DNA of 64,000 bases from positions 62,001-126,000 of the forward strand of contig NZ_SJEX01000002.1 in assembly GCF_005930495.1 (NCBI RefSeq). The letters are read 5' to 3'. A model generated the notes under the pieces. That model was given only the letters and a program-made list of their open reading frames with translations. It had not been told where the DNA came from and did not search any database. A program made the position numbers and the translations under genes. This document shows, piece by piece, positions 1-64,000 of the stretch. The stretch's first letter is position 1. Each line of letters opens with the position of its first letter. This DNA is from Modestobacter excelsi. GTDB taxonomy: Bacteria > Actinomycetota > Actinomycetes > Mycobacteriales > Geodermatophilaceae.

Positions 1-788
1 TCATGGGCCGCTGCGTCGTCCGCAACGGCCGGGACTCCCAGATGGCCGGGACGGTCTTCGTCGACTACCTGTCCGGCTACCTGGTCAACGAGTACGGCCG
101 GCAGGCGCTGTTCGAGCTGCCGGCGTACGGCGGGGCGAACTGCGCGGTCCGGATGACGACGCTGCGGCGCCTGGGCGGGTGGAACCCGCACTCGGTCACC
201 GAGGACACCGACCTGACCCTGCGCGTGCTGCTGGCCGGCGAGCGGGTCCGCTACGACCTGTCCGCCGTCGACTTCGAGGAGGCGGTGGTCAGCGCCCAGC
301 GGTTCTGGAAGCAGCGCTACCGCTGGGCGCGGGGTCACCAGAAGTGCTTCCGGGACCACTGGCGCCCGCTCATGCGGTCCCCGCACCTGTCCGGGGTCGA
401 GAAGGTCGAGACGACGTTGTTCCTGCTCGTCTACCACGTGCCGCTGCTCAGCGGGATCGGGCTGCTGCTGACCGTGCTGCGTGCCTTCGGCATCGGCGAC
501 CTGCCGGCTGTCGGGGTGCTCCCGCTGTCCATGCTGCTGTTCATCGGACCGCTGGCCGAGCTCTCCGTCGGGCTGCTCGTCGGACGGGTCGAGCGGCGCG
601 CCGCCTGGCGGCTGCTCGGCTTCCTCCCGGCCTTCGCGCTGTCGATCTGGGTCACCACCCGCGCCTACCTCGACGGCATGCTCGGCCGCCCGTACACCTG
701 GGTGAAGACGACGCGGTCCGGCGCCACCTCGACGGTCCGGACCGTCCCGCCGCCCGCCGCGCCGGCCGCCTCCGGGACCGGTGCGTGA
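1..788 (+). CDS. Glycosyltransferase family 2, C-terminal part (5' truncated by window edge)
   Basis: Membrane-bound processive-type glycosyltransferase, probably using a nucleotide sugar to build or initiate a surface glycan. The visible 261 residues hold the second half of a GT-A fold: GGAN near residue 44, the acidic TEDTDL near 66-71 (likely catalytic base region) and QRYRWARGHQ (a QxxRW motif typical of cellulose-synthase-like enzymes) near 103-112. At least three hydrophobic segments follow (about 140-220). An ATG at position 3 is in frame, but the missing N-terminal nucleotide-binding half shows that the gene begins upstream of the window. Its TGA overlaps the ATG of the exosortase-like gene by one base, so the two are translationally linked. 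The substrate cannot be read from the sequence. Confidence 0.85.
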   Translation, partial: MGRCVVRNGRDSQMAGTVFVDYLSGYLVNEYGRQALFELPAYGGANCAVRMTTLRRLGGWNPHSVTEDTDLTLRVLLAGERVRYDLSAVDFEEAVVSAQRFWKQRYRWARGHQKCFRDHWRPLMRSPHLSGVEKVETTLFLLVYHVPLLSGIGLLLTVLRAFGIGDLPAVGVLPLSMLLFIGPLAELSVGLLVGRVERRAAWRLLGFLPAFALSIWVTTRAYLDGMLGRPYTWVKTTRSGATSTVRTVPPPAAPAASGTGA

Positions 789-1888
789 TGGCCGGGACGG
801 ACGTGCTCCCCGACGGGCGGCACCGCCACCGGCAGTCCCGGCGCAGCAGCCGGCGGCTGCGGCCGGTGCTGGTCGACCTGCTGCTGGCGGTGGCGATCTG
901 CGCGGTCGGCTACCGGTACGGCGCCGGCTTCCTCCAGGAGCACGAGGCCCGCTGGGTGGCCCAGGTGCTCGGCCTGCTCGGCGTCGACTCCGTCTCCGGC
1001 AGCCTGCCGCGCCACGTCCTGGTCTTCCGGCCCGACGGTGAGGTCATCCTGGCCGAGGTCACCGCGTCCTGCTCCTCGATCCTGTCCGTGCTCGGGCTGA
1101 CCGCGCTGACCGCCGTCGTGCTGCGGAGCCGGCGCCACCACGCGGTGGCCGGGCTGGTCGTCGCCGTCGCCGCGCTGCTGGCGCTCAACCACCTGCGGCT
1201 GCTCGCCTCCACCCTCGCCGGGCTGGCGTGGGGCACGCCGGCTCTCGTCCTCTTCCACGACTGGGTGGGCACCGTCTGGAACCTGGCGGCGACCCTGGGC
1301 GGCTTCCTGCTGATGATCTGCATCACGCTGCCCACCGCCGAGCGCGCCGAGCAGGACGTCGCCGGCCGGCACACCGCCCGCCGGCCGGACAGCTGGGCGC
1401 GGCCGGGCCTGGGCTACCGGCTCGCGGACGACCCGACGCCGATCGTGTCCCGGCGCTGGAACCTGACCGGCGCGCTGTACCGCTACGTGCTGCCGCGCCG
1501 AACCGCGGCGTGGCTGGCCGCTCGCCGGGAGGCCGACCGCATCGACTACCGGATCGGGCACCTGCTCCCGGCCGAGCGGGCCGAGCGGGTCCGGGCCCTG
1601 GTCGCCGACGGCCTCGGGGTCCATTCCGCCTCGCTCATCGCCGTGGCCACCTACGACGAGGACCCCTACGTCCTGGGCGTCCTCGCCGAGGCCGTCGCCG
1701 CCCGGCAGTGGGAACCGGTCACCGGCCCCCGGGTGGCCGCGCTGCGGCTCTGGGCCCGGGGCTGGCTGCTGCCGCGCTCGGTGCCCGGGGTCCCGCCGAT
1801 GGACGACACCCTGCCGGTGCCCCGCTCCGCCCTGTCCCGGCCGCCGGTGCGGCCGACGCCCCTCCTACCGATCCAGGACCCACGATGA
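788..1888 (+). CDS. Exosortase/archaeosortase-like membrane transpeptidase
   Basis: Multi-pass membrane protein of 366 residues. The catalytic residues expected of the exosortase/archaeosortase family are present in the right order: Cys95 in TASCSS, Arg137 in NHLRL, and His157 in FHDWVG, each at the edge of a hydrophobic helix. Family members cleave a C-terminal sorting signal and transfer the protein to a lipid or glycan anchor at the outer face of the membrane. Unusually, about 185 residues of predicted soluble sequence follow the last helix. The start ATG overlaps the stop of the glycosyltransferase (TGATG), and the stop overlaps the ATP-grasp start (ATGA). A candidate substrate lies in the same operon at 4930-5478. 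The family call rests on motif and topology; the exact exosortase subtype is not known to me. Confidence 0.72.
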   Translation: MAGTDVLPDGRHRHRQSRRSSRRLRPVLVDLLLAVAICAVGYRYGAGFLQEHEARWVAQVLGLLGVDSVSGSLPRHVLVFRPDGEVILAEVTASCSSILSVLGLTALTAVVLRSRRHHAVAGLVVAVAALLALNHLRLLASTLAGLAWGTPALVLFHDWVGTVWNLAATLGGFLLMICITLPTAERAEQDVAGRHTARRPDSWARPGLGYRLADDPTPIVSRRWNLTGALYRYVLPRRTAAWLAARREADRIDYRIGHLLPAERAERVRALVADGLGVHSASLIAVATYDEDPYVLGVLAEAVAARQWEPVTGPRVAALRLWARGWLLPRSVPGVPPMDDTLPVPRSALSRPPVRPTPLLPIQDPR

Positions 1889-2949
1889 CCTCCGCCCTGC
1901 CCCAGCCCCGGTCGGCTCCCGCCGCCCCGGGACCCGCGCCCACGGTGCACCCGGACGGCGGTGCCCCGGCCGTGCTGGTCACCGGCGCCGGCGGACCGGC
2001 CGGCGTCGCGGTGATCCGCCGCCTGGTCGCGCTCGGCCACCGGGTGGTGGCCGCCGATGCCGACCCCGCGGCGGCCGGGGGCGCACTGGCCACCGTGGGC
2101 GTGACCGTGCCGCGCGGGGACCACCCGCGCTTCGTGGACGCGCTCCTCGGGGTCGCGGCCGCGCAGGGGGCCGACGCGCTCGTCAGCACCGTGGCCGAGG
2201 AGCTGCCGCAGCTGACCGCCGGCGCCGACCGGCTGGCCGCGGCCGGCATCGCCAGCTGGCTGCCGGCGCTGGCCGCCGTGGACCTGTGCTGCGACAAGGA
2301 GGCCTTCGCCCGGCGGATGGCGGCCGCCGGCGTGCCGCACCCGGCCACCGCGGCGGACGAGCTCGCCGGCGTCCCCGGTCCGTGGGTGGTCAAGCCCCGC
2401 GCGGGCCGGGGCAGCCGGGGGGTGCGGTTGCTCGACGACCGGGCCGAGGTCGCCGCGGCACTGCGCGAGGGTGCCGACCTCATCGCCCAGACCCGGCTGG
2501 CCGGCCGGGAGTTCACCGCCGACGCCCTCGTCGACCGGGCCGGAGGGCTGCGCGTCGTCGTCCCGCGGTGGCGGGAGGAGACCAAGGCCGGCATCTCGGT
2601 GAAGGGCCGGACGTTCACCTCCGCCGCCGTCACCGCCGTCGTCGCCGGGGCGCTGGCCGCGGTGGGGCTGACCGGGCCGGCCAACGTGCAGGGCTTCGTC
2701 GCCGACGACGGGGCGGTGACCGTCGTCGAGATCAACCCGCGCTTCTCCGGCGGGCTGCCGCTGACCCTCGCAGCCGGGGCCGACGTCGTCGCCGCCTACC
2801 TGACCGGGGTCCGCGAGCCGGACGCGCCGCTCCCGGACCTGTCCTTCCGGCCGGGTGTCTCGATGAGCCGCTACTTCGCCGAGACCTACGCCAGCGAGGA
2901 CGGCAGCCCGGTCGCTGATCCCTGCGTCCCGGCGGCGGTCCACGCATGA
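1885..2949 (+). CDS. ATP-grasp domain carboxylate-amine ligase-like protein
   Basis: Predicted 354-residue cytosolic ligase. After a proline/alanine-rich leader, a pre-ATP-grasp Rossmann-like domain begins with VLVTGAGGPAGVAVIRRL (about residues 30-47). The ATP-grasp core follows: CDKEAFARRMAAAGVPHP, the lysine in WVVKPRAGRGSRGV, and the metal-binding VEINPRFSGG near 285. This resembles CarB-like and PylC-like ligases, which join a carboxylate to an amine using ATP. Start ATG is chosen because it overlaps the upstream stop by four bases; the stop overlaps the epimerase start in the same way. In this setting it may modify a sugar or the sorted protein, but that is inference. Confidence 0.8.
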   Translation: MTSALPQPRSAPAAPGPAPTVHPDGGAPAVLVTGAGGPAGVAVIRRLVALGHRVVAADADPAAAGGALATVGVTVPRGDHPRFVDALLGVAAAQGADALVSTVAEELPQLTAGADRLAAAGIASWLPALAAVDLCCDKEAFARRMAAAGVPHPATAADELAGVPGPWVVKPRAGRGSRGVRLLDDRAEVAAALREGADLIAQTRLAGREFTADALVDRAGGLRVVVPRWREETKAGISVKGRTFTSAAVTAVVAGALAAVGLTGPANVQGFVADDGAVTVVEINPRFSGGLPLTLAAGADVVAAYLTGVREPDAPLPDLSFRPGVSMSRYFAETYASEDGSPVADPCVPAAVHA

Positions 2950-4094
2950 GCCGCCGGCGGCACCTGCTCGTGCCGTTCGGCACCCGTCCCGAGGTCGTCA
3001 AGCTGGCTCCTGTCGTCAGCGCCCTGCAGGCCGCCGGGCACCGGGTCAGCGTGGTGGACACCGGCCAGCACACCGACCCGGCGATGGGCTCGGAGCTGCA
3101 GACGGCGCTGGGGCTCACCCCCGGGCACCGCTTCCGGCTGCCGACCGACCCGGCCGAGCGGGCGGGCGCGCTGCACGCCGACGCGGCGCGGGCGGTCGCC
3201 CGGTCCGCGCCGGACGTCGTCCTGGCGCTCGGGGACACCGCCACGGTGCCCGCCTACGCCCTGGCCGCGCGCGCCGCCGGCGTGCCGTTCGCGCACCTCG
3301 AGGCCGGCCTGCGCAGCCTCAACCCGCGCAGCGTGGAGGAGGTGAACCGGCGCGTCGCCGCCGCAGCCGCCCAGCTGCACTTCGCGCCCACCGAGCGGGC
3401 CGCGGCGTTCCTCTCCGCCGAGGGGGTCGACCCCGAGCGCGTCTTCGTCGTCGGCAACCCGGTGATCGACACCCTCGTCGCGCGGGGGGTCCGGCGGGTC
3501 CCGCCGGCCGAGCGCTCCGGCGTGCTGGTCACCGCCCACCGGCCCACCAACGTGGACGACCCCGTCCGCCTCGCCCGTCTGGTCGCCGTGGTCCGGGGGC
3601 TCGCCGAGGAGGTCGGGCCGGTGACGTTCCCGGTGCACCCGCGCACCCGGTCCCGCCTCGCCGCCGCCGGGCTCGCCGACGCGCTGGACCACCCGCGGAT
3701 CACCCTCACCGGGCCGGTGGCCCACGACGTCCTGCTCGCCGCCCTCGCGTCCGCGCGGCTGGCGGTGACCGACTCCGGCGGGATCCAGGAGGAGGCGGCG
3801 TACCTGGGCGTGCCGGTCGTGGTGCTGCGCGGCTCGACCCCGCGGTGGGAGGGCGTGGAGGCGGGGACGACGACCCTCGCCGGGCTGGCCGACGACCGGG
3901 CGGCTGCGGCCGTGCTGACCGCAGCCGCCGGCCACACCAGCCTCGAAGGCCAGGAGCGGGCCGTGACGGTGCCGTGCCCCTACGGCGACGGGACGACGGG
4001 CGCGCAGGTCGCCGCCGTCCTGGCCGACGAGCGGACCGATGCCCTGCTGGCGCTCGACGAGCCGGACTTCACCGACGGTCGCCTGCCGTGGTGA
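2946..4094 (+). CDS. wecB: UDP-N-acetylglucosamine 2-epimerase
   Basis: Interconverts UDP-GlcNAc and UDP-ManNAc, supplying N-acetylmannosamine units for surface polymers. The 382-residue protein starts with FGTRPEVVKLAPVV, the family signature, and carries HLEAGLRS (about 119-126), a conserved EEVNRR segment, VLVTAHRPTN, and the C-terminal TDSGGIQEEAAYLGVPVVVLR that binds the UDP moiety. Length matches the family. It overlaps both neighbours by four bases (ATGA upstream, GTGA downstream). In this operon it most likely feeds the family 2 glycosyltransferase. The family also contains hydrolysing epimerases that release ManNAc; the sequence alone does not fully separate them. Confidence 0.92.
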   Translation: MSRRRHLLVPFGTRPEVVKLAPVVSALQAAGHRVSVVDTGQHTDPAMGSELQTALGLTPGHRFRLPTDPAERAGALHADAARAVARSAPDVVLALGDTATVPAYALAARAAGVPFAHLEAGLRSLNPRSVEEVNRRVAAAAAQLHFAPTERAAAFLSAEGVDPERVFVVGNPVIDTLVARGVRRVPPAERSGVLVTAHRPTNVDDPVRLARLVAVVRGLAEEVGPVTFPVHPRTRSRLAAAGLADALDHPRITLTGPVAHDVLLAALASARLAVTDSGGIQEEAAYLGVPVVVLRGSTPRWEGVEAGTTTLAGLADDRAAAAVLTAAAGHTSLEGQERAVTVPCPYGDGTTGAQVAAVLADERTDALLALDEPDFTDGRLPW

Positions 4095-4933
4095 CCGGCT
4101 GGTCGGGGCCCCCGCCGCTGGGCGTGGTCGTCGACCTCGACGACACGCTGTACCCGCAGGCGGAGTACCTGGCGTCGGCCGCCGCGGCGGTGGGGGAGGC
4201 GGCCGGGGCCGCCGGGCTGGACGGCGGTGCGGTGCACGCCGCGCTGCGGCGCGAGCTCGCCACCGGGTCCGATGCCGGCGGCACCATCGACCGGGCGCTG
4301 CTCGCCGTGGGCGTGCCCGCCGCCGAGCTGCCCGGGTACGTCCCGGCGCTGGTGGCGACGTTCACCGGGCACACCCCGCCCCGGCTCGTGCCGTACCCCG
4401 GGGTCGAGGAGGCGCTGCGCGCACTGGCCGCCGCCGCGCCGCTGGCCTGCCTCACCGACGGCAACCCGGTGATCCAGGCGGCGAAGCTGACCGCGACCGG
4501 CCTGCTGCCGCTGCTGCCGGTCGTCGTCGTCACCGACGCCCTCGGCGGGCGGGGAGTCCGCAAGCCGCACCCCGCGGGCATCGAGGCGGTCGCGTCGGCG
4601 CTGGGCGTACCGGCGGCGCGGCTGCTGGTCATCGGTGACCGGCCGGGCAAGGACGTCGCGGTGGCCGCGGCGGTGGGCGCCCGGGCGATCCGGGTCCGGC
4701 AGGGGGAGTACGCGGCCGCCCCCGACTCGCCGTCGGCCTGGGCGGTCGCCGGCTCCTTCCCGGCAGCGGCCGACCTGGCGCTCGGCGTGCTGGGAGCTGC
4801 GGTCACCGGCGGACGCGGTGTGACCACCCGCTCGGGTGACGCTGCGCACCCGCGCTCCAGCTCCCCGCCGTCCCCGCCGATGAGGTCGGGACGGGCGGAT
4901 GAGCCGCCTCCGGAGCGAGGACACCGATCATGA
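4091..4933 (+). CDS. HAD-superfamily hydrolase
   Basis: Cytosolic phosphatase-like enzyme of 280 residues. Motif I is DLDDTLYP with nucleophile Asp15; motif II is CLTDGN; motif III/IV includes the lysine in RKPHPAGIEAVA and the acidic VIGDRPGKDV. An alpha-helical cap lies between motifs I and II. Start is GTG overlapping the epimerase stop. The last 50 residues are low-complexity Ser/Pro/Arg-rich and run into the next gene's start, so they may be a non-conserved tail. It could dephosphorylate a sugar phosphate made in this pathway, but the substrate cannot be inferred. Confidence 0.82.
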   Translation: MTGWSGPPPLGVVVDLDDTLYPQAEYLASAAAAVGEAAGAAGLDGGAVHAALRRELATGSDAGGTIDRALLAVGVPAAELPGYVPALVATFTGHTPPRLVPYPGVEEALRALAAAAPLACLTDGNPVIQAAKLTATGLLPLLPVVVVTDALGGRGVRKPHPAGIEAVASALGVPAARLLVIGDRPGKDVAVAAAVGARAIRVRQGEYAAAPDSPSAWAVAGSFPAAADLALGVLGAAVTGGRGVTTRSGDAAHPRSSSPPSPPMRSGRADEPPPERGHRS

Positions 4934-5478
4934 GCATGGAGTCCAGGATGCGCCGGCGCGCCGGTGCCGCCCGTACCGGTCTGGTCGCGGTCATCGGCCT
5001 CGTCGGGCTCCTGGCCGCCCCGGGTACGGCCGTCGCCCAGTCCGGCGTGGTCACCCCGCTGTTCGAGTGCGTCACGAAGCTCCACGGCGCGGCCGGGTGG
5101 ACGGCGCTGATGGGCTACTCGAACAGCAGCAACGCCCCCGTGACCTGGGCCGTCGGTCCCGAGAACGTGCTGCGGCCGAGCGCGCGGAACGGCGAGCAGC
5201 CGACCACGTTCCAGCCGGGCGTCCACCGCGGGGTGTTCACCGTCGCGTTCACGACCGGGAACTCGGTGTCCTGGACCGTCGGTGGCAGTTCCGTGGTCGC
5301 GACCATGAACGCCAAGCGCTGCCCGGCCTCGACCGAGCTGCCCGCGGAGGGCAACGGCACCGGGCCGGCGATCGTGCTGGTCGGCGCCGGCGTGATCGGC
5401 GCGGTGGCCCTGCACCGGGCCCGCCGCCGGCCGCTGCCCACCACCGTCCGCACCGAGGGAGGCCGGGACGATGCGTAG
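4930..5478 (+). CDS. Small secreted protein with C-terminal membrane anchor; candidate exosortase substrate
   Basis: 182 residues. The N-terminus has a classic Sec signal (basic RMRRR, hydrophobic GLVAVIGLVGLLAA, cleavage near AVAQ). The mature part contains two cysteines (ECVTKLHG and AKRCPAS) around a beta-rich stretch with GYSNSSNAPVTWAVGPEN and GEQPTTFQPGVHRGVFTV, a pattern I associate with small surface domains. The C-terminus is tripartite: a short Pro/Gly-rich stretch (LPAEGNGTGP), one transmembrane helix (IVLVGAGVIGAVAL) and a basic cluster (HRARRRP). That is the layout of sortase/exosortase sorting signals. It overlaps the genes on both sides. The substrate role is inference from architecture and operon membership. 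Confidence 0.72.
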   Translation: MSMESRMRRRAGAARTGLVAVIGLVGLLAAPGTAVAQSGVVTPLFECVTKLHGAAGWTALMGYSNSSNAPVTWAVGPENVLRPSARNGEQPTTFQPGVHRGVFTVAFTTGNSVSWTVGGSSVVATMNAKRCPASTELPAEGNGTGPAIVLVGAGVIGAVALHRARRRPLPTTVRTEGGRDDA

Positions 5479-6172
5479 GGTCCTGGCCGTCGGGGCGCAC
5501 CCCGACGACATCGAGCTCGGGTGCGGCGGGACCCTGCTGGCCCACTCCGCGGCCGGGGACGCCGTGACCATGCTGGTGATGACCGGCGGGGAGAACGGCC
5601 CCGGCGACGACGCGGCGGTCGTCGGCCGCCGTGCCGAGCAGGAGCGGGCCGCCCGCACCCTCGGTGCCGGGCTGCTGTGGGGCGGGCTGCGCGACTGCAC
5701 GCTCACCCCGGACGCCGCCACGGTCGCCGTCGTCGAGCGGGCCCTGGCCGAGACCGACGCCGACGTCGTCTACGTGCACGCCCCCGACGACAGCCACCAG
5801 GACCACCGGGCCACCGCGGCGGCCACGCTGTCGGCCGCCCGCCGCCTGTCCCGGGTGCTGCACTACCAGAGCCCCTCGACCCTGACCTTCAGCCCGACCA
5901 CATTCGTCGACGTCACCGCCTACCTGTCGGGCAAGCTGGCCGCGCTCGGGGCGCACGCCTCGCAGGTGGAGATGTCGGCCATGGTGGAGCCGGACGCCGT
6001 CGTCGCCTCCGCCCGGCACTGGGGCGCCCAGGCGCGGATCGGCTACGCGGAGGCGTTCGCCCCCACCCGGATGGTGCTGGACCTGGCGCCTGCGCCGCGG
6101 CACCCCGTCGAGGAGATCCCGGAGGCCCACCGGCTCGTCCCGGCAGGCTTCCCGTCGGTCGCCGTCCGTTGA
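5471..6172 (+). CDS. PIG-L family zinc-dependent N-deacetylase
   Basis: 233-residue zinc amidohydrolase-like enzyme. The amino end shows the signature AVGAHPDDIELGCGGTL (zinc ligands His and Asp of AHPDD), a conserved MTGGENG, and SHQDHRA carrying the second zinc-binding histidine. Relatives include MshB (GlcNAc-inositol), BshB, and deacetylases of GlcNAc-lipids. ATG at 5471 overlaps the preceding gene by eight bases. As the last gene of the overlapping seven-gene run it may deacetylate an N-acetyl sugar made or transferred by the upstream enzymes. A mycothiol role is less likely because of this location. Confidence 0.88.
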   Translation: MRRVLAVGAHPDDIELGCGGTLLAHSAAGDAVTMLVMTGGENGPGDDAAVVGRRAEQERAARTLGAGLLWGGLRDCTLTPDAATVAVVERALAETDADVVYVHAPDDSHQDHRATAAATLSAARRLSRVLHYQSPSTLTFSPTTFVDVTAYLSGKLAALGAHASQVEMSAMVEPDAVVASARHWGAQARIGYAEAFAPTRMVLDLAPAPRHPVEEIPEAHRLVPAGFPSVAVR

Positions 6173-6193
6173 TCCCGGCTGGGTCCCGGGGCG

Positions 6194-7717
6194 TCAGAAC
6201 CAGGAGGGGAACCACATCCGCTGGGCCCACTCCGCGTGCGACAGCGGCTGCCCGGTGAGGATCGGGTAGAAGAAGACGAAGGTCATCGCCACCGCGGCGA
6301 GGTACAGGCAGACCGCCGCGAGCCCGATCCGGCGGCGCAGCGCGCTGGCCCGGGCGGCACCGAGCACGTCCTGCAGCACCAGGGTCACCGCCAGCACGAA
6401 GAACGGCAGCACCGGTGCCATGTAGAAGATGAACATGGTCCGGTCGAGGTTGACGAACCAGGTGAGCCAGCCCGCGGCGATGCCGACGCCGACGGTCAGC
6501 GCGGTGGGGTCGCGGCGCGCGACGAGCCGCCAGACCAGCCACACCAGCGCCGGGGCGAACGCGAACCACAGCGTCGGCGTCCCGAGCATCAGGATGTACC
6601 GGATCACCTGGTTGCCCTCGGGGTCGGTGAGCCCCTGGGGGTTCCACAGCAGGATCGGGCGGCCGTCGACCAGCCACGACCACGGCTCGGACTGCCACGG
6701 GTGCGGCGTCGACAGCCCGTTGTGGAACCGCAGCCACTCGCCGTGCATGTGCCACAGCGAGCGCAGGGCGCCCGGGACGAACGGGAACGCGGTGTCCGGG
6801 TGCTGCTCGGCCCAGTGCCGGCCCTGGGAGTCCTCGCCGCGGAACCAGCCGGTGAACGTCGCCAGGTAGGCCAGTACCGGCAGGACGCCGAGGGCCCACG
6901 CGGCGCCCGGCAGACCGCGGCGCAGCGCTACGGCCGTCGGCCGGGCGACGCCCGCCTCGCGCCACGCCGACCGGTCCCACCACAGCGAGAGCAGTGCGAA
7001 GAAGGCCAGGAAGTAGACGCCGCTCCACTTGGTCGCGCAGGCGCAACCGAACAGCACGCCGGCGGCCAGCCGCCAGGTCCGCGGACCGAGCGCGAACCCG
7101 CTCCGCGTCACCCGGGCCGCGCCGTCGCGCACCCGGGCCCGCACCTGGTCCCGGTCGACCACCAGGCAGCTGACCGCGCACACCACGAACATCTGCAGGA
7201 AGACGTCGAGCAGCCCGATCCGGCCGAGGCTGAACGACAGCCCGTCCAGCGCGAGCAGCAGACCGGCCACCAGGCCGAGCAGGGTCGAGCCGGTCAGCCG
7301 CCGCGCCAGCCGGGTCAGGACGACGACGGCGATGGTGCCGGCCACCGCGCTGGGCAGCCGCCAGCCGAACGAGTCGTAGCCGAAGAAGTGCTCGCCGACC
7401 GCGATCAGCAGCTTGCCCAGCGGCGGGTGGACGATGAACGTGTAGCCGCGGTTGTACTCGTACCCGAGCTCCAGGACCTCCCGGGCCTCGGGCGGGTAGT
7501 ACGCCTCGTCGAAGACCAGGTCCGCCGGGTAGCTGATGTCCCACAGCCGGGTCACCAGCGTGGCCACCCCGAGCACCGCGGTGAGGACGGCGGCCAGCCG
7601 GCGGTCGCGGGGGAGCGGCGGGGTGGACTGGCGGCGCGGCCGGGGGAGTGCGGGGAGCCGGCGCGGCCGCGGGTCCTCGGGAGCCGACTCCGTCCGCTCG
7701 GGGGTCAGCACCGCCAT
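6194..7717 (-). CDS. pmt: Dolichyl-phosphate-mannose--protein mannosyltransferase (Pmt family)
   Basis: Polytopic membrane enzyme (about 507 residues) that transfers mannose from polyprenyl-phosphate-mannose to Ser/Thr of exported proteins. The catalytic acidic loop is VFDEAYYPPEAREVL, followed by the family's FIVHPPLGKLLIA and FGYDSFGWRLPSA. A large central loop carries WSEP-like and WNPQG motifs, and more than eight hydrophobic helices follow. A TTG at 7735 gives six extra residues, but ATG at 7717 is preferred: a TACCCT -10 hexamer ends seven bases before it, as expected for a leaderless mRNA. It lies convergent to the sorting operon with only 21 bases between, and repeat copy A lies just upstream. 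Confidence 0.92.
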   Translation of the reverse strand: MAVLTPERTESAPEDPRPRRLPALPRPRRQSTPPLPRDRRLAAVLTAVLGVATLVTRLWDISYPADLVFDEAYYPPEAREVLELGYEYNRGYTFIVHPPLGKLLIAVGEHFFGYDSFGWRLPSAVAGTIAVVVLTRLARRLTGSTLLGLVAGLLLALDGLSFSLGRIGLLDVFLQMFVVCAVSCLVVDRDQVRARVRDGAARVTRSGFALGPRTWRLAAGVLFGCACATKWSGVYFLAFFALLSLWWDRSAWREAGVARPTAVALRRGLPGAAWALGVLPVLAYLATFTGWFRGEDSQGRHWAEQHPDTAFPFVPGALRSLWHMHGEWLRFHNGLSTPHPWQSEPWSWLVDGRPILLWNPQGLTDPEGNQVIRYILMLGTPTLWFAFAPALVWLVWRLVARRDPTALTVGVGIAAGWLTWFVNLDRTMFIFYMAPVLPFFVLAVTLVLQDVLGAARASALRRRIGLAAVCLYLAAVAMTFVFFYPILTGQPLSHAEWAQRMWFPSWF

Positions 7718-7724
7718 GGGCGCC

Positions 7725-7730
7725 AGGGTA
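7725..7730 (-). promoter_or_regulatory. Probable -10 hexamer TACCCT of pmt (leaderless)
   Basis: On the minus strand TACCCT ends seven bases before the ATG at 7717, the spacing that places transcription start at the start codon. No convincing -35 is seen; that position lies in repeat copy A. Confidence 0.45.
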
Positions 7731-7734
7731 GACA

Positions 7735-7794
7735 AAGGACCTGCCTGCCCCCCGGCACTCGCAGGCTCGCGCCGGGCCCCTGCAGGCAGGCCGA
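7735..7794 (+). repeat. Two-tier hairpin repeat, copy A
   Basis: Member of the dispersed family. Outer stem CCTGCCTGC (7740-7748) pairs with GCAGGCAGG (7782-7790); inner stem CCCGGC (7751-7756) pairs with GCCGGG (7771-7776). The conserved loop CTCGCAGGCTCGC and linker GGGCCCCTG are present. Unlike most copies it lies upstream of a promoter (pmt on the minus strand), its GGACC end facing that gene. Confidence 0.8.
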
Positions 7795-7821
7795 GGGGAT
7801 CGGTCGTGGCAGGGTCGGGGC

Positions 7822-8661
7822 ATGACGGGACGTCTCGTGCTCGGTGGTGCGCCGCTCGGGCAGCCCGGCGACGTCGGCCCCCGGTTGCGCGAGGTGCTGG
7901 CCACCGCCGACGTGCTCGCCGTCGAGGACACCCGCCGGCTGCACCGGCTGGCCGCCGACCTCGGGGTGACGTTCACCGGGCGGCTGGTCAGCTTCTACGA
8001 GTCGGTCGAGCAGGCCCGGCTGCCCGGGCTGGTGGCCGCCATGCGGGACGGTGCCACGGTGCTGCTGCTCACCGACGCCGGCATGCCCTCGGTCTCCGAC
8101 CCCGGGTACACGCTGGTGCGGGCCGCGATCGAGGCGGACATCGCCGTCACCTCGGTGCCCGGCCCGTCCGCCGTCGTCACCGCGCTGGCCGTGTCCGGGC
8201 TGCCGACCGACCGGTTCTGCTTCGAGGGGTTCCTGCCGCGCAAGGGCGGTGAGCGCCGGGCCGCGCTGGCCGCGCTGGCCGGGGAGCTCCGCACGATGGT
8301 GTTCTACGAGTCGCCGCACCGGCTCGCCGAGGCGCTGGCCGACGCCGCCGGCGCCTTCGGTGCCGACCGTCCGGCCGCCGTCTGCCGCGAGCTGACCAAG
8401 ACCCACGAGGAGGTCCGCCGCGGGCCGCTGGGCGAGCTGGCGAGCTGGGCCGCCGAGGGCGTGCGCGGGGAGATCACCCTGGTCGTCGCGGGCGCCGTCG
8501 CCGGGCCGGTGTCGATGTCGCCGGCCGAGCTCGCCGCGGAGGTGGCGGCCGAGGAGGCCGCCGGTGCCGACCGCAAGGAGGCCATCCGCACGGTCGTGGG
8601 GCGCACCGGGCTGTCCCGCCGGGTGGTCTACGACGCCGTCGTCGCCGCCAAGACCCCCTGA
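7822..8661 (+). CDS. rsmI: 16S rRNA (cytidine(1402)-2'-O)-methyltransferase RsmI
   Basis: SAM-dependent methyltransferase of the tetrapyrrole-methylase fold that modifies C1402 in the 16S rRNA decoding centre. Its 279 residues show the expected run: LGGAPLGQPGDVGPR at the start, AVEDTRRLHRL, LTDAGMPSVSDPGY (SAM-binding), VPGPSAVVTALAVSGLPTDRF, GFLPRKGGER, and FYESPHRL. The C-terminal helical domain (RKEAIRTVVGRTGLSRRVVYDAV) is also typical. The ATG is six bases after a CAGGGT sequence that could be a weak -10, so the mRNA may be leaderless. It is divergent from pmt. Confidence 0.96.
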   Translation: MTGRLVLGGAPLGQPGDVGPRLREVLATADVLAVEDTRRLHRLAADLGVTFTGRLVSFYESVEQARLPGLVAAMRDGATVLLLTDAGMPSVSDPGYTLVRAAIEADIAVTSVPGPSAVVTALAVSGLPTDRFCFEGFLPRKGGERRAALAALAGELRTMVFYESPHRLAEALADAAGAFGADRPAAVCRELTKTHEEVRRGPLGELASWAAEGVRGEITLVVAGAVAGPVSMSPAELAAEVAAEEAAGADRKEAIRTVVGRTGLSRRVVYDAVVAAKTP

Positions 8662-8679
8662 CCCCGCCCTTCGCGCGCC

Positions 8680-8734
8680 GAGAGTGCGCTGATCGTCACC
8701 ATCCGCGCCGCAGGACGACGACGAGCGCACTCTC
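8680..8734 (+). repeat. Hairpin element flanking the DUF559 gene, left copy
   Basis: GAGAGTGCGCT (8680-8690) pairs perfectly with AGCGCACTCTC (8724-8734), with a further CGTC/GACG pairing inside. Its first arm and following bases, GAGAGTGCGCTGATCGTC, recur with one mismatch in the right copy at 9671. Confidence 0.8.
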
Positions 8735-8748
8735 AGCGGCTGTTTGGC

Positions 8749-9615
8749 TCAACGGCTCAGCGCCGCGCCCAGCCTCGCCAGCAGGTCGGCCGGACGGTGC
8801 AGGTCGGCGGCGGTCACGAAGAAGACCCGCCAACCGGCTGCCTGGATGCGGTTGAGGCGTCGCCGGTCCTCGCGGAACTGGCCGGGCTCCGCGTGCCAGG
8901 TCCCGTCGTACTCGACGGCCAGCCGCCGGTCGGGCCACCCGAAGTCCACCCGCGCCACGAACACCGTGCCGTGGCGCACCCGGAACTGCGCGACGGGGAC
9001 AGGCAGATCGCTCCGGACCAGGAGCAACCGCAGGTGCGTCTCCTGCGGCGACTCGGCCAGCCCGTCGGCCAGCGCACTCGCCTCGCGCACGCGGCGGCAC
9101 CCGCGTCCGGTGAGCTCCCGGGCAGCGGCACGTACCGGTTCCAGGTCGACCTTCCCAGACACCACCATCTGGTCGATCGCGGCGACGGCGTCGTCCAGGG
9201 GCAGGTGGCGGGCGACGGAGACGGTGGTCGCCTCCGGGGTGGTGGTGCGCACGCCACGGCGTCGGCACAGCGACTGGTCGGGGATCGGTTCCCGTCGGAC
9301 GCGCAGCCCGCTGACCCGCACGGGGTGGCTGCCCGGCGGCAGGGTGACCTCGACGTCGTCCTCCGGGCCGGCCAGGTCGACGCCCCACAGGACGGCGGCG
9401 CTGGCACCGGTGACGACGGCATCGGGCCGGAGCACCGCGGCCGCCTGGACGCGCAGCAGGTGCGTCACCGGCAGCTCAGCGTGCACGTAGACGTCAGGGA
9501 ACAGCCGCCGCCACGACCGGTGCCGCAGCTGCCGGGCGGTCAGCAGCCCGCGCCGCACCGCGGCGGAGCCACGGAACGGGCCGGCGAGGAGCTCCGGTGG
9601 TGCGGGCACGGACAC
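8749..9615 (-). CDS. DUF559 / AbiEi-like domain protein (Vsr-like endonuclease fold)
   Basis: 288 residues. The N-terminal half resembles the winged-helix/AbiEi-like segment found in many actinobacterial proteins (GLLTARQLRHRSWRRLFPDVYVH, then an extended beta region). The C-terminal 110 residues form a DUF559 nuclease-like domain: RVDFGWPDRRLAVEYDGTWH with acidic Asp/Glu ligands, then FREDRRRLNRIQAAGWRVFFVT, as in very-short-patch-repair-like endonucleases. Such genes are numerous and variable in actinobacteria; their roles are largely unproven. It is bracketed by two copies of a hairpin element (8680-8734 and 9670-9726), which suggests that it sits in a cassette. No partner toxin gene is next to it. 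Confidence 0.75.
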   Translation of the reverse strand: MSVPAPPELLAGPFRGSAAVRRGLLTARQLRHRSWRRLFPDVYVHAELPVTHLLRVQAAAVLRPDAVVTGASAAVLWGVDLAGPEDDVEVTLPPGSHPVRVSGLRVRREPIPDQSLCRRRGVRTTTPEATTVSVARHLPLDDAVAAIDQMVVSGKVDLEPVRAAARELTGRGCRRVREASALADGLAESPQETHLRLLLVRSDLPVPVAQFRVRHGTVFVARVDFGWPDRRLAVEYDGTWHAEPGQFREDRRRLNRIQAAGWRVFFVTAADLHRPADLLARLGAALSR

Positions 9616-9669
9616 CCGGGAACCGTGCCCGACCAGCGCCCCTCCGCGCTGGCGTCGTCCACAGCACGT

Positions 9670-9726
9670 CGAGTGTGCGCTGATCGTCGCTGCCCGGGCC
9701 GATGGGCGACGGTCAGCGCACTCTCG
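9670..9726 (+). repeat. Hairpin element flanking the DUF559 gene, right copy
   Basis: A 21-base arm (9670-9690) pairs with 9706-9726 with two mismatches. It shares GTGCGCTGATCGTC with the left copy in the same orientation. It separates the DUF559 gene from corA. Confidence 0.8.
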
Positions 9727-9740
9727 ATGTCAGGCCGCGG

Positions 9741-10838
9741 CTACAGCCAGTGGTTGCGCTTGAAGCCGCGGTAGAGCAGGAAGCAGAGGGTGGCCATCAG
9801 CAGCAGTGCGAAGGGGTACCCGAAGTCCCAGTGCAGTTCGGGCATGTGATCGAAGTTCATCCCGTAAACCCCCGCGATCAGCGTGGGCGCGGCGATCAGG
9901 CCGGCGTAGGAGGAGATCGTGCGCATGTCGTCGTTCTGCGCCACCGAGATCCGGGCCAGCGCGGCCTGGAGGATGTTCGACAGCAGCTCGTCGAGGCCGG
10001 CCACCTGGTCCCGGACCCGCAGGGCGTGGTCCTGGACGTCGCGGAAGTAGGACCGCATCGCGTCGGGCACCAGGTCGTGTGGCCGCTCCGCCAGGATCGA
10101 CAGCGGGACCTCCAGCGGCTGCACCGCCCGGCGCAGCTGGACCAGCTCCCGCTTGAGCTGGTAGATCCGCGGGGTGTCGTCGGCGCGAGAGGGGCTGAAC
10201 ACCGACGCCTCGAGCTCCTCGACGTCGTCCTCGACGGCCTCGGCCACCTCGACGAAGTGGTCGGCCACCAGGTCGCTGACCGCGTAGAGCACCGACGAGG
10301 GACCCAGCTGCAGGAGGTCGGTCTGGCCCTCCAGGCTGTTCCGCAGGTCCTTGAGGCCGCCGTGGTCACCGTGCCGCACGGTGATCACGTAGTGGCTGCC
10401 GAGGAAGACCATGACCTCGCCGGTGTTCACCACCTCGCTGGTGGCCGTGAGCGTGTCGTGTTCCACGTACCGCGCGGTCTTCAGCACCATGAACAGGCTG
10501 TCGTCGTAGCTGTCCAGCTTCGGCCGCTGGTGGGCCTCGACGGCGTCCTCCACCGCGAGCGGGTGCAGCCCGTAGACGGCGGCCACCCCCGCGAGGTCGG
10601 CCTCGGTCGGCTCGTGCAGCCCCAGCCACACGAAGCCGTCGTTCTCCACCGCCGCCCGCAGCGCCTCGTCGTAGGCCACCGGGGTCTGCCGCCGGCCGTC
10701 GACGTACACCGCGCAGTCGACCACGAAGTCGGTGGCCCGCTGTTCGGTGGCGGGCACGGTGGGCGCACCGGCCGGGCGCGGGCGGCGCACCTGGGGCAGC
10801 CGTGACCGGGCGCCGGAAGTGCTGTCGGTGCTGGTCAC
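9741..10838 (-). CDS. corA: CorA-family magnesium/divalent cation transporter
   Basis: 365-residue inner-membrane channel protein for Mg2+ and related ions. A large cytosolic alpha/beta domain (about 50-290) contains DGFVWLGLHEPTEADL, LHPLAVEDAVEAHQRPKLD and long helices. Two C-terminal transmembrane helices carry the selectivity motif YGMNFDHMPE at the mouth of TM1 and end in FLLYRGFKRNHWL. Reading upstream of GTG 10838 is possible to 11012, but that extension is low complexity and overlaps the divergent permease start. The GTG has AGGAGAA about six bases ahead, which decides the start. Confidence 0.95.
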   Translation of the reverse strand: MTSTDSTSGARSRLPQVRRPRPAGAPTVPATEQRATDFVVDCAVYVDGRRQTPVAYDEALRAAVENDGFVWLGLHEPTEADLAGVAAVYGLHPLAVEDAVEAHQRPKLDSYDDSLFMVLKTARYVEHDTLTATSEVVNTGEVMVFLGSHYVITVRHGDHGGLKDLRNSLEGQTDLLQLGPSSVLYAVSDLVADHFVEVAEAVEDDVEELEASVFSPSRADDTPRIYQLKRELVQLRRAVQPLEVPLSILAERPHDLVPDAMRSYFRDVQDHALRVRDQVAGLDELLSNILQAALARISVAQNDDMRTISSYAGLIAAPTLIAGVYGMNFDHMPELHWDFGYPFALLLMATLCFLLYRGFKRNHWL

Positions 10839-10993
10839 CGGGTTCTCCTGGTCTCTCGTGCGACCGGTCGGGACCGGCCGGATGGTGTTCAGAGCGTAGG
10901 TCTGCGGGATGGGCCGCCCTGTGGGACGCTCCCCGCACGGATGATCACCAGTCGGACGGTGGCTGAGGCACCGCCCGCTCGAGGGGGGTTCCA

Positions 10994-12502
10994 GTGGCCA
11001 CCAACCGGGCACGGGTCAAGAGCGTCGAGGAGTCGATCCGCGACACCGAGGAACCCGATCACCAGCTCAAGAAGAACCTCTCCGCCCTGGACCTGACCGT
11101 CTTCGGGGTCGGCGTGATCATCGGCACGGGCATCTTCGTGCTCACCGGTGAGGTCGCCAAGACCGACTCCGGACCGGCCGTGGCCATCAGCTTCGTGATC
11201 GCCGGCATCGTCTGCGGGCTGGCCGCGATCTGCTACGCGGAGTTCGCCTCCACCGTCCCCGTGGCGGGGTCGGCGTACACGTTCTCCTACGCCACCCTCG
11301 GCGAGCTGGTCGCCTGGATCATCGGCTGGGACCTCGTCCTCGAGCTGGCGCTGGGTGCCGCGACGGTGGCGGTCGGCTGGTCCGGCTACCTCAACCAGCT
11401 GCTCGGCGACCTGGGCATCCCGCTGCCCACGTCGATCGCGGGGGAGGAGGCGAGGTTCAACATCCCCGCGATGTTCATCGTCGCGGTGATGACGGGCGTG
11501 CTGATCCTGGGCATCAAGCTGTCCTCCCGGGTCACCTCGGTGATCGTGGCGATCAAGGTCGCCATCGTCCTGATGGTGATCGGGGTCGGGATCTTCTACG
11601 TGAAGGCCGCGAACTACACGCCCTTCATCCCGCCGGCCGAGCCCAGCGAGACCGGCAGCGGCCTCACCGCGCCGCTGATCCAGACCCTGTTCGGCTTCGC
11701 GCCCAGCACGTTCGGCGTGGGCGGCATCCTGGCCGGCGCGGCGATCGTCTTCTTCGCCTTCATCGGTTTCGACATCGTCGCGACGGCGGCCGAGGAGACC
11801 AAGGACCCCAAGCGGGACCTGCCGCGCGGCATCATCGGCTCGCTCGTCATCTGCACGGTCCTCTACGTCGCCGTGTCCCTGGTCGTGGTGGGCATGCAGA
11901 AGTACACCGAGCTGTCCACGTCGGCGCCGCTGGCCGACGCGTTCCGGAGCGTCGGGTTGCCGTTCTTCTCCGGGCTCATCTCGGTGGGGGCCCTGGCCGG
12001 GCTGACCTCGGTGGTCATGATCCTGATGCTCGGCCAGTCCCGGGTGCTGTTCGCGATGAGCCGGGACCACCTGCTCCCGCCCACGCTGGGCGCCGTCCAC
12101 CCGCGGTACGGCACGCCGTACAAGATCACGGTCATCACCGGCATCGTCGTGGCGGTGCTGGCCGGGCTGATCCCGCTGAGCACCCTTGCCGAGCTGGTGA
12201 ACATCGGCACGCTCTTCGCGTTCGTGCTGGTGTCCTACGCCGTCATCCGGCTGCGCAAGACCCGTCCGGACCTGCACCGGTCCTTCCGCGTGCCACTGGT
12301 CCCGCTCCTCCCGTGGCTCTCGGTCGCGGCGAGCATCTACCTGATGCTGAACCTGCCCGGGGAGACCTGGCTGCGGTTCGTGATCTGGATGCTGCTCGGG
12401 GTCGCCCTCTACTTCGTCTACGGACGGCGGAACTCCCGGTTCTCCGTCAAGGGCGCGGCCGAGCGCAAGGCAGCGGGACAGCAGGCCGGCGGGGAGCGCT
12501 GA
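10994..12502 (+). CDS. APC-superfamily amino acid permease (cationic amino acid transporter-like)
   Basis: 502-residue secondary transporter with about 12 hydrophobic helices. The N-terminus has LKKNLSALDLTVFGVGVIIGTGIFVLTG, the helix-1 GIG-type substrate-binding break of the APC fold, and helix 6 region FFAFIGFDIVATAAEE, typical of CAT/YfnA-like amino acid permeases. GTG start follows a GAGGGGGG ribosome-binding stretch. The gene is divergent from corA. Substrate specificity (Arg/Lys or neutral amino acids) cannot be assigned from sequence. Confidence 0.9.
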   Translation: MATNRARVKSVEESIRDTEEPDHQLKKNLSALDLTVFGVGVIIGTGIFVLTGEVAKTDSGPAVAISFVIAGIVCGLAAICYAEFASTVPVAGSAYTFSYATLGELVAWIIGWDLVLELALGAATVAVGWSGYLNQLLGDLGIPLPTSIAGEEARFNIPAMFIVAVMTGVLILGIKLSSRVTSVIVAIKVAIVLMVIGVGIFYVKAANYTPFIPPAEPSETGSGLTAPLIQTLFGFAPSTFGVGGILAGAAIVFFAFIGFDIVATAAEETKDPKRDLPRGIIGSLVICTVLYVAVSLVVVGMQKYTELSTSAPLADAFRSVGLPFFSGLISVGALAGLTSVVMILMLGQSRVLFAMSRDHLLPPTLGAVHPRYGTPYKITVITGIVVAVLAGLIPLSTLAELVNIGTLFAFVLVSYAVIRLRKTRPDLHRSFRVPLVPLLPWLSVAASIYLMLNLPGETWLRFVIWMLLGVALYFVYGRRNSRFSVKGAAERKAAGQQAGGER

Positions 12503-12511
12503 CCGCCGGGC

Positions 12512-12529
12512 CTCACCCCCCGGGGTGAG
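12512..12529 (+). terminator. Short hairpin after the permease gene
   Basis: CTCACCCC pairs with GGGGTGAG over a two-base spacer, ten bases after the stop. No U-tract follows, as usual in very GC-rich actinobacteria. Confidence 0.45.
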
Positions 12530-12609
12530 ACCCTTCCGTCCTCCCCTCCGGGGGGAGACCGCAGCGCCCGACCTGATCAGGGACACCCGTCCCCGGTCAG
12601 GAGGTCCCC

Positions 12610-13269
12610 GTGCCGAGCGCCCTCGTCGACGCCCGCACCGATCCGCCCGTCGTGGCGGCCCGGTCGCCGCGCCGGGCCGGTCGGCTGCCCGCCCCGGTCG
12701 CCGCGGCCGCGGCGCTGGCGGTGCTCCAGTCGCTCGGCCTGCTCGCGCTGGGCCTGACCAGCCTGGACGGCGTCTTCGGCACCGGTGTACGGCCGGACGG
12801 CCGGCTGGTCGCGGTCGTCCTCGTGCTGCTCGCCGGCTGGGTCGTGCTGTGCGCCGGCGGCGGGGCCAACCTGGTCGACGGCGCCGGCCGTCAGCTGGTC
12901 GTCGCGGTCGCGTGCGGTGAGATCGTGCTGCTGCTCGTCCTCGCCGTCGCCGGCGTGCTCGGCGGGGACGGGGTCTGGCTGGTCGCGCTCGGCCCGCTGC
13001 GTGCGCTGCCGGTGCCGGCCCTGGCGCTGCTGACCCTCGGGGTGCCGACCGCGAAGCTGCTGCTGGCCACCGCCCCGTCGGCCGCGTCCTGGGTCGAGGC
13101 GGGTGGCCGCCCCAAGACCGTCCGCCCGGCTCGGGACGGGGAGCGCCGGGTGCTCCGCGGGGTCACCCTGGCCTGCATCGGGCTCGCCCTGACCGGCGTC
13201 GCCCTGCTCGGCGGGCCGGCCGACCCCCCGACCGGCCCGAGCACCGCTGCGGTCGTCGACGCCCCCTGA
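12610..13269 (+). CDS. Hypothetical membrane protein, about four to five TM helices
   Basis: 219 residues that I do not recognise. The first 30 are basic and Ala/Pro-rich; then come hydrophobic segments at roughly 31-52, 66-84, 97-117, 122-150 and 182-200. A GTG start with CAGGAGG upstream supports translation. A serine/proline/threonine-rich tail follows the last helix. It lies between an APC permease and metG, with no contextual hint to function. The protein is simple in composition (Leu, Val, Ala), so distant homology would be hard to see. Confidence 0.6.
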
Positions 13270-13303
13270 CCCAGGCGTCCGAACGGCCCGGACGTCACCT
13301 CAC

Positions 13304-13309
13304 TACCCT
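13304..13309 (+). promoter_or_regulatory. Probable -10 TACCCT of metG (leaderless)
   Basis: TACCCT ends six bases before GTG 13316, so transcription would begin at the start codon. There is no Shine-Dalgarno sequence between. Confidence 0.55.
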
Positions 13310-13315
13310 CAGGTC

Positions 13316-15136
13316 GTGACAGATCGGCACATCCTCACCGCCGTCGCCTGGCCCTACGCCAACGGCCCGCGGCACATCGGGCACGTCTCGGGCTTCGGCG
13401 TGCCCTCCGACGTCTTCAGCCGGTACCACCGCATGGCCGGCGACCAGGTGCTGATGGTGAGCGGCACCGACGAGCACGGGACGCCGATCACCGTCGCCGC
13501 CGACGCCGAGGGCATCACCCCGCGGGAGATCGCCGACCGGAACAACCGGGTGATCGTCGACGACCTGGCCAGCCTCGGGCTCAGCTACGACCTGTTCACC
13601 CGGACGACGACGGCCAACCACGCCGCGATCAGCCAGGAGATCTTCCTCGGGCTGCTCAAGAACGGCTACGTGTTCCCGCAGACGACGCTGGGCGCGATCA
13701 GCCCGTCGACCGGGCGCACGCTGCCCGACCGCTACATCGAGGGCACCTGCCCGATCTGCGGCTACGACGGCGCCCGCGGCGACCAGTGCGACAACTGCGG
13801 CAACCAGCTGGACCCGGTGGACCTGATCAACCCGGTCAGCCGGATCAACGGCGAGACGCCGAGGTTCGTCGAGAGCGAGCACTACTTCCTCGACCTGCCG
13901 GCGTTCGCCCGGGCGCTGGGCGACTGGCTGGCCACCCGCAAGAGCTGGCGGCCCAACGTCCTGAACTTCAGCGTCAACCTGCTCGAGGACCTCAAGCCGC
14001 GCAGCTACACCCGGGACATCGACTGGGGCGTGCGGGTGCCGCTGGAGGGCTGGGTCGACCGGCCGGACAAGCGCATCTACGTCTGGTTCGACGCCGTCGT
14101 GGGCTACCTGTCGGCGTCGATCGAGTGGGCCCGCCGCTCCGGTGACCCGGAGGCCTGGCGGCAGTGGTGGCAGACGCCGGACGCCGACGCCTACTACTTC
14201 ATGGGCAAGGACAACATCGTCTTCCACTCCGAGATCTGGCCGGCCCAGCTGCTCGGCTACAACGGCGCGGGGGACAAGGGCGGGACGCCGGGGTCGCTGG
14301 GCGCCCTCAACCTGCCGACCGAGGTCGTGTCGAGCGAGTTCCTGACCATGGAGGGGCGCAAGTTCTCCTCCTCGCGGAACGTCGTCATCTACGTCCGGGA
14401 CTTCCTGTCCCGCTACGACGCGGACGCGCTGCGCTACTTCATCGCCGTCGCCGGCCCGGAGAACCAGGACACCGACTTCACCTGGGCGGAGTTCCTGCGC
14501 CGCAACAACGACGAGCTGGTCGCCGGCTGGGGCAACCTGGTCAACCGCTCGGTGTCGATGGCGGCCAAGAACGTCGGCGCCGTCCCGACGCCGGGGGAGC
14601 TGACAGACGCCGACCGCGCGCTGCTGGCCACCACGTCGGGGGCCTTCGGGCCGGTCGGTGACCTGCTGGCCCGCAACCGGCAGAAGGCGGCGGCGACCGA
14701 GGCGATGCGGGTCGTGGGCGAGGCGAACAAGTACCTGTCCGACCAGGCGCCGTGGAAGCTCAAGGAGGACCCGGCCCGCCGGGACACCGTCCTGCACACC
14801 GCGCTGCAGGCGATCAAGGACTGCAACACGCTGCTCACCCCGTTCCTCCCGCACTCCTCGCAGCAGGTGCACGAGCTGCTCGGGGGCACCGGGGTGTGGT
14901 CGGTCGCGCCGCAGGTCGTCGAGACCCACGACCTGGACGACGGCTCGCCGTACCCGATCATCACCGGCCCCTACGGCGAGGGGCAGGCGACCTGGGCGTC
15001 CACGCCGCTGCCCCCGCCCGGGACGCCGCTGGCCGCGCCGACGCCGGTCTTCACCAAGCTCGACCCCTCGATCGTGGAGGAGGAGCTGGCCCGGCTCGAG
15101 GCCGGCGGGACGAGCAGCACGGACGGCGAGGCGTGA
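13316..15136 (+). CDS. metG: Methionyl-tRNA synthetase
   Basis: Charges tRNA-Met with methionine in the cytosol. The 606-residue enzyme shows class I signatures: HIGH at residues 20-23 within [11 protein letters not shown], and KFSSS (KMSKS equivalent) near 346-351 in [12 protein letters not shown] zinc-binding knuckle CPICGYDG...CDNCGNQL lies near 144-162, and the C-terminal anticodon-binding helical bundle includes [15 protein letters not shown]. There is no C-terminal EMAP-like tRNA-binding domain, as is common in actinobacteria. Length is normal. GTG start is supported by a -10 hexamer directly upstream. It is followed by tatD, rpfB and rsmA, the conserved actinobacterial order. Confidence 0.97.
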
Positions 15137-15173
15137 CCCCCGTCCGGGCCATGGTGGCCAACATGGCCGCCCG

Positions 15174-16091
15174 GTGAGCCGCTCGGCGTCGTCGCGGGCG
15201 AACAAGCGCGGGGAGCCGCCGCCGTCCCCGGAGCCGCTGCCGTCGCCCGCCGTGGACAGCCACACCCACTTCGACATCGCCGTGGGCGGCGAGGACCGCA
15301 CACCCGCCGAGGCCGAGGTCGACGAGGCGATCGCCGCCGCGGTCGCGGTGAACGTGCCGCGGCTGGTCCAGGTGGGGGTGGACGTCGCCTCCTCGCGCTG
15401 GTCGGCGGAGCTCGCCGCCCGGCACCGGAACGTGCTGGCGGCCGTGGCGGTGCACCCCAACGAGGCCGGCGCGGGAGCGGCGACCGAGGCCGCGCTGGCC
15501 GAGATCGACCGGCTGGCGGCCCAGCCCCGGGTGCGGGCGGTGGGGGAGACCGGGCTGGACCGCTACCGGACCGGCGAGGACGGCTGGGCACCGCAGGAGG
15601 CGTCCTTCCGGGCGCACATCGACATCGCCAAGCGGCACGGGGTCGCCCTGGTCGTCCACGACCGGGACGCCCACGACGACGTGCTGCGGGTGCTCGACGA
15701 GGAGGGCGCCCCGGAGCGCACGGTGCTGCACTGCTTCTCCGGTGACGCCGGCTTCGCCCGCGCCTGCATCGAGCGGGGCCACGTGCTGTCCTTCGCCGGG
15801 ACGCTGACCTTCGGCAACGCCGGCCAGCTGCGGGAGGCGGCGGCGATCACCCCGCTGGACCAGCTCCTCGTGGAGACCGACGCGCCCTTCCTCACCCCCG
15901 CCCCGCTGCGCGGTCGCCCGAACTCCGCCCGGCTGGTGCCGCACACCGTGCGCGCCCTCGCCGAGGTCACCGGCACCGATCTCGAGCAGCTCTGCGCCTC
16001 CCTCACCGCCAACGCCGAACGGGTGTTCGGGACGTGGCGGCTGGAGGACCCCGCGCCAGTTGCCGCGACGAGCTCGGGCGGTACCGCCTAG
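15174..16091 (+). CDS. tatD: TatD-family metal-dependent DNase/hydrolase
   Basis: 305-residue TIM-barrel metallohydrolase. Metal ligands are visible: DSHTHFD (about 25-31), the acidic VGETGLDRY, VVHDRDAHDD (the usual H is in this strand), LHCFSGD, and VETDAPFLTP near the C-terminus. TatD proteins are 3'-5' exonucleases linked to DNA repair and quality control. The GTG at 15174 is the nearest in-frame start after metG; its ribosome-binding site is weak, so the exact start is uncertain. The gene lies 37 bases downstream of metG and is probably co-transcribed with it. Confidence 0.92.
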   Translation: MSRSASSRANKRGEPPPSPEPLPSPAVDSHTHFDIAVGGEDRTPAEAEVDEAIAAAVAVNVPRLVQVGVDVASSRWSAELAARHRNVLAAVAVHPNEAGAGAATEAALAEIDRLAAQPRVRAVGETGLDRYRTGEDGWAPQEASFRAHIDIAKRHGVALVVHDRDAHDDVLRVLDEEGAPERTVLHCFSGDAGFARACIERGHVLSFAGTLTFGNAGQLREAAAITPLDQLLVETDAPFLTPAPLRGRPNSARLVPHTVRALAEVTGTDLEQLCASLTANAERVFGTWRLEDPAPVAATSSGGTA

Positions 16092-16117
16092 CCCGACATC
16101 CGGGGCACACTGGGGGC

Positions 16118-16951
16118 GTGGGCCGCCTCATCGCCGTCGTCCTCTTCATCGCACTGCTCGCCCCGGCCGGGCTGCTCGCGCGGGCCTGGTCGCTCGCCGC
16201 CGGTCGCCGGGCGGTCGCGTCGGCCGCCGTCGAGTTCGTCCCGACCACGCCACCGGCGACCGCCCAGCTGGCCCGGCAGGCCGCCCACGGCCGCCGGGTC
16301 CGCACGCTGGGCTCCGCCCTCGGCGTGGTCCTGGTCGTGGTGTCGGTCGTCCTCTTCGCCGAGGCGTCGGTCTTCCTGTGGGTGCCGGCCCTGGCCGTCG
16401 GCGTGCTCGCCGGCGTCCTGCTGGCCGAGGCGACCCGCCCCCGGGCGCGCTGGGCGCTGAGCAGCCCGCCCCGCCGGCCGCGCCGCGGTGAGCAGATCTC
16501 GCCGTCGCTGCTGTGGACCATGCGCGGCATCGTCGTCGGGGACGTCGTGGCGGCGGTCTGGCTGGCCGACGACCTGGGCACCGCGCCGACGGCGGTCGCC
16601 CTGTCGGTGCCGCTGGCCGGGTGGCTGCTGGCCGAGGCCGCGCTGGTGCGGGTGCTGGTGCGCCCGCTGCCCGCGGAGGGTGCCGACGTGCCGATCGACG
16701 AGGCCCTGCGCACCTGGACCGCCCACCTGGTGGTGGCAGCGGCGACGGTGCTGGCGGTCCTGCCGCTCGGCGCGCTGCTGCTGCGCGCGGCCATCGACCT
16801 CGACGACCGGGTGGCCGGCGACGGTGCCGGGCTGCTCCCCGTCGCACTCGTCGCGGGCGGCTTCTCCGCGATCCTGGCCGGGTTGGTGGTGGCCGGGTTC
16901 CTGGTGACCTGGTTGCGCCCGGTCCGGCAGACCTCGCACGCCCTGGCTTGA
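16118..16951 (+). CDS. Hypothetical membrane protein, about seven TM helices
   Basis: 277 residues, not recognised beyond membrane topology. Hydrophobic helices are at about 3-24, 65-82, 84-106, 137-155, 160-182, 207-232 and 240-265, with a basic cytosolic loop RRPRRGEQI before helix 4. GTG start at 16118 follows a G-rich stretch (TGGGGGC). It lies between tatD and rpfB; its TGA stop is the first TGA of repeat copy B. No catalytic residues are evident. Confidence 0.6.
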   Translation: MGRLIAVVLFIALLAPAGLLARAWSLAAGRRAVASAAVEFVPTTPPATAQLARQAAHGRRVRTLGSALGVVLVVVSVVLFAEASVFLWVPALAVGVLAGVLLAEATRPRARWALSSPPRRPRRGEQISPSLLWTMRGIVVGDVVAAVWLADDLGTAPTAVALSVPLAGWLLAEAALVRVLVRPLPAEGADVPIDEALRTWTAHLVVAAATVLAVLPLGALLLRAAIDLDDRVAGDGAGLLPVALVAGGFSAILAGLVVAGFLVTWLRPVRQTSHALA

Positions 16952-17012
16952 TGGAGGACCCCTCTGCCCCCACGCCTCGCGAGCTCGGCGCGGGCCCCTG
17001 CAGAGGGGCCGG
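16949..17012 (+). repeat. Two-tier hairpin repeat, copy B
   Basis: Outer arms CCCCTCTGC (16959-16967) and GCAGAGGGG (17000-17008) pair perfectly; inner CGCC pairs with GGCG around TCGCGAGCTC. The TGA opening the element is the stop codon of the preceding membrane-protein gene. Confidence 0.85.
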
Positions 17013-17149
17013 GTAGTGGCGTTGGCCACGTGGTCATCTGGGCCGCTGAGCGTCCAGTACGGCGTGGACATCACGTTGCGTGTCGGCGCGCCTGCGGAGC
17101 GACTGGTCGACATGTTGGTTTCCTGATCGAGCACCGTTGTCTTCCGAAG

Positions 17150-17337
17150 GCGTTCGTTATCGTGTCGTGACCGACCAGCCGGGGTGGGGAACACCTGGGC
17201 GACCAGTCCGCCGGTCCGGGGAACCCCCGGACCCGGACCGACGTCGGGCCGCGCGATGCCGGGCGCCACCTCGGGTGGGGTCCCGTCGGCTGCTGCCCTC
17301 GTTCCCCTGCCCGGGTCCAGTGACCCGTGGATGTGTT
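17150..17337 (+). ncRNA. Possible ydaO/yuaA-type c-di-AMP riboswitch upstream of rpfB
   Basis: The leader between 17013 and 17337 is long and structured and encodes nothing convincing. It contains GGGGTGGGGAACACC, CCGGGGAACCCCCGG and a final GGGTGGGGTCCCG block, reminiscent of the purine-rich internal loops of c-di-AMP riboswitches. These RNAs are known to precede rpf and other cell-wall-lytic genes in actinobacteria. I could not verify the covariance fold, so this is a candidate only. Confidence 0.4.
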
Positions 17338-18441
17338 GTGCGCCGATCCTTGAAGTCCAGTCTCTTCGTCCTGGTCCTGCTGGGCCTCGTGGGCGGTTCC
17401 GCCGCCTACTTCCTGGCCCAGAAGACGGTGACCATCACCGTCGACGGGCAGGCGCGGGAGGTCCGCACCTACGCCGACACGGCGGGTGAGGTGCTGGCCG
17501 ACGAGGGACTGCAGCTCGCGTCTCACGACGTCGTCCTGCCCGACCAGGACGCTGCCGTCGGCGACGGCGACACCATCGTCCTCAACCGGGCCCGGCCGCT
17601 GTCGCTGACCGTGGACGGTGTGCGCAGTGACGTCTACACGACCGCGCTGTCGGTCGACGGCGCGCTCGACGAGCTCGGCTACCGCGCGGAGAACCTGGTG
17701 CTCTCGGCCAGCCGCAGCGAGCGGCTCCCGCTCGACGGCATGGACCTCTCGATCGCCACCGCCAAGGACGTCACCCTCATCGCCGACGGTCAGCAGCGGA
17801 TGGTCACCACCACCGCGCAGACCGCCGGCGAGCTGCTCGCCGAGCAGGGCATCGCCCTCTCGCCGACCGACCGCACCTCCCTCTACCCGGCCCAGCCGCT
17901 GCTGGACTCGATGGTCCTGCGGGTCACCCGGGTGCAGGTCGAGGACGTCACCGAGGTCCGGACGGTGGACTACGCGACCGTCGAGACCGACGACCCCGAG
18001 GCCCCCGAGGGCGACCGCACGGTCACCCGGGACGGCGTCGAGGGCCAGCGGACCATCACCTGGCGGATCACCCGCACCGACGGCGTCGAGACCGGCCGCG
18101 AGCAGGTCGACGCCGCCGTCACCACGCCGCCGGTCGACGAGCTGGTCAGCGTGGGCACGAAGGAGGCGCCGGCCCCCGCCGCGAGCACCGCGGTCGTCTC
18201 GGCCGACGGCCTGAACTGGGCCGCGCTGGCCCGCTGCGAGTCCGGTGGTCGGCCGGACGCGGTCAGCGCCAGCGGCACCTACCGCGGCCTGTACCAGTTC
18301 TCCCGGGCCACCTGGGCCGGCGTGGGCGGCAGCGGGGACCCGGCCGCCGCCTCCGTCGCCGAGCAGACGATGCGCGCGCAGATGCTCTACGCGCGCAGTG
18401 GTGCCGGCCAGTGGGGCTGCGGCAGCCACCTGTTCGACTGA
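17338..18441 (+). CDS. rpfB: Resuscitation-promoting factor RpfB-like transglycosylase
   Basis: Secreted or membrane-anchored peptidoglycan hydrolase of 367 residues that promotes growth resumption. A basic start (VRRSLKSS) and hydrophobic segment act as signal anchor. Three DUF348 repeats follow (about 28-70, 85-130, 145-190; each with ITVDGQ-, LTVDGV- and LIADGQ-type openings), then a G5 domain ([13 protein letters not shown] to about 270). The C-terminal lysozyme-like Rpf domain begins at [19 protein letters not shown], with the catalytic glutamate in ARCESGG and a disulphide partner in [13 protein letters not shown] 17338 gives the expected signal sequence. The long structured leader suggests RNA-level control. 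Its stop is the first TGA of repeat copy C. Confidence 0.95.
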
Positions 18442-18505
18442 TGGCGGACCCCGCTGCCGCCCACCGCTCGACGGAGGACCACGTCGGGCCCCTGCAGCGG
18501 GGCCG
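18439..18505 (+). repeat. Two-tier hairpin repeat, copy C
   Basis: Outer arms CCCCGCTGC (18449-18457) and GCAGCGGGG (18494-18502); inner CGACG (18469-18473) and CGTCG (18482-18486). It fills the gap between the rpfB stop (TGA at its first base) and the proposed CTG start of rsmA. Confidence 0.85.
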
Positions 18506-18508
18506 GTC

Positions 18509-19363
18509 CTGAGCACCGACCCCGAGCAGGGCGACGGACTGCTGGGCCCGGCCGCGATCCGCGACCTGGCCCAGCAGCTCGAGCTGCGACCGACCAAGAC
18601 CCTCGGGCAGAACTTCCTGCACGACGCCAACACGATCCGGCGGATCGTGCGCACCGCCGACCTCACGCCGGACGACGTCGTCTGCGAGGTCGGCCCCGGG
18701 CTGGGGTCGCTGACCCTGGGCCTGCTGCCGGCCTGCGCGCACGTCACCGCCGTGGAGATCGACCCGCGGCTGGCCGAGCAGCTGCCGCGGACCGTCGCCG
18801 CCCGGCTGCCCCGGTACGCCGACCGGCTCACCGTGGTGACCGCGGACGCGCTGCGGGTCACCGAGCTGCCCGGACCGCCGCCCACGGCGCTGGTGGCGAA
18901 CCTGCCGTACAACATCGCCGTCCCGGTGCTGCTGCACCTGCTGGAGCTGCTGCCCTCGCTGCGCAGCGCGCTGGTGCTGGTGCAGGCCGAGGTGGCCGAC
19001 CGGCTGGCCGCCCGGCCCGGCACGCCGTCCTACGGCGTGCCGAGCGTGAAGGCGGCCTGGTACACCGACGTGCGGAGGGCCGGCAACGTCCCGCGCCCGG
19101 TCTTCTGGCCGGTGCCCAACGTCGACTCCGGGCTGGTCGCCCTCACCCGGCGGCCGCCGCCCCCGGGTGACCGGGCCGCCACCTTCGCCGCCGTCGACGC
19201 CGCCTTCGCCACCCGGCGCAAGGGGCTGCGGGCCGCGCTGGCGCGGTGGGCGGGCAGCCCCGTGGCGGCCGAGGTCCGGCTGCGCGCCGCCGGGATCGAC
19301 CCCACCACCCGCGGTGAGCAGCTCTCGGTGACCGACTTCGCCCGGCTTGCCGCCACGGAGTGA
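18509..19363 (+). CDS. rsmA: 16S rRNA dimethyladenosine transferase RsmA (KsgA)
   Basis: Dimethylates two adjacent adenosines near the 3' end of 16S rRNA. About 284 residues carry the Rossmann SAM motifs: [43 protein letters not shown], the catalytic NLPYNIAVP (motif IV) and [14 protein letters not shown]. The C-terminal helical domain is complete. No ATG, GTG or TTG lies in frame between the rpfB coding region and the conserved N-terminus. The CTG at 18509 ([13 protein letters not shown]) stands where I would expect the initiator methionine of relatives and has GGGGCC just upstream, so a CTG start is proposed. In-frame GTG codons inside rpfB, such as 18245, would add long non-homologous leaders. 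Confidence 0.9.
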
Positions 19364-19419
19364 GGGCCCTCGTGCCCCCACCACCCGCAGGCTCTCGGCG
19401 GGCCGCTGCACAGGGGCCG
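19361..19419 (+). repeat. Two-tier hairpin repeat, copy D (degenerate)
   Basis: Begins at the rsmA stop TGA. The outer pairing is imperfect (GGCCCTCGTGC against GCACAGGGGCC); the inner CCCG/CGGG around CAGGCTCT is kept. It is the most diverged full-length copy. Confidence 0.6.
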
Positions 19420-19462
19420 TCCGGTGCCTCTGCGCTGTTGCGGCAGTGGCAGGGTTGACCGG

Positions 19463-20431
19463 GTGAGGAACGCGACGTCCGGTGGGCCGGGCAGGCTGGC
19501 CGGCAACGGCGCCGTGGCCGCCCGGGCACCGGCGAAGGTCAACGTGCACCTGGGGGTCGGCCGGCTGCGCCCGGACGGCTACCACGAGCTGCAGACGGTG
19601 TACCTGGCCGTCTCGCTGTTCGACACGGTCACCGTGCGGCGCGCGGAGGGGCTCTCGCTGACCGTCCGCGGGGAGGGCTCGGGCAACGGCCGTGGCCCGT
19701 CGAGCGTGCCCGTGGACCGGCGGAACCTCGTCTGGCAGGCCGCCGAGCTGCTCGCCCGGCACGCGGGCATCTCCGCCGACGCGCACCTGGAGATCGACAA
19801 GGCCATCCCGGCCGCCGCCGGGCTGGCCGGGGGGAGCGCGGACGCCGCAGCGGCGCTGGTCGCGCTGGACGCGCTGTGGGGCACCCGGGCCACCCGCGGC
19901 GACCTCGCCACGCTCGCCGCCCAGCTGGGCAGCGACGTGCCGTTCAGCCTGCTCGGCGGGGTGGCGCTGGGCACGCACCGGGGCGAGCGGTTGTCCCCGG
20001 TGCTGGCCCGCCGGCGGTGGGACTGGGTGCTCGGCATCGCCGGGGACGGCCTGTCGACGCCGGCCGTCTACGCCGAGCTGGACGAGCTGCGGGCGGCCGG
20101 GACGCTGCCCGACGGCGCGGAGCTGGCCTCGACCGAGCCGGTGATCGCGGCGCTGCGCAGCGGGCCGGCGCCGGCGCTGGCGGCCGCGCTCGCCAACGAC
20201 CTGCAGGCACCGGCGCTCCGGCTGCGCCCGGAGCTGCGGCGGGCACTGCGGACCACCACGGACGCCGGCGCCCGCGCCGCGCTGGTCAGCGGGTCCGGAC
20301 CCACCGTGGCCGGCCTGGCCGACGACGAGGACACCGCCGTGCGGCTGGCGGCCGAGCTCGCCGGCGCGGGCGTCTTCCGCACCGTCCGCGCGGTGCACGG
20401 CCCGGTGCACGGGGCCCGGCTGGTCGGCTGA
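19463..20431 (+). CDS. ispE: 4-diphosphocytidyl-2-C-methyl-D-erythritol kinase
   Basis: GHMP kinase of the non-mevalonate isoprenoid pathway; phosphorylates CDP-methylerythritol. Of 322 residues, the N-terminus has ARAPAKVNVHLGVG and RPDGYHELQTVYLAV; the ATP-binding GHMP motif is IPAAAGLAGGSADAAAAL; and the C-terminus has ALVSGSGPTVAGLA. GTG 19463 is preferred because it lies close ahead of the first conserved strand; an upstream start at 19424 adds an unlikely Cys/Arg leader. A CAGGGT sequence seven bases before the GTG may be a weak -10, as at rsmI. It lies in the conserved order rsmA-ispE-glmU-prs. Confidence 0.96.
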   Translation: MRNATSGGPGRLAGNGAVAARAPAKVNVHLGVGRLRPDGYHELQTVYLAVSLFDTVTVRRAEGLSLTVRGEGSGNGRGPSSVPVDRRNLVWQAAELLARHAGISADAHLEIDKAIPAAAGLAGGSADAAAALVALDALWGTRATRGDLATLAAQLGSDVPFSLLGGVALGTHRGERLSPVLARRRWDWVLGIAGDGLSTPAVYAELDELRAAGTLPDGAELASTEPVIAALRSGPAPALAAALANDLQAPALRLRPELRRALRTTTDAGARAALVSGSGPTVAGLADDEDTAVRLAAELAGAGVFRTVRAVHGPVHGARLVG

Positions 20432-20447
20432 GCACCCGGCGGACGGG

Positions 20448-20463
20448 CCGGCGGTGCCGCCGG
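20448..20463 (+). terminator. Small hairpin after ispE
   Basis: CCGGCGG and CCGCCGG pair tightly 17 bases after the ispE stop. It probably separates ispE from the tRNA-Gln/glmU transcripts. No U-tract. Confidence 0.35.
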
Positions 20464-20635
20464 GCGCGACCGTGACCCACGGGGCGCGAGGGGCGGCCGC
20501 ACGGCCCGCGACCGCGGTGCTGGGTGCCCGGACCCCGGCCCGGCCCTAGGCTCACGGGCGGGGCACCGGTCGTCCACCGGCGTCCCGCGCAGTCGCACCG
20601 CCGGTGCGCGACCGCCCCGCGCGGCCGCCCGGCGA

Positions 20636-20711
20636 TGGGGGATGGGGTAATCGGCAGCCCGCCGGCCTTTGGAGCCGGGAAGTCTCGGTTCGAGTCCGAG
20701 TCCCCCAGCCA
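20636..20711 (+). tRNA. tRNA-Gln (anticodon TTG)
   Basis: Full cloverleaf: acceptor TGGGGGA (20636-20642) pairs with TCCCCCA (20701-20707), discriminator G, encoded CCA. The anticodon stem CCGGC/GCCGG encloses loop CTTTGGA with anticodon TTG; the T-arm is CTCGG-TTCGAGT-CCGAG; the D-loop is AATCGGCAG-like. It lies in the ispE-glmU gap. Flanking sequence (20432-20635 and 20712-20793) shows a TAGGCT hexamer near 20549 that could be its -10, and no further gene. Confidence 0.95.
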
Positions 20712-20793
20712 GTCCGCCCGCCGAGGCGCCGCGCCGGCCCGCCGTGGCCGGTGTCCCGCCGCGTCCGCACCACCCGCCATCGCGAGGAGAACC

Positions 20794-22344
20794 GTGAGCC
20801 TGCAGCAGACCCCACCCACCGCCAGCCCCGGCGGCGACGTCGGCGCCGTCGTCGTCCTCGCCGCCGGCCAGGGCACCCGGATGCGGTCGGCCACCCCGAA
20901 GGTGCTGCACCGGCTCGGTGGCCGCTCGATGCTCGGGCACGTGCTGGCCGCGGCCGCCCCGCTGGGCGCCGCCCGCACCGTCGTCGTCGTCGGTTCCGGC
21001 CGCACGGCGGTGACCGAGCACCTGGCCGACGTCGCGCCCGAGGCCGACGCCGTCGTCCAGGAGGAGCAGCTCGGGTCCGGGCACGCCGCCGCGGTCGCGC
21101 TCGATGCGCTCGGCGAGGTGCCGGGTGCGGTGCTCATCGTCAACGGCGACGCACCGCTGCTGCGCGCCGAGACGCTGACCACGCTGGTCCAGGCGCACCG
21201 CGACGCCGGGGCCGTGCTCACCGTGCTCACCGCCGAGGTGGCCGACCCGACCGGGCTGGGCCGGATCGTCCGCGACGGGAGCGGCGGCGTGCGGGCCATC
21301 GTCGAGGAGCGGGACGCCGACGACGCCACCCGCGCCATCGCCGAGGTCAACGCCGGCGTCTACGTCGGGGACGCCGCCGCCGTGCGGGAGGCGCTCACCC
21401 GGGTCGGCGCCGCGAACGACCAGGGCGAGGTCTACCTGACCGACGTCCTCGGGCTGCTGGTGGCCGACGGGGCCACGGTGGGCGGCCACCGGGCGGACGA
21501 CGCCGCGGACACGCTCGGCTGCAACGACCAGCGTGAGCTCGCCGACCGGCGCCGGACGCTGAACGACCGGGTGCTCGACCGGCTCATGCGCGCCGGCGTC
21601 GTGGTGGTCGACCCGATGACCACCTGGGTCGACGTCACCGCGGACGTCGCGGCGGAGGCGGTGCTGCAGCCGGGGACCCAGCTGCTGGGCGCCACGACCG
21701 TCGGCGCGGGCGCGGTGGTCGGGCCGGACACCACGCTGCTGGACACCGAGGTCGGCGAGGGCGCCTCGGTCGTCCGCTCGCACGTCACGCTGGCGGTGAT
21801 CGGCCCCGCCGCCAGCGTCGGCCCGTTCAGCTACCTGCGCCCGGGCTCCGAGCTCGCCCGCGGCGCGAAGGTCGGGGCCTTCGTCGAGACCAAGAACGTG
21901 CAGGTCGGCGAGGGCGCCAAGGTGCCGCACCTGTCCTACGTCGGTGACGCCACCATCGGTCAGGGGTCGAACGTGGGGGCGGCGACCGTGTTCGTCAACT
22001 ACGACGGTGTCGCCAAGCACCGCACCGAGATCGGCGACCACGTCCGAATCGGCTCGGACACGATGCTCGTGGCTCCGGTCACCGTGGGGGACGGCGCCTA
22101 CACCGCCGCCGGATCGGTGATCACCGAGGACGTGCCGCCCGGGGCGATGGCCGTTGCGCGGGCCCACCAGCGGAATGTGGCAGGCTGGGTGAGCCGACGG
22201 CGTCCGGGGACGCTCTCGGCAGAGGCCGCCGCGGCGGCCGGTGCTGCACCGGCTGATGACGCAGCGGACACTCGACCTGCACAGTCCGAGGGTGGCCGGC
22301 CGACGGCCACCGCGGGGGACGACGACCACCAGGGACGGCGATGA
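20794..22344 (+). CDS. glmU: Bifunctional GlmU: GlcN-1-P acetyltransferase / GlcNAc-1-P uridyltransferase
   Basis: Makes UDP-GlcNAc for peptidoglycan and surface glycans. The N-terminal nucleotidyltransferase domain (about 15-250) starts AVVVLAAGQGTRMRSATPKVLH and includes QEEQLGSGHAAAV and NGDAPLLR. The C-terminal left-handed beta helix (about 270-470) has hexapeptide-type repeats, ending with the acetyltransferase region TVFVNYDGVAKHRTEIGD and TAAGSVITEDVPPGA. At 516 residues it has a typical actinobacterial Ala-rich C-terminal tail. GTG start with a strong GAGGAGAA. It overlaps prs by four bases. Confidence 0.97.
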   Translation: MSLQQTPPTASPGGDVGAVVVLAAGQGTRMRSATPKVLHRLGGRSMLGHVLAAAAPLGAARTVVVVGSGRTAVTEHLADVAPEADAVVQEEQLGSGHAAAVALDALGEVPGAVLIVNGDAPLLRAETLTTLVQAHRDAGAVLTVLTAEVADPTGLGRIVRDGSGGVRAIVEERDADDATRAIAEVNAGVYVGDAAAVREALTRVGAANDQGEVYLTDVLGLLVADGATVGGHRADDAADTLGCNDQRELADRRRTLNDRVLDRLMRAGVVVVDPMTTWVDVTADVAAEAVLQPGTQLLGATTVGAGAVVGPDTTLLDTEVGEGASVVRSHVTLAVIGPAASVGPFSYLRPGSELARGAKVGAFVETKNVQVGEGAKVPHLSYVGDATIGQGSNVGAATVFVNYDGVAKHRTEIGDHVRIGSDTMLVAPVTVGDGAYTAAGSVITEDVPPGAMAVARAHQRNVAGWVSRRRPGTLSAEAAAAAGAAPADDAADTRPAQSEGGRPTATAGDDDHQGRR

Positions 22345-23321
22345 GCGCGATCCGGCAGACCACCAGCAAGAGCCTGATGCTCTTCTCGGGACGGGCCTAC
22401 CCCGAGCTGACCACCGAGATCGCCGGGCACCTGGGGGTGACCCCCACCCCGACCGCCTCCTACGAGTTCGCCAACGGTGAGCTCTTCGTGCGGTTCGAGG
22501 AGTCGGTGCGCGGCTGCGACGCCTTCGTCGTGCAGAGCCACACCGCGCCGATCAACACCTGGCTCATGGAGCAGCTGATCATGGTCGACGCGCTCAAGCG
22601 CGCCTCGGCCAAGCGGATCACGGTCGTCGCGCCGTTCTTCCCCTACGCCCGGCAGGACAAGAAGCACCGCGGCCGGGAGCCGATCTCCGCCCGGCTCGTC
22701 GCCGACATGTTCAAGACCGCGGGGGCCGACCGGCTCATGGCCGTCGACCTGCACACCGCGCAGATCCAGGGCTTCTTCGACGGCCCGGTCGACCACCTCT
22801 TCGCGATGGACCTGCTGATCGAGGACGTCAAGAAGAAGTGGGGCGACCGCGACCTGACCGTCGTCTCGCCGGACTCCGGCCGCGTCCGGGTCTCCGAGCG
22901 GTGGAGCGACAAGCTCGGCGGCACGCCGCTGGCCTTCATCCACAAGACGCGGGACATGACCCGGCCCAACGAGGTCGTCGCCAACCGCGTCGTCGGTGAC
23001 GTCGAGGGCCGGGTCTGCATCCTGGTCGACGACATGATCGACACCGGCGGCACGATCGTGAAGGCGGCCGACACGCTGTTCGCCGCCGGCGCGGCCGACG
23101 TGGTCATCGCCGCCACCCACGGCGTGCTCTCCGGCCCGGCCATCGACCGGCTGAAGAACAGCCGGGTGAGCGAGGTGCTGGTCACCAACACGCTGCCCAT
23201 CGAGCCGGCCCGGCAGTTCGACAAGCTGACCGTGCTCTCCATCGCCCCGCTGCTGGCCCGGGCCATCAAGGCGGTCTTCGAGGACGGCTCGGTGACCAGC
23301 CTGTTCGACGGGGCGAGCTAG
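22341..23321 (+). CDS. prs: Ribose-phosphate pyrophosphokinase
   Basis: Synthesises PRPP from ribose-5-phosphate and ATP for nucleotide, His and Trp synthesis. The 326-residue protein has FSGRAYPELTTEIAGHLG, SYEFANGELFVRFEESVRG, the flexible-loop region YARQDKKHRGREPISARL, catalytic histidine in VDLHTAQIQGFFDGPVDHL, and the PRPP-binding loop CILVDDMIDTGGTIVKAA. ATG overlaps the glmU TGA (ATGA), so translation is coupled. Length and motifs are normal. Confidence 0.97.
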   Translation: MSAIRQTTSKSLMLFSGRAYPELTTEIAGHLGVTPTPTASYEFANGELFVRFEESVRGCDAFVVQSHTAPINTWLMEQLIMVDALKRASAKRITVVAPFFPYARQDKKHRGREPISARLVADMFKTAGADRLMAVDLHTAQIQGFFDGPVDHLFAMDLLIEDVKKKWGDRDLTVVSPDSGRVRVSERWSDKLGGTPLAFIHKTRDMTRPNEVVANRVVGDVEGRVCILVDDMIDTGGTIVKAADTLFAAGAADVVIAATHGVLSGPAIDRLKNSRVSEVLVTNTLPIEPARQFDKLTVLSIAPLLARAIKAVFEDGSVTSLFDGAS

Positions 23322-23383
23322 ACCGCGACCCTCCGGGCCGCACCGCGGCCAGGAGCCGTTCCCCGCGTGAGCTGAGCCCCTTC

Positions 23384-23429
23384 CCGCGGCGGGGTCAGGG
23401 ACCCTCCGGGCCCCGTGACCCTGCCGCGG
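23384..23429 (+). terminator. Imperfect hairpin downstream of prs
   Basis: CCGCGGCGGGGTCAGGG (from 23384) can pair with CCCCGTGACCCTGCCGCGG (to 23429) with one bulge and one mismatch. It lies about 60 bases after the prs stop. The rest of the 23322-23738 gap holds the palindrome at 23543 and the rplY leader; no gene is evident. Confidence 0.5.
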
Positions 23430-23542
23430 ACGGACCCACCTGCGGTCTGCGGCGGGAGCCTCCGGCCCCGCGCCTCATCCCGCAGACGCCCTCGCGGGCG
23501 ACGGGTCCGGGGTTCTCGGCTCGGGACGTCCGCTCCCTCGCT

Positions 23543-23558
23543 CTTTCGCGCGCGAAAG
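23543..23558. promoter_or_regulatory. 16-bp perfect palindrome CTTTCGCGCGCGAAAG upstream of rplY
   Basis: Perfectly self-complementary, followed at once by CGCGCGTGCTCTCGCGCGCG. The alternating CG run stands out even against this GC-rich background. It lies about 44 bases before the TAACCT hexamer at 23602 that probably drives rplY, a position suited to an operator. No regulator can be named. Confidence 0.4.
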
Positions 23559-23601
23559 CGCGCGTGCTCTCGCGCGCGGAAGTGCGCTGGTCCCTCTCGT
23601 G

Positions 23602-23607
23602 TAACCT
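23602..23607 (+). promoter_or_regulatory. Candidate -10 TAACCT for rplY
   Basis: TAACCT within GTGTAACCTCG would start a transcript near 23614 with a leader of about 125 bases. No clear -35 is seen. Confidence 0.4.
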
Positions 23608-23738
23608 CGTCCGTGCTGCCCGGCGAGGGAGGCGGTTCGTCCGCGCTCCGTGATCGACGTGCGTCTGCCCTCCAGGGTGTGCCGCGCTCGTGCGCCGGCC
23701 GCACAGACCCGATCCACCCTGTTGAGGAGCACATCACC

Positions 23739-24407
23739 GTGGCTGACTTCCGCCTCGTCGCCGAGCCCCGTACCGAGTTCGGCAAGGGCAGCGCCCGCCG
23801 GACCCGTCGGGCCGGGCGCGTCCCCGCCGTCATGTACGGGCACGGCCAGGACGTCGTCCACCTGTCCCTGCCGGCCCGCGAGTTCGCCGCCGCGCTGCGC
23901 AACGGTGGCACCAACGTGCTGCTGACCGTCGTCGTGGACGGCAAGGAGCAGCTGGCGCTGACCAAGGCCGTGCAGCGGGACCCGCTGACCCGCGTCCACG
24001 AGCACGTCGACCTGCTCGTCGTCCGCCGCGGTGAGATGACCACCGTCGACGTGCCGGTCATCATCGTCGGTGAGCCCGCGCCGGACACGATCAGCAACCA
24101 CCAGCTGAACACGGTCTCGCTCGAGGCCGACGCCACCAACCTGCCCGAGTCGATCGAGGTCGACATCACCGGCCGCACCGCCGGCAACGGCATCACCGCG
24201 GCCGACCTGCCGCTGCCGGCCGGCGCCACGCTGCTGACCGACCCCGAGGCGCTCGTCATCGGCTTCCTCGGTGCGCCGACCGCGGCCGAGCTCGAGGCCG
24301 ACCTGGGCGACGAGGGCACCGAGGCGCCCGAGGGCGACATCGTCGGCGAGCCGTCCGACCAGGGCAGCGGCGAGTCGATCGAGGCCGCGAACGCCGACGA
24401 GGCCTGA
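23739..24407 (+). CDS. rplY: 50S ribosomal protein L25/general stress protein Ctc
   Basis: Binds 5S rRNA in the large subunit. The 222-residue long form has the N-terminal L25 domain (LVAEPRTEFGKGSARRTRRAGRVPAVMYG; about 1-95) and the C-terminal TL5/Ctc beta domain (about 98-190), followed by an acidic tail typical of actinobacteria. GTG start has GAGGAG nine bases ahead. It is followed by pth, the usual order in these genomes. A strong hairpin begins 26 bases after the stop. Confidence 0.96.
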   Translation: MADFRLVAEPRTEFGKGSARRTRRAGRVPAVMYGHGQDVVHLSLPAREFAAALRNGGTNVLLTVVVDGKEQLALTKAVQRDPLTRVHEHVDLLVVRRGEMTTVDVPVIIVGEPAPDTISNHQLNTVSLEADATNLPESIEVDITGRTAGNGITAADLPLPAGATLLTDPEALVIGFLGAPTAAELEADLGDEGTEAPEGDIVGEPSDQGSGESIEAANADEA

Positions 24408-24415
24408 GGTCCCCG

Positions 24416-25069
24416 CTGAGCGAGAGCACGGCCCGCAGGGGCGCCGGTACCGCCGGCGCCCCTGCGGCGTCTCCCGACCCGGTCTCCGAGGGGCCGTTCC
24501 TGCTCATCGGCCTGGGGAACCCCGGCCCGGGCTACGCCGGCAACCGGCACAACGTCGGCGCGATGGTGCTGGCCGAGCTCGCCGCCCGCGCCGGCGTGAA
24601 GCTGTCCACCGGCAAGGGCCCCCGGGCCCGGGCGTTGTCGGGTGAGGGTCGCCTCGCCGGCCGCCGGGTCGTGCTGGCGCAGCCGCTGACCTACATGAAC
24701 GAGTCCGGCGGCCCGGTGCGTGGCCTGCTGGACTACCACCACCTCCCGGCCAGCGACCTGGTCGTCGTGCACGACGAGCTGGACATCCCCTTCGAGGCCG
24801 TCCGGCTCAAGCGCGGCGGGGGAGAGGGCGGGCACAACGGCCTGCGGTCGATCTCGCGGTCCACCGGCACCCGGGACTACCTGCGGGTGCGGGTGGGCAT
24901 CGGCCGGCCCCCCGGGCGGCAGGACCCCGCCGACTTCGTGCTCAAGGACTTCTCCGCCACCGAGCGGAAGACCCTCGAGCTGCTGGTCGGCGAGGCCGCC
25001 GACGCCACCGAGCTGCTGCTCGAGCGTGGCCTGGAGACCGCCCAGAACGTCGTCCACCCCCGGAGCTGA
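24416..25069 (+). CDS. pth: Peptidyl-tRNA hydrolase
   Basis: Releases peptides from stalled peptidyl-tRNA. The conserved core is complete: LLIGLGNPGPGYAGNRHNVGAMV (catalytic His in NRHN), QPLTYMNESGGPV, VVVHDELDIPFEAVRLKRGGGEGGHNGLRSI, and DYLRVRVGIGRP. The first ATG in frame (24563) lies inside this core, past the catalytic histidine, so it cannot be the start. No ATG, GTG or TTG occurs in frame upstream before the rplY end. Candidates are CTG at 24416 (TGAGG upstream) or CTG at 24500 (GAGGGG six bases upstream, giving LLIGLGNPG directly). I list the longer form, but the start is uncertain. The TGA stop lies in a 14-bp palindrome shared with the convergent GH16 gene. Confidence 0.88.
   Translation: MSESTARRGAGTAGAPAASPDPVSEGPFLLIGLGNPGPGYAGNRHNVGAMVLAELAARAGVKLSTGKGPRARALSGEGRLAGRRVVLAQPLTYMNESGGPVRGLLDYHHLPASDLVVVHDELDIPFEAVRLKRGGGEGGHNGLRSISRSTGTRDYLRVRVGIGRPPGRQDPADFVLKDFSATERKTLELLVGEAADATELLLERGLETAQNVVHPRS
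24433..24467 (+). terminator. 15-bp perfect hairpin after rplY
   Basis: CCGCAGGGGCGCCGG pairs perfectly with CCGGCGCCCCTGCGG over loop TACCG. It looks like a factor-independent terminator without U-tract, but lies within the possible 5' coding end of pth if that gene starts at 24416. Confidence 0.6.
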
Positions 25070-25078
25070 CCGGTCAGC
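25065..25078. terminator. 14-bp palindrome across convergent stops of pth and the GH16 gene
   Basis: GCTGACCGGTCAGC is perfectly self-complementary and contains the TGA of pth and, on the other strand, the TGA of the GH16 gene. Arms are short with no loop, so it may be symmetry of opposed stop codons rather than a terminator. Confidence 0.3.
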
Positions 25079-26081
25079 CGGCCGCGGCCTCCGGGGTGTG
25101 GGCCCAGGCCTTGACGTAGTCGATCTGGACGCCGCCCGACGTCGACGCGTCCGGGTCCTCGGCCTCGGACTGCATGGACCAGTACATCGGCACCGAGGGG
25201 ATGGCCAGCGGGTCGGTCGTCGTCCTGCTGCGGCCGTCGAGGGTGAACGTCAGCGAGTCCGGGCGCCACTCGATGACCGCGGTGTGCCAGTCCTGGGGTG
25301 ACCCCTCGAAGCGCTGCGCCCACTGGTTCACCGACGGCGTCGGGCCGATCTGGTGGGAGAACCCCATGATCCAGTCGCCGGCGTCCAGCCCGGTCTCCGG
25401 GAAGTCGATCTCGCCGTCGGTCCAGTCGTTGTCGGCCGGCCAGAGCAGCCAGGAGAAGTGGTACCCCGGGACGACGTCGGCGCGGAAGCGGACCTCGTAG
25501 CGTCCGTAGGTCTGCACGTGCGGCACCGGGGTGATCGAGACGACGAGCGCCTCGCCGTCCTCGCTGTGCAGGTCCTCGGTCAGCACCCCGTCGGAGACCG
25601 TGACGACGCGGCTGCTGTCGTAGCGACCCGGACCGGTCGTGTCGTGGTACCCGTCGTAGTCCGCCCAGCCGGGGTAGAGGTCGGCGAACTCACCGAGGGC
25701 GGCGGGGGTGTCGAAGCCCTGGTCGATCAGGGGCGTCCACTCGCTGCCCGCGGCGGGCGCGGGGGCCGGGTCCGGGGTCGGGCCCGGGTCCGCCGTCGTC
25801 GGGTCCGGGTCCGAGGACGTCGGGCCCGCCTCCGTGGGCGTCGTGGTCGGCGTCGTGGTCGGCGTCGTGGTCGGCGTGCTGGCCGTCGGCGTGGGGGTGC
25901 TGGTCGCCGCGGCTGAGCCCGGCGACGGCTCCGGCAACGCGGCCCGCGTGCTCTGGGCCGCCGTGGTCAGGGGCACCACCGCCACCAGCAGGGGCACCAG
26001 GGCCCAGGGGAGCCGGCGACGTGCACCGGCCGGCCCCGGTCTGCGGGGATCGTCCCCCCGGTCGAGTTCTCCTCCGCGCAC
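25074..26081 (-). CDS. Secreted glycoside hydrolase family 16-like protein
   Basis: About 335 residues. The N-terminus has a basic region and hydrophobic signal (LPWALVPLLVAVVPLTTAAQS), then a Thr/Pro-rich linker encoded partly by a 12-base tandem repeat (three units at 25840-25875). The catalytic domain covers roughly the last 220 residues: GRYEVRFRADVVPGYHFSWL, and DGEIDFPE holding the ExDxxE catalytic glutamates of GH16, then DWHTAVIEWRPDSLTFTLDG. GH16 enzymes cleave beta-1,3/1,4-glucans or galactans. GTG 26081 is preferred (AGGGGGA five bases ahead); ATG 26105 and a longer start at 26177 are alternatives. It flanks the exopolysaccharide genes, so trimming of that polymer is a possible role. 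Confidence 0.85.
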   Translation of the reverse strand: MRGGELDRGDDPRRPGPAGARRRLPWALVPLLVAVVPLTTAAQSTRAALPEPSPGSAAATSTPTPTASTPTTTPTTTPTTTPTEAGPTSSDPDPTTADPGPTPDPAPAPAAGSEWTPLIDQGFDTPAALGEFADLYPGWADYDGYHDTTGPGRYDSSRVVTVSDGVLTEDLHSEDGEALVVSITPVPHVQTYGRYEVRFRADVVPGYHFSWLLWPADNDWTDGEIDFPETGLDAGDWIMGFSHQIGPTPSVNQWAQRFEGSPQDWHTAVIEWRPDSLTFTLDGRSRTTTDPLAIPSVPMYWSMQSEAEDPDASTSGGVQIDYVKAWAHTPEAAAG

Positions 26082-26424
26082 CGGTCCCCCTCTCGTCCCC
26101 TGCATGCTCGTCCGGCCGCAGCGCGCGGAGAACCGATCGAGGACGTGCTCACCCGGTCGTGTGCCCGGTTCGCCCACGTTCGGGGGAAGGGCGGTCTGCG
26201 GCTCCCCGATCGCGGGCCGAAGGCCGCTGCCGGGTGACGCTCCGTGTCCGGTCGGGTGGTCCTTGCCTCCTGGCCTGCCCCTTCGGGTGAAGTCGCGTTG
26301 TCCCAGCGGTCACCGACTGTGATGGTCGCTGGGCGTCGTCGCAGGAGGCCGTCCGTCCCGCGGACAGCTCGTCTCCCGGCGACGCGATGACAGTGAGTCA
26401 CCAACCTGGTCATAGGGGGACACG
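26082..26424. other. Divergent intergenic region between the GH16 and glycosylphosphotransferase genes
   Basis: No gene seen. It must carry promoters in both directions. Near the downstream gene is GTGAGTCAC (26392-26400), a 9-base palindrome; a related GAGTGAC...GTCACT dyad lies at about 27938-27958 ahead of the next glycosyltransferase, so a shared regulator is possible. No clear -10/-35 pair stands out. Confidence 0.35.
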
Positions 26425-27921
26425 TTGCTGCTCGAACGAGTTGAGGCCCTGCCCGTCGTCGATCCCGTCGCAGGCGCACTCCGCACCGCGGGGTCGGTCG
26501 ACCGGCCGCGGCCGGTGCCCACGGCGCGCGACCCCTGGGCCGCCCGGCACCGCCGCCGGCTGGTCGGCGCCGAGGTGGTCCTCGCGGCCGCCGCGGCGCT
26601 CATCGTGCTGGCCGCCCACGACGGCGTGGTGCCCCCGGCGGGCGGCCTGTTCTGGGCCAGCGTCTCCCTCGTCCTCGCCTGGCCGGTGCTCCTCGCCGTC
26701 ACCGGCGCCTACGAGGAGCGCACGTTCGGCATCGGCAGCGACGAGTTCCACCGGATCGGCCGGGCCGGCCTGCTGCTCCTGGCCGGGATGGGCTTCCTCA
26801 GCTACGCCGCCGAGCTCGACCTGAGCCGCGGCCTGGTCGTCATCGGCGTCCCGGCGCTGGCCCTGGCCACCGTCGTCGAGCGGTACGGCGCCCGCCACCT
26901 GCTGCACCGCCAGCGGCTGCAGGGCCGGTGCGTCAAGCGGGTCGTGGTCGTCGGCCGCGGGGGCGCCGTCCTCGAGCTGGTCGACCGGCTCGCCCGCACC
27001 TCGCACGCGGGGCTGCAGGTCGTCGCCGCCTGCGTGACGCCCGACGACCGGGCCCGGGTGGCCCGCGCGGTCGGCCTGCCGGTCTCCGGGCTGGACGACG
27101 TGGTCGCCACCGCGGCCCGGATGCGGGCCGACACCATCGCGGTGACCTCGGCCAGCGAGACCGCCGCGCAGTACCTGCGCTCGCTGTCCTGGCAGCTCGA
27201 GGGCACCGGCCTGGAGCTGCTCGTGGCGCCCGGCCTGGTCGAGGTCGCCGGCCCGCGGCTGCACATCCGCCCCTTCGACGGGCTGCCGCTGCTGGCGGTC
27301 GAGCAGCCGCGGTTCGAGGGCTGGCGGCGGGTGGTGAAGACCGTGCTGGACCGCTCGGTCGCGTTCGGCGCGCTGCTGGTGCTCGCCCCGCTGTTCGGCG
27401 CCCTGGCGCTGGCGGTGCGGGTGTCCAGCCCCGGTGGGGTCTTCTACCGGCAGCAGCGGATCGGCCTCAACGGCGAGCCGTTCACGATGCTGAAGTTCCG
27501 CAGCATGGTGTCCGGGGCCGACCAGCAGGTGGCGGGGCTCTCCGACGGCAACGACGCCGACGGCCTGCTGTTCAAGATGCGCTCCGACCCGCGGGTGACC
27601 CCGGTCGGCCGCTGGTTGCGCCGGTTGTCCCTGGACGAGCTGCCGCAGCTGGTCAACGTGCTCACCGGCACGATGTCCCTGGTGGGCCCGCGCCCCCCGC
27701 TGCCTCAGGAGGTGGCCCGCTACGACAGCTCGGTGAGCCGCCGGCTGCTGGTGAAGCCGGGGCTGACCGGTCTCTGGCAGATCTCCGGGCGCAGCGACCT
27801 CCCGTGGGAGGAGGCCGTCCGGCTCGACCTGCGGTACGTGGAGAACTGGTCGCTCGCCCTGGACCTGCAGATCCTCTGGAAGACCGCCCGGGCCGTCGCC
27901 ACTGCCTCCGGGGCCTACTGA
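26425..27921 (+). CDS. Exopolysaccharide polyprenyl glycosylphosphotransferase (initiating enzyme, WbaP/CpsE type)
   Basis: Transfers a sugar-1-phosphate onto undecaprenyl phosphate to start the repeat unit. Of 498 residues, the N-terminal third has four to five membrane helices, the middle a CoA-binding-like Rossmann segment (RVVVVGRGGAVLELVDRL), and the last 200 the bacterial sugar transferase domain: KTVLDRSVAFGALLVLAP, RQQRIGLNGEPFTMLKFRSM, SLDELPQLVNVLTGTMSLVG, PRPPLP, and KPGLTGLWQISGRSDL. TTG start with CATAGGGGGA upstream. It opens the plus-strand exopolysaccharide gene group. Confidence 0.93.
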   Translation: MLLERVEALPVVDPVAGALRTAGSVDRPRPVPTARDPWAARHRRRLVGAEVVLAAAAALIVLAAHDGVVPPAGGLFWASVSLVLAWPVLLAVTGAYEERTFGIGSDEFHRIGRAGLLLLAGMGFLSYAAELDLSRGLVVIGVPALALATVVERYGARHLLHRQRLQGRCVKRVVVVGRGGAVLELVDRLARTSHAGLQVVAACVTPDDRARVARAVGLPVSGLDDVVATAARMRADTIAVTSASETAAQYLRSLSWQLEGTGLELLVAPGLVEVAGPRLHIRPFDGLPLLAVEQPRFEGWRRVVKTVLDRSVAFGALLVLAPLFGALALAVRVSSPGGVFYRQQRIGLNGEPFTMLKFRSMVSGADQQVAGLSDGNDADGLLFKMRSDPRVTPVGRWLRRLSLDELPQLVNVLTGTMSLVGPRPPLPQEVARYDSSVSRRLLVKPGLTGLWQISGRSDLPWEEAVRLDLRYVENWSLALDLQILWKTARAVATASGAY

Positions 27922-28103
27922 CCGGAGTCCTCCCTCTGAGTGACGGAGTCAGTCACTTCCGTGACGGCGCGCGTCGGCAGAGCCGATGGTCTCCCCAGCA
28001 CACGCCGTGGCCCTGGCCTCGCCGTGCCGACCCGCGCTCCGCGGACCCGGCACGCCGACCAGACGCCGGGGACGGACACACGGGGAGAAACGGAGCGGCA
28101 GAC

Positions 28104-29408
28104 ATGGCACGGAACACGTCCGGGAAGCTGCGCATCGCACTGGTCGGCACGCGCGGGGTCCCGGCGCGGTACGGCGGCTTCGAGACCGCGGTCGAGGAGG
28201 TCGGCCGCCGGCTGGCCGACGCCGGCCACGAGGTCGTCGTCTACTGCCGGACGGCGGGCGACGAGCCCCGCCCGCCGACGCACCTGGGCATGCGCCTGGT
28301 GCACCTGCCCGCTCTGCGCCGCCGGTCGCTGGAGACGCTGAGCCACACCGGTCTGTCGGTGGCCCACCTGCTGGCCCACCGCGCCGACGCGGCCGTCGTC
28401 TTCAACGCGGCCAACGCGCCGTGGCTGCCGCTGCTGCGCGCCGCCGGCATCCCGGTCGCCACCCACGTCGACGGCCTGGAGTGGAAGCGCGCCAAGTGGG
28501 GCGGCGCCGGCCAGCGCTACTACCGCGTGGTGGAGGCGCTGTCGGTCCGCTGGTCCGACGCGCTCATCGCCGACGCCCAGGGCATCGCCGACTACTACCG
28601 CGACGAGTTCGCCGCCCCGACCGAGCAGATCGCCTACGGCGCGCCCAAGATCGCCGGGGGAGCGTCGGACAAGCTGGCCGACGTCGGTCTGACCCCGCGC
28701 GGGTTCCACCTGGTCGTGGCGCGGTTCGAGCCGGAGAACCACGTCCACGTCATCGTCGACGGCTACCGGCGCAGCGGGGCCACGCTGCCCCTGGTCGTGG
28801 TCGGCTCGGCCCCCTACGCCGACCAGTACACCCGGCAGGTGCGCGAGCTGGCCGACGACCGGGTCCGCTTCCTCGGCGGCGTCTGGGACCAGGAGCTCCT
28901 CGACCAGCTCTACGCCAACTGCGCGACGTACCTGCACGGGCACTCCGTCGGCGGCACCAACCCCTCGCTGCTGCGGGCCATCGGGGCGGGAGCCGCGACG
29001 ATCGCCTTCGACGTGGCGTTCAACCGCGAGGTCCTGCGGACCAGCGGCCGGTACTTCAGCACCCCCGACGACGTCGCCGTCGAGGTGACGGCGGCTGAGG
29101 CCGACCCCGCGGCGGTCCGCCGGGACGGCAACAGCGCCCGGGTCATGGCCGCCCGGTACGACTGGGACGACGTCGCCACCCGGTACGAGGCGCTGTGCAC
29201 CCGGCTCGCGGCCCGGCAGTTCCCGCGCACCCGCCCCAGCGGACGCCGCCGATACGGGGTGCCGACCGCCCGGACCGAGCAGGCCCCGGTGCTGCCCCCG
29301 GCTCCCCGCCGCCGGCTCGGCGAGCCCGCGCTCGCCCCCCTGCGGGTGGCAGTCGGGGCCGACGTGCTCCCGGTCGAGGCACCGACCGCTCGGGCGGCGC
29401 AGTCGTGA
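28104..29408 (+). CDS. Glycosyltransferase with DUF1972-type N-terminus (rhamnosyltransferase-like)
   Basis: 434-residue GT-B fold enzyme. The N-terminal domain starts LRIALVGTRGVPARYGGFETAVEEV, the signature of DUF1972/rhamnosyltransferase-like proteins, and includes THVDGLEWKRAKWGG. The C-terminal donor-binding domain has HLVVARFEPENHV, VRFLGGVWDQELLDQLYAN and GTNPSLLRAIGAGA. A variable Pro/Arg tail ends the protein. ATG 28104 is chosen as the first start next to the conserved domain. The 180-base leader holds an inverted GAGTGAC...GTCACT motif. It probably adds the second or later sugar of the repeat unit. Confidence 0.9.
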   Translation: MARNTSGKLRIALVGTRGVPARYGGFETAVEEVGRRLADAGHEVVVYCRTAGDEPRPPTHLGMRLVHLPALRRRSLETLSHTGLSVAHLLAHRADAAVVFNAANAPWLPLLRAAGIPVATHVDGLEWKRAKWGGAGQRYYRVVEALSVRWSDALIADAQGIADYYRDEFAAPTEQIAYGAPKIAGGASDKLADVGLTPRGFHLVVARFEPENHVHVIVDGYRRSGATLPLVVVGSAPYADQYTRQVRELADDRVRFLGGVWDQELLDQLYANCATYLHGHSVGGTNPSLLRAIGAGAATIAFDVAFNREVLRTSGRYFSTPDDVAVEVTAAEADPAAVRRDGNSARVMAARYDWDDVATRYEALCTRLAARQFPRTRPSGRRRYGVPTARTEQAPVLPPAPRRRLGEPALAPLRVAVGADVLPVEAPTARAAQS

Positions 29409-30175
29409 GCGCCGTCCTGGAGACCGCGCCCCCGCCCCGGCCGCGCCCGGCGGAGACCTTCGGCCAGACCCTGGCCCGGCTCGGCGGTGCGCAGAAGGGC
29501 GCGCTCGGCGCGCCCGCCTACTCCCGGTTCGTCAACCGGCGGATGGGCCGGTTCCTGGCAGCCGTGGCCTACCACGCCGGCCTCACCCCGAACGCGGTCA
29601 CCGGCATCAGCGCCGCCTTCTCCGCCGCCGGCGTCGCCCTGCTCGCGCTCGTCGCGCCGTCCTGGGCGATGGGCGTGGCGGTCGCCGCCTGCCTGGTCGT
29701 CGGCTACGCGCTGGACTCCGCGGACGGCCAGCTGGCCCGGCTGCGCGGCGGTGGCTCGCCGGCCGGTGAGTGGCTGGACCACATGGTCGACGCGGCCAAG
29801 GCCTCGAGCCTGCACCTCGCGGTGCTGATCGGGCTGTACCGCTTCGGCGACCTGGACTCCCGCGCCTGGCTGCTGGTGCCGCTGGGCTACTGCGTGGTCG
29901 ATGCCGTCCTCTACTTCGGCACGATGCTCAACGACGCGCTCCGGGCCCAGCACGGGGTGCCCATCCGGTCCCAGCAGCGGGGCGAGCGGGCCGGCGTCCT
30001 CCGGTCGCTGCTCGTGCTGCCCACCGACTACGGCCTGCTGTGCTGCGTGTTCGTGCTCTTCGGTGCACCGGCGCTGTTCCTGCCGGTCTACACCCTCCTC
30101 CTCGTCGCGATGACGGCCTTCCTGGCCCTCGCGTCGGTCAAGTGGTTCCGCGAGATGGACAGGCTGCCGCGATGA
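29405..30175 (+). CDS. CDP-alcohol phosphatidyltransferase family membrane protein
   Basis: 256 residues with about six membrane helices. The complete family motif D-x2-D-G-x2-A-R-x8-G-x3-D-x3-D is present as DSADGQLARLRGGGSPAGEW followed by LDHMVD (about residues 99-124), which binds the CDP-alcohol and metal. Such enzymes transfer a phospho-alcohol group to an acceptor alcohol. Its place inside an exopolysaccharide gene group, and a cytidylyltransferase at 41888, suggest that it decorates the glycan or a carrier lipid rather than making bulk phospholipid; that is inference. GTG start overlaps the upstream stop, and its own stop overlaps the next start. Confidence 0.88.
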   Translation: MSAVLETAPPPRPRPAETFGQTLARLGGAQKGALGAPAYSRFVNRRMGRFLAAVAYHAGLTPNAVTGISAAFSAAGVALLALVAPSWAMGVAVAACLVVGYALDSADGQLARLRGGGSPAGEWLDHMVDAAKASSLHLAVLIGLYRFGDLDSRAWLLVPLGYCVVDAVLYFGTMLNDALRAQHGVPIRSQQRGERAGVLRSLLVLPTDYGLLCCVFVLFGAPALFLPVYTLLLVAMTAFLALASVKWFREMDRLPR

Positions 30176-30864
30176 ACGTTCCCTCCGACACCCCGGCGGC
30201 GCGGTCGCCGCGCCGCCGCACGGCGCTGGCCGCCGTCCTGGCGGTCGTGGCCGCCGCGCTGGCCGTCCTCGCGCTGACCACCGGCGGGTCCGGCGACGAC
30301 CCGGCCGGCGCCGCGGCGCCCTCGGGTCCGGCGACGGCGACGGGGACGTCGGCGGCGACGGGGACGTCGGCCGCGACGTCCGCCGCGCCGACGAGCGTGG
30401 CGCTGGCCCCCGCCGCCGACACCCCCGAGCCGACCGGACCGACCACCGACGCCGACGAACCGCCGCCGAGCCTCGGCCCGGTGCCGCTCGACCAGCCGGC
30501 CGCGGTCGGCAACGGGGTCACCGCCGAGGTGGTCTCCCTGGACGCCGTCGACGCCACGGGCGTGGGTCCGGGCAACGTGACCGGTCCCGCGCTGCGGGTC
30601 ACCGTCGAGCTCACCAACGGCACGGCCGACGCGCTGCCGCTCGGCGGTGTCGCGGTCGACCTGGCCTCCGGGCCCGAGCTGGTGCCCGCCTCGCCGGTCA
30701 ACGACCCCTCGGCGGCCCCGTTCAGCGGCACCGTCGCCGCCGGTGGGACGGCGCAGGGCGTCTACGTCTTCAGCATCGCCGCCGACGACCGCACCGACGT
30801 CACCCTCTCGGTCGGGTACGAGGCGGGGGCGCCGGTCCTCGTCTTCACCGGCGCGGCCTCGTGA
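30172..30864 (+). CDS. Hypothetical membrane-anchored extracytoplasmic protein
   Basis: 230 residues, family not recognised. A basic start (RSPRRRTALA) and a hydrophobic helix (about 18-37) form a signal anchor with no lipobox cysteine. A Thr/Ala/Pro-rich linker follows, encoded in part by an 18-base direct repeat (30337-30354 and 30355-30372; product ATGTSA twice). The C-terminal 125 residues look like an immunoglobulin-like beta domain (VTAEVVSLDAVDATG, LRVTVELTNGTADALPLGGVAVDL, DVTLSVGYEAGAPVLVFTG). It overlaps both neighbours by four bases, so it belongs to the glycan operon, perhaps as an accessory outer-face protein. Confidence 0.65.
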   Translation: MNVPSDTPAARSPRRRTALAAVLAVVAAALAVLALTTGGSGDDPAGAAAPSGPATATGTSAATGTSAATSAAPTSVALAPAADTPEPTGPTTDADEPPPSLGPVPLDQPAAVGNGVTAEVVSLDAVDATGVGPGNVTGPALRVTVELTNGTADALPLGGVAVDLASGPELVPASPVNDPSAAPFSGTVAAGGTAQGVYVFSIAADDRTDVTLSVGYEAGAPVLVFTGAAS

Positions 30865-32084
30865 CCGCGCCGGGAGCGCGGCCCCGCGTCCTGGTGGTCC
30901 ACCCCGGCGCCGAGCTCTACGGCGCCGACCGGGTGCTGGCCGAGTCGGCGTCGGCGCTGGCCACCCGGTTCGACGTCACCGTCGCGCTGCCCGCTCCCGG
31001 ACCGCTGGTCGCCGAGCTGGAGGCCCGCGGGCTGCGGGTCGTGCTGTGCCGGATGCCGGTGCTGCGCAACTCCGCACTCCGCCCCCGGGGAGCGCTGCGG
31101 CTGCTGGCCGACACGGTGCTCGGCGCGCTGCCGGCGCTCCGGCTGCTGCGCTCGGCCGGCCAGGCCGGGGTCTACGTCAACACCCTCACGCTGCCCTCCT
31201 GGCCGCTGCTCGCCCGGCTGGCCGGACGGCGTTCGGTCTGCCACGTGCACGAGGCCGAGCAGTCCGCGCCGCGGCTGCTGCGGGTCGGCATGGCCGTCTG
31301 CCCGGCGCTGGCCGATCGCGTGGTCGCCAACAGCCTGTTCTGCCTGGACGTGCTCGCCGAGACGGCCCCGTGGCTGCGCCGGCGCGCGACCGTCGTCTAC
31401 AACGCCGTCCCGGCTCCCGCCGAGGTCCGGCCGCCCCGCGTGGCGCTGGACGGGCCGGTGCGGCTGCTGTTCGTGGGCCGGCTGTCCCCGCGCAAGGGGC
31501 CGCAGGTCGCCGTGGCCACGCTGCAGGAGCTGCTGGCCCGGGGCGTCGACGCCCGGCTGCAGCTGCTCGGTTCGGTGTTCGAGGGCTACGAGTGGTTCCA
31601 GGCGGAGCTGCGCGGCACGGTGGCGGCGGCCGGGCTCACCGACCGGGTCGAGTTCCTCGGCTTCCGGTCCGACGTCTGGCCGGTGCTGGCCGACAGCGAC
31701 GTCGTGCTCGTGCCCTCGGTTCTGGAGGAGTCCTTCGGACTCACCGCCGTCGAGGCCGTGCTCGCCGCCCGGCCGCTCGTGGTGAGCGACGGCAGCGGGC
31801 TCCGGGAGGCCGCCGCCGGGTACGCCGGCGCCCAGTCCGTCGCCCCGGGGGACCCCGCGCGGTGGGCGGACGCCGTCCAGCGCGTCGTCACCGGCTGGGA
31901 CACCTACCGGGCGGCGGCCGCCGCCGACGCCGCCGAGGCCCGCCGCCGGCACGCCCCGCAGCGCTACGCCGAGCAGCTGGTGGCCGTCCTGGGCGCACTG
32001 GCCGGACGCCCGACCACCCCTGCCGTCGTCCCTGCACCCCGCCGTCCCGTCGAGGCCGCGGCCGTGTCCGGGGCAGCCCGATGA
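30861..32084 (+). CDS. Glycosyltransferase family 4
   Basis: Cytosolic GT-B enzyme of 407 residues. The N-terminal acceptor domain has VLVVHPGAELYGADRVLAES; the C-terminal donor domain has LFVGRLSPRKGPQVAVATL, VEFLGFRSDVWPVLADSDVVLVPS, and the E-x7-E element in EESFGLTAVEAVLA that binds the nucleotide-sugar phosphates. GTG start overlaps the preceding stop; the stop overlaps the polysaccharide deacetylase start. It likely adds one sugar to the lipid-linked repeat unit. Confidence 0.92.
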   Translation: MTAPGARPRVLVVHPGAELYGADRVLAESASALATRFDVTVALPAPGPLVAELEARGLRVVLCRMPVLRNSALRPRGALRLLADTVLGALPALRLLRSAGQAGVYVNTLTLPSWPLLARLAGRRSVCHVHEAEQSAPRLLRVGMAVCPALADRVVANSLFCLDVLAETAPWLRRRATVVYNAVPAPAEVRPPRVALDGPVRLLFVGRLSPRKGPQVAVATLQELLARGVDARLQLLGSVFEGYEWFQAELRGTVAAAGLTDRVEFLGFRSDVWPVLADSDVVLVPSVLEESFGLTAVEAVLAARPLVVSDGSGLREAAAGYAGAQSVAPGDPARWADAVQRVVTGWDTYRAAAAADAAEARRRHAPQRYAEQLVAVLGALAGRPTTPAVVPAPRRPVEAAAVSGAAR

Positions 32085-32815
32085 GCCTGCCCACCACCGA
32101 CGCCCGGACGCCGCTGCGGGTCCGGCCGGTGCTGATGTACCACTCGATCAGCGTGTCCACCGCGCCCGACCCGCACCGGCTGCGGGTGCACCCGGACCGG
32201 CTGGACCGGCACCTGCGGTGGCTCCGCCGGCTCGGCCTGCGGGGCGTCGGCCTCACCGAGCTGCTGCAGGCGCAGGAACGGGGTGAGGCCGGCCGGCTGG
32301 TCGCGCTGACCTTCGACGACGGGTACACCGACTTCCTCGAGCACGCGGTGCCGGTGCTCGAGCGGCACGGCATGACCGCCACCCTCTACGTCGTCGCCGG
32401 CCGCATGGACGGGGCGAACGAGTGGGACTCCGGTCCGCGGCTGCCGATCATGGGCCCGGACCAGGTGCGGAGGGTCGCCGCCGCCGGGCACGAGGTGGGC
32501 AGCCACACGATGACCCATGCCCGGCTCGCCGGCGCGGACCCGGCCACGCTGACCGCCGAGGTGGTCGGCAGCCGACAGGTGCTGCAGGACGTGCTCCAGG
32601 ACGAGGTGGCCGGCTTCTGCTACCCCTACGGCGCCTACGACGCGGCAGCCGCCGACGCGGTCCAGGCCGCCGGGTACGACAACGGCTGCGTCATCGGCGA
32701 CTACGCCCCGGGTGACCGGTTCACCGTGCCCCGGTGCTACGTCAGCCCGCAGGACACCGCCGCGCACCTGGTCGCCCGGATGTCCCGCCACCAGCTCCTC
32801 CAGCGCGGTCGCTGA
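32081..32815 (+). CDS. Polysaccharide deacetylase (NodB/CE4)
   Basis: 244-residue metal-dependent deacetylase. MYHSIS at the start and the CE4 motifs TFDDGYTD (catalytic base and metal Asp) and SHTMTH (metal histidines, HxxxH) are clear; FCYPYGAYD and the C-terminal strand follow. It removes acetyl groups from N- or O-acetylated sugars in the polymer or precursor. There is no signal peptide, so it probably acts on the cytosolic face unless exported with a partner. Last gene of the overlapping run 29405-32815; a strong hairpin follows. Confidence 0.92.
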   Translation: MSLPTTDARTPLRVRPVLMYHSISVSTAPDPHRLRVHPDRLDRHLRWLRRLGLRGVGLTELLQAQERGEAGRLVALTFDDGYTDFLEHAVPVLERHGMTATLYVVAGRMDGANEWDSGPRLPIMGPDQVRRVAAAGHEVGSHTMTHARLAGADPATLTAEVVGSRQVLQDVLQDEVAGFCYPYGAYDAAAADAVQAAGYDNGCVIGDYAPGDRFTVPRCYVSPQDTAAHLVARMSRHQLLQRGR

Positions 32816-32826
32816 CCCGACGGCAC

Positions 32827-32860
32827 GAGGCCCGCTCACCCCTCGGGGGGAGCGGGCCTC
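32827..32860 (+). terminator. Hairpin terminator after the glycan operon
   Basis: GAGGCCCGCT pairs with AGCGGGCCTC around a CACCCCTCGGGGGG loop that can pair further. It begins 12 bases after the polysaccharide deacetylase stop. Confidence 0.75.
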
Positions 32861-33064
32861 GCGCGTTCTCCGGCGCTGCCCGTCGGCGGCCCGCGCGGGT
32901 GACGCTCGGTTACTCCGACCGGGTGACGGTCGCCGTTGACCTGCGGTTTCGTACCGCATCGAGTGACGCGTTCACCCTGGTCGGGCGCTGATCGTCACGC
33001 TTAGTGTTCATCGACTGCGCTGGCCCCGACCGGGTGCCAGGGGGGACGACGAACGGACACGAGC

Positions 33065-36000
33065 ATGAGGGCAAGGACGGCGACCATCGCCGCACGGACC
33101 ACCGCGGGCGTGGTGGGACTGGCGCTGGCGATCGGCGTGCTGGGCGCAGCGGTACCGGCGGCACACGCCGACTCCGCGCCGGTGGACCCCACCAGCAGCG
33201 CGACCCCGAGCACGGTGACCGCGGACGCGCTGCCCACCGTGCAGATCAACGGCGTGGCCTGGGCCCAGGTCGTGGTGGGCAACACCGTCTACGTCGCGGG
33301 CAAGTTCACCTCCGCGCGGCCGGCCGGCGCCGCCGCCGGCACGCAGGAGACCGTCCGCAACAACATGCTCGCGTACGACATCCGCACCGGTGCGCTGGTC
33401 ACCTCCTTCGCGCCGGACCTGAACGCGCAGGCGCTGGCTGTCGCGGCCTCGCCCGACGGCAGCCGGGTCTACGTGGCCGGGGACTTCAGCACGGCCAACG
33501 GCCAGACCCGCAAGCGCGTCGCGGCGTACGACACCGCCACCGGCCAGCTCGTCGCCGACTTCAAGCCGAGCGTGACCGGCCAGGTCCGGGCGTTGGCGGT
33601 CACCGGTTCCGCGGTCTACCTGGGCGGCAGCATCAGCGCGGTCGGCACGACCAGCCGCACCTCGCTGGCCGCCGTCTCCCCGTCCGGTGCGCTGCTCCCG
33701 TGGGCGCCGGTCGCCGGCGCCGCCGCGACCGGCGGCAGCAAGGAGGTCCTCGCCCTGGTGGCCACCAACGGTGGCGCGCAGGTCGTGGCCTCGGGCCGGT
33801 TCGCCAGCCTCAACGGTGTCGCGGCCACCGGTGTCGGCGCGCTCGACGCGGCCACCGGTGCGACGCGGCCGTTCGCCGTCAACCGGATCATCACCAACCA
33901 GGGGACGAACTCCGCCATCTGGAACCTGTCCACCGACGGGACGACGGTCTTCGGCAGCGGCTACGACTACTACGGCCCGGGCAACCTCGAGGGCACCTTC
34001 GCCGCGAAGGCCGACGGCGGCGCGCTCGTCTCGGTGGCCTACTGCCGCGGTGACAACTACTCCAGCTACGCCACCGGTGGCGTGGTCTACATCGCCTCGC
34101 ACATGCACGACTGCTCCTACGTCGGCGGCTACGGCGACATCGGGCAGTACAAGCGGGCGACCGCCTTCACCGTGGCCGCCACCCGCACGGTCACCGGGAG
34201 CACCTTCCGGAACAACAACTGGCTGGGCCAGCCGGCCGGCTCGCTGCTCGACTGGTTCCCGACGATCCCCGCCGGCACCTACACCGGGCAGGACCAGGGC
34301 TCCTGGAGCGTCGCCGGCAACACCCAGTACGTCGTCTACGGCGGCGAGTTCCCGTCGGTGAACGGCACCAGGCAGCAGGGCCTGGTCCGCTTCGCCACCG
34401 CCGCGATCGCCCCGAACAAGATCGGTCCGGACGCCGCGCTGCTCAAGCCCACGGTGACCGCCGTCGGCGCCGGCGCGGTGCGGGTCGCCTGGACGGCCAC
34501 CGCCGACCAGGACAACGAGAACCTGACCTACCGGGTCTACCGCGACGGCGCGACCACCCCGTTCTACGAGACCACGCAGGCCTCCACCTGGTGGAACACC
34601 CCGGCGATGGTGATCGGTGACACCGGCCTGCCCGCCGGCACGCACACCTACCGCCTGACGGTCACCGACCCGATGGGGAACGTCGCCAGGCCCGCAGCGG
34701 TCTCGGTCACCCTCGCCACCGGCGGTGCGGCCCGGCCCTACGCCGACGTCGTCCGGGCCGACGGCGCGACCGACCTCTGGTCGCTGGGGGAGACCTCCGG
34801 CACGACCGCCTACGACCTCGAGGGCGCGACCGACATGACCACCGGCACCGCGGTCACCCGCGGCACCGCCGGCGCCCTCTCCGGTGACGCCAACACCGCG
34901 TACACCCTCTCCAACAGCACGTCGTCCTTCGCGTCGACGCGCACCGCGGTGGCCGGCCCGCAGACCTTCTCGGTGGAGGCCTGGTTCAAGACGACCTCCA
35001 GGACCGGCGGCCGCATCGTCGGCTTCGGCAACTCGACGACCGGCGCCAGCAACCTCTACGACCGGATGGCGTTCCTGGACGCCACCGGCCGGGTCGTCTT
35101 CGGTGTGTACAACGGCGCGACCACGGCCGTCACCAGCCCCCTGGCCTACAACGACGGCCGGTGGCACCAGGTCACCGCGACGCTGAGCTCCAACGGCCTG
35201 GTGCTGTACATGGACGGCAAGCAGGTCGCCTCGCGCACCGACGCCGTCTCCGCCCAGCCGTACACCGGCTACTGGCGGATCGGGTACGACAACGTCTGGG
35301 CCGGCTCCACCACCTTCACCGGCTCGATCGACGAGGTCGCCGTCTACCCGACCGCGCTGACCGCAGCCCAGGTCGCCAGCCACGTCGCCGTCGCCACCAC
35401 GGGCTCCGCCCGCAACCAGGCGCCGAACGCCGCGTTCACCTCGACCGCGACCTTCCTCGACGCCGGCTTCGACGCCCGCTCCTCCAGCGACACCGACGGC
35501 ACCGTCGTCGGCTACGCCTGGGACTTCGGCGACGGCACCACCGGCACGGGCCCGACCGCGACGCACGGCTACCGGACCGCCGGCACCTACGCGGTGACCC
35601 TCACGGTCACCGACGACGACGGCGCCACGGCGAGGAAGACCGCATCGGTCTCGGTCGTCGCACCGCCGGCCAACGTCGCCCCGACCGCCGCCTTCACCGC
35701 GGTGTCCGGAGGGGCCACCGGGTCCTTCGACGCCACGGCGTCCGGCGACACCGACGGCACCATCGCCGGGTACCGCTGGGCCTTCGGTGACGGCGCCACC
35801 GGCACCGGGGTCACCGCCTCGCACACCTACGCCCAGGACGGCACCTACACCGTCACCCTCACGGTGACCGACGACGACGGTGCCACCACCAGCACCACGG
35901 AGCAGGTCACCATCGTGTCCGGGGTGCTGGCGGCCGACGGCTTCGGCCGGACGGTGACCGGCGGGCTGGGCACGGCCGACACCGGCGGTGTCTGGACCTC

Positions 36001-37555
36001 CTCCGCGGGTGCCGCCCGCCAGTCGGTGGCCGCGGGCACGGCGACGTTCGCCATGACCAAGGGCACCAACACCGGCTCCTACCTGGGCACGGTGTCGGCC
36101 ACCAGCTCCGACGTGCAGGCGTCGTTCTCGCTGGCCTCGGTGCCGACCGGCGGTGGCGCGTTCGTCTACGTCACCGCTCGCCAGGTCGGGCTGAACACCT
36201 CCTACTCCACGCAGGTCCGGGTGCTGGCCGACGGTTCGGTCGGGGTGTCCCTGGTCCGCTTCGCCGGCACCACCAACGCCGTGCTCATCGGCAAGGAGGT
36301 CGTCGTGAAGGGCCTGACCTACACCGCCGGCACCGTGCTCCGGGTCGACGTCCAGGCCGTGGGCACCGCGCCGACCAGCCTGTCGGCCACGGTGTGGGCG
36401 GACGGCACGACCCGGCCGACCACACCGACGGTCACCGCCACGGACACCACCGCAGCGCTGCAGGCGCCCGGATCGGTGGGCCTGCTCGGGTACCTCTCCG
36501 GCAGCGCGACCAGCCCGGTCGACGTCCGGGTGACCTCGTTCGGGGCCGTCCCGGTCGGCGGCACGCCGGCACCGACGACGCCGACCGCGCCGACGACGCC
36601 GACCGAGCCGCCCGCCCCCGTCCCGCCGGTGGCCCCGGCGAACACCGCCCCGACGGCCGCCTTCACCGCGGCCACGGACGCCCTGTCGGTGACCGTCGAC
36701 GGCTCGGGCTCCACGGACGCCGACGGCACCGTGACCGCCTCCGCCTGGGACTTCGGTGACAACGGCACCGGCACCGGCACCACCGCGTCGCACACCTACG
36801 CCGCGGCGGGCAGCTACACCGTCACCCTGACGGTGACCGACGACGACGGCGCCACCGCCCGCACCCAACGGACGGTGACCGTCACCGCCCCGGTCACCCC
36901 GGCCCCGCCGGCCGACGTCATCGCCGCCGACGGCTTCGACCGGACCGTCACCGGTGGCCTGGGCACGGCCGAGGACGGCGGCAACTGGACCGTCAGCGCC
37001 GGCGCCACGCGGCAGTCGGTGTCGGGGGGCGCCGCGACGTTCGCCCTGACCAAGGGCACGAGCACCGGGTCCTACCTCAGCGGGGTCGCGGAGAGCAGCG
37101 TGGACGTGCGGACGGCGCTCTCGCTGTCCGCCGTGCCGACCGGCGGCGGGGCCACGGTCTACGTGGGCGCCCGCCGGGTGGACACCAACGTGGCCTACCA
37201 GGGCCGGGTGCGCGTCCTCGCCGACGGCACGGTGGCCGTCGCCCTGGTCAAGCAGGCCGGCACCAGCAACGACGTGCTCATCGGCAAGGAGGTCGTGCTC
37301 ACGGGCCTGACCTACACGCCGGGCACCGTGCTCGACGTGCGGGTCGTCGCCACCGGCACCGGCGCCACGCAGCTGGCGGCGACGGTGTGGGCGGCCGGCA
37401 CGACCGAGCCGACCACCCCCACGGTGACCGGGACCGACACGACCGCCGCCCTCCAGGCAGCGGGCTCGGTCGGGCTGACCGCCTACCTGTCGGGCAGCGC
37501 CACCTCCCCGGTGGACGTGCGGTTCAGCGAGATCACCGTCACGCCGGTCGCGTGA
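33065..37555 (+). CDS. Large secreted multidomain protein (beta-propeller-like, LamG, PKD repeats)
   Basis: 1496 residues, secreted via an N-terminal Sec signal (AGVVGLALAIGVLGAAV, cleavage near AHA-DS). In order: a beta-propeller-like region with repeated AYDIRTG/AYDTATGQ segments (about 45-450); an FN3-like domain (about 461-555); a LamG/concanavalin-like domain (about 570-775, with FSVEAWFKTTS and RWHQVTATL); PKD1 (784-869) and PKD2 (869-950), both with the WxFGDG-type core; a 200-residue beta-rich module (955-1165); a Pro/Thr linker; PKD3 (1192-1280); and a second copy of the module (1284-1496). The last two blocks are clearly a duplication. No LPXTG or other anchor is seen. Likely an adhesive or matrix protein of the exopolysaccharide layer. 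Confidence 0.88.
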   Translation: MRARTATIAARTTAGVVGLALAIGVLGAAVPAAHADSAPVDPTSSATPSTVTADALPTVQINGVAWAQVVVGNTVYVAGKFTSARPAGAAAGTQETVRNNMLAYDIRTGALVTSFAPDLNAQALAVAASPDGSRVYVAGDFSTANGQTRKRVAAYDTATGQLVADFKPSVTGQVRALAVTGSAVYLGGSISAVGTTSRTSLAAVSPSGALLPWAPVAGAAATGGSKEVLALVATNGGAQVVASGRFASLNGVAATGVGALDAATGATRPFAVNRIITNQGTNSAIWNLSTDGTTVFGSGYDYYGPGNLEGTFAAKADGGALVSVAYCRGDNYSSYATGGVVYIASHMHDCSYVGGYGDIGQYKRATAFTVAATRTVTGSTFRNNNWLGQPAGSLLDWFPTIPAGTYTGQDQGSWSVAGNTQYVVYGGEFPSVNGTRQQGLVRFATAAIAPNKIGPDAALLKPTVTAVGAGAVRVAWTATADQDNENLTYRVYRDGATTPFYETTQASTWWNTPAMVIGDTGLPAGTHTYRLTVTDPMGNVARPAAVSVTLATGGAARPYADVVRADGATDLWSLGETSGTTAYDLEGATDMTTGTAVTRGTAGALSGDANTAYTLSNSTSSFASTRTAVAGPQTFSVEAWFKTTSRTGGRIVGFGNSTTGASNLYDRMAFLDATGRVVFGVYNGATTAVTSPLAYNDGRWHQVTATLSSNGLVLYMDGKQVASRTDAVSAQPYTGYWRIGYDNVWAGSTTFTGSIDEVAVYPTALTAAQVASHVAVATTGSARNQAPNAAFTSTATFLDAGFDARSSSDTDGTVVGYAWDFGDGTTGTGPTATHGYRTAGTYAVTLTVTDDDGATARKTASVSVVAPPANVAPTAAFTAVSGGATGSFDATASGDTDGTIAGYRWAFGDGATGTGVTASHTYAQDGTYTVTLTVTDDDGATTSTTEQVTIVSGVLAADGFGRTVTGGLGTADTGGVWTSSAGAARQSVAAGTATFAMTKGTNTGSYLGTVSATSSDVQASFSLASVPTGGGAFVYVTARQVGLNTSYSTQVRVLADGSVGVSLVRFAGTTNAVLIGKEVVVKGLTYTAGTVLRVDVQAVGTAPTSLSATVWADGTTRPTTPTVTATDTTAALQAPGSVGLLGYLSGSATSPVDVRVTSFGAVPVGGTPAPTTPTAPTTPTEPPAPVPPVAPANTAPTAAFTAATDALSVTVDGSGSTDADGTVTASAWDFGDNGTGTGTTASHTYAAAGSYTVTLTVTDDDGATARTQRTVTVTAPVTPAPPADVIAADGFDRTVTGGLGTAEDGGNWTVSAGATRQSVSGGAATFALTKGTSTGSYLSGVAESSVDVRTALSLSAVPTGGGATVYVGARRVDTNVAYQGRVRVLADGTVAVALVKQAGTSNDVLIGKEVVLTGLTYTPGTVLDVRVVATGTGATQLAATVWAAGTTEPTTPTVTGTDTTAALQAAGSVGLTAYLSGSATSPVDVRFSEITVTPVA

Positions 37556-37560
37556 GCCGA

Positions 37561-37591
37561 CTGCGGGGCCGCGCCGGACGCGGCCCCGCAG
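37561..37591 (+). terminator. 13-bp perfect hairpin terminator
   Basis: CTGCGGGGCCGCG pairs perfectly with CGCGGCCCCGCAG over CCGGA, five bases after the PKD gene stop. Confidence 0.8.
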
Positions 37592-37607
37592 GACCCCAGT
37601 TCGGGTG

Positions 37608-37639
37608 ACGCCCGGTGCCGCAGCAGCGGCACCGGGCGT
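37608..37639 (+). terminator. Second perfect hairpin before the flippase gene
   Basis: ACGCCCGGTGCCGC pairs with GCGGCACCGGGCGT over loop AGCA. It ends 21 bases before the flippase GTG, so it may be a second terminator or a leader structure hiding or exposing that start. Confidence 0.55.
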
Positions 37640-37660
37640 TCGCGCGGGGAGGATCAGCAC

Positions 37661-38920
37661 GTGACCGGAGTGGTGCGCCTGCTGCGGCGTCCGGCCACCG
37701 GCGCCCTCGCCGGCCAGGTGACGTCCGCCCTGGCCGGGTTCGTGCTGCAGGTCGCCGCGGCCCGGGCGCTGGGCGCCGCGGGCCTGGCCACCTTCTCCTT
37801 GGCCTACGGCGCCATCGTGCTGGCCACCGCCGTGTGCAGCGGCCTGGTCGGCGACTCGCTCACCGTCCTGGACCGCCGCGAACCGCGGGTCCGGGCCGGG
37901 CTGCACGTGAGCACGGCCCTCGTCTCCGGCGCCGCCGGGCTGGCCGGCGGCGTGCTGGGCGTGGCCACCGGCGTCCTGCCGGCCTGGGCCGGGCTGCTGC
38001 TCGGCGCCGCGACGGCGGCCTTCGTGCTCGAGGACACCCTGCGCCGGCTGCTGATGGCCACCGGCCGGTTCTGGTCGCTGCCCGCCGTCGACGTCACCAG
38101 CCTCGTCGTCGCCCTCGGGACCCTGCTGGTCGCCGCGGACGCCGGTGGGCTGTCCCTGTCCTCCTTCGTCGTCGCCCTGCTGGCGGGGCAGTCCGCTGCC
38201 GCCGTCGTCGCCTGGGTGCTGCTGCCCGCGGCCGAGCGGCCGCGGGGTCCGTGGCGGGACCCGGCGCTGGGGACCGTGTTCGCCTTCGGCAGCTGGCGTG
38301 CCGCCGCGCAGACGGTCCGCCCGGCGCTGCTGACCGTGCTGCGGCTGTTCGTCGTCGCCGTCGCCGGCGCGGCGGCCTACGGCCCGCTCGAGGCCGCCCG
38401 GGTCTACACGGCGCCGACCCTGGTGCTCGTCGCCGGCCTGGGCACCTTCCTGCTGCCGTACTTCGTCTCGCTGCGCCCGCACGGGCCGGCCGCCGGGCTG
38501 CGGGCCGCCGACCGGGCTGCGGCGGGTCTGGCCCTCGCCGTCGGGGTCATCGGGCTGCTCGCCGTGGTCGCGCTGCCCTGGGCGGGTCCGCTGATCACCG
38601 GCGGCGACTACCCGGTGCCGGGCGGGGCGGTGGCCGGCTGGTCGGTGTACGCCGTCGCCAGCGCCGTCCTGCTGCCCTACTCCGGGCTCGCCTCGGTGCA
38701 CGGGGCGCAGCGCCGGGTGCTGGTGCTCCGCGGCTTCGAGTTCGCCTCGCTGGCCGCGGTCGCCCTGCTGCTGCTGGCCGTCGACGGCGGCGTGCCGTGG
38801 ACGCCGCTGGCACTGACGCTGGGCCCGGTGCTGGCCGCCGCGGCCGTCCGGCGCTCGGTGCTGCGGCCGCTGGCGCGCAGCGCGCCCGTGCCCGCCGTCC
38901 GTGCACCGGCCGTCGCATGA
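37661..38920 (+). CDS. Wzx-like polysaccharide flippase (MATE/MOP superfamily)
   Basis: 419-residue membrane protein with about 12 helices and few charged residues. The N-terminal ALAGFVLQVAAARALGAAGLATFSLAYG matches the first-helix pattern of Wzx/MurJ-type exporters. It would flip the lipid-linked repeat unit across the membrane. GTG start with GGGAGGATC upstream. Its stop overlaps the ATG of the Wzy-like gene. The family call is from topology and position; sequence divergence in this group is high. Confidence 0.78.
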   Translation: MTGVVRLLRRPATGALAGQVTSALAGFVLQVAAARALGAAGLATFSLAYGAIVLATAVCSGLVGDSLTVLDRREPRVRAGLHVSTALVSGAAGLAGGVLGVATGVLPAWAGLLLGAATAAFVLEDTLRRLLMATGRFWSLPAVDVTSLVVALGTLLVAADAGGLSLSSFVVALLAGQSAAAVVAWVLLPAAERPRGPWRDPALGTVFAFGSWRAAAQTVRPALLTVLRLFVVAVAGAAAYGPLEAARVYTAPTLVLVAGLGTFLLPYFVSLRPHGPAAGLRAADRAAAGLALAVGVIGLLAVVALPWAGPLITGGDYPVPGGAVAGWSVYAVASAVLLPYSGLASVHGAQRRVLVLRGFEFASLAAVALLLLAVDGGVPWTPLALTLGPVLAAAAVRRSVLRPLARSAPVPAVRAPAVA

Positions 38921-40164
38921 CCGCGGCACTGACGGCGGCACTGACGGCGGGCACCGGTTTCCCGACCGGCCGGGGGCGGAGCTCCTGGGTCCTCCAGCTG
39001 GCGACGCTGCTGATGGTGCTGGGCGCGGTCGACTGGCGCCGCGGTGCCTACTTCGCCGGCTCGGTGGACCCGGTCGTGCTCAGCAAGGCGCTGGTCGCCG
39101 GGCTCGGCCTGCTGCTGGCCTTCGGGCTGGCCTCCGCCGGGCGCGGTCACCGGCTCGGCACGCTGTCGGTGTGGTGGCTGGCGATCGTGCTGGGCAGCTC
39201 GGTCTGGGGCGCGCTGACCGCGGGCAAGCTGCTCGGTGGCGGGGTGATGGCCGTCCGGGTGGCCGTGCTCGGCGCCACCGTGTTCTTCCTGCTCCGGGCA
39301 GCACCGTCGCTGGAGGTGCTGCGCCGGACGGCCTGGGCGTGCGGCGCCGTCGCGGTGCTCGCCTCGCTGACCGGCCTGCCCGCGATGACCGACGGCCGGC
39401 TGGCCGGCGGCCTGCCGGCGATGGACCCCAACGCGCTGGCACTGCTGGCCGGCATCCCGCTGGTCTTCCTGGCCTGGCGCACCGTGCTCGGCGAGGCCAG
39501 CTGGGGCATGGCCGTCGGCGGCTGCTGCCTCCTCGCCGTGCTGTGGCTCACCGGGTCGCGCACGGCCCTGCTCATGCTGCTCGTCGGCGTCGCCGCGATG
39601 GCGGTGCAGGTCCGCCGGCCCCGGGTCGGGCTGGTCGTCGGCGTGCTGGTGCTCGGCGCGCTGGGCGCGGTCGGCGCGGTCGCCACCGGCGTGCTGTCCA
39701 GCTTCGCGGAGCGCGGCGGGGACGGCACCAGCACGCTGGGCTCCCGCTTCATCGCCTGGCGGGCCGCCCTGACCTGGGCGGACTCCACCTGGCAGGCCGT
39801 CTTCGGTGGCGGTCTCAACATCAAGATCATCCGCGTGACGGGGCAGTACTGGGAGACCCAGCCGCTGGACAGCAGCTGGGCGTCCCTCCTCGTGCAGACC
39901 GGCGTCCTCGGCCTGCTCGTCGCCGCCGGCTGGGTGTGCTGGGTGGCCCGCGGCGCGCTGCGCGCCCCGTACCCGCACCGGGTCCTCTTCGTCGGGCTCT
40001 GGGTCTTCCTGGTCGGCCGCAGCCTGCTGGAGAGCGGGCTGTTCGACGCCAGCCCGGCCTTCCTGCTCTTCCTCTCCGTGTCGCTGCTGGCCGAGGGCGC
40101 CTCCCGCCAGCGGCTGCGGGACGAGCTCGGCGACGCCTCGCCCGTCCCCGCTCTCCAGCGCTGA
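38917..40164 (+). CDS. O-antigen ligase/Wzy-like polymerase
   Basis: 415 residues, about 11 hydrophobic helices. The large periplasmic-loop region has LGSRFIAWRAALTWADSTWQ, then FGGGLNIKI and LDSSWASLLVQTGVLGLL, the pattern of Wzy_C/O-antigen ligase domains. It would polymerise exported repeat units. ATG overlaps the flippase stop; the first codons contain a short 12-base tandem repeat (GCGGCACTGACG twice), encoding AALTAALT. Together with the Wzx-like and Wzz-like genes it makes a Wzy-dependent export system. Confidence 0.82.
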   Translation: MTAALTAALTAGTGFPTGRGRSSWVLQLATLLMVLGAVDWRRGAYFAGSVDPVVLSKALVAGLGLLLAFGLASAGRGHRLGTLSVWWLAIVLGSSVWGALTAGKLLGGGVMAVRVAVLGATVFFLLRAAPSLEVLRRTAWACGAVAVLASLTGLPAMTDGRLAGGLPAMDPNALALLAGIPLVFLAWRTVLGEASWGMAVGGCCLLAVLWLTGSRTALLMLLVGVAAMAVQVRRPRVGLVVGVLVLGALGAVGAVATGVLSSFAERGGDGTSTLGSRFIAWRAALTWADSTWQAVFGGGLNIKIIRVTGQYWETQPLDSSWASLLVQTGVLGLLVAAGWVCWVARGALRAPYPHRVLFVGLWVFLVGRSLLESGLFDASPAFLLFLSVSLLAEGASRQRLRDELGDASPVPALQR

Positions 40165-40261
40165 CCCGCCGGGCCCCCGCCCGGCAGGCGCCTGACGCGA
40201 GGGTCACTCCTGGCGGGTCGCGCCCTGGAGCCCGGGGAGTGACCGGCCCTGGACGCAGCAC

Positions 40262-40292
40262 AGCCCGGACGGTCAGCGGACCGTCCGGGCTG
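40262..40292. terminator. Bidirectional hairpin between convergent genes
   Basis: AGCCCGGACGGTC pairs perfectly with GACCGTCCGGGCT over AGCG. It lies between the polymerase gene and the end of the Wzz-like gene. Confidence 0.8.
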
Positions 40293-40310
40293 TGGTGGGG
40301 GAGCGGTGGC

Positions 40311-41519
40311 TCAGGGGCGCGACGCCGGGACGGCGTCCCGCGGAGCCGGCGTCCGCGCGCGGATCAGCTGGGCCGGCACGCTCGCCGGAGCCGGCAGGGG
40401 TGCGGACCGCGGGACCGCCCCGGCACGGGCGGCCCGGCGCCGGGGCGCGGGCTGCAGGACCACCGAGAGGACCCGGACACCGGCGGCGTCCAGGACCGAG
40501 CGCAGCTCGTGCAGGTCGGCCCGGTCGGTACGGCCGGGCGCGACGACGAGGACGACGCCCGCGTGGCCCTGGGTGGTCCGCCGCCACTCGCGCAGCGAGG
40601 CCTGCGGCGAACCGACCCGGAACTGCACGCCGACCCGCCCGGAGGCGTCGGTGAGCGGGGCCGGCGCCGTGCCGAGCACCTCGACCGGGACCTCCCAGGC
40701 GGTCAGCTCCGCGGCGACCTGGTCGACGACCGCGGCGGCAGCCGCCGGGTCGTCGTCGGAGGGCGAGAGCGCGACCACCCGGACGAGCTGGTGCTCGGCC
40801 ATCGGCTCGAGCTGGCGGGCGAGCGAGGTGGTGGGCCGGTGCGCCCGCAGCGCCCGGCCGGCCGGCGCGGCGTGCACCTGCAGCTGGTCGGCGCCGGCGC
40901 CCCAGGCGGCCCGGACGTCGTCCTCGCTGTGCACCCGGGTGTCCAGCCGGCTGCGGACGACGGCGGCCGCGGCACCGAGCGCCAGGCCGACGACCAGACC
41001 CAGCGGCAGCAGCAGCGCCGGCAGCGGGGAGACCGGGGAGGTCGGCACGGTCGCGGGGTTGGTGACGGTCAGGCTGACCGGGGACGCGCCGTCCCCGGGC
41101 TGCTCCAGCTCCTCCACCGCGGTCCCGAAGCGCTCGGCGACGGCGTTGGCGATCCGGGCGGCCCGGCCGGCGTCGTGGTCCCTGACGGCGATCTCGATCT
41201 GCGAGGTGTCGGCCGGGTTCGTGGCGCTGACCTGCTTGCGGAGGTCGGAGAAGGAGTCGGCCAGGCCCAGCTCGTCGATCACCGGGGCGAGGACGGTGCG
41301 GCTGTCGGCGACCTGCGGGTAGCTGGTCACCCGCTGGTTGACGAACTGCGAGCCGCTGGTGCTGTCGTCGACGCTGGCCACGAAGACCTGGGCCGTCGCC
41401 TCGTAGGTCGGCGGGGTGACCAGCACGATGCCGAGCGCGACCAGCAGGCCGGCCAGGGCCACCCCGAGCCACGTCGTCCAGTACCGGCGCAGGGCCACCC
41501 AGTAGTCCTGCAGTTCCAT
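40311..41519 (-). CDS. Wzz-like chain-length determinant with degenerate kinase-like domain
   Basis: 402-residue membrane protein. TM1 follows ELQDYWVALRRYWTTWLG, typical of Wzz/capsular PCP proteins; an extracytoplasmic alpha/beta region follows (residues 40-170), and TM2 with SPVSPLPALLLPLGLVVGLALG. The cytosolic C-terminal half (about 200-402) resembles the Rossmann-like BY-kinase fold in its spacing (VRVVALSPSDDDPAAAAAVV, GVVLVVAPGRTDRADLHELR) but the P-loop lacks the GxGKT lysine, so it is probably not a kinase. ATG 41519 is preferred over 41552 because TM1 context starts there and GGGAG lies upstream. It sets polymer length in concert with the Wzy-like gene. Confidence 0.82.
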   Translation of the reverse strand: MELQDYWVALRRYWTTWLGVALAGLLVALGIVLVTPPTYEATAQVFVASVDDSTSGSQFVNQRVTSYPQVADSRTVLAPVIDELGLADSFSDLRKQVSATNPADTSQIEIAVRDHDAGRAARIANAVAERFGTAVEELEQPGDGASPVSLTVTNPATVPTSPVSPLPALLLPLGLVVGLALGAAAAVVRSRLDTRVHSEDDVRAAWGAGADQLQVHAAPAGRALRAHRPTTSLARQLEPMAEHQLVRVVALSPSDDDPAAAAAVVDQVAAELTAWEVPVEVLGTAPAPLTDASGRVGVQFRVGSPQASLREWRRTTQGHAGVVLVVAPGRTDRADLHELRSVLDAAGVRVLSVVLQPAPRRRAARAGAVPRSAPLPAPASVPAQLIRARTPAPRDAVPASRP

Positions 41520-41887
41520 GTCGCCGTCTCCCTGTCCACGCCCGTCGGGCACGAGGTCGCGCGCGGGCGCAGCGCCCGCGCGTCCTGGTCCTCTGCGTGC
41601 AGGCTAAGGCGCTGACCAGGCCGGATGCGGTCCCGAGCCGGCTGCCTCACCCGATGGAGAGGGGCCCGCGCCGCCCGCTCGCGGTACCGGTCTGCGGCGC
41701 TCCCGGCCGGCCGCGGGCGCCAGGCCCACCGATCAGGTCACCGGCCCCGCCCCATCGGGTGAACCTGCCCGTCGGCTCTCACGCTCGGTCACCGGATCTG
41801 CCTAGCGTGGCCCTGCGAGCCCGGCCGGACGGCGATGTCCGCCCGGTCCAGTCACGGAGCGTGTCGGTCAGTCGAGGAGAGTGCACG
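41520..41887. other. Divergent region between wzz-like and cytidylyltransferase genes
   Basis: No gene seen over 368 bases. It contains a 23-base palindrome, CGCGCGGGCGC-A-GCGCCCGCGCG (41560-41582), just upstream of the Wzz-like start, possibly an operator or leader hairpin. A TAGCGT hexamer at 41803 could be the -10 of the cytidylyltransferase gene, giving a leader of about 75 bases. Confidence 0.4.
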
Positions 41888-42361
41888 ATGTCCAGGTCCA
41901 CCACAGGCGGTGCCGTCCGGCCCGTCGTCGGCTACGCGCCGGGCGCGTACGACCTCTTCCACGTCGGCCACCTGAACGTCCTCAAGCACGCCGCGGCCCA
42001 CTGCGACCGGCTGGTCGTCGGGGTGGTCTCCGACGAGGTGCTGCTGCAGACCAAGGGCCGGCTGCCGGTCGTGCCGCTGGTCGAGCGCATGGAGATCGTC
42101 CGCAACCTGCGCTTCGTCGACGACGTGCACGCCGAGGTCGTCCCGGAGAAGATCGACACCTGGCGGGAGGTCCGGTTCGACGTCCTCTTCAAGGGCGACG
42201 ACTGGCGGGGCACCGCCAAGGGCGACAAGCTCGAGCGCGACTTCGCCGCCGTGGGCGTGGAGGTCCAGTACTTCCCGTACACGATGCACACCTCGAGCAC
42301 GATCCTGCGCAAGGCGCTGGCGGCCATCACCGCCGAGCCGGCGCTGGCCGCCCGCGCCTGA
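41888..42361 (+). CDS. Glycerol-3-phosphate cytidylyltransferase-like nucleotidyltransferase
   Basis: 157 residues. The nucleotidyltransferase signature is YAPGAYDLFHVGHLNVLKHA (HxGH, residues about 26-29), with conserved SDEVLLQTKGRLPVVPLVERMEIV, LFKGDDWRGTAKG and the C-terminal TMHTSSTILRK (ISTTxI-type). Closest well-known relatives are TagD (CDP-glycerol) and related cytidylyl/adenylyltransferases. GAGGAGAG lies seven bases before the ATG. A CDP-activated alcohol from this enzyme could serve the CDP-alcohol transferase at 29405; that link is inference. Confidence 0.88.
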   Translation: MSRSTTGGAVRPVVGYAPGAYDLFHVGHLNVLKHAAAHCDRLVVGVVSDEVLLQTKGRLPVVPLVERMEIVRNLRFVDDVHAEVVPEKIDTWREVRFDVLFKGDDWRGTAKGDKLERDFAAVGVEVQYFPYTMHTSSTILRKALAAITAEPALAARA

Positions 42362-42369
42362 CCCGGTCG

Positions 42370-42428
42370 GCCGCGTCCAGAGGCTCGTCCCGAGCCTGCG
42401 AGGGATGAGAGGGACGCGGTCCTTCATC
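42370..42428 (-). repeat. Two-tier hairpin repeat, copy H
   Basis: Minus-strand orientation. Outer arms CCGCGTCC (42371-42378) and GGACGCGG (42412-42419); inner TCCC/GGGA around the CGCAGGCTC loop. It lies just after the cytidylyltransferase gene, and its GGACC end abuts TAACCT, a probable -10 for mfd. With copy G it forms a subgroup (ATCCCT...GGGACGAGCCTCTGGACG). Confidence 0.8.
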
Positions 42429-42434
42429 TAACCT
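42429..42434 (+). promoter_or_regulatory. Candidate -10 TAACCT of mfd
   Basis: Directly adjoins repeat copy H (TCCTTCATC then TAACCT). It would start a transcript near 42441 with a leader of about 50 bases. No -35 consensus lies in the repeat. Confidence 0.4.
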
Positions 42435-42489
42435 GGGAAGCGGCCCCCGCGCGCACCCGGCGCGTCGTGCGTGGCCCCCAGGAGCAGGA

Positions 42490-46046
<3,557 letters not shown>

Positions 46047-46071
<25 letters not shown>

Positions 46072-46097
46072 CTCAGGACGGGCCCCTGGACGGGCCG
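46047..46097 (+). repeat. Two-tier hairpin repeat, copy I (overlaps mfd 3' end)
   Basis: CCGTCC (46049-46054) pairs with GGACGG (46088-46093). GTCCTCCCC...CTAGCTCAGGACGGGCCCCTGGACGGG aligns with copy F for nearly its whole length but lacks the TGATGAAGGA end. The mfd stop codon TAG (46069-46071) falls in the middle of the element. Confidence 0.75.
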
Positions 46098-46157
46098 AAG
46101 GCCACGACCGGCGCGGGCCTGCGACGCGGGTCACAGCCGTGTGGCACGCTCGCGGCC

Positions 46158-47165
46158 GTGTCCCGCCGTCGCGCCGTCGCCGTCCTGCTCGTGGGTGTCG
46201 CCGGGCTCGGCGGCCTGGCCGGCTGCCGCAACGCCCCGACGGTGGCCGCGTACGTGGGGGAGTCGCAGGTGACCGTCGCCGAGCTGGACGACGCCGTCGC
46301 CGAGCGGCTCGCCGTCCCCGACATCGCCGCCTACGCCGGGGACGACGAGACCGGCTTCACCCGCCAGGTGCTCAGCCTCCAGGTGGGCGAGGAGGTCTAC
46401 GCCGCCGCCGCCCGCCGGTACGACGTGCAGGTCACCGACGCCGACGTCCAGGCGCGGATCGGCCAGCTGCTGGCCGGCAGCGACCGCGACCAGGTCCTCG
46501 CCCAGGTCGCGCAGCAGCAGGGGGCCAGCGAGGACGACGTCGTGGAGAACGTCCGGCAGCAGCTGGTCCGCCAGCGGATCGCGGTCGCCGCGGGCAAGGC
46601 CGACCTGTCCGACGACGCGCTGCGCGACCGCTACGCGGCCGGCCAGCCGGCCCTGACGACGGTCGAGCTCGGCATCGTCACCGTGCCGGACCAGCCGACG
46701 GCTGACGCCGTGCTCGCCCAGCTGACCGCCGACCCGGCCGGCTACCCGGCGGTCGCCGCGCAGTACGCCGGGGACAACACGTTGCCCGACGTGCAGTCCT
46801 TCACCTCCGCCGACCTGCCCGACGTGCTGGCCCCCTCGGTCGCCGCCACCCAGCCCGGGCAGGGGTTCACCCAGGCCGTTCCCCAGGCCGGCGGCGTGGT
46901 CGTCGGCCTGGTGCGGTCGGTCACCGTGCCGAGCTTCGAGGACGCGCGCGCCCAGCTCGCCGAGCAGGCCGCGTCTGAGGCCGACGACGCCGGCCTGGCC
47001 CTGGTCACCGCGGTGCGCGAGGACCTCGACGTGACCGTCAACCCGCGGTACGGCGTGCTCGACGAGGGGCGGGTCGTCGCCGACGAGGGCGGGGTCGTGC
47101 TCCTGCTCGAGGACGACGCCGCAGCGGGCGCCGGCGGCACCGACCCGGGCGCTGCCGGAGACTGA
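46158..47165 (+). CDS. SurA N-domain-like lipoprotein, possible peptidyl-prolyl isomerase
   Basis: 335 residues. GTG start, basic SRRRA, hydrophobic core and lipobox LAGC (Cys22) show a lipoprotein. The body begins AAYVGESQVTVAELDDAVAERL and continues with helices like the SurA/PrsA N-terminal chaperone domain; a PPIC rotamase domain is not obvious, though the segment from about 170 to 270 has the right place and length (TTVELGIVTVP, FTQAVPQAGGVVVGLVRS). It lies between mfd and mazG, a known actinobacterial order. Expected to help fold exported proteins on the outer face of the membrane. Confidence 0.8.
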   Translation: MSRRRAVAVLLVGVAGLGGLAGCRNAPTVAAYVGESQVTVAELDDAVAERLAVPDIAAYAGDDETGFTRQVLSLQVGEEVYAAAARRYDVQVTDADVQARIGQLLAGSDRDQVLAQVAQQQGASEDDVVENVRQQLVRQRIAVAAGKADLSDDALRDRYAAGQPALTTVELGIVTVPDQPTADAVLAQLTADPAGYPAVAAQYAGDNTLPDVQSFTSADLPDVLAPSVAATQPGQGFTQAVPQAGGVVVGLVRSVTVPSFEDARAQLAEQAASEADDAGLALVTAVREDLDVTVNPRYGVLDEGRVVADEGGVVLLLEDDAAAGAGGTDPGAAGD

Positions 47166-47169
47166 CCGG

Positions 47170-48087
47170 GTGCCCGTCGCGCTGCTCGTCACCGTCAGCC
47201 CCCGCCTGCCCGGCCTGCTGGCCCCCGCCGGCTGGCGGGCGGTCACCGCCGCCCCGGCCGTCCTCGCCCTCCCCGGCGCCGCGGCCACCGCCGAGGTGCT
47301 GCGGCAGGAGGGCATCGCGGTCACCGACGTCGCGGGTCCGGAGGAGGCAGCCGCGCACGGAGCCCACGTCGTCCTGCTGGCGACGCCGGAGGAGACCGAC
47401 GGCAGCGCGGGGCCGGACCGGGTGGACGGTGCCCCCGAGCCGCCCGGCGCCCGACTGCTCGACGTCGTCACCGTGATGGACCGGCTGCGCTCGCCGGGTG
47501 GCTGCCCGTGGGACGCCGAGCAGACCCACGCCTCGCTGCGCGGGTACCTGCTGGAGGAGGCGCACGAGGCCTACGACGCGATCGTCGACGACGACCCGGT
47601 GGCGATGCGCGAGGAGCTCGGCGACGTGCTGCTGCAGGTCGTCTTCCACGCCCGGGTGGCGGCCGAGGCCGGCCCGGAGCGGCGGTTCGACGTCGACGAC
47701 GTCGCCGGGGACCTGGTCGACAAGCTGGTCCGGCGGCACCCGCACGTGTTCGGCGATGCTGGCCCTCGCGACGTCGCGCAGGTCGAGGCGGGCTGGGACG
47801 AGATCAAGAAGGCGGAGAAGCAGCGCCGGTCGCCGACCGAGGGGGTCTCCCGCTCGCAACCGGCCGCCTCCTGGGGCGCCGCGCTGACCCGGCGGGCCGA
47901 GCGCGCCGGGCTGCCCACGCCACCGGCCGGTGAGCTGTCGGTGGACAGCCCCGAGGCGCTCGGGGAGCGCCTGCTCGGGGTGGTCGTGGCCGCCGCGCAG
48001 CGCGGCTGGGACGTCGAGGACGCGTTGCGCGAGGCCGTCCGCCGCTACGCCGGTGAGCTGGACGCCGCCGCCCTCGCCCGACCCTGA
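47170..48087 (+). CDS. mazG: MazG nucleoside triphosphate pyrophosphohydrolase
   Basis: Hydrolyses (d)NTPs to monophosphates, cleaning the nucleotide pool. The 305-residue protein has an N-terminal 90-residue Ala/Pro-rich extension and the MazG core LLDVVTVMDRLRSPGGCPWD, with metal-binding EEAHEAYDAI and EELGDVLLQVVFHARVA. GWDEIKKAEKQRR follows, and a diverged C-terminal half (residues about 235-295) replaces the second MazG domain of E. coli. GTG start four bases after the lipoprotein stop. Confidence 0.93.
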   Translation: MPVALLVTVSPRLPGLLAPAGWRAVTAAPAVLALPGAAATAEVLRQEGIAVTDVAGPEEAAAHGAHVVLLATPEETDGSAGPDRVDGAPEPPGARLLDVVTVMDRLRSPGGCPWDAEQTHASLRGYLLEEAHEAYDAIVDDDPVAMREELGDVLLQVVFHARVAAEAGPERRFDVDDVAGDLVDKLVRRHPHVFGDAGPRDVAQVEAGWDEIKKAEKQRRSPTEGVSRSQPAASWGAALTRRAERAGLPTPPAGELSVDSPEALGERLLGVVVAAAQRGWDVEDALREAVRRYAGELDAAALARP

Positions 48088-48102
48088 CCGCCTTGGGCTC
48101 CG

Positions 48103-50458
<2,356 letters not shown>

Positions 50459-50462
50459 CCGG

Positions 50463-50990
50463 ATGAGCACGGCCCGCCCCCGCCGTGGCAGGTCCGGCGG
50501 CACCCGCCGCCGGGCCTCGTCACGGCCGGTGCGGGCCGGCTCGCGCGGGTCGGCCGACAGCCGGCCCGGACGGCGGACCACCCGCAGTGCGGCCCGCAGC
50601 ACGACCACCCGCCGCGGCCCGCGCTTCACCGGCCGAGCCGTCCTGCTCGGCACGCTGGTGCTGCTGCTCGCGCTCACCTTGGCCGGCCCGCTGCGCCAGT
50701 ACGTGGCCGGCCGCCAGGAGCTCGCCGAGCTCGCCGCCGAGCACGACGAGCTGACCCGGCGGGCCGCCGACCTGCAGGCGCAGCTGGACCGGCAGTCCGA
50801 CCCGGCCTACATCGCCCAGCAGGCCCGGGAGCGGCTGACCTACGTGCTGCCCGGTGACCGGCTGGTCATCGTGGGCGACGCCGGCGACCCGGGCGACAGC
50901 GCCTCGCCGTCGACCGACGCCGCCGACCCGGAGGCGCCGGTGCCCTGGTACGAGGGCCTGCTCGGATCGGTCGCGGCTGCCGACGGCTGA
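50463..50990 (+). CDS. ftsB: FtsB/DivIC-like septum formation initiator
   Basis: 175-residue single-pass membrane protein of the divisome. A long basic N-terminal cytosolic part (about 55 residues rich in Arg, Ser, Thr), one TM helix (VLLGTLVLLLALTLAGPL, about 60-77), and a coiled coil (ELAELAAEHDELTRRAADLQ...) followed by the conserved DPAYIAQQARERLTYVLPGD. An acidic tail ends in PWYEGLLGSV. It would bridge FtsL and FtsQ. ATG lies four bases after the eno stop. Its TGA is the first TGA of repeat copy E. Confidence 0.9.
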   Translation: MSTARPRRGRSGGTRRRASSRPVRAGSRGSADSRPGRRTTRSAARSTTTRRGPRFTGRAVLLGTLVLLLALTLAGPLRQYVAGRQELAELAAEHDELTRRAADLQAQLDRQSDPAYIAQQARERLTYVLPGDRLVIVGDAGDPGDSASPSTDAADPEAPVPWYEGLLGSVAAADG

Positions 50991-51041
50991 AGGACCCCAT
51001 CACCTCACCGAGGCTCGCGGTGGCCCCCTGCGAGGGGCCGT
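50988..51041 (+). repeat. Two-tier hairpin repeat, copy E
   Basis: GGACCCC at the start pairs with GGGGCC near the end with a bulge; inner CACCG/CGGTG closes the AGGCTCG loop. It opens with the ftsB stop codon (TGAAGGACC). Confidence 0.75.
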
Positions 51042-51101
51042 TCCAGCACGTCACCCGGGGCCCGTGCGTGGGCGCTCGGGTGCCTGCCGCAGACTCGTCG
51101 G

Positions 51102-51635
51102 GTGAGCAGTCCTGCCCCGCCCTCTCCGCCGGTCACGCCTGACGAGCGGGCCGTCATCGCCCGCCAGCTGGGCCGGCCGCCGCGCGCCCTGGTGGGCGTG
51201 GCGCATCGCTGCCCGTGCGGCCAGCCCGACGTCGTCGAGACCGCGCCGCGGCTGGAGGACGGCACGCCGTTCCCCACGCTGTACTACCTGACCTGCCCGC
51301 GGGCGACCGCCGCCGCGAGCCGGCTGGAGTCGGCCGGGCGGATGCGGGAGTGGCAGGACGAGCTGGCCACCGACGCATTGCTGGCCGCGGGCTACCTCGC
51401 GGCGCACGAGTCCTACCTGGCCACCCGGGACGACCGCGACGTGCTGCCCACCCGGGCGACCGCCGGCGGCATGCCGGACCGGGTCAAGTGCCTGCACGCG
51501 CTGGCCGGGCACGCGCTCGCCGCCGGCCCCGGCGTGAACCCGATCGGCGACCGCGCGGTCGCCGAGATGGGGGAGTGGTGGGCCGCCGGCCCCTGCGCCG
51601 CACCCTCGCCCGACGACCCGGAGGACGTGAGATGA
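51102..51635 (+). CDS. DUF501 domain protein
   Basis: 177 residues; conserved actinobacterial family of unknown biochemical role, almost always next to eno/ftsB and ppx. Visible hallmarks: DERAVIARQLGRPPRALVGVAHRC, PCGQPDVVETAPRLEDGTPFPTLYYLTCP, ASRLESAGRMREWQDEL, and PDRVKCLHALAGHALA. Cysteines in HRCPCG, LTCP and VKCLH, with two histidines, could bind a metal. GTG start; its end overlaps ppx by four bases. Confidence 0.9.
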   Translation: MSSPAPPSPPVTPDERAVIARQLGRPPRALVGVAHRCPCGQPDVVETAPRLEDGTPFPTLYYLTCPRATAAASRLESAGRMREWQDELATDALLAAGYLAAHESYLATRDDRDVLPTRATAGGMPDRVKCLHALAGHALAAGPGVNPIGDRAVAEMGEWWAAGPCAAPSPDDPEDVR

Positions 51636-52582
51636 GCCGGGTGGCGGCCATCGACTGCGGCACCAACTCCATCCGCCTGCTGGTAGCCGACGTGCCACCG
51701 GAGGGGGCGCACACCGACCTGCTGCGCCGGATGGAGGTCGTCCGGCTCGGGCAGGGCGTCGACGCCACCGGTCGGCTGGCCCCGGAGGCCATCGAGCGCA
51801 CCCGGGTCGTGCTCGCCGAGTACGCCGCCCAGTCCCGCGAGCTGGGTGCCGAGCGGGTCCGGATGGTGGCCACCAGCGCCAGCCGGGACGCCGCCAACCG
51901 GGCCGACTTCGAGGCGATGGTGACCGCCACCCTGGGCCAGCTGCCCGACGTCGTCCCCGGTGTGGAGGAGGCCGAGCTGTCCTTCCTGGGGGCGACCGCC
52001 TCGCTGTCCGCTGCGGCGAAGGCGCACGGTGCGCCACCGCCCCGTCCGCCGTTCCTGGTCGTCGACATCGGCGGCGGGTCCACCGAGTTCGTGCTCGGCG
52101 ACGCCGGCGGGGTGCGGGCGGCCCGGTCGGTGGACATCGGCTGCGTGCGGCTCACCGAGCGCCACCTGCACGGCGACCCGCCGCCGCCGGACGAGGTGCA
52201 GGCCGCCGAGGCGGACGTGCGGGCCGCGCTCGAGCTCGTCGCCGCCGACGTGCCGGTCCACGAGGCCGCGACCCTGGTCGGGCTGGCCGGCTCGGTGACG
52301 ACGGTGGCTGCGTTGGCGCTCGACCTGCCCGAGTACGACCCGGTCGCCATCCACGGCTCGCGCATCCCGGTCGCCGCCGTCCGGTCGGTCACCGCGGGGC
52401 TGCTCAGTGCGACCCGGGCGAAGCGGGCCGGCTACCCGGTCATGCACCCGGGTCGGGTCGACGTGATCGGCGCCGGCTCACTGGTGCTGCGGGTGATCAT
52501 GGACGCCTTCGACCTGGAGGAGGTCGTGGTCAGCGAGCACGACATCCTCGACGGCATCGCCCTCCGCCTCGCCCGCTCCTAG
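51632..52582 (+). CDS. ppx: Ppx/GppA exopolyphosphatase-like phosphatase
   Basis: 316-residue member of the ASKHA-fold Ppx/GppA family, degrading polyphosphate or pppGpp. N-terminal RVAAIDCGTNSIRLLVADV is the phosphate 1 motif; TSASRDAANRADF, VVDIGGGSTEFVLGD (phosphate 2) and LVGLAGSVTTVAALAL follow. It lacks the extra C-terminal HD-like domain of E. coli Ppx, as is normal for the short actinobacterial form. ATG overlaps the DUF501 stop. A 20-bp terminator stem begins within its stop codon. Confidence 0.93.
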   Translation: MSRVAAIDCGTNSIRLLVADVPPEGAHTDLLRRMEVVRLGQGVDATGRLAPEAIERTRVVLAEYAAQSRELGAERVRMVATSASRDAANRADFEAMVTATLGQLPDVVPGVEEAELSFLGATASLSAAAKAHGAPPPRPPFLVVDIGGGSTEFVLGDAGGVRAARSVDIGCVRLTERHLHGDPPPPDEVQAAEADVRAALELVAADVPVHEAATLVGLAGSVTTVAALALDLPEYDPVAIHGSRIPVAAVRSVTAGLLSATRAKRAGYPVMHPGRVDVIGAGSLVLRVIMDAFDLEEVVVSEHDILDGIALRLARS

Positions 52583-52626
52583 CTCCTCGTGGGGCCGTGT
52601 TGGCCGACACGGCCCCACGAGGAGCT
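52581..52626. terminator. 20-bp perfect inverted repeat, bidirectional terminator
   Basis: Arm 52581-52600 (AGCTCCTCGTGGGGCCGTGT) pairs perfectly with 52607-52626 over TGGCCG. The left arm starts inside the ppx TAG, and the right arm reaches the TAG of the minus-strand DUF4235 gene. Confidence 0.85.
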
Positions 52627-52942
52627 ACGCGGCACTGGCGGTGTTGACGCCGGGCGGCAGCTCGCCGGTCAGCTTCTTGTAGACCGCTGCGGCGCCGCGG
52701 GCGGCGACCAGCCGACCGGAGGCGTACAGCACGCCGGACACCGCGGCCCAGGCCAGCGCATCGGGCCAGGTGACGCCCGGGGCGGCCGGGTTCTTCGGCG
52801 GCGGGTAGCCGCGCACCCTCAGCCACGCGGTGTCGGCCGTCTTCTTCACCACGATGCCGGCCGGGATCGCCATCGCCGGGCCGAGCACCTTGTACAGCAG
52901 CGGGGTCTTCGGCTTCTCGGTCTTCGCCACGTCGCTGATCAT
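52625..52942 (-). CDS. DUF4235-like small membrane protein
   Basis: 105 residues. PLLYKVLGPAMAIPAGIVVKK at the start and ALAWAAVSGVLYASGRLVAARGAAAVYKKLTG at the end match the two-helix pattern of DUF4235 proteins, which are common in actinobacteria and of unknown role. ATG at 52942 (MISDVAKTEKPKTP) is preferred; a longer start at 52969 would overlap the divergent glycosylase promoter. It ends convergent to ppx in the shared terminator. Confidence 0.75.
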   Translation of the reverse strand: MISDVAKTEKPKTPLLYKVLGPAMAIPAGIVVKKTADTAWLRVRGYPPPKNPAAPGVTWPDALAWAAVSGVLYASGRLVAARGAAAVYKKLTGELPPGVNTASAA

Positions 52943-52985
52943 GCCCGCCGCCGGAACCGTCCGGACCATCTGGTCTGCTGGGGCG

Positions 52986-53753
52986 GTGGCACGTGACGCC
53001 GACGGCTACCCCGTCACCCGCACCGCCGCCGGGGTGCTGCGCGGCGCCGCCGGCACCCGCGAGCTCGCCGTCCTGGACGAGCGGATCTCCGGCTGCCGCG
53101 CCTGCCCGCGGCTGGTGGCCTGGCGCGAGGAGGTCGCGCAGGTCAAGCGCGCCTCGTTCCGCGACCAGGAGTACTGGGGGCGGCCGGTGCCGGGGCTCGG
53201 CCCGGCCGACGCCCGGATCGCCGTGGTCGGGCTCGCGCCGGCCGCGCACGGCGGGAACCGGACCGGGCGGGTGTTCACCGGCGACCGCAGCGGCGACTGG
53301 ATCTTCGCCGCACTGTGGCGCGCGGGTCTGGCGAACCAGCCGACCTCGGTCTCGAAGGACGACGGCCTCGAGCTGACCGACGTCCGGGTCTGCGCCGCGG
53401 TGCGCTGCGCCCCGCCGGCCAACGCCCCCACGCCCGAGGAGCGGGACACCTGCTCGCCGTGGCTGGCCCGGGAGCTGGCGCTGCTGCCGCGGCTGCGGGT
53501 CGTCGTCGTCCTCGGCGGCTTCGGGTGGACGGCGCTGTGGCCGGTGCTCGGCGCGGCGGGCTGCGCACTGCCCCGGCCGCGTCCCGCGTTCGGGCACGGG
53601 GTGGAGGTCGCCCTGACGGGTCCCCGCGGTCCGGTCACCCTGCTGGGCAGCTACCACGTCAGCCAGCAGAACACCTTCACCGGCAAGCTGACCGAGCCGA
53701 TGCTGGACGCCGTGCTGACCCGTGCCACCGAACTGGCAAGCTCTGGTCCCTGA
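52986..53753 (+). CDS. Family 5 uracil-DNA glycosylase (UDGb type)
   Basis: 255-residue DNA repair enzyme with an iron-sulphur cluster. Cysteines C37 and C40 (SGCRACP), C141 and C156 form the likely 4Fe-4S site. Motif A, GLAPAAHGGNRTGRVFTGDR (about 82-101), is the family 5 pattern with no catalytic Asp/Asn of family 1; motif B is YHVSQQNTFTGKLT near 222-235. It would remove uracil and other deaminated bases, useful in a GC-rich genome. GTG start at 52986; the stop lies one base before the tRNA at 53755. Confidence 0.94.
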   Translation: MARDADGYPVTRTAAGVLRGAAGTRELAVLDERISGCRACPRLVAWREEVAQVKRASFRDQEYWGRPVPGLGPADARIAVVGLAPAAHGGNRTGRVFTGDRSGDWIFAALWRAGLANQPTSVSKDDGLELTDVRVCAAVRCAPPANAPTPEERDTCSPWLARELALLPRLRVVVVLGGFGWTALWPVLGAAGCALPRPRPAFGHGVEVALTGPRGPVTLLGSYHVSQQNTFTGKLTEPMLDAVLTRATELASSGP

Positions 53754-53754
53754 C

Positions 53755-53828
53755 GCCCCCGTAGCCCAATCGGCAGAGGCAGGCCCCTTAAAAGGGTCCC
53801 AGTGTCGGTTCGATCCCGACCGGGGGCA
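53755..53828 (+). tRNA. tRNA-Leu(TAA)-like, class I shape with short variable loop
   Basis: Acceptor GCCCCCG pairs with CGGGGGC, discriminator A, no encoded CCA (CAC follows). D-arm GCCCAATCGGCAGAGGC resembles tRNA-Leu D-arms; anticodon arm GGCCC-CTTAAAA-GGGTC gives anticodon TAA; T-arm GTCGG-TTCGATC-CCGAC. The variable region is only CCAGT (five bases), where bacterial tRNA-Leu should carry a long extra arm. It starts one base after the glycosylase stop. The isotype by anticodon is Leu; the shape is unexpected. Confidence 0.8.
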
Positions 53829-53949
53829 CACCCTCACCTGTGGTCGGCGGCATCCGGGAACTCGCCGGGCCGAGCTGGCGTTGGACCAGACAGCGTGGGG
53901 TGGACCAAGTGAGCCCCACGGACCGACCAGTCACCTCGAGGAGATGACG

Positions 53950-54765
53950 ATGCCGAGCAACAACCCGGTCTTCAGCCGGGGCTTCCCCGCGGCCGGCAAC
54001 AGCCAGTCCGGCGGTTGGGGCGCCGGCCCGCAGCAGACGTACGGCGGGGCACCCACCCAGTACGACCCGTACTCGGCCCCGTCGCCGTACGCGGCCACCG
54101 GCCGGGCCTACATGACGATGGACGACGTCGTCACCAAGACCGGCCTCACCTTCGTGGTGACCGTGCTGGCCGCCGCCGCGACCTGGTCCCTGCCCGGCAA
54201 CACGGGTGTGGCCCTGGCCCTCCCGGCGATCCTGATCGCGCTGGTCCTCGGCCTGGTCATCTCGTTCAAGCAGATCGCCAACCCCGCCGCCACCCTGGCC
54301 TACGCGGCCCTGCAGGGCATCGCGGTCGGGGCGATCAGCGAGATCTACGCCGCGAACTTCGGCGGCAACATCGTCATGCAGGCGGTGATCGGCACCTTCG
54401 GTGTGTTCGCCGGGATGCTGGTGGTCTACAAGACCGGCGCCATCCGGGTCACCCCGAAGCTGACCCGCTGGGTCGTCGGTGCGCTGTTCGGTGTGCTGGC
54501 GCTCGTGCTGGTCAACCTGATCGCCAGCTTCTTCACCCCGGGTGGCCTGGGCCTGCGCGACGGTGGTCCGGTCGCGATCATCTTCAGCCTGGTCGTCATC
54601 GGTGTGGCGGCGTTCTCGCTGCTGCTGGACTTCGACATGGCCGACGAGGCGATCCGCCGCGGCGTCGCGCCGAAGTTCGCCTGGTACATCGCCTTCGGCC
54701 TGCTGGTGACGGTCGTCTGGCTGTACCTGGAGATCCTGCGGCTCCTGAGCTACTTCCGCGAGTGA
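53950..54765 (+). CDS. Bax inhibitor-1/YccA-like membrane protein
   Basis: 271 residues. A 55-residue Gly/Pro/Ser/Tyr-rich cytosolic start (NPVFSRGFPAAG...) is followed by MTMDDVVTKTGLTFVVTVLAAAATW and about seven TM helices, ending in FGLLVTVVWLYLEILRLLSYF, as in the BI-1/YccA/YbhL family. ATG 53950 is preferred over 53944 because GAGGAG stands six bases before it. Function in bacteria is unsettled (membrane quality control or ion leak). Its TGA is the first base of repeat copy F. Confidence 0.9.
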   Translation: MPSNNPVFSRGFPAAGNSQSGGWGAGPQQTYGGAPTQYDPYSAPSPYAATGRAYMTMDDVVTKTGLTFVVTVLAAAATWSLPGNTGVALALPAILIALVLGLVISFKQIANPAATLAYAALQGIAVGAISEIYAANFGGNIVMQAVIGTFGVFAGMLVVYKTGAIRVTPKLTRWVVGALFGVLALVLVNLIASFFTPGGLGLRDGGPVAIIFSLVVIGVAAFSLLLDFDMADEAIRRGVAPKFAWYIAFGLLVTVVWLYLEILRLLSYFRE

Positions 54766-54824
54766 TGAAGGACCCCGTCCTCCCCACCCTTAGCAAGCTC
54801 AGGGCGGGCCCCTGGACGGGGCCG
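54763..54824 (+). repeat. Two-tier hairpin repeat, copy F
   Basis: Outer CCCCGTCC (54773-54780) pairs with GGACGGGG (54814-54821); inner CCCT pairs with AGGG. Starts at the stop codon TGA (TGATGAAGGACC). Confidence 0.85.
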
Positions 54825-54835
54825 TACACCAACTG

Positions 54836-54873
54836 ACCGTGGCCCGGTCCCCGCGAGGGGGCCGGGCCACGGT
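54836..54873. terminator. Strong hairpin between copies F and G
   Basis: ACCGTGGCCCGG pairs perfectly with CCGGGCCACGGT; the loop TCCCCGCGAGGGGG pairs again internally. It probably terminates both convergent genes. Confidence 0.8.
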
Positions 54874-54880
54874 CGTTCCC

Positions 54881-54941
54881 AGCCCCGTCCAGAGGCTCGT
54901 CCCGAGCTCGGGAGGGATGAGGAGGACGGGGTCCTTCTTCA
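54881..54941 (-). repeat. Two-tier hairpin repeat, copy G
   Basis: Minus-strand orientation. Outer CCCCGTCC (54883-54890) and GGACGGGG (54924-54931); the inner palindrome CCCGAGCTCGGG (54901-54912) closes the structure. It starts at the stop codon of the minus-strand thiolase gene. Confidence 0.85.
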
Positions 54942-56159
54942 GGACAGGCGCTCGAGCACCATGGCCATGCCCTGCCCGCCGCCGACGCACATGGTCTCCA
55001 GGCCGAACTGCCCGTCCCGGGCGCGCAGGCCGTTGAGCAGGGTGCCGGTGATCCGGGCGCCGGTCATGCCGAAGGGGTGCCCGACGGCGATCGCGCCGCC
55101 GTGCACGTTCAGCTTGTCGATGTCGATGCCCAGGTCGCGGTAGCTGGGGATGACCTGCGCGGCGAACGCCTCGTTGATCTCCACGAGGTCCATGTCGTCG
55201 ATGGTCATCCCGGCGCGGGCCAGCGCCTGCTCGGAGGCCGCCACCGGGCCGTAGCCCATGATCTCCGGCGAGAGCCCGGTGACACCGGTGGAGACGATCC
55301 GGGCCAGCGGGGTGATGCCCAGGTCGGCGGCCTTGCGGTCGCTCATGATGACCAGGGCGGCGGCCCCGTCGTTGAGCGGGCAGGCGTTGCCGGCGGTGAC
55401 CCGGCCGTCGGGGCGGAAGACCGGCTTGAGGCCGGCCAGCCCCTCGACCGTCGTCCCGGCGCGCGGGCCGTCGTCGGCGCTCACCACGGTGCCGTCCGGG
55501 GTGGTGACCGGGGTGATTTCCCGCTCCCAGAAGCCGTTGGCGATGGCCTGCTCGGCCAGGTTCTGGCTGCGCGCGGCGAACTCGTCCATGTCGGCGCGGG
55601 AGACGTCCTTGAGCAGCGCGAGGTTCTCGGCGGTCTGGCCCATGGCGATGTAGGCGTCCGGGACGTCGCCGTCCTCACGCGGGTCGCGCCAGGACTCCGC
55701 ACCGCTCTCGGCGGTCTTGGCCACCCGGGCCTCGGCGTCGGCGAACCGGGGGTTGTGGGTGTCCGGGATGGCGTCGGAGTTGCCCTTGACGAAGCGGGAC
55801 ACCATCTCCACCCCTGCGGAGATGAAGACGTCGCCCTCGCCGGCCTTGATCGCGTGCAGCGCCATCCGGGTGGTCTGCAGCGACGAGGAGCAGTAACGGG
55901 TGACCGTCGTCCCGGGCAGGTGGTCCATGCCCAGCAGGACGGCGACGATCCGGCCCATGTTGAAGCCCTGCTCACCGCCGGGGAGACCGCAACCGAGCAT
56001 CAGGTCGTCGATGTCGGTCGGGTCCAGCTGGGGCACCTGGTCCAGCGCCGCGCGGGTGATGGTGGCGGCCAGGTCGTCGGGCCGCAGGTCCTTCAGCGAC
56101 CCCTTGAACGCGCGGCCGATGGGGGAGCGGGCGGCGGCGACGATGACGGCTTCGGGCAT
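54939..56159 (-). CDS. Acetyl-CoA C-acyltransferase (thiolase)
   Basis: 406-residue thiolase for the last step of beta-oxidation or the reverse condensation. Nucleophile Cys90 in TRYCSSSLQTT; GNACPLNDGAAALVIMS, EINEAFAAQVIP, VHGGAIAVGHPFGMTGAR (catalytic His) and C-terminal MCVGGGQGMAMVLE with Cys391. Length and motifs are those of FadA-like enzymes in actinobacteria. The start ATG has GGAGG a few bases ahead. A beta-oxidation partner (fadB) is not in the window. Confidence 0.95.
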   Translation of the reverse strand: MPEAVIVAAARSPIGRAFKGSLKDLRPDDLAATITRAALDQVPQLDPTDIDDLMLGCGLPGGEQGFNMGRIVAVLLGMDHLPGTTVTRYCSSSLQTTRMALHAIKAGEGDVFISAGVEMVSRFVKGNSDAIPDTHNPRFADAEARVAKTAESGAESWRDPREDGDVPDAYIAMGQTAENLALLKDVSRADMDEFAARSQNLAEQAIANGFWEREITPVTTPDGTVVSADDGPRAGTTVEGLAGLKPVFRPDGRVTAGNACPLNDGAAALVIMSDRKAADLGITPLARIVSTGVTGLSPEIMGYGPVAASEQALARAGMTIDDMDLVEINEAFAAQVIPSYRDLGIDIDKLNVHGGAIAVGHPFGMTGARITGTLLNGLRARDGQFGLETMCVGGGQGMAMVLERLS

Positions 56160-56265
56160 GGGTCCTCCACGATGAGGCGCGCCCCCTCGCGGGCGGCGAC
56201 GGACGTCGGGTCGTCCCTCAAGCTACCCCTGGGTAGGGAGGCGGTCGCCGGGCGCGGGCCACCGC

Positions 56266-57285
56266 TCAGGACGGGACGGCGGTGCGCCCCGCCTCGTCGG
56301 CCTGCTGGGGTGTCGGGATCTCCGGCGGCCGGCGGCGGCGGAGCCGGGCCCAGGGGCCGCGCGGGCCCTGCTCCGCGCCACGCACCTCGGTGGGCTGCAC
56401 CTCGGTACCGGAGCGCCCGGCCGCCTTGGCAGCCGCCTGGGCGATCGGCCGGACGGTGTCCCGGCGCAGCCGCAGCCCGCGGTCGGCCGCAGCCGGCCAG
56501 ACACCGATGCTGTCGGCGATGGAGGGCAGCAACGCCGCCGCGGCGGACGCGTAACCGGCCGCGGACGGGTGGAACTCGTCGCTGCTGAACAGCTCGCGGT
56601 CGGTGGCGAAGGAGGGGCCGAGCAGTGATCCGAGCGAGACGGTGCGCCCGCCCTCGGCGACGACGGCGATGGTCTGCGCGGCGGCGAGCTGACGGCTCCA
56701 CCGGCGGGCCAGCACGCGCAGCGGCTGGGCGATCGGGCGGATGGTGCCCAGGTCCGGGCAGGTGCCGACGACGACCTCGCAGCCCTGGGCGATCAGCGCC
56801 CGCACCGCCTCGGCCAGCGCACGCACCGACTCAGCGGGGCGGGCCCGGCTGGTGACGTCGTTGGCGCCGATCATGATCAGGGCGACGTCGGGGTGCTCGG
56901 GCAGGGCGCGCTCCACCTGACCGGCGAGGTCGCGGGAGATGGCGCCGGACCTGGCGAACTTGACCAGCCGGACAGGGCGTTCCGCGAGCTCCACGAGCGC
57001 CGCGGCGATCAGCACGCCCGGGGTCTCACCGGGGTTGTCCACGCCCAGACCCACCGCGCTGGAGTCGCCCAGGACGGCGAACACGATCGGCTTGCCGCGG
57101 CCGCGGCCGTAGACGCCGTTGCCGGTCGGGGGGTCGGGCTGGGTCCGTTGCGCGGTCACCCGACGGCGCGCGGCCCGGGCCTCCTGGCGCAGCAGGGTCA
57201 CCAGCGCAGCCCCCGCGAGCCCGACGCCGCCGCCGCCGTACACGGCCCCCGTCGCCAGTCGTCGCGCCCTGCTGGCTCGCGTCAC
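56266..57285 (-). CDS. SGNH/GDSL-family hydrolase
   Basis: 339 residues. After a short basic start, a hydrophobic segment (AVYGGGGVGLAGAALVTLL, about 13-31) may anchor or export it. The catalytic domain shows block I FAVLGDSSAVGLG (Ser nucleophile in GDS), block III IGANDV (GxND), and block V SSDEFHPSAAGY (DxxH). An Arg/Pro-rich tail of about 75 residues follows. GTG 57285 (GGAGGAGAGG about a dozen bases upstream) is preferred to 57327. Substrate probably an ester of lipid or glycan. Confidence 0.88.
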   Translation of the reverse strand: MTRASRARRLATGAVYGGGGVGLAGAALVTLLRQEARAARRRVTAQRTQPDPPTGNGVYGRGRGKPIVFAVLGDSSAVGLGVDNPGETPGVLIAAALVELAERPVRLVKFARSGAISRDLAGQVERALPEHPDVALIMIGANDVTSRARPAESVRALAEAVRALIAQGCEVVVGTCPDLGTIRPIAQPLRVLARRWSRQLAAAQTIAVVAEGGRTVSLGSLLGPSFATDRELFSSDEFHPSAAGYASAAAALLPSIADSIGVWPAAADRGLRLRRDTVRPIAQAAAKAAGRSGTEVQPTEVRGAEQGPRGPWARLRRRRPPEIPTPQQADEAGRTAVPS

Positions 57286-57358
57286 CGGGCCCCGTCCTCT
57301 CCTCCGGCGCCCGGTTGCGTGCCGCACCAGGAGCTGAATCCCAGGCTAGCCACCCCCT

Positions 57359-57364
57359 ACGTTG
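57359..57364 (+). promoter_or_regulatory. Probable -10 TACGTT of the DUF2252 gene (leaderless)
   Basis: TACGTT ends six bases before GTG 57371. The GAGGGG between is too close to the codon for a normal ribosome-binding site, so a leaderless mRNA is likely. Confidence 0.5.
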
Positions 57365-57370
57365 AGGGGC

Positions 57371-58726
57371 GTGGCTGATCGAGCTGACCTCACCCCTCCG
57401 GACGACCGCCGGCGTCAGCAGCAGATCGTCGACGTGCTCGTGGACGCCTTCGCGCAGCTCATGGCGGTGGACGCCGACGCCTTCCGCACCAAGTTCCGCA
57501 AGATGGCCGCCGACCCGTTCGCCTTCTACCGCGGCTCCGCCTGCTTGTTCTACGCCGACATGGCGACGCTGGAGGACCGGTGGTGTGACGAGCGGACGTC
57601 GCGGGTGTGGATCCAGGGTGACCTGCACGCGGAGAACTTCGGCACCTACATGGACGGGCAGGGGCGCATCGTCTTCGACGTCAACGACTTCGACGAGGCC
57701 TACCTCGGGCACGTCAGCTGGGACCTGCGCCGGTTCGCGGCCAGCTTCGCGCTGCTGGCCTGGCGCAAGGCGTTCGCCGACGACGTGATCAGCGAGATGA
57801 TCAGCGGCTACCTGGGCGCCTACCTGGACCAGGTGGCGGCCTTCACGCAGTCGGACGACGACCGGTCCTTCGCCCTGCTGCGGGAGAACACCGAGGGAGC
57901 GGTGCACGACGTCGTGCTGGCGACCACCGCCCGCACCCGGCTGGACCTGCTGGGCCGGCTGACCGTGGTCGAGCGGTACGAGCGGCGGTTCGCCGACCGG
58001 CCGCGCAACCGCCGGCTGCAGGACGACGAGCGGGCCGAGGTGCTCGCCGCCATCGAGCGCTACCGCGAGACCGTCCACCCGCCCCGCCGGCGGCGCGACG
58101 TCGCCTACGACGTGAAGGACGTCGTGGGCACCGGCGGCTTCGGCATCGGCAGCGCCGGGCTGCCCGCCTACAACGTGCTGCTCGAGGGCTACGACCAGGC
58201 GCTGGAGAACGACGTCGTCCTGTCGGTGAAGCAGGGCAACGTGCCGGCGCCCAGCCGGATCGTCGACGACCCGGAGATCCGGGCCTACTTCGAGCACGAG
58301 GGTCACCGGACCGCGGTCAGCCAGCGGTCCCTGCAGGCCAACGCCTCCCAGTTCCTCGGGCACACCGAGATCGGCGGCGTCGGCTTCGTCGTCTCCGAGC
58401 TGTCGCCCTACGAGGTGGACCTGGACTGGGACGACCTCACCGAGCCCGAGGAGATCCGGCCCGTCCTCGCCCAGCTGGGCCGCGCGACGGCGAAGCTGCA
58501 CTGCGTCGGCGACGCGGACAGCGACCACACGCTGGTGCCCTTCCAGACCGAGGAGGCGATCACCACGATGATCGGCGGCCGCCGCGAGGAGTTCATCGCC
58601 GACGTCGTCGACTTCGCGCACGGCTACGCGCGGCGGACCCGGGAGGACCACCGGCTGTTCGTCGACGCCTTCCGAGCCGGGCAGGTCCAGGGGATCAGCT
58701 CCAGCGGGGACCACCCGACGGCGTGA
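57371..58726 (+). CDS. DUF2252 family protein
   Basis: 451 residues. Family of unknown biochemical function distantly related to kinase-like folds. Visible hallmarks: FRKMAADPFAFYRGSACLFYAD, WIQGDLHAENFGTY (a GDLHxxN motif like the catalytic loop of aminoglycoside phosphotransferases), and VFDVNDFDEAYLGHVSWDLRR (DFD, metal binding). VSVKQGNVPAPSRI-like and SQRSLQANASQFLG blocks follow. GTG 57371 is preferred to TTG 57362. It is a lone plus-strand gene between minus-strand neighbours. Confidence 0.88.
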   Translation: MADRADLTPPDDRRRQQQIVDVLVDAFAQLMAVDADAFRTKFRKMAADPFAFYRGSACLFYADMATLEDRWCDERTSRVWIQGDLHAENFGTYMDGQGRIVFDVNDFDEAYLGHVSWDLRRFAASFALLAWRKAFADDVISEMISGYLGAYLDQVAAFTQSDDDRSFALLRENTEGAVHDVVLATTARTRLDLLGRLTVVERYERRFADRPRNRRLQDDERAEVLAAIERYRETVHPPRRRRDVAYDVKDVVGTGGFGIGSAGLPAYNVLLEGYDQALENDVVLSVKQGNVPAPSRIVDDPEIRAYFEHEGHRTAVSQRSLQANASQFLGHTEIGGVGFVVSELSPYEVDLDWDDLTEPEEIRPVLAQLGRATAKLHCVGDADSDHTLVPFQTEEAITTMIGGRREEFIADVVDFAHGYARRTREDHRLFVDAFRAGQVQGISSSGDHPTA

Positions 58727-58732
58727 CCCCGG

Positions 58733-59197
58733 TCAGCGGATGGGCAGCTCGATCAGCATCCCGCGGTGCGGGCCGACCGGGCGCAGGTCGTACTCCTCGG
58801 TGACGGTGGTGAAGCCGATCCGCGCGTAGAAGCCGACGGCGTCCTTCCGGGCGTCGCACCAGACGAGGTCCCCGCCCCGGGCGGCCACCTGGACCAGCCC
58901 CTCGGCGACCAGCGCCCGACCGGCTCCCAGCCCGCGGACCCGCGGGTCGGTGGCCATGCCCCGGAGCTGCCAGGACCCCTCACCGACGCGCCACGGGCAG
59001 TCCCGCGGGTGGAAGCGGACCACGCCGACGATCTCCCCGCCGTCGATGCGGGCGGCCAGGTGCAACGTGTACGGGGCGTCGTCCTCGTCGATCTCCACCG
59101 GACGCCCCTGGCGGAGCTCCTGCGCCCGCAGCGGGTAGGTGGCCGCCGCGTCGACCTGCTCGATGGTGATCGTCCCCGACGGGGCCCCGGTGCTCAC
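58733..59197 (-). CDS. GNAT-family N-acetyltransferase
   Basis: 154 residues with the single GNAT fold: IVGVVRFHPRD (strand 4), RGMATDPRVRGLGAGRALVAEGL (acetyl-CoA pyrophosphate loop, R/Q-x-x-G-x-G/A), LVWCDARKDAVGFYARIGF, and the C-terminal YDLRPVGPHRGMLIE. Acceptor unknown. ATG or GTG near 59197 gives the normal family length. Convergent with the DUF2252 gene with only six bases between. Confidence 0.9.
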   Translation of the reverse strand: MSTGAPSGTITIEQVDAAATYPLRAQELRQGRPVEIDEDDAPYTLHLAARIDGGEIVGVVRFHPRDCPWRVGEGSWQLRGMATDPRVRGLGAGRALVAEGLVQVAARGGDLVWCDARKDAVGFYARIGFTTVTEEYDLRPVGPHRGMLIELPIR

Positions 59198-59232
59198 GCC
59201 CGCATCCTCCCCTGCGCGGCTCTGGGGCCGTG

Positions 59233-59312
59233 GATCAGGTCACCTGATCAGAGGGCGTCCTACCGCACCAACGCTGGTGCGGGGGGACGGCCGGTGATCA
59301 GGTGACCTGATC
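59233..59312. repeat. Composite inverted repeat, 17-bp arms around an inner hairpin
   Basis: GATCAGGTCACCTGATC (59233-59249) and GATCAGGTGACCTGATC (59296-59312) are perfect reverse complements, and each is almost a palindrome. Between them CCGCACCA/TGGTGCGG (59263-59282) forms a second hairpin, with CGTCC/GGACG pairing outside it. It lies between the GNAT start and the VWA-gene end, so it could terminate the VWA operon or be a small mobile element. Confidence 0.75.
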
Positions 59313-59324
59313 GAAGTCCCGGCG

Positions 59325-61319
59325 TCAGCGGCCGCGGGGGCCGCGCCTGACCCGGAGGTAGTCGGCGACCACGTACTCACCGAGCCGCTCGCTGTCGGGC
59401 TGGAACACCCGGCCACCGGCCCGGGCGGTGATGTCGTGCACGAACTCGACCAGCGACGGCTCGGGGTCCAGCGCGAAGACGTTGAGGGTGGCGCCGGAGC
59501 GCGCGACCCGCTCCACCTCCGCGACGGTGCGGGCGATCGTCTCGGGCATCGGTGGCCAGCAGAAGTACGGCGTCCCGTCGTCCTCCAGGTGCGCGGTGGG
59601 CTCCCCGTCGGTGACCACCAGCACCACCGGCTCGGCGTCCCGGTGTTTGGCGAGGAAACGGCGGGCCAGCATCAGGCCGTGCTGCAGGTTGGTCCCCTGC
59701 AACGTGTCGACCGACAGCTCGGCCAGCGTCTCCGGGCGGAGCACCTGCGCGGTGGAGGAGAAGCCGATGATCTCGATCGCGTCCTGCGGGAAGCGGGTGG
59801 TCACCAGGGAGTGCAGGGCCATCGCCGTCGACTTGGCCGCGCCCCACGTGCCGCGCAGCGCCATCGAGTAGGAGAGGTCGACCAGCAGCGCGACGGCTGC
59901 GCCGGTGCGCCGCTCGGTCTCCACCACCTCGAAGTCGTCGACGGCGATCCGCACCCGACGGCGCCCCTCCTCGTGCGGCTCACCGGCGGTGCGCAGCACC
60001 GCGTTGCGGACGGTGCGGACGACGTCCAGCGGCTGCTCGTCGCCGAACCGCCACTCCCGGGAGGCCCCGGTCAGCTCGCCGGCCGCTCCTGCGTCGGCGA
60101 CGTCGTGCTCACCGCGACCGGTCGCCGACAGCTTGGCGAAGACCCGGCGCAGCGCGGTCGCGCCCAGCCGGCGCACCGCCTTGGGGGACAGCTGCAGCGC
60201 TCCCTCGGACCGCTGCAGGTACCCCTGCCGTTCGAGCTCGCGCTCCAGCCGGCGCAGCGCCTCGAGGTCGTCGACGGCGGAGCGGCCCAGGGCCTGCTCG
60301 AGCAGTTCCTGGTCGATGTCGGCCAGCGACGCCCCGGCGTACCCCTGCGACAGCTGCTGGGACAGCGACTCGAGGTCGGCGAGCTCGGCGACCGCGGTGG
60401 TCGCGTCGCCCATGCCCAGCGGCTGCTCGCCGTCGGGCACCGGGCCGCGCTGCCCCCAGGGCAGGTCGGGCCGGGCCTGGCGGAGCGCGTCGGACAGGTG
60501 CGCCATCTCGCTCTGCAGGCCGAGGTCGCCCATCGCCTGCTCCATGAGGCCCTGCAGCTCGGCGCGCTGGTCGGGGGAGAGACCGGCGAGCATCCGCTCC
60601 TGGGCGGCAGCCCGGCGGGCCAGCGAGTCGATCAGCTCCTCCACCGACTGGGGGTCGTCGGGGAAGAACTGGCCGTGCTCGTCCATGAAGTCGGCGAACT
60701 GCTGGTCGGTGTCCTCGCCGCGGTTGTGCGCGTCGACCAGCGCGGACAGGTCGGCGACCATGTCCTTGACCGCCTGCATGGCCGCGCCGTCGCCGTCCTG
60801 CATCTGCTGCAGCGCCTGCTTCATGCCCTGGAAGGAGCTGTCCAGCACCTCCTGGCGGAGCAGGTCCTGGATCTGCTGGAAGGCCTGCGCCGCCTCCGGC
60901 GAGCGCCACTGGTGGTCCTTGAGCGCACGGACGGCGCCGGCGGTGTCCTCCGGCAGCTGGTCCAGCTCGGCCTCGGCGAGCCGGGCGGAGTCGTCCGGGT
61001 CCGGGAAGAGCGCGGCGCGCTCGGCCTCGAGCGCCTGCTCCAGCAGCTCACGGACCTGCTCCAGCGTGCCGTCCATCCGGCCGGCCTGCCGGGCCTGCCG
61101 CAGCCGGTCGCGCACCGACCGGCGCAGCTGGTCGAGCCCGCGCCGGCCGTCGATGCCGCGGCGCAGCAGGTCGCGCATCGCCTCGCGCACCCCGCTGCCA
61201 CCCAGCACCTGGTCGCCGATCTCGTCGACCGCGGCGGCCACGTCGTAGGGCGGCGCGAGGGGGTCGGGCCCACCGCGCCACCTGCCGTACCGGTAGCCCC
61301 TGGGACGTCGTCCGGCCAT
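59325..61319 (-). CDS. VWA domain protein, MoxR partner (CoxE-like)
   Basis: 664 residues. The first 440 are helical and rich in Gln, Glu and Asp (repeated LEQALEAERAAL- and LMEQAMGDLGLQ-like segments). The C-terminal von Willebrand A domain (about 465-650) has the MIDAS motif DLSYS (DxSxS), the threonine in LQGTNLQHG and the aspartate in VVTDGEP, so it should bind a metal. MoxR/VWA pairs act as AAA+ chaperones with a metal-dependent adaptor. The start is two bases after the MoxR stop on the same strand, so the pair is an operon. Confidence 0.9.
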   Translation of the reverse strand: MAGRRPRGYRYGRWRGGPDPLAPPYDVAAAVDEIGDQVLGGSGVREAMRDLLRRGIDGRRGLDQLRRSVRDRLRQARQAGRMDGTLEQVRELLEQALEAERAALFPDPDDSARLAEAELDQLPEDTAGAVRALKDHQWRSPEAAQAFQQIQDLLRQEVLDSSFQGMKQALQQMQDGDGAAMQAVKDMVADLSALVDAHNRGEDTDQQFADFMDEHGQFFPDDPQSVEELIDSLARRAAAQERMLAGLSPDQRAELQGLMEQAMGDLGLQSEMAHLSDALRQARPDLPWGQRGPVPDGEQPLGMGDATTAVAELADLESLSQQLSQGYAGASLADIDQELLEQALGRSAVDDLEALRRLERELERQGYLQRSEGALQLSPKAVRRLGATALRRVFAKLSATGRGEHDVADAGAAGELTGASREWRFGDEQPLDVVRTVRNAVLRTAGEPHEEGRRRVRIAVDDFEVVETERRTGAAVALLVDLSYSMALRGTWGAAKSTAMALHSLVTTRFPQDAIEIIGFSSTAQVLRPETLAELSVDTLQGTNLQHGLMLARRFLAKHRDAEPVVLVVTDGEPTAHLEDDGTPYFCWPPMPETIARTVAEVERVARSGATLNVFALDPEPSLVEFVHDITARAGGRVFQPDSERLGEYVVADYLRVRRGPRGR

Positions 61320-61321
61320 CG

Positions 61322-63193
61322 TCAGGCCCCGTACACGGTGCGGGAGCCGTCGGTGTCCTTGGCCAGCCGGCGGGTGAGGTACAGCCCCTCCAGGGCGAAC
61401 TCCACGGCCGCGGCGGCCTGCTCGGCGGACTGCTCGCCCTCCGGCACCCCGAGCCGGCCCAGCAGCTGGGCCAGGTGCGGGATGGTGCCCAGCTGGCCGA
61501 GCAGCGCCGCCGCCGGCACCAGGTCGCCGGACTCGACCGTCTCGCCGCTGGTGAAGTGCTCCTGCAGGCCGGTGAGGTCCAGCCCGCCGCAGCGGGCCCG
61601 GAAGGTCTGCGCCGTGGCCTGCCGCAGCAGGTGCTCGAGCACCTCGAGGTCGCGGTCGTCGTCGTTGTCGCTGCCCGCGTCGGCGAACTCCACCTTGCCG
61701 CGGCTGGCCGGGACGACGCTCGGCAGGTCGACGACCCGGGCCACCGGCCGGGGCTCACCGGCCACCGCCGCCCGGCGGACCGCCGAGGCGGCGACCGTCT
61801 CCAGCCCGGCGATGGCGAACCGGGCACTGACCCCGGAGCGCTGGTCGACGTGGCTGGACTCGCGGACCAGCCGGGTGAACCGGGCGACGATCTCGACCAG
61901 GTGCTCGGGGACGATCGGGGCGTCGAAACCGGAGCCACCGAGCCAGGTGGTCTGCGCCTCCTGGCGCAGCAGCCGGAGCTCGTCGGCCAGCTCGATCGGG
62001 TAGTGGGTGCGCACCTCGGCGCCGAACCGGTCCTTCAGCGGGGTGATGATCCGGCCGCGGTTGGTGTAGTCCTCGGGGTTGGCGCTGGCCACCAGCAGCA
62101 GGTCGAGCGGGAGCCGGACCCGGTAGCCACGGATCTGGATGTCGCGCTCCTCGAGCACGTTGAGCAGCGCGACCTGGATCCGCTCGGCGAGGTCGGGCAG
62201 CTCGTTGACGCTGAAGATGCCGCGGTTGGTGCGGGGCACGAGGCCGTAGTGCACGGTCTCCGGGTCGCCCAGTGTGCGGCCCTCGGCCACCTTGATCGGG
62301 TCGACGTCGCCGATCAGGTCACCGACGCTGGTGTCGGGGGTGGCCAGCTTCTCGCCGAACCGGTCGCTGCGGTGCAGCCAGCCGACCGGGGTCGCGTCGC
62401 CGTGCTCGGCGACCTGCCGCCGCCCCCAGACGCTGATCGGCTGCAGCGGGTGCTCGTTGAGCTCGCTGCCGACCAGCACCGGCGTCCACTCGTCGAGCAG
62501 GCCGACCAGGGTGCGGATGAGCCGGGTCTTGCCCTGCCCGCGCTCACCGAGCAGGACCAGGTCGTGCCCGGCGATCAGGGCACGCTCGACCTCGGGGACG
62601 ACGGTGTCCTCGAAGCCGACGATGCCCGGCAGGGAGGTCTCGCCGGCGGCCAGCCGGGCGAGCCGCTCGGGCAGCGGGGCGGCCGGGAGGTCGGGCTCCG
62701 GGATCGCGCCGGGCACCGCGAACAGCGACCGCTCGGAGGCGCGCGCAGCCCGGGCCTGCTCGTCGCGTCCGGCCAGCGCCGCCCGCAGCGCAGCGACCGC
62801 GGCGCCGGCGTCCTGCTGGGGCCCGGCGTCCAGCAGCTGCAGGACCGCCGCGGCCCGGTCCGGGGCGGGCAGTGCGCGCAGCGCGCCGGCCAGCGCGTCG
62901 TCCTCGTCGGCCGGTGCCGGGTCCAGTGACCCGATCACCTGCTCCCCGCCGGACCGGTGCACCGCGGCCAGCGCGCGGAGAGCGGCCTGCCCGGAGCCCA
63001 GCGCGCCGGGTCGGCCCAGCGCGGCGCCCAGCAGCCGGACGGCCTCCTCCGGGGTGTCGGTGAGCAGGACGGCTGCCGGCGTCAGCTCCGGGAGCGCGCG
63101 GGAGACCGCGGCGTCGACGTTCTCGTCGCGGCGGCCCTCTCGCAGGGGCCCGCCGCGAGCCTGCGAGCGGTGGGGGGCGAGAGGGTCCTTCAT
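61322..63193 (-). CDS. MoxR/magnesium-chelatase-like AAA+ ATPase
   Basis: 623 residues if the ATG at 63193 is used. The ATPase core has LLGERGQGKTRLIRTLVGLL (Walker A), GIFSVNELPDLAERIQ (Walker B with Asn-Glu in place of Asp-Glu, as in this subfamily), LLVASANPEDYTNRGRI (sensor 1) and DRFGAEVRTHYPIE. About 135 residues precede the core. No ATG, GTG or TTG lies in frame between the conserved N-terminal helices (NVDAAVSRALPELTP) and repeat copy J except the ATG inside that repeat, so MKDPLAPHRSQARGGPLREG would be encoded by the repeat. A GTG further in (QVIGSLDP) would drop about 80 residues. Overlaps the upstream gene's stop (TGATGA). Confidence 0.85.
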   Translation of the reverse strand: MKDPLAPHRSQARGGPLREGRRDENVDAAVSRALPELTPAAVLLTDTPEEAVRLLGAALGRPGALGSGQAALRALAAVHRSGGEQVIGSLDPAPADEDDALAGALRALPAPDRAAAVLQLLDAGPQQDAGAAVAALRAALAGRDEQARAARASERSLFAVPGAIPEPDLPAAPLPERLARLAAGETSLPGIVGFEDTVVPEVERALIAGHDLVLLGERGQGKTRLIRTLVGLLDEWTPVLVGSELNEHPLQPISVWGRRQVAEHGDATPVGWLHRSDRFGEKLATPDTSVGDLIGDVDPIKVAEGRTLGDPETVHYGLVPRTNRGIFSVNELPDLAERIQVALLNVLEERDIQIRGYRVRLPLDLLLVASANPEDYTNRGRIITPLKDRFGAEVRTHYPIELADELRLLRQEAQTTWLGGSGFDAPIVPEHLVEIVARFTRLVRESSHVDQRSGVSARFAIAGLETVAASAVRRAAVAGEPRPVARVVDLPSVVPASRGKVEFADAGSDNDDDRDLEVLEHLLRQATAQTFRARCGGLDLTGLQEHFTSGETVESGDLVPAAALLGQLGTIPHLAQLLGRLGVPEGEQSAEQAAAAVEFALEGLYLTRRLAKDTDGSRTVYGA

Positions 63194-63195
63194 CA
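63133..63195 (-). repeat. Two-tier hairpin repeat, copy J
   Basis: Minus-strand orientation. Outer CCCTCTCGC (63135-63143) and GCGAGAGGG (63177-63185); inner CCGC/GCGG around TCGCAGGCTC. It opens with TGATGAAGGACC, supplying the stop of the upstream gene and an ATG for the MoxR gene. Confidence 0.85.
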
Positions 63196-63978
63196 GGCGG
63201 TCGGGAGCTCCAGGTCGGCGAGCGCGGCCCGGACGTCGTCCTCCCGGACGAAGTCCAGCGCCAGCAGCCGGTGCAGCAGCACCCCGCGGCGGGTCAGCCG
63301 CAGGTCGGCCGGGCGCAGCCGCGGCCGGGTGCCGGGTCGGACGGCGACGGGCGGCGGGTCCAGCAGGCCTGCGCGCTGCAGGTCGGCGACGTCCTCCCGG
63401 GCGCCCCAGGCCCGCCAGGCACGCGGGTCGTCCTCCAGCGGCGCCATCGGCAGCGGTGAGCGGTCGCGGCGGCCCACCGCGGCCAGCAGCACCAGCTGCC
63501 GCCAGCTGCACGACTCGGCCAGCTGCAGCGCCCGGGCGGCCAGCGCCACGTCGATGTCGGGGGAGACGACGACCTCGGCCACCAGGTAGCCCAGGTGCCG
63601 CACCCGCCGCTCCTCGGTGGTCCGCCGCGCCGCCTGGACGACGTCCTCGACCAGGCGCTCGGCGGCCGAGCGCGCGGCGGTGGTCACGCTGAAGAAGCCG
63701 TCGCCGCGCACCGCGCGGCCCTGGTGGGTGCGGGTGACCGACAGCTCCGCGACGAAGGCCAGGACCGCACCGGCGCGGGCGCGCTCCCAGGTCAGCGGCA
63801 GCGCGGCGGCCGAGGTGGCGGCGTCCCGCAGGCAGCCGGCCAGCCGGTCGTCCAGCCGCAGCGGGCTCGACGCGGGCTCGAACAGCAGCCCGGCGACGGC
63901 GCGGCTCATCGACCCGGCGACCAGCTCCCCGGTCTCCACCAGGTCCCGGCCGGGCGCGCGCTCCTCGGAGTCCCTCAC
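63193..63978 (-). CDS. Hypothetical protein upstream of MoxR
   Basis: 261 residues, not recognised. It is mostly helical: AGSMSRAVAGLLFEPASSPLRLDDRLAGCL, a central ARSAAERLVEDVVQAARRTTEERRVRHLGYLVAEVVV, and C-terminal RLRPADLRLTRRGVLLHRLLALDFVREDDVRAALADLELP, which looks like a small winged-helix or four-helix domain. GTG 63978 is the start within the window, but an earlier one beyond the edge is possible. It shares its strand and an overlapping TGATGA with the MoxR gene, so it is likely part of the same operon, perhaps a client or adaptor. Confidence 0.65.
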   Translation of the reverse strand: MRDSEERAPGRDLVETGELVAGSMSRAVAGLLFEPASSPLRLDDRLAGCLRDAATSAAALPLTWERARAGAVLAFVAELSVTRTHQGRAVRGDGFFSVTTAARSAAERLVEDVVQAARRTTEERRVRHLGYLVAEVVVSPDIDVALAARALQLAESCSWRQLVLLAAVGRRDRSPLPMAPLEDDPRAWRAWGAREDVADLQRAGLLDPPPVAVRPGTRPRLRPADLRLTRRGVLLHRLLALDFVREDDVRAALADLELPTA

Positions 63979-64000
63979 GGGGTGATCATGGCGCGCACCG

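Follow-up and report, generated by a model that had tools for sequence, protein, structure and literature searches.

Can a bacterial leucine tRNA do its work without a long variable arm? The arm is given as a feature of tRNA-Leu, tRNA-Ser and tRNA-Tyr in the parts covered here of two reviews (PMC7609411, PMC4033280). The window, by which we mean the whole 64,000-nucleotide stretch of Modestobacter excelsi DNA that was analysed (G000:C92:62001-126000), holds a gene with the leucine anticodon TAA and a variable loop of only five bases. This gene, its parts and its two neighbours are as follows.

52830..53753, + strand: upstream open reading frame ending one base before the tRNA, stop codon TGA at 53751-53753; presumably a uracil-DNA glycosylase
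53755..53828, + strand: class I tRNA-Leu(UAA) gene, no encoded CCA (ARAGORN, RF00005, direct reading)
53755..53761, + strand: 5' acceptor strand GCCCCCG, pairing with 53821-53827 (RF00005 alignment; each position paired in 103 or 104 of the 104 family sequences)
53764..53780, + strand: D arm GCC-CAATCGGCAGA-GGC with 3-bp stem, C13 facing A22, A14 A15, and G18 G19 (direct reading; family comparison)
53782..53798, + strand: anticodon arm GGCCC-CTTAAAA-GGGTC, anticodon TAA at 53789-53791 (ARAGORN, RF00005)
53799..53803, + strand: variable loop CCAGT, 5 nt (direct reading; family comparison)
53804..53820, + strand: T arm GTCGG-TTCGATC-CCGAC (direct reading; RF00005)
53821..53828, + strand: 3' acceptor strand CGGGGGC and discriminator A73 (direct reading; RF00005; A73 in 104 of 104 family sequences)
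53950..54765, + strand: downstream open reading frame, which we take to be a Bax inhibitor-1 family membrane protein; a relative also lies 3' of the tRNA in Nonomuraea (L001)

The gene is called as tRNA-Leu(taa) at 53755-53829 by ARAGORN, and RF00005 matches it from end to end at 53755-53828 with 51.8 bits (E 8.2e-10), exceeding the gathering score of 29. Direct reading gives an acceptor stem of 7 bp (GCCCCCG/CGGGGGC), a D stem of 3 bp (GCC/GGC), an anticodon stem GGCCC/GGGUC that encloses CUUAAAA, a variable loop CCAGU and a T stem GUCGG/CCGAC. The anticodon pairs with a leucine codon, and the loop of 5 nt falls short of the 10 nt or more of a class II variable arm. C13/A22, the 3-bp D stem, GGCAGA, a variable loop of the form NNAGT and A73, the marks of what we call the short-form tRNA-Leu(UUR) family, are all present. 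The initial annotation had reported the TAA anticodon, A73 and the five-base loop, along with a start one base past the upstream stop and the lack of CCA, and it was right on each of these points. As read from its sequence, the window gene is real and probably a working leucine tRNA without the long arm. A scan of 53500-54000 for sigma-70-like promoters, a kind of scan that covers few actinobacterial promoters, found none. A spurious open reading frame (53722-54765) traverses the tRNA into the downstream gene, and automatic start-site prediction there may err.

The source genome, a draft of 5,255,906 bases in 178 contigs, gave 47 matches to RF00005, about 46-47 of them distinct tRNA sequences. 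On the matching stretches, ARAGORN recognized five leucine tRNAs: CAG, GAG and TAG are long-armed, at 51.9-53.3 bits in the RF00005 search, and TAA and CAA are short-looped. The CAA gene, at C144:15824-15897, has in common with the window gene the acceptor GCCCCCG/CGGGGGC and the D loop CAATCGGCAGA. As both are short-looped, both UUA/UUG readers found in this genome are class I. The initial annotation had pointed to a second, class II tRNA-Leu(UAA) as something to look for; none was found in the source genome by RF00005 with ARAGORN, and the class II pattern TTAA-N22-32-GTTCRANNC had zero matches across it. A profile search placed one leucyl-tRNA synthetase (LeuRS) locus over the curated cut-off, as two pieces in one frame, and the remaining matches, which score far lower, are taken as paralogous synthetases.

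We propose that the window gene encodes a functional class I tRNA-Leu which, with its class I CAA sister, provides the only UUR readers found in the source genome, and that it is one member of a family that is frequent among Actinomycetota and occurs in phages too; we put the probability of this reading at about 0.88. In our model, the gene would be transcribed, perhaps together with the upstream open reading frame, and CCA would be added post-transcriptionally. The single LeuRS would then charge the tRNA with leucine, as the meaning of the codons and the single LeuRS locus suggest, and probably recognizes A73 and the corner of the D and T loops rather than a long variable arm. The charged tRNA would read UUA and probably, by wobble, UUG. 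Because UUR stands for leucine in relatives and only class I readers were found, one LeuRS most likely charges both classes. Of the roles that the initial annotation had entertained, that of a minimal UUA reader thus gains support: no other UUA reader turned up in the source genome, and UUR codons fall mostly at leucine positions in relatives.

The gene is widely distributed. BLAST with the 74-base tRNA matched 50 of 59 genomes, its own included. Within its own family, a copy of at least 91% identity is present in 33 of 35 genomes (again including its own), the two genomes without one being 80% and 72% complete, and TAA was read as the anticodon in all 28 of the copies fetched. An additional copy at 74-76% identity, the same level as the source-genome CAA gene, occurs in 32 of the 35, its CAA anticodon having been read in the source genome only. 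Across 296 actinobacterial genomes, the pattern TTAAAA-N14-GTTCRA, which other loop sequences escape, matched 81, of which 49 from 13 families look tRNA-like by eye. The remaining matches look like chance, many of them from genomes also matched by a reversed control pattern; that control matched once in 3 of the 49 picked genomes. Of all 296 genomes, 157 contain a match to a class II UAA pattern, a figure inflated by chance matches. The pattern was absent from 47 of the 49 short-form genomes as against 92 of the 247 others (Fisher p 1.7e-15, uncorrected for kinship), and the matches in the two exceptional genomes do not look tRNA-like. Genomes of either type, short or class II, occur within families f23 and f59 according to the sequences shown, and within f30 and f32 according to match counts alone, among the matches listed. 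The presence of both types within these four families suggests that the type of UAA tRNA was switched more than once.

For CAA, a class I pattern matched 32 of the 296 genomes, 13 of them tRNA-like by eye, including three in a Streptomyces-like genus; ARAGORN made nine of 11 loci from this search tRNA-Leu(caa) and two no tRNA. The class II CAA pattern was swamped by chance matches and yields no count. A scan of named genomes returned at least 119 stretches, and the 80 loci read contain 81 matches, namely 72 complete short tRNAs, eight 3' halves and one chance match. Among the matches listed, complete copies lie in Mycobacterium, Mycolicibacterium, Nocardia, Gordonia, Rhodococcus, Corynebacterium and Dietzia, as well as in Nocardioides, Microbacterium, Arthrobacter, Pseudonocardia, Klenkia and Blastococcus. 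A few copies come from bins labelled Rokuibacteriota, Chthonomonadales, Neomegalonema, Flavobacteriaceae and Coriobacteriia, where binning errors or viral contigs may be responsible. One contig binned as Flavobacteriaceae has, in a cluster of ten tRNAs, a tRNA-Leu(tag) with a class II-like D arm and a short variable loop (L146:1121-1194).

Phages carry the short form too. Viral contigs gave at least 120 stretches; 78 of the 80 read have a complete short tRNA-Leu(UAA), with C13/A22 in 77 and A73 in all 78. BLAST matched 20 named phage records, and each of the five examined has a short tRNA-Leu, already annotated there as tRNA-Leu. It is UAA in Rhodococcus phage Trina, where it lies beside a class II CAA tRNA, and in Synechococcus phage S-CREM1 and Sinorhizobium phage Phosso; it is CAA in Streptomyces phage Genie2 and Corynebacterium phage StAB. 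The oddity is not particular to the source genome: many actinobacteria and their phages have the short form, which is best seen as a regular variant that has been overlooked.

The eight 3' halves among the named genomes begin at the anticodon loop of a short tRNA-Leu(UAA) (L120 in two places, L124, L133, L143, L160, L175 and L177). They are probably attachment-site remnants, and integrating elements therefore seem often to target the short tRNA-Leu(UAA) gene.

What, then, would such a tRNA read? The initial annotation had stated that UUA is very rare, and it is. In the window, 39 open reading frames picked by composition (16,521 codons) contain one TTA, which is the tRNA's own anticodon inside a spurious frame; in 400 kb of the source genome, 280 frames picked in the same way contain 5 in 95,919 codons, about 0.05 per 1000. 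This scarcity would suit a developmental switch of the bldA type, in which the level of the tRNA controls rare genes with UUA, and UUA is likewise rare in bldA organisms. We nevertheless consider such a switch unlikely here. The bldA gene of Streptomyces encodes a bacterial class II tRNA-Leu(UAA), a different structural type from the window tRNA, and all five genomes tested from the Streptomyces-like genus have an ordinary class II UAA tRNA of 84-85 nt, so the link to bldA that had been drawn fails as a structural match. The short form is also present in low-GC relatives with freer use of UUA (L117, L179, L193).

Altered charging, whereby the tRNA would bring another amino acid such as Thr, Arg, Lys or Asn to UUA, is very improbable. 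It would accord with the class I body and with a crude letter score for that body, which ranks class I Thr, Arg, Lys and Asn tRNAs of the source genome next behind the CAA sister. The codons speak against it. Leucine columns (consensus of at least 60%, columns below being excluded) hold 44 of 47 UUG codons in 30 LeuRS sequences, a set drawn from short-form genomes and others alike; the LeuRS of the source genome has one UUG, where all 29 other sequences have Leu. By the same threshold, 118 of 135 UUG and both UUA codons are at leucine columns in RpoB, for which 30 sequences were compared, each from one of the 49 short-UAA genomes. For frames near the tRNA in relatives (70% threshold), UUA is at leucine columns in 50 of 58 cases, 39 of the 58 being from L117, L179 and L193, and UUG in 163 of 211, with 16 at Phe columns, a less clean figure that unfiltered frames may explain. 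The leucine test for UUA is thus one of low-GC relatives, the codon being too rare in the source genome. As UUG and UUA fall mostly at leucine positions in these relatives, wholesale recoding in their lineages is disfavored, and the altered charging that the initial annotation had also raised finds no support.

Comparison across the family bears on whether the gene is alive. From 145 matches (cellular ones and five phage loci; an uncounted number too close to the end of a locus were skipped), 12 were dropped, and merging identical ones among the remaining 133 left 104 distinct sequences, 93 UAA and 11 CAA. Invariant or almost so among the 104 are U8 A9 (102), C13 facing A22 (104), A15-U48 (103) and A73 (104), and the variable loop ends in AGT in 96. 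Every stem position is paired in at least 94. All four stems include positions that vary on both sides; examples are 10-25, with GC/TA/AT/CG, and 28-42, with CG/GT/AT/GC/TA. In acceptor pair 1 the variation is confined to one side, and pairs 12-23 (last of the D stem) and 53-61 (last of the T stem) are invariant. Such paired changes are the mark of a working tRNA and back the cloverleaf. As 79 of the 104 have no encoded CCA, its lack is ordinary for the family. In 8 of the 11 distinct CAA sequences, A31 faces C39, leaving an anticodon stem of four pairs (source copy C144:15824-15897, in L045 and L301; also L302-L311).

That the gene is a pseudogene, a decoy or a non-decoding signalling tRNA is hardly credible, although UUA is nearly absent from the sampled source genes and the minimum-energy fold of the UAA gene as a single strand is not a cloverleaf (z -2.48; an equal or better fold in 3 of 200 shuffles), the CAA gene folding nearly into one by the same method: the complete stems, paired changes and invariant A73 of the 104 sequences argue against a pseudogene, and the decoy suggested in the initial annotation fits poorly with a genome in which no second UUA reader was identified. 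There is equally little chance that the gene merely backs up a class II tRNA-Leu(UAA) missed among the 178 contigs, as completeness is given as 100%, the three other class II leucine tRNAs were found at 51.9-53.3 bits, and the class II pattern matches just once in each of G008 and G024, relatives assembled in one contig, the match being no tRNA by ARAGORN in the former and, by look only, not tRNA-like in the latter. The rejected match in G008, Ser-like with TAA (L328, G008:C1:356142-356183), looks like the 3' half of a tRNA-Ser left by an integrated element.

On the origin of this class I tRNA-Leu, two features point different ways. The geometry of its D arm (three pairs, open 13/22, GGCAGA) is that of the class II Leu(CAG) and Leu(GAG) of the source genome. 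By the crude letter score, class II Leu tRNAs are outside the best eight or nine, and the D arm itself scores closer to the class I tRNAs for Asn, Lys, Ala, Trp and Thr, which leaves room for a non-leucine ancestry. The lineage may either have lost its arm or been recruited from another class I tRNA, the letters pointing to class I and the D-arm geometry to leucine. It is tempting to speculate that much of Actinomycetota leaves the whole UUR half of its leucine box to a separate class I lineage, charged by LeuRS without the arm, that replaced class II UUR tRNAs several times, perhaps via phages. We hold this broader view tentatively, at somewhat less than even odds.

The type of LeuRS does not appear to be the cause. 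Among 30 actinobacterial genomes, 24 have a long type (57-100% identical to the query) and six a short type (35-39%; G040, G042, G066, G261, G320 and G335). This explanation was rejected, as G066, G320 and G335 carry the short-form UAA tRNA with a short LeuRS, and G040 and G042 match the short tRNA by BLAST at 91% and 89%, on sequence identity without an anticodon reading. The short LeuRS sequences (L262-L267), compared with the long ones (L238-L261), have no matches near query residues 195-249 and 714-751.

Nor is the position of the gene fixed. Among 29 close-relative loci, both neighbours flank the tRNA in 11, the downstream one alone in 11, the upstream one alone in 3 and neither in 4; at least one of the two is present at 15 of the 81 tRNA matches from named genomes, among the matches listed. 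The upstream protein is 89% identical in Blastococcus sp. CCUG 61487 (L153) and 78% in Klenkia brasiliensis (L165); together with the tRNA relatives in these two genera, this points to Geodermatophilaceae as the probable family of the source genome. Nonomuraea gerenzanensis (L001), with a tRNA 85.5% identical, has only the downstream gene in common. From these mixed counts and the Nonomuraea case, the locus is partly conserved and its position is not required.

A literature search, with most subscription papers outside its scope, found no description of a short-form tRNA-Leu(UUR) family. It found one printed short-loop bacterial tRNA-Leu, a UAG tRNA outside the UUR family, in the part covered of PMC6582537. 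A figure legend in the part covered of PMC2265525 notes short arms for a number of Sec, Ser, Tyr and Leu tRNAs of a tree, members unspecified; the part covered of PMC11541572, on Mycobacterium tuberculosis tRNAs, does not mention class I Leu, and that of PMC13092985, on four-pair anticodon stems, has no tRNA-Leu.

The surprise is how common the short form is, not the single gene. If mycobacteria, nocardiae and their relatives decode UUR with class I tRNAs, the leucine identity rules that derive from E. coli would be incomplete. One LeuRS would then have to accept two tRNA shapes, and annotation or isotype models built around a long arm could give the short genes a wrong label. Should a separate class I lineage prove true, class II could no longer be taken as the general rule for bacterial leucine tRNA. 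For genetic-code engineering, a natural short leucine tRNA is on offer.

Several known systems invite comparison. Bacterial class II tRNA-Leu(UAA), bldA included, has the anticodon UAA and the D-arm features of the class II Leu(CAG) and Leu(GAG) tRNAs of the source genome, but it differs in its long variable arm and is nearly mutually exclusive with the short form across the sampled genomes. Metazoan mitochondrial tRNA-Leu(UUR) is class I, organellar and charged by the mitochondrial LeuRS; as a class I leucine tRNA for UUR, it resembles the short form in build. The mycobacterial tRNA cluster described in the part covered of PMC6582537 holds a tRNA-Leu(TAG) that likewise combines a leucine anticodon with a short variable loop in an actinobacterium, but it reads CUA, lies in an extra cluster and has a large-loop isoacceptor elsewhere in the genome. 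In the nematode nev-tRNAs, as presented in the part covered of PMC4033280, tRNA class and anticodon are also mismatched, but in the reverse sense, a class II arm being joined to the anticodons of class I isotypes.
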